Assembly (NCBI GenBank): GCA_016840125.1 | Contig: JAEOSY010000569.1 | Location: forward strand, 1 to 11,664 | Direction: 5' to 3' | DNA length: 11,664 nucleotides | Source of the DNA: Candidatus Helarchaeota archaeon | GTDB taxonomy: Archaea; Asgardarchaeota; Lokiarchaeia; Helarchaeales; HEL-GB-A | Shown here: positions 1-11,664 of the stretch, in pieces | Position numbering within the stretch: position 1 is the first letter of the stretch | How the letters are laid out: every line of letters starts with the position of its first letter | Notes under the pieces: model-generated | What the model was told of the DNA's origin: nothing | The model's input: the letters and a program-made list of their open reading frames with translations, nothing else | Database searches by the model: none | Program-made: the position numbers and the translations under genes

Positions 1-174
1 GAGCGATGCTAATTCTGAGGGATTGGAAGTTTCAACACCCAAAAGTGCAACATAGACGGTTGCATCATTCCTATAGAAGCCCAGATTCTCTAGTCCACTG
101 ATTAATTCTTTGATCTTTTCCAATGCGGATTTCCCCTGTAAAATCGATTCGAATACTCTATTTCCAGATAACAT
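1..174 (-). CDS. N-terminal part of a probable TrmB-family transcriptional regulator (runs off the window)
   Basis: This frame is open from an ATG at 174 down to base 1 (58 codons), so the gene continues to the left. Seen: a start MLSGNRVFESILQGKSALEK, then a stretch ending LENLGFYRNDATVYVALLGV and SNPSELASL. The pattern of a helix, 'LGF..NDATVYVALL' and then 'SELASL' matches the first helices of the winged-helix domain of TrmB-type sugar and metabolite regulators (family knowledge). The sensor domain is outside the window. An in-frame TAA lies about 30 bases upstream and no ATG, GTG or TTG lies between, so the start is well defined. No Shine-Dalgarno site precedes it. A TATA-like box about 30 bases upstream instead suggests a leaderless transcript. 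An overlapping minus-strand frame (102-296) is rich in Tyr, Lys and Phe and is not the gene. The regulated target is unknown, and the neighbouring surface-protein operon is only a guess. Confidence 0.6.
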   Translation of the reverse strand, partial: MLSGNRVFESILQGKSALEKIKELISGLENLGFYRNDATVYVALLGVETSNPSELASL

Positions 175-199
175 TTGTAATACATAAAATAAAATCCTT

Positions 200-209
200 T
201 ATATTTAAA
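200..209 (-). promoter_or_regulatory. TATA box for the TrmB-like gene, leaderless spacing
   Basis: On the minus strand this reads TTTAAATATA. It lies 26-35 bases upstream of the ATG at 174, the spacing at which archaeal transcription would start at or next to the start codon. Together with the missing Shine-Dalgarno site this supports a leaderless mRNA. A second TATA-like string, TATAAAAA, lies further upstream at about 231-238. Confidence 0.4.
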
Positions 210-287
210 CTCTGTAATATTGAAACACTTTTTATACTCTATGTATTTAATGAGAATATTTTGGTCAGTTGGAAATGGAGATTGGAA

Positions 288-300
288 CAAGTTCAACTTG
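288..300. repeat. 13-base inverted repeat CAAGTT-C-AACTTG
   Basis: Two perfect 6-base arms around one central base. It lies about 115 bases upstream of the TrmB-like start and beyond its TATA boxes, where an operator could sit. A chance match in AT-rich DNA is possible. Confidence 0.35.
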
Positions 301-426
301 GGTAGGCGATATCAAGAGCACTAATTTGCCACTTACCTATCCAACCACTCTGAAGTGAAATGGAATGATTTCATTGATTTAGCTCTTCCAGATCGAGTAA
401 CACATCAATACTCGCCGCTATTCCAG

Positions 427-433
427 AAAAAAA
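427..433 (-). terminator. Oligo-T terminator after the PQQ-propeller gene
   Basis: Seven A on the plus strand read as T7 on the minus strand, about 30 bases after the TAG stop at 463. Archaeal transcription commonly ends at such T-tracts. It would end the two-gene surface operon before the TrmB-like promoter. Confidence 0.5.
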
Positions 434-462
434 GGATATAACATTTCACAGGTAGGAAGGAA

Positions 463-1719
463 CTAGCTCTTCGCTTTCCTTCTTCGTATAAGTAGGTGTA
501 CAGAAACCCCTATTGCAACTCCGATCCCCGCTACCAAAAAGATAATCAGCAATATTAAGAAGGGATCTACTTCAGGGGCGGTATTAATTAACGGAAAACA
601 ATACATTTCATTATCATCAGTTCCAATATAGATTTTACCATTCACAATAGCTGGAGATGAATGAATAAATGAAGTTCCAATAACCATGCCCCAAATGCTA
701 TCCCCTGTTGTTGTATTGAGGCATATGATTTTATTATCAATTCCAAAATAGATCATATCATTTGCGATGGCAGGGGAAGAGTAAATAAAATTCCCATACT
801 TCTTCTCCCAAACGATACTGCCGTTTTGGGCGAAAAAGCAGTAAAAAGTGCCGGCACTGTTTCCAAGATAAACTTTCCCATTAAAAACAGCGGGGGATGC
901 CCAAATCTTTGCGCCAGTATTTTTACTCCAGATTAAACTCCCATTTTGCGCGTCAAGGCAATATATGTAATAATCCTCAGATCCTACATAAACTTTACCA
1001 TATGCTACTACAGGCGAGGATACCACCGGATCACCAGTCGGGTAATTCCAAGTTTGGTTCTGGGTGCTCCCATTGAAACAATAGATAACATTTGAAGCCC
1101 CGAAATAGATCTGAGAACCATAAATTGCAGGCGATGAAATCATTAATCCAGCAACGGTAGCATTCCAAATTTGCTCACCTGTGGTGGCATTCAAACAAAA
1201 GAAATCATCCCCCATATTTCCAAAATAAACTTTGCCATCCTGCACTGCGGGGGATGATCTCACACCACCCAAAGAGACGTTCCAAATCATTGTGCCCGTA
1301 TCCCCGTCCAAACAGTAAAATTTTCCATCTCCGCTCCCAATAAATATTGTACCATTTACTACGGCAGGTGATGAATCTACTCTCCATCCAGTATTAAAGG
1401 TCCAATTTACATTACCTGTATTCGCATCAAGACAATAAACATTATGGTCATCACTTCCAAAAAAGATACTATTATTTACTACTGCAGGTGAAGATCGGAT
1501 GGATTCATCAGCGGATAGTTGTTGACTCCAGTAGGGACCCCGATTCTCTGTTAAAAGGGTGGATGTCACCCCAGTATTATTTAAAAATTTCCGGAATTTT
1601 ACCCATTCGTCGCCTTGGCTATCGCTGGTGATCGATGATTGGTTAAATACCGTCAATTGGAAAAATAAACTACTATATACTATAAAAACGAGTAAATAAA
1701 ACCGTAAATTTCTTTTCAT
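463..1719 (-). CDS. Membrane-anchored eight-bladed PQQ-like beta-propeller protein
   Basis: 418 residues. An N-terminal hydrophobic segment (about 6-25) acts as signal peptide or anchor. Eight repeats of about 40 residues follow, each with an SSPA strand (76, 116, 155, 195, 234, 274, 314, 354), a 'VYFG' strand, a 'YCLDAxTG' turn and a Trp strand. The first Trp strand (YWSQQ, W64) precedes the first SSPA, while the eighth repeat lacks its own, so the ring is probably closed by the N-terminal strand. A membrane segment (about 386-410) and basic tail LIRRRKAKS follow. Most of the chain should be extracellular. The PQQ-like (YWTD/BamB-type) fold is clear. Bound cofactor or enzyme activity cannot be inferred, and a scaffold or ligand-binding role is likelier. 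The ATG overlaps the upstream stop as ATGA, and an AGAGGA site lies 7 bases upstream, so it is translationally coupled to the 1290-residue surface protein. Confidence 0.85.
   Translation of the reverse strand: MKRNLRFYLLVFIVYSSLFFQLTVFNQSSITSDSQGDEWVKFRKFLNNTGVTSTLLTENRGPYWSQQLSADESIRSSPAVVNNSIFFGSDDHNVYCLDANTGNVNWTFNTGWRVDSSPAVVNGTIFIGSGDGKFYCLDGDTGTMIWNVSLGGVRSSPAVQDGKVYFGNMGDDFFCLNATTGEQIWNATVAGLMISSPAIYGSQIYFGASNVIYCFNGSTQNQTWNYPTGDPVVSSPVVAYGKVYVGSEDYYIYCLDAQNGSLIWSKNTGAKIWASPAVFNGKVYLGNSAGTFYCFFAQNGSIVWEKKYGNFIYSSPAIANDMIYFGIDNKIICLNTTTGDSIWGMVIGTSFIHSSPAIVNGKIYIGTDDNEMYCFPLINTAPEVDPFLILLIIFLVAGIGVAIGVSVHLLIRRRKAKS
586..1530 (-). repeat. Eight PQQ-like propeller blades of about 40 residues
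   Basis: Within the 418-residue protein (residues 64-378). Every blade carries Cys at the same place before the Asp/Asn turn (C96, C136, C175, C214, C254, C294, C333, C374). The repeat consensus is roughly SSPAxxNGxIYxGxxDxxxYCLDxxTGxxxW, and the blades are still similar enough to suggest expansion by duplication. Confidence 0.75.
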
Positions 1720-4700
1720 GTTAAATTCCTCTTTTGATTTTTATTACTAAGTCTTTTCATCCGTTTCTTCCGCCTTTTTATAATCACTATCAAGGAGATT
1801 GGCACAACACCTATAATAAAACCTAACACTACTATTAGCACCCAATCATTCGGCGGGCTTTGAGCTGTAAATTCGAACGAATCAGTAAGATTGCCAACAT
1901 TTCCAACTACATCTGTCCCATTCGCATTGATAATATAAATCCCATCTTTTTCAGGCGTAAAATTACCGACCCATTGGTTCGCCCCTTGATAAACCATCTC
2001 AATATTTTGAAAAAAACCATCAGGATCCGAGATATGAACTTCAAGGAGGTTAATACTCTCGGTTGAATTTGTTATTGTTATAATAACCAGGTTATTTATC
2101 TGGGAAACATCAATCCCTAGAACTGGTGGATCGAGATCCCCTTCGAGTTGCCTTGTATCATACTGGGTGACCCCTATTAAATTAGTGCCATTTACTCGGA
2201 CGGTGTATAGACCTGTGAAAGAAACTGTAATGTTACCAATCCATTGACTCATTCCTTGGTAAATCATTGGAATATACTGAAAAAAACTATTGGGTCCAGA
2301 AACATTTGCTAGAATACCTGCAGAAGTTAAAATCGAAGAATTAACCACTGTGATCTGTGTGAGCCCGTTGCTCGGATTGGGTGAAATCGCGGTGATATTT
2401 ACAAAGTAATTGATCGGGATAGAGACCGAAAACCATATTTCCCGCATTGAAATTATGTTATATGAGTTATTCGCAAATACTTGGAGGTAATAGACACCAT
2501 TTGACCATTGAAGTATTGTAGAATTGGTGAAATTTACACCGTTATATGTTAAAGTAATATTGTTAGACCAATTACTCCCCCCATCTGTACTGGTTCTATA
2601 CCAACAAGTTGCAATTTCTGAGGAATTTGATACAGTAATTGGAATGAATCCATTTGAATAGGAATTATTTTCAGGCGTTAAGAGGTTAATAGAAGGTAAG
2701 ATCGTCGTATTAATGGTAAACCATTCGTCATTCTGAAAAATGTCCCCATATGAATTATTACAAAACACTTGCAACTGATAGCTTCCAGCTCCCCATAAAA
2801 GGAGGGAACTATTAGTAAAATAACTGCCATTCCATGATAATGTAGTGTTCACAGACCATCCTACCCCAGTTGTGGTACGGTACCAAACTGACTCGACAGA
2901 ACTGACATTTTCGATGACAATGGGAACTGTTGGGTTATTGTATGTTACATTTTGTGGTATCAAAATAGATAGAAATCCACTTAGATTTAAATTACCCCAG
3001 GTACTTGCATTATTAGGATCTCTATTGAGTGGCCAATCAGCGAGATCTCCAGTATCATCGTCATACACCGAAATTGAGATACCAAGGACTTCGCCTGTTG
3101 AAGAGGGTATGATATTAAGGGGGATTTGCATTTCATAAATTGCACTTCCCGTCGAATAGTTTACCCTTCCTAAAAATCCAGCGGGAGGTGTTCCACTAAT
3201 CCAAAACGCCCCCTGCCAGTATTGATACCCTGTTATGTCATCTCCGTAAACAATAAAACAATGCTCTTGACCACCATTTAAATTATGATCATGGTTTTCA
3301 TCTACGAAAACTGAAAAGGAATCAAACATAGTTTGAGATGAGTCTCCTGATTCATTACAGGCTAAAAATAAGTGCGATGAATTGGTTTTTAAATAAAAAT
3401 GAGAAGTTTTCGTTGAGACGGTTCGATTAAAGGTAATTTTCTCCCACTCTCCTGGATTCAGGGTGCCATCAATGTTGGGAGGTGTAATTAGAAAATCTGT
3501 CATATAAGAATCTTTTAATATTTCCACAATAAAACTAGCTACTCGCCTAGATACTTTTCCATACGAGTTATTTGCATAAACTTGGAGTAAATAATGATTA
3601 TTCGTCCAAATTGTTAAATTTACAAAAGATGAACCGTCAAAAATTAAAGTATAATTTGTAGTCCAATCTGCCCCTCCATTTATACTATATCGAAACCATG
3701 CCTGATGCACTTCGGTTGAATTAGTAATATTTATAGGAAATGTTGGGGTGTTATATGTGGTATTGAGGGGCGAAATTAATTGAATGGATGGACCCAGTGT
3801 TGGGGCTGAAATAAAGAGGAGTTTGACAGCAATATTGTTTGATTCATTACTTTCGGAGATTAAATCATCCGGATCAACGCTCACTATGATGTTATGATTG
3901 CCCAAGTATCCACTCGTGTTCCATTGCGCCGAAACATAGACAGGGGCGTAATAATCTATATTCACTGATTGATTTGTAATCAAATTACTAGGATTTTGAG
4001 TATCATAATAAATTGATACTTTACAATTGGTTACGTTCGCATTCCCTTCATTTAAAATCGTACAATTGATGGTTACATTCTGCCCTTGGTTTGGTGTTTG
4101 TGGGGTAAATGCAATACCAGATGTTGTAATAGTCAAGTCGGGATAAATATTCTCCTGCATCATCATTAACTTATCTATCGAATCAGTCACGAGGAGCTTA
4201 TCAAAGGAATCTTGAGAAAAATTTGCTGTCGTTATTTGGAAATATTGGTTTGTGGTGGTAACTTGTTTATTGAAGATAAGCGTACCATTTAATCCATTCA
4301 AAGCACTTACCCATTTTCCGTTATAATCCCCATATGCGACATCAAGCTTATTATCTCCATCAAAATCAGCGATAGCTATAGTATTTACAGAACCTCCCTT
4401 GCTCCAAATTTCCCCACCCGTTTGATTTAACACGTAAATTTTATAATTTGGTCCAGATCCTCCTCCACATCCAGCAATAATTTTAGGATTAGTATCATTA
4501 TATAAATCAGCAATTGTTATATCATAAATTGGGTTGAAGTCACCAGGGGTCGAGAAATTCCACAGCGATTTACCATCACTGCCATTAATTGCGGTAACCG
4601 CTACAGAACCATCAATAACTTTTGATAGCCCAACCAGGATATCCGCACAAGAATCGCCATTAATATCACCAGTAGCGAGAGAATATCCTTTATAAGGTAG

Positions 4701-5588
4701 GGTAGTGTTCCATATTGGCTGACCATTAGTAATATTTATGGTCTGAATTGTATAGTCCGATAGGCAGATTACATCGTCCTGATCATCATTATCTATATCT
4801 GCAATCGCCAAGAAATCAGTTTTGTCATTAGGTGCGTTTTGCTTCCACAAAAGACTTCCATTTATTCCATTTATCATAAAAATTTCAGCTTCATTTACAT
4901 AAGGTGTCCCACTTGTTCCAACGACTATTTCATATTTCCCATCAGAATTGGTATCGCCAATTGCTGCTGCACGTATGTCATTAGGACCTCTCGTCGTTAA
5001 AAGAAGCGGATCCCAAAATTTCCCGTATTCCCAAATATCCGCATTCCAGATTATTGATTGAGTAATGGGATTAATCGTAGTAATGTTCGCTTTTATCCCC
5101 CCATAAATTGAAGCATTGTAGGATCTATGTGGAATTACGATTTCATTCTGCGAATCTCCTTGAATATCTGTAATGAAGAGCAATCCTTCGCGCTTTCCTA
5201 TGGCAGATGAGGGATCAAACGCTGATACAAGACCCTGAGAACTCACATTCCAAAGTTGCTGGCCATTGGAGCCGTTGAACACCATTAAGTAATCGGTTGT
5301 GCTGTTCAATGTAACAATAACTTCAGGGTTTTCGCCATCCGTGAGAACTCCGAATTGAATTGCATCAATGGTGGTCTCGCTTTCTTGCCCAATAATAGTG
5401 AGTGGTGAATTGTCCCAGACAATGTAGGACTCATTCGTATAAAGGGATTGTATATTTGAATTGGATAAAGGATTTAGTTTCGCACGATTTCCTTGGGAAA
5501 AAAGGTTGTAAAAGCTGGTTGAGCTAAAAATTAGTGTGGTTATAATAAAGACTGTCATGATTTCCCTTAACTTCCCTAATCTTTTCAT
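1716..5588 (-). CDS. Large membrane-anchored surface protein: FG-GAP/PQQ propeller, CARDB, Ig-like repeats and CBM9/DOMON-like domain
   Basis: 1290 residues from the ATG at 5588. This start follows an AAGGAG site by 9 bases and gives a signal peptide (about 8-30). An upstream GTG at 5675 would add 29 residues with no ribosome site and is less likely. Domains seen: propeller-like repeats about 70-482 with Asp-rich FG-GAP loops (DTNSDGKYE 212-220, DIDNDDQDD, DINGDSCAD, DFDGDNKLD) mixed with PQQ-type 'NGxxGxxLW' turns; CARDB domain about 484-594 ('NEGNANV', 'NESNN'); Ig-like repeat about 600-689; CBM9/DOMON-like module about 700-870 starting IDGTLNPGEWEK; four more Ig-like repeats about 871-1242; membrane helix about 1249-1270; tail KRRKKRMKRLSNKNQKRNLT. 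I count over fifty N-x-S/T sequons, so heavy N-glycosylation is expected outside the cell. Adhesion, carbohydrate recognition or S-layer association is inferred. It is the first gene of the operon. Confidence 0.85.
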   Translation of the reverse strand: MKRLGKLREIMTVFIITTLIFSSTSFYNLFSQGNRAKLNPLSNSNIQSLYTNESYIVWDNSPLTIIGQESETTIDAIQFGVLTDGENPEVIVTLNSTTDYLMVFNGSNGQQLWNVSSQGLVSAFDPSSAIGKREGLLFITDIQGDSQNEIVIPHRSYNASIYGGIKANITTINPITQSIIWNADIWEYGKFWDPLLLTTRGPNDIRAAAIGDTNSDGKYEIVVGTSGTPYVNEAEIFMINGINGSLLWKQNAPNDKTDFLAIADIDNDDQDDVICLSDYTIQTINITNGQPIWNTTLPYKGYSLATGDINGDSCADILVGLSKVIDGSVAVTAINGSDGKSLWNFSTPGDFNPIYDITIADLYNDTNPKIIAGCGGGSGPNYKIYVLNQTGGEIWSKGGSVNTIAIADFDGDNKLDVAYGDYNGKWVSALNGLNGTLIFNKQVTTTNQYFQITTANFSQDSFDKLLVTDSIDKLMMMQENIYPDLTITTSGIAFTPQTPNQGQNVTINCTILNEGNANVTNCKVSIYYDTQNPSNLITNQSVNIDYYAPVYVSAQWNTSGYLGNHNIIVSVDPDDLISESNESNNIAVKLLFISAPTLGPSIQLISPLNTTYNTPTFPINITNSTEVHQAWFRYSINGGADWTTNYTLIFDGSSFVNLTIWTNNHYLLQVYANNSYGKVSRRVASFIVEILKDSYMTDFLITPPNIDGTLNPGEWEKITFNRTVSTKTSHFYLKTNSSHLFLACNESGDSSQTMFDSFSVFVDENHDHNLNGGQEHCFIVYGDDITGYQYWQGAFWISGTPPAGFLGRVNYSTGSAIYEMQIPLNIIPSSTGEVLGISISVYDDDTGDLADWPLNRDPNNASTWGNLNLSGFLSILIPQNVTYNNPTVPIVIENVSSVESVWYRTTTGVGWSVNTTLSWNGSYFTNSSLLLWGAGSYQLQVFCNNSYGDIFQNDEWFTINTTILPSINLLTPENNSYSNGFIPITVSNSSEIATCWYRTSTDGGSNWSNNITLTYNGVNFTNSTILQWSNGVYYLQVFANNSYNIISMREIWFSVSIPINYFVNITAISPNPSNGLTQITVVNSSILTSAGILANVSGPNSFFQYIPMIYQGMSQWIGNITVSFTGLYTVRVNGTNLIGVTQYDTRQLEGDLDPPVLGIDVSQINNLVIITITNSTESINLLEVHISDPDGFFQNIEMVYQGANQWVGNFTPEKDGIYIINANGTDVVGNVGNLTDSFEFTAQSPPNDWVLIVVLGFIIGVVPISLIVIIKRRKKRMKRLSNKNQKRNLT
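1863..3791 (-). repeat. Ig-like repeat region interrupted by a CBM9/DOMON-like module
   Basis: Two repeat types are visible. Type 1 occurs three times (residues about 600-689, 871-960, 964-1056) and shares PI.I.NSSE, W(Y/F)R, W..N.TL, NG..F.NST and LQV(Y/F)(A/C)NNSYG. Type 2 occurs twice (about 1061-1153 and 1155-1242) and shares FFQ(Y/N)I.M(I/V)YQG..QW(I/V)GN and NGT. The CBM9/DOMON-like module (residues 700-870, bases 2979-3491) sits between the first and second type 1 copies. Confidence 0.7.
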
Positions 5589-5597
5589 TTTTAAGGT

Positions 5598-5636
5598 CTC
5601 CTTGAAGTTGATTGTTTGATATATTCTAAAAATAAA
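5598..5636 (-). promoter_or_regulatory. Shine-Dalgarno site and possible TATA box of the 1290-residue gene
   Basis: The minus strand reads AAGGAG at 5598-5603, nine bases before the ATG at 5588, which decides the start. A TATA-like TTTATTTTTA lies at 5627-5636 and would start transcription just upstream of the ribosome site. The surrounding A/T runs make the TATA assignment uncertain. Confidence 0.45.
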
Positions 5637-5710
5637 TTTTATTTTTTTATTTTGTAAGTTAAAGCAAAAAAACACTCATTTTTTTCCAAGTAGATCATAG
5701 ATGAATTATT

Positions 5711-5720
5711 CCTTATAAGG
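5711..5720. repeat. Perfect palindrome CCTTATAAGG
   Basis: A fully symmetrical 10-base site in the divergent region, about 120 bases from the minus-strand gene start. It could be a regulator half-site or a TATA-like element. Function is unproven. Confidence 0.3.
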
Positions 5721-6045
5721 TTTTATTTTTCAATTTACGGAATAATTTACACAATTAAAATCCACCCTGTAACTAGATTTATCCTAAAATTAAGGAAATG
5801 TGCTTGTTTTCAAGCTAATTGATTAAATAATAGCTGATTCTATACCCACTTAATCCAATGGAACGGAATATTCTTATTAAAAGAAGATTGACTGTTAGAT
5901 GCGATTTTGAGCCCAAAACTACAAACTATTTTTATCTATGAGAAAAAATACGCCTCATACTAAAATAATTTCAACTATTAACTATTCAAATCGAAGAAGT
6001 ATGAAATAATACCATCCAAAACACCTTTTTTTTTGAATAAAAAAA

Positions 6046-6058
6046 GTATCAATGATAC
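6046..6058. promoter_or_regulatory. Dyad GTATC-AAT-GATAC beside the TATA box, possible operator
   Basis: Perfect 5-base arms around AAT, ending 8 bases before the TATA box at 6067. It abuts an A/T stem (6025-6046: C then T7 pairing with A7 then G, loop TTGAAT). A dyad at the edge of the BRE/TATA region is where an archaeal repressor or activator dimer could act. Inference only. Confidence 0.4.
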
Positions 6059-6075
6059 GAAAAAAGTTTATATAC
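6059..6075 (+). promoter_or_regulatory. BRE and TATA box of the 1007-residue gene
   Basis: TTTATATA at 6067-6074 is preceded by a purine-rich, BRE-like GAAAAAAG. Transcription would begin near 6097-6100, giving a leader of about 55 bases before the TTG at 6154. It is the clearest TATA box in the window. Confidence 0.6.
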
Positions 6076-6153
6076 TTGATCAAAAAATATTCAAATTAAA
6101 TCTTTTCTAAATTTATAAAATATTTATTACGGATTTCACGGAAGGAATAAATT

Positions 6154-9100
6154 TTGCAGCAAAAATCAAAGATACTATTTAGTTTATTCGCAGTTTTTCT
6201 GATAAGTTTTTCAAGTATTTCAATGTACGGAGTTTTATTTTTCAATGGAGAAAATCAAAACTCTCAAACTATCCCACAAATTCAGTCCACCCTTGAAACC
6301 CTAGCAAATTCACCCCCATCGGAGCCATACGATATTTTACAATTAATTCAAACACAATATCTAAATGTTAGGGGGAATAGCACAATTGAAACTATTAATC
6401 AAACATCATCAGATGGTCTTCGCCAAATTTTAACATTTATAGTAATCCATGAAATTAATGCCACCTGCACTGAAACGTTTTCATTTACTATAGAATCGCA
6501 GTTTTCAAATTCTGGGCCCCATCCAATTAAAGAACCTGTTGAGATAGATCGGACATCACACAATAGTACTCCTAATTTTGATCAGATAGTTATTATGGGT
6601 TTTGAATGGAGTATTGTCCCTTATCAAAAGTATGAGTTTACTTGGGAATTGAAGATTCTAGGATTTGTAATTGCTTATGCCTATTTCCGGCTCGAACTAG
6701 GTGTTGGATTAAGAATAATGTTTCCAATATCGCTTCATGTTGAATATCCATCAGAAATTCAGGCAGGGACTACAGGTGAAATAAAGATAACATGCAATGC
6801 AATAGACAAAGATGGTGAAGACTGGCCAGAATTTTACCTTGCATTTGGCTTTAAAGTAAGTGCTGGTATTTTCATTTTTGGAATTATTAATTTTGATTTT
6901 GATATACCTGTAGGTATTGTAGAGGCTAAAAGTTTCCAAACCCCCCTTGGAGGAAATCCCATCGAATTCGATATTGCAGAAATTCCATTAATGGAAATCT
7001 TGTCCCATATTCCGTATATTGGCTTTATCTTTGGATTTATTGGTGATTACATATGTGAAGTACCATTGGTAATATCTGTGGGTCTTCAATCAAGTAAAAT
7101 TACTGCATTGGCAACTACTTATGGCGCGGATTCTCATTTTGATCCAACAGGAGATACTGAAGTGCCATTAGAATGGAATTTCGACGGAGAAGAAAAGAGC
7201 TTGACAGTATATGCAGGTGAAACGGGAAATTTAAGAGTTGAATTATCTGGATTTACCATTTGGCTTGATCAAGTAGATATTATTCTTTCAATTAAAGTGG
7301 AATGGTCTAACTACCTCAGCCCCTTCTTAGGAGATGAAGCAGGACCATGGGAAATATATCGGTGGCATCTACAAACAGGTACCTACGCATTTTTTTGGTC
7401 TAATGAGATTGTCCATATAGCTATCCAAACGTCTTCAGCAATAAGTTATGGTGTCAGTCTTAGTTCAATGAGCGCTCAACAAGCTATTACACCAGGAACC
7501 GAAGCCACATATTCGTTCATCATCCAGAATGATGGAACTGGTGTTGGGATAGACACGTACACATTTAGCGTAACGAGCACCCATCAGTCATCAAATCCTG
7601 CAGACTGGATTATAATGCCCTCTATCGTAACAGTACCTGAAGGTTCCTCGAGAGAGGTAGAATTTACTATTTTACCACCTCGAGAATTTTCAACAGTAAC
7701 CGGTCTTTATGACTTCACGATAACCGCAGCTAGCCAAGGTGCAGAGGCAAACTCACAAACAGCGACAGCTTCAATAATAGGAAATTTTGAAATTTTACCC
7801 TTTTATGACGTAGAGGTTTGGAGAATTACCCAAACTGGGATCGAAAATGGAATTTTAACTTTAGAGCCAGGAAACAGTGGAATTGTGCAATTTAATGTGA
7901 CAAACACAGGTAATACGTTAGATACTTTGGATTTATCAATGGAGAATTGGTATACTAATGAAAATCCTGCGACTGGTAATTGGTTCTCTTTACCTGCAAG
8001 TGTTACCCTACAACCAGGTGAAAGCCAAATCGTGGAGGTTTCTGTTGAGGCGCTCCGGACATGGGAGGTTCATTCACTGGCATATGATTCAATACTTACA
8101 GCCGCAAGCATTAATGATCCATTTGCAAGTCGAGAAGCTCACGTTCAAATCTTTATTCTACCTTTTCACGAGGTGAGCGTTACAATCGATTCAATAAGTA
8201 AAGAGGTAATACCTGGAGATACTATTACATACGAAATTACAGTTCAAAACTTAGGAAATGTAGAGGATGTATTTGATATTTCAGTTACAGCCCTTGATGA
8301 AACTTGGTTTTCCCTTTCAGACGAATCACTCAATTTATTACCAGGAGATACTGCAACGGTTTCTCTCTCAGTTTTTCCACCACGAATATGTACAACTGCA
8401 CCAGGAGCTTATCAATTGAATTTGAATGTAATACCTCCCGTAGACCCTACAGTGATGGTCACAATTAATCCTATAGTTAACATATTACCCTATTATGAGG
8501 CAGAATTTCAATTAAATCCAATAACTTTAGAAATAAATGCTGGAAATACCGCAGAATATAGCTTTTCCATCCATAATTTAGGAAATTTAATTGATAGCTA
8601 TCAGATTACAGTAAACTTTCTTGAGTTAGGCGAGAATTCCGAAGCATTTCCGACTGTAATTCAATCTAGTTGGACAGATCTTAGTGATAGTTCTCTAACA
8701 CTTCAGCCATGTCATACTGATGATGTTCTACTTACAATAACACCCCCTTCTGATTGGGCAGGCATGCATGATACTATATATCAATTCGAAATAACAGGAG
8801 TAAGCACTTCAGACTCCTCTGTAACAGAAACTCTTACAGGGAATTTAAAAATATTTGCAAATCCTATAACAATGCTAAGATATGTTAGATATCTGGTTGA
8901 TGATTTGCAATTGGAGGGTAATGCCGAGAACCGGAAGAATGCATTAATCAATAAAATTGACCAGTGTATTGTCCTCTACCAAAATGAAGAATATGATCAG
9001 TGTTACGATAAACTTCTTCACGATATTAAACCGAAGCTCACGGGACTCAAAGTAGACGAAGAAGGTAATCCATTCGGAAATAGTCTCTTTAATAATCCAT

Positions 9101-9177
9101 GGGTCATAGACTCCGGCCTCCAGCAGGAATTCGCGGACGCAACAGATGCGATACTCTCCCTGTTAGCAAACCCTTAA
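6154..9177 (+). CDS. Large secreted protein with four NEW3/CARDB-like beta-sandwich repeats and a C-terminal FIMAH-like domain
   Basis: 1007 residues. TTG start, chosen because it yields a complete signal peptide (MQQKSKILFSLFAVFLISFS, basic then hydrophobic) and follows a purine-rich GGAAGGA. The next in-frame ATG (residue 24) would cut the signal. Residues about 50-430 are beta-rich and I do not recognise them; they include hydrophobic stretches at about 226-255 and 284-310. Four beta-sandwich repeats follow (about 430-548, 549-668, 669-778, 779-903) with 'GNT..Y.(F/I).(V/I).N.GN..D.Y', 'LQPG(E/D)' and a linking 'ILP(F/Y)(Y/H)' motif, resembling NEW3/CARDB families. The last 100 residues are helical (LVDDLQ, NRKNALINKID, YDQCYDKLLHDIKPKL), like FIMAH domains at the ends of secreted proteins. 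No C-terminal membrane segment is seen, so it is either released or held by other surface proteins. It is divergent from the surface operon. Confidence 0.8.
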   Translation: MQQKSKILFSLFAVFLISFSSISMYGVLFFNGENQNSQTIPQIQSTLETLANSPPSEPYDILQLIQTQYLNVRGNSTIETINQTSSDGLRQILTFIVIHEINATCTETFSFTIESQFSNSGPHPIKEPVEIDRTSHNSTPNFDQIVIMGFEWSIVPYQKYEFTWELKILGFVIAYAYFRLELGVGLRIMFPISLHVEYPSEIQAGTTGEIKITCNAIDKDGEDWPEFYLAFGFKVSAGIFIFGIINFDFDIPVGIVEAKSFQTPLGGNPIEFDIAEIPLMEILSHIPYIGFIFGFIGDYICEVPLVISVGLQSSKITALATTYGADSHFDPTGDTEVPLEWNFDGEEKSLTVYAGETGNLRVELSGFTIWLDQVDIILSIKVEWSNYLSPFLGDEAGPWEIYRWHLQTGTYAFFWSNEIVHIAIQTSSAISYGVSLSSMSAQQAITPGTEATYSFIIQNDGTGVGIDTYTFSVTSTHQSSNPADWIIMPSIVTVPEGSSREVEFTILPPREFSTVTGLYDFTITAASQGAEANSQTATASIIGNFEILPFYDVEVWRITQTGIENGILTLEPGNSGIVQFNVTNTGNTLDTLDLSMENWYTNENPATGNWFSLPASVTLQPGESQIVEVSVEALRTWEVHSLAYDSILTAASINDPFASREAHVQIFILPFHEVSVTIDSISKEVIPGDTITYEITVQNLGNVEDVFDISVTALDETWFSLSDESLNLLPGDTATVSLSVFPPRICTTAPGAYQLNLNVIPPVDPTVMVTINPIVNILPYYEAEFQLNPITLEINAGNTAEYSFSIHNLGNLIDSYQITVNFLELGENSEAFPTVIQSSWTDLSDSSLTLQPCHTDDVLLTITPPSDWAGMHDTIYQFEITGVSTSDSSVTETLTGNLKIFANPITMLRYVRYLVDDLQLEGNAENRKNALINKIDQCIVLYQNEEYDQCYDKLLHDIKPKLTGLKVDEEGNPFGNSLFNNPWVIDSGLQQEFADATDAILSLLANP
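7441..8862 (+). repeat. Four tandem beta-sandwich repeats of 110-125 residues
   Basis: Repeat boundaries are marked by ILPFYDVEV (residue 547), ILPFHEVSV (668) and ILPYYEAEF (777). Each unit has an N-terminal 'PG.T..Y', a middle 'N.G...D.(F/Y)' and a late 'LQPG' or 'LLPGD' strand followed by '.PP(R/S)'. The pattern is that of extracellular spacer domains that extend a functional end away from the cell. Confidence 0.7.
8866..9174 (+). other. C-terminal FIMAH-like helical domain
   Basis: Residues about 905-1007 of the 1007-residue protein. Helices with 'LVDDLQL', 'NRKNALINKIDQCIVLY', 'EEYDQCYDKLLHDIKPKL' and a final 'FADATDAILSLL' resemble the FIMAH pattern (short Leu-rich helix, then a hairpin with a small basic central motif). 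Assignment is by pattern memory only. Confidence 0.45.
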
Positions 9178-9190
9178 ACTTATTCCCCCC

Positions 9191-9199
9191 TTTTTTTTT
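9191..9199 (+). terminator. Oligo-T terminator after the 1007-residue gene
   Basis: C6 followed by T9 starting 14 bases after the TAA stop, with more T-rich DNA behind it. A typical archaeal T-tract terminator. Confidence 0.6.
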
Positions 9200-9314
9200 C
9201 AAACCCCTTATTTTCCTATTTTATTTTTCTAAATAAGTTGAAATCTTGATTCTGTTAACTCCAAAGTTACTCACATTTTAGTTACAAAAATAGTATTTAA
9301 ACTCAAAAGATAAT

Positions 9315-9335
9315 ATACTTAAAAAAAACAAGTAT
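9315..9335 (-). terminator. T-tract with flanking inverted repeat, terminator of the SPOUT gene
   Basis: Reading on the minus strand, just after the TAA stop at 9336-9338, ATACTT and AAGTAT arms flank a loop containing T8 (9321-9328). It faces the plus-strand T9, so the convergent gap of about 160 bases terminates both genes. Confidence 0.5.
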
Positions 9336-10208
9336 TTATAATGAAATTAAGGAATTTAAAATTCCCAACGTAGCTAATATTGCCTCTTCTACTCGAATTG
9401 TCTTAGTTCCCTGCTCAGGTGCAATATTAAAAATGAGGTCTACCAATTCATCTAGTTTTAAACCATTCCTCTTAAAAATTTCGAATAGACCCATATGAGG
9501 ACTCCCAAATAGCAATAAAATCTTGTTGATCTCATCTAATTTGAAAATTTTGAGATCTTTCTTTTTTATAGGAGTACCATACCTCGAAGTTGCAATTTTT
9601 AGAGAGATTTCAAACTTTTTAATCAACTGTGTAATCGAATCCTTAAAAATTCGGATATCAAAACCCCAATATTGCTTTATTTCTGCTTTTATTATTGGTT
9701 CTCCAGAAATACTATTTCCATTTTTCCTAATTCGCAGTTTAATTCGGGATTTAGGGGAAAGGTTTGGAACTTGAATCCTAATTGGCGTTTCTATACCTAT
9801 ATCTATTTCTGAAAAAATATCATTAGAAAAAAGCACCGCGCCTTCTCGTACTGAGTCTGCAATTAATTGGGATGCTTTTTTCTCAATTGGATGATGTGGT
9901 GTCCTTAAAGGTGGTAATGTTCCAACATATTTAAAGATAGGTAATTTTGGGAAAAGAAAACGTCTAAGATATTGAGGACAATCTAAATATTCTAATATAT
10001 TTTTTAATAGCGTGATGTCTTTCGAAAAATCTTTCAAAAATTTTCTATTAATCGAATAAATAATTACTTCGTCAACCTTATAAATAACACAAGCTCTCGC
10101 AATTTGCCCAATTTTTTGTGTTTTCGAACGAAGATCACTGCAATTCTCTAAAACATTGGATGGAATTGCGATACTAATATGAACTTTTTGCAATTTAATC
10201 AGTTCCAA
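9336..10208 (-). CDS. SPOUT-fold RNA methyltransferase, SPOUT1/C9orf114 (COG2106) family
   Basis: 290 residues, a normal length for archaeal members such as MTH1. Motifs seen: VHISIAIPSNVLENC (9-23), IGQIARACVIYKVDEVIIYS (33-52), EYLDCPQYLRRFLFP (73-87), LPPLRTPHH (98-106), an inserted beta region about 115-180 that fits the family's OB-like insertion, and the trefoil-knot cofactor end LLLFGSPHMGLFEIF (231-245) with APEQGTKTIRVEEAILATL (263-281). By family knowledge it binds S-adenosylmethionine and modifies RNA. Human SPOUT1 is linked to uridine N3 methylation of large-subunit rRNA, and the same target here is inferred. The TTG start is the only usual start between an in-frame TAA upstream and the conserved N-terminus. 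The G-rich stretch just before it is too close for an ideal ribosome site. The gene lies 127 bases after the GTPase gene and may share its transcript, although it has its own TATA-like sequences. Confidence 0.88.
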   Translation of the reverse strand: MELIKLQKVHISIAIPSNVLENCSDLRSKTQKIGQIARACVIYKVDEVIIYSINRKFLKDFSKDITLLKNILEYLDCPQYLRRFLFPKLPIFKYVGTLPPLRTPHHPIEKKASQLIADSVREGAVLFSNDIFSEIDIGIETPIRIQVPNLSPKSRIKLRIRKNGNSISGEPIIKAEIKQYWGFDIRIFKDSITQLIKKFEISLKIATSRYGTPIKKKDLKIFKLDEINKILLLFGSPHMGLFEIFKRNGLKLDELVDLIFNIAPEQGTKTIRVEEAILATLGILNSLISL

Positions 10209-10335
10209 GGTCCCCCGAATAACTCCCGCTTAAATCACCGTTTCCAACTTGGAAATCTCATTAAGGTTTAAAGTATTCAGGGGATTTTATGCTTACTAAA
10301 AATGGGTAGAGAATTATATGTAAGTATCCTCCAAT
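10209..10335 (-). promoter_or_regulatory. Leader region of the SPOUT gene with a 15-base dyad and TATA-like boxes
   Basis: The minus strand has TATA-like TACTTTAAAC (10266-10275) and GCATAAAATC (10283-10292). The dyad TTTCCAA-C-TTGGAAA at 10241-10255 has perfect 7-base arms and sits at or just after the expected transcription start. It could be an operator, or a 5-base-pair RNA hairpin in the leader. Confidence 0.4.
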
Positions 10336-10668
10336 CTACTGTTCTTGCTCACCTGCCGATCGCGCCCATTCGTCAATTGCAGTCGTAATAAGACTCATTA
10401 GTTCTTCACGGAAGGTTGGATTAATTCCCACCATTGGGTAACACTGAACACTGAGAAGACGTTCAACCAATTTAGGTTTCATTGCCCGAGGCAGATCCTG
10501 TTTATTACACAGACAATAAGTTAGTAAATCAGTTTTCCGTTTTTTAATAACATTCAAATAAACACGTTTTGTACTGACAACATTTTCAACGGTACTATCA
10601 GTAACCAATAAAACTATATTTGTTCCTCTTAACAAAAATGTCCAGAGCGGAGTTACGTCCCAAACCGA
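10336..10668 (-). pseudogene. C-terminal part of the longin-Arf-like GTPase, downstream of an in-frame stop
   Basis: Same reading frame as the upstream part, separated only by the TAA at 10669-10671. After the stop it reads SVWDVTPLWTFLLRGTNIV, then LLVTDSTVENVVSTK, then the G4 block CNKQDLPRAM (Arf proteins have NKQDLPxAM), then 'YPMVGINPTFREELMSLI' as the G5 region and final helix, ending ARSAGEQEQ. It is intact to its natural end, so the break is recent or tolerated. Independent translation could only use a TTG at 10635 inside the conserved LLRG stretch, with no ribosome site, and would give a fragment without the P-loop. I treat it as the second half of one 302-codon gene. Whether a full protein is ever made cannot be told from the sequence. 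Confidence 0.7.
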
Positions 10669-10680
10669 TTAGTACGGTAA
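10651..10680 (-). other. Ten extra codons with an in-frame TAA in the switch II region, in a predicted hairpin
   Basis: The frame reads GQERYT-LPY*SVWDVT-PLWTFLLRGT. Removing ten codons gives GQERYTPLW, the same length as GQDKIRPLW in Arf1 (remembered, not aligned here), so this 30-nt stretch looks like an in-frame insertion with a Thr codon at each edge. In the RNA, GGAGCG (10688-10693) can pair with CGCUCU (10644-10649), UUAU (10684-10687) with GUAA (10653-10656), and ACCG (10675-10678) with CGGU (10664-10667), leaving the stop in a 7-base loop (10668-10674). A 3-base bulge (CUC) and a 4-bp central helix recall archaeal bulge-helix-bulge introns, but the second bulge is not canonical. Confidence 0.5.
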
Positions 10681-11244
10681 GGTATAACGCTCCTGCCCTG
10701 CAAAATCCCAAATAATCACATCGTAGGTTGCTGATACATCGAGTTTTTTTACATCCACTGCGATCGTTGGATTATATTCAATAGGGATATCAGACCCCCG
10801 CATGAGATTTAAAAGAGTGGTTTTCCCGACACCACCGAAACCAACCAGAGCAATCTTAATAATTCCGCTGAGAACTTTTTCCACGGACGCTTCAAAATCC
10901 ACCCAAATATCCTGAGATTGGCCATCCCAAGTTGCTAATTTAGTATATTGCTCATCAGCGAAAACGTCCTTCACACGCTTGATTCGTTGGTGCAATCCAA
11001 GTTCATCATCCTCCTGATCAGCACAGAATACATGGATAAGATCTCTCTTATTATCAACCGTATAGACGAATTTCAACCTCCCACTAGCTACAGATTTAAT
11101 AGAACCATCTGGCATGGCACCAGTGAAAGAAGTTAAAGCAGATAGGAAAACTGATACAAGACTCTCATCAATTTTTATTGCCCCAAAGCTTTTCTGATAG
11201 AGAACAGTTCCATCAGTTCGAATTACATAAATAGAATGTATCAC
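10669..11244 (-). CDS. Longin-like domain fused to the N-terminal half of an Arf-like small GTPase (ends at an in-frame stop)
   Basis: 191 codons from a GTG start. The start is fixed by GAGGTGAT six bases upstream. Residues 1-128 form a longin/roadblock-type alpha-beta domain (IYVIRTDGTVLYQKSFG, then FLSALTSFTGAM, LKFVYTVDNKRDLIHVFCA). The GTPase follows: IKIALVGFGGVGKTT (G1, 129-143), YNPTIAVD (G2, T160), VIIWDFAGQERY (G3, 176-187). Translation stops at codon 192 inside switch II, so the product lacks G4 and G5 and should not work as a GTPase alone. Longin platforms that regulate GTPases act in eukaryotic membrane traffic (for example SRX with SRbeta), and fusions of this kind are reported from Asgard archaea. 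A role at internal membranes or in polarity is inferred. It is followed by the SPOUT gene. If read through, the protein would be about 302 residues. Confidence 0.8.
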   Translation of the reverse strand: MIHSIYVIRTDGTVLYQKSFGAIKIDESLVSVFLSALTSFTGAMPDGSIKSVASGRLKFVYTVDNKRDLIHVFCADQEDDELGLHQRIKRVKDVFADEQYTKLATWDGQSQDIWVDFEASVEKVLSGIIKIALVGFGGVGKTTLLNLMRGSDIPIEYNPTIAVDVKKLDVSATYDVIIWDFAGQERYTLPY

Positions 11245-11250
11245 AGGAGC

Positions 11251-11258
11251 ATCACCTC
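11251..11258 (-). promoter_or_regulatory. Strong Shine-Dalgarno site fixing the GTG start of the longin-GTPase
   Basis: The minus strand reads GAGGTGAT, complementary over eight bases to the usual archaeal 16S rRNA 3' end, six bases before GTG at 11242-11244. An ATG within the spacer is out of frame and hits a stop after three codons. Confidence 0.7.
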
Positions 11259-11321
11259 TTATTAATGAAATTATTATATTATGTCTAATTAATTCTCAAA
11301 TTTAATTCTTTTCTTAATAAA

Positions 11322-11329
11322 TTTTTATA
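11322..11329 (-). promoter_or_regulatory. TATA box of the longin-GTPase gene
   Basis: The minus strand reads TATAAAAA about 80 bases before the GTG. Transcription would start near 11300, leaving a leader of about 55 bases, similar in length to that of the 1007-residue gene. Confidence 0.45.
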
Positions 11330-11374
11330 CCTAAAGATTTTGGTGTGTAAAGATATTAAAATATATTATTTTGG

Positions 11375-11381
11375 AAAAAAA
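11375..11381 (-). terminator. Possible oligo-T terminator upstream of the GTPase promoter
   Basis: A7 on the plus strand reads T7 on the minus strand. It lies about 145 bases after the TAA-TAA pair that ends the right-edge minus-strand frame and could stop transcription coming from that side. Confidence 0.25.
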
Positions 11382-11524
11382 TACAAAATTATATGGTAGT
11401 ATCAATGTTTCAGACAATCATTCAATGAGGATTTCGATGAAATTACTCTTTTCTCATTTAAAACATCTATTCGACAGAATCCTTCGGTCAGGGTTAACAA
11501 CAGTAACAATTTCGTAAGAATTTA

Positions 11525-11664
11525 TTAAAAACGCCCTTTAAATCTTTGTAGTGGTTGATCACTATACTCTAAATGGCCGAGATACACCTCACAGCTTTCA
11601 GGAGGGAGATCTAATGCTTTTTCTACTTATATCTCCCGTAATCCTGTTGCACTATTCTTTACGC
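11525..11664 (-). pseudogene. Possible 3' end of a minus-strand gene with an internal TAA (unrecognised)
   Basis: One frame entering from the right edge gives VKNSATGLREI, then TAA (11627-11629), then 33 open codons (VEKALDLPPE...LEYSDQPLQRFKGRF), then TAA-TAA. The 33-codon stretch uses varied codons and looks protein-like, but it has no start and I cannot match it to a family. An alternative frame before the stop reads RIVQQDYGRYK, so a frameshift is another way to join it. It could be the decayed end of a gene outside the window, or chance. Confidence 0.25.
11601..11664 (+). CDS. Possible 5' end of a plus-strand gene (runs off the window)
   Basis: GGAGG at 11601-11605 lies 8 bases before an ATG at 11614, and the frame stays open for the remaining 17 codons (MLFLLISPVILLHYSLR), like a signal peptide or membrane helix. 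A TATA-like CTTTAAAT at about 11536-11543 gives plausible spacing. It overlaps the minus-strand candidate, whose Leu-Pro-Pro-Glu codons produce the same bases, so at most one of the two is real. Confidence 0.25.

Follow-up and report, generated by a model that had tools for sequence, protein, structure and literature searches.

The question raised by this locus is why a gene for an Arf-type GTPase carries ten extra codons, one of them a stop, in switch II. The gene lies on the minus strand of the window, the whole 11,664-nucleotide stretch of DNA that was analysed. The Asgard archaea are held to be the archaeal group closest to eukaryotes, and the interrupted gene is a relative of the eukaryotic membrane-traffic GTPases.

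The interrupted GTPase gene

The reading frame occupies positions 10336..11244 (minus strand). It was followed by translation from a GTG at 11244 to a stop ending at 10336, and its sole break is a TAA at 10671..10669. On the 3' side of the TAA the frame continues with PLW, LLRGTN, NKQDLPRAM and the final helix, all of them intact. This confirms the initial annotation, which had described two GTPase halves in one frame with a single TAA between them and intact motifs downstream. Exon 1 (10684..11244) holds the GTG start, the N-terminal domain and the first GTPase half up to GQERY, and exon 2 (10336..10653) runs from TPLW to the stop.

The first half of the gene matched the Pfam families Roc, Ras and Arf, and the second half matched Arf. 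The P-loop, GQE and NKQD motifs of an Arf/Ras-type G domain are present. Among solved structures the best sequence matches were Arf proteins, using the close relative P0001 as the query. The name longin for the N-terminal part is a label taken over from the initial annotation. The first half did not match the longin family of Pfam at E 0.001; P0031 and P0116, both distant homologs, carry a precomputed assignment to PF13774, which we take to be Longin.

Compared with the Hel_GB_A gene, synonymous sites were saturated and the nonsynonymous proportion was 0.060 for exon 1 versus 0.088 for exon 2. Relative to the Hel_GB_B gene it was 0.212 and 0.175, respectively. Judged from these comparisons, both halves are conserved and the gene does not look decayed. 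Its downstream neighbour (10208..9336) encodes a putative RNA methyltransferase (PF02598), and by eye the start of a similar gene also lies 3' of the GTPase gene in Hel_GB_A.

Relatives without the ten codons

A search with the first half generated 61 proteins. Of these, 21 were aligned together with the two halves from the window, giving 23 rows. The close full-length relatives P0001, P0002, P0003, P0004 and P0005 are 96%, 94%, 91%, 88% and 89% identical to the window's protein, respectively. In the protein alignment all five read GQERYTPLWTFLLRGTN at the site. The GTPase is also uninterrupted in the DNA of Hel_GB_A and Hel_GB_B; with these two counted in, 4/4 genomes of the order are free of the break. 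Judged by such relatives, the window would come from a Helarchaeota-like archaeon of the Asgard group. The initial annotation had counted ten extra codons against GQDKIRPLW of Arf1, and had suggested aligning homologs from related genomes. The count holds, as the ten codons are missing from the five proteins and the two genomes, where ERYT-PLW is read directly.

At the class level 62/83 genomes were matched at E 1e-50 and 60/62 rows were free of stops, although 58 of the 62 matches are just 33-44% identical and may be non-orthologs. The two rows marked with stops, from genomes G027 and G061, each proved to hold an intact ORF (292 and 294 aa). Four stop-marked GTPase matches in genomes G001 and G002 were likewise set aside by eye, their frames being intact and the stops lying outside the GTPase.

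BLASTN with 67 bases of the site against the 83 class genomes gave matches in 13 (E ≤1, best 0.04), which were taken as chance. No relative turned up when viral contigs were scanned twice, and a plasmid search gave no match. The exact 30 nt occurred in 0/134 fetched loci. Scanned against Rfam at gathering thresholds, the window produced no match.

Fold of the insert

The insert had been drawn as a hairpin in the initial annotation. A hairpin is present and is unusually stable over 63 nt (10700..10638), with a minimum free energy (MFE) of -24.4 kcal/mol, a z of -3.65 and 0/200 shuffles. Stability was less unusual in a 101-nt frame (z -1.40, 21/200 shuffles). The pairing first drawn reaches -11.1 kcal/mol, against -24.4 for the MFE fold, and was rejected; its 6-bp outer helix and its bulge ACC were not upheld.

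Folding the RNA, as had been proposed, showed that the MFE structure is a canonical bulge-helix-bulge (BHB): a 4-bp central helix H, 3-nt bulges on opposite strands, an outer helix h of 4 bp and an inner helix h' of 2 bp. All elements are on the minus strand. In H, CGTT (10686..10689) pairs with GACG (10656..10659), and in h, GGAG (10690..10693) pairs with CTCC (10649..10652). With a slash marking the cut, bulge 1 is AU/A (10683..10685), with the predicted 5' cut at 10684/10683, and bulge 2 is UA/A (10653..10655), with the predicted 3' cut at 10654/10653. The inner part (10660..10682) consists of CC paired with GG, a 2x2 U loop, ACCG paired with CGGU, and the 7-nt terminal loop UACUAAU, which by translation and fold contains the in-frame TAA (10669..10671). 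The inner helix adjoining the bulges is short, 2 bp followed by U-U mismatches. Beneath h, a lower exon-exon helix (10643..10700) pairs CAGGGC (10700..10695) with GCTCTG (10648..10643), and one bulged A separates it from h. The MFE structure stayed the same at 20, 37 and 60 °C; at 70 °C one top pair opened. Pair probabilities in the central helix were 0.69-0.75.

Canonical cuts in this structure remove exactly 30 nt (10683..10654), TAA included. The predicted intron, supported by the MFE fold, the cut register and the controls below, is ACCTTACCGTACTAATCGGTTTGGGACGTA (10654..10683, minus strand). Its removal joins GAG CGT TAT / ACT CCG CTC TGG, which reads QERYTPLW, and restores the frame. The initial annotation had found that equivalent cuts would remove 31 nt and had called the fit imperfect; that misfit arose because of its own pairing. 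Four cut registers keep YTPLW, and the sole one with H of 4, h of 4 and h' of 2 bp is that of the canonical cuts.

Chance controls

Pairings of BHB shape enclosing introns of 15-100 nt were counted over the whole window, which generated 124 on the minus strand and 76 on the plus strand. Such a pairing alone is common, and weight was therefore placed on register and homology. When the exons were kept and the insert was shuffled, H of 4 bp with h of at least 4 bp in an allowed register, that is one compatible with the protein, arose in 2973/100,000 sequences, and in 402/100,000 with the additional demand that h' be at least 2 bp. This is the milder control because h pairs exon with exon. When the insert was shuffled and the flanking codons were also synonymously recoded, the counts were 324/100,000 and, with h' of at least 2 bp, 67/100,000.

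Among recoded controls with 6, 8 and 12 flanking codons, 2/20,000, 1/8,000 and 0/8,000, respectively, had an MFE fold that was a canonical BHB and lay in an allowed register. Equal or better stability was reached by 91/20,000, 63/8,000 and 1348/8,000 of them. Stability by itself is less striking than the BHB geometry in register. No direct repeat was found in 10450-10900, so the insert was not copied from its flanks.

A second interrupted lineage

A similar insert was found in P0006, a protein of 202 aa with 21 member sequences that is 87% identical to the window's. P0006 ends GQERYTLGY, not PLW, and the first half in the window ends GQERYTLPY. The insert of P0006 is known from the protein alone; as the ORF ends with LGY, a stop is assumed to follow, although the end could also be that of a contig. 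Shuffles of the intron placed T, L, any residue, Y and a stop at codons 1-5 in 13/1,000,000 cases. Because the pattern is this rare, common descent or transfer probably links the two inserts.

P0005 has no insert though it is 97% identical to P0006. A tree built from the exon 1 portion places P0006 beside the intron-free P0005 at an unresolved fork and groups the window with the intron-free P0001 and P0002 (support 98/96). The distribution of the insert is related but patchy. If the same intron sits in two separated lineages that each have intron-free close relatives, it would have undergone repeated loss or horizontal spread.

P0062 (92 aa, from a Helarchaeota MAG) consists of the C-terminal GTPase half alone and starts after the site. 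It may be a third interrupted copy or the product of a contig edge, and was excluded from the counts. Among the 120 of 1060 proteins that a profile search listed, P0006 and P0018 were the sole ones to look, judged by length, like a first half. The sequence of P0018 (180 aa, on a 7782-base contig) finishes with LSDRFEVN at a place where the other proteins have DRFEVIIWDFAG; this may be a further interruption, some dozen codons before the GTPase insert site.

Survey of BHB motifs

The search for BHBs that join broken frames was extended to ~620 kb of genomes G003 and G001, plus the window, with five decoy geometries as controls. There was no excess, with 54 hits (the window's included) versus 67, 45, 37, 46 and 50 for the decoys. 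The window's BHB ranks third among the hits by a crude pairing score. Ten hits examined by eye mostly resemble neighbouring genes or intergenic stretches. The ~620-kb survey gave no evidence of frequent mRNA introns of the BHB kind. At L100:6016-6035 (plus strand) in G003, two long frames are separated by a 19-nt BHB-like stretch; this is probably a frameshift or a pair of neighbouring genes.

ARAGORN was run with introns on 30 tRNA loci. Of its 16 distinct intron calls, 6 fit H of 4 bp with h of at least 4 bp, tolerating shifts of ≤4 and lengths within 1, and 10/16 do not. Strict BHB introns do occur in tRNA genes of this group.

Splicing machinery

The splicing-endonuclease family PF01974 scored over the cut-off in 4/4 genomes of the order, with two copies in three genomes and one in G001. 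The ligase RtcB (PF01139) was also over the cut-off in 4/4. By eye, a DHAPF stretch is common to the endonuclease copies L040-L042, and the DHAPF histidine is lacking in L043-L046. We take this histidine to be the catalytic one. On these sequences L040-L042 would be catalytic and L043-L046 structural subunits. The nearest genome, G001, has as its sole endonuclease-family copy found one of the kind seemingly without the catalytic histidine. Archaeal pre-mRNA splicing is tied to hetero-oligomeric endonucleases in PMC2738675, as it is in a title in the reference list of PMC12397907.

Alternative explanations

The chief rivals to a BHB intron are a disabled allele and then translational bypassing. 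Had a 30-nt insertion with a stop recently broken the gene, an in-frame stop and uninterrupted nearest relatives would be seen, as they are. Yet constraint on exon 2 is about equal to that on exon 1, the remainder of the frame is open, a similar insert occurs in a second lineage, and the insert has no direct repeat to mark it as a copy of its flanks; we regard a recent pseudogene as unlikely. Bypassing would require a ribosome with tRNA-Thr on ACC (10683..10681) to hop 30 nt to ACT (10653..10651). Take-off and landing codons both encode Thr, the product would be YTPLW, and the insert is a hairpin of patchy distribution. Known bypassing elements, such as T4 gene 60 and the byps of Magnusiomyces mitochondria, are also short hairpin inserts in coding genes that leave the protein unchanged. 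These act at translation and need no BHB, whereas the GTPase insert has one in exact geometry with frame-restoring cuts, and the matched codons are expected simply from the position of the insert. We know of no archaeal case, and consider bypassing quite unlikely.

Readthrough of the stop would make the ten codons a translated insertion in switch II. It agrees with a frame that is continuous except for one TAA, but relatives read ERYT-PLW directly and ten extra residues in switch II are expected to spoil a GTPase. Comparable archaeal readthrough of TAA is, to our knowledge, without example, and this reading seems very improbable. An error of assembly or sequencing might be suspected of a window that is a single record; it is hard to credit, given that a separate protein cluster of 21 member sequences (P0006) has a similar insert and that a canonical BHB in register is not expected from an error.

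A predicted BHB intron in an Asgard mRNA

The ten codons are probably a 30-nt BHB intron in the pre-mRNA of a putative longin-Arf GTPase from a Helarchaeota-like archaeon. The BHB intron proposed in the initial annotation emerges in a stronger form, with relatives that lack the codons, a canonical MFE fold and cuts that restore YTPLW, and with splicing as its predicted outcome. The computed observations are the insert, its absence from relatives, the fold, the frame-restoring register, a protein-level match to the insert in a second lineage, the conserved halves of the gene and, in four genomes of the order, the enzyme genes. From these we infer cleavage and ligation of the RNA in vivo. The tRNA-splicing endonuclease would cut each 3-nt bulge after its second base, and an RtcB-type ligase would then join the exon ends so that TAT is followed by ACT in GAG CGT TAT / ACT CCG CTC TGG (QERYTPLW).

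A retained intron in switch II would give a truncated protein, and splicing could therefore switch the GTPase on or off. That the insert represents a small, shared and unstable class of Asgard mRNA introns, removed by the tRNA machinery and usable as such a switch, is a tentative and rather doubtful extension.

Introns in archaeal protein genes have very rarely been reported. According to PMC2738675, cbf5 was the sole confirmed archaeal pre-mRNA BHB case by 2009, others being predicted and unconfirmed. As counted in PMC7714728, one BHB intron had been reported by 2020 besides the HVO_1309 leader intron, that of crenarchaeal cbf5 mRNA. The cbf5 intron of Crenarchaeota lies in another gene and another phylum, whereas the host here is an Arf-type GTPase; its structures are mostly unconventional BHBs, whereas the GTPase intron is canonical; and its splicing is backed by cDNA, whereas that of the GTPase intron is predicted (PMC2738675). 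The 46-nt intron in the 5' UTR of HVO_1309 of Haloferax, for which processing by the splicing endonuclease was confirmed in vitro, is flanked by a BHB and lies in an mRNA like the GTPase intron, but in the leader and not inside the coding frame (PMC7714728). In three genomes of Asgard archaea (Atabeyarchaeia and Freyarchaeia), 92-95% of the tRNA genes contain BHB introns (PMC11291895). Archaeal tRNA introns presumably share motif and enzyme with the GTPase case, which is in an mRNA and not a tRNA. Full-text searches of open-licence papers brought up none that, judged by its title and the opening of its abstract, deals with a BHB intron in a protein gene of an Asgard archaeon.

The GTPase intron would extend BHB introns to the protein genes of Asgard archaea. 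If it is real, ORFs that look split in Asgard genomes may in some cases belong to spliced genes, a warning for annotation. The site is a ready substrate for an in vitro splicing test.

The rest of the window contains long ORFs at 463-5675 (minus strand) and 6154-9177 (plus strand), with beta-propeller, FG-GAP, CARDB and Ig-like Pfam matches. Perhaps these encode surface or secreted proteins.
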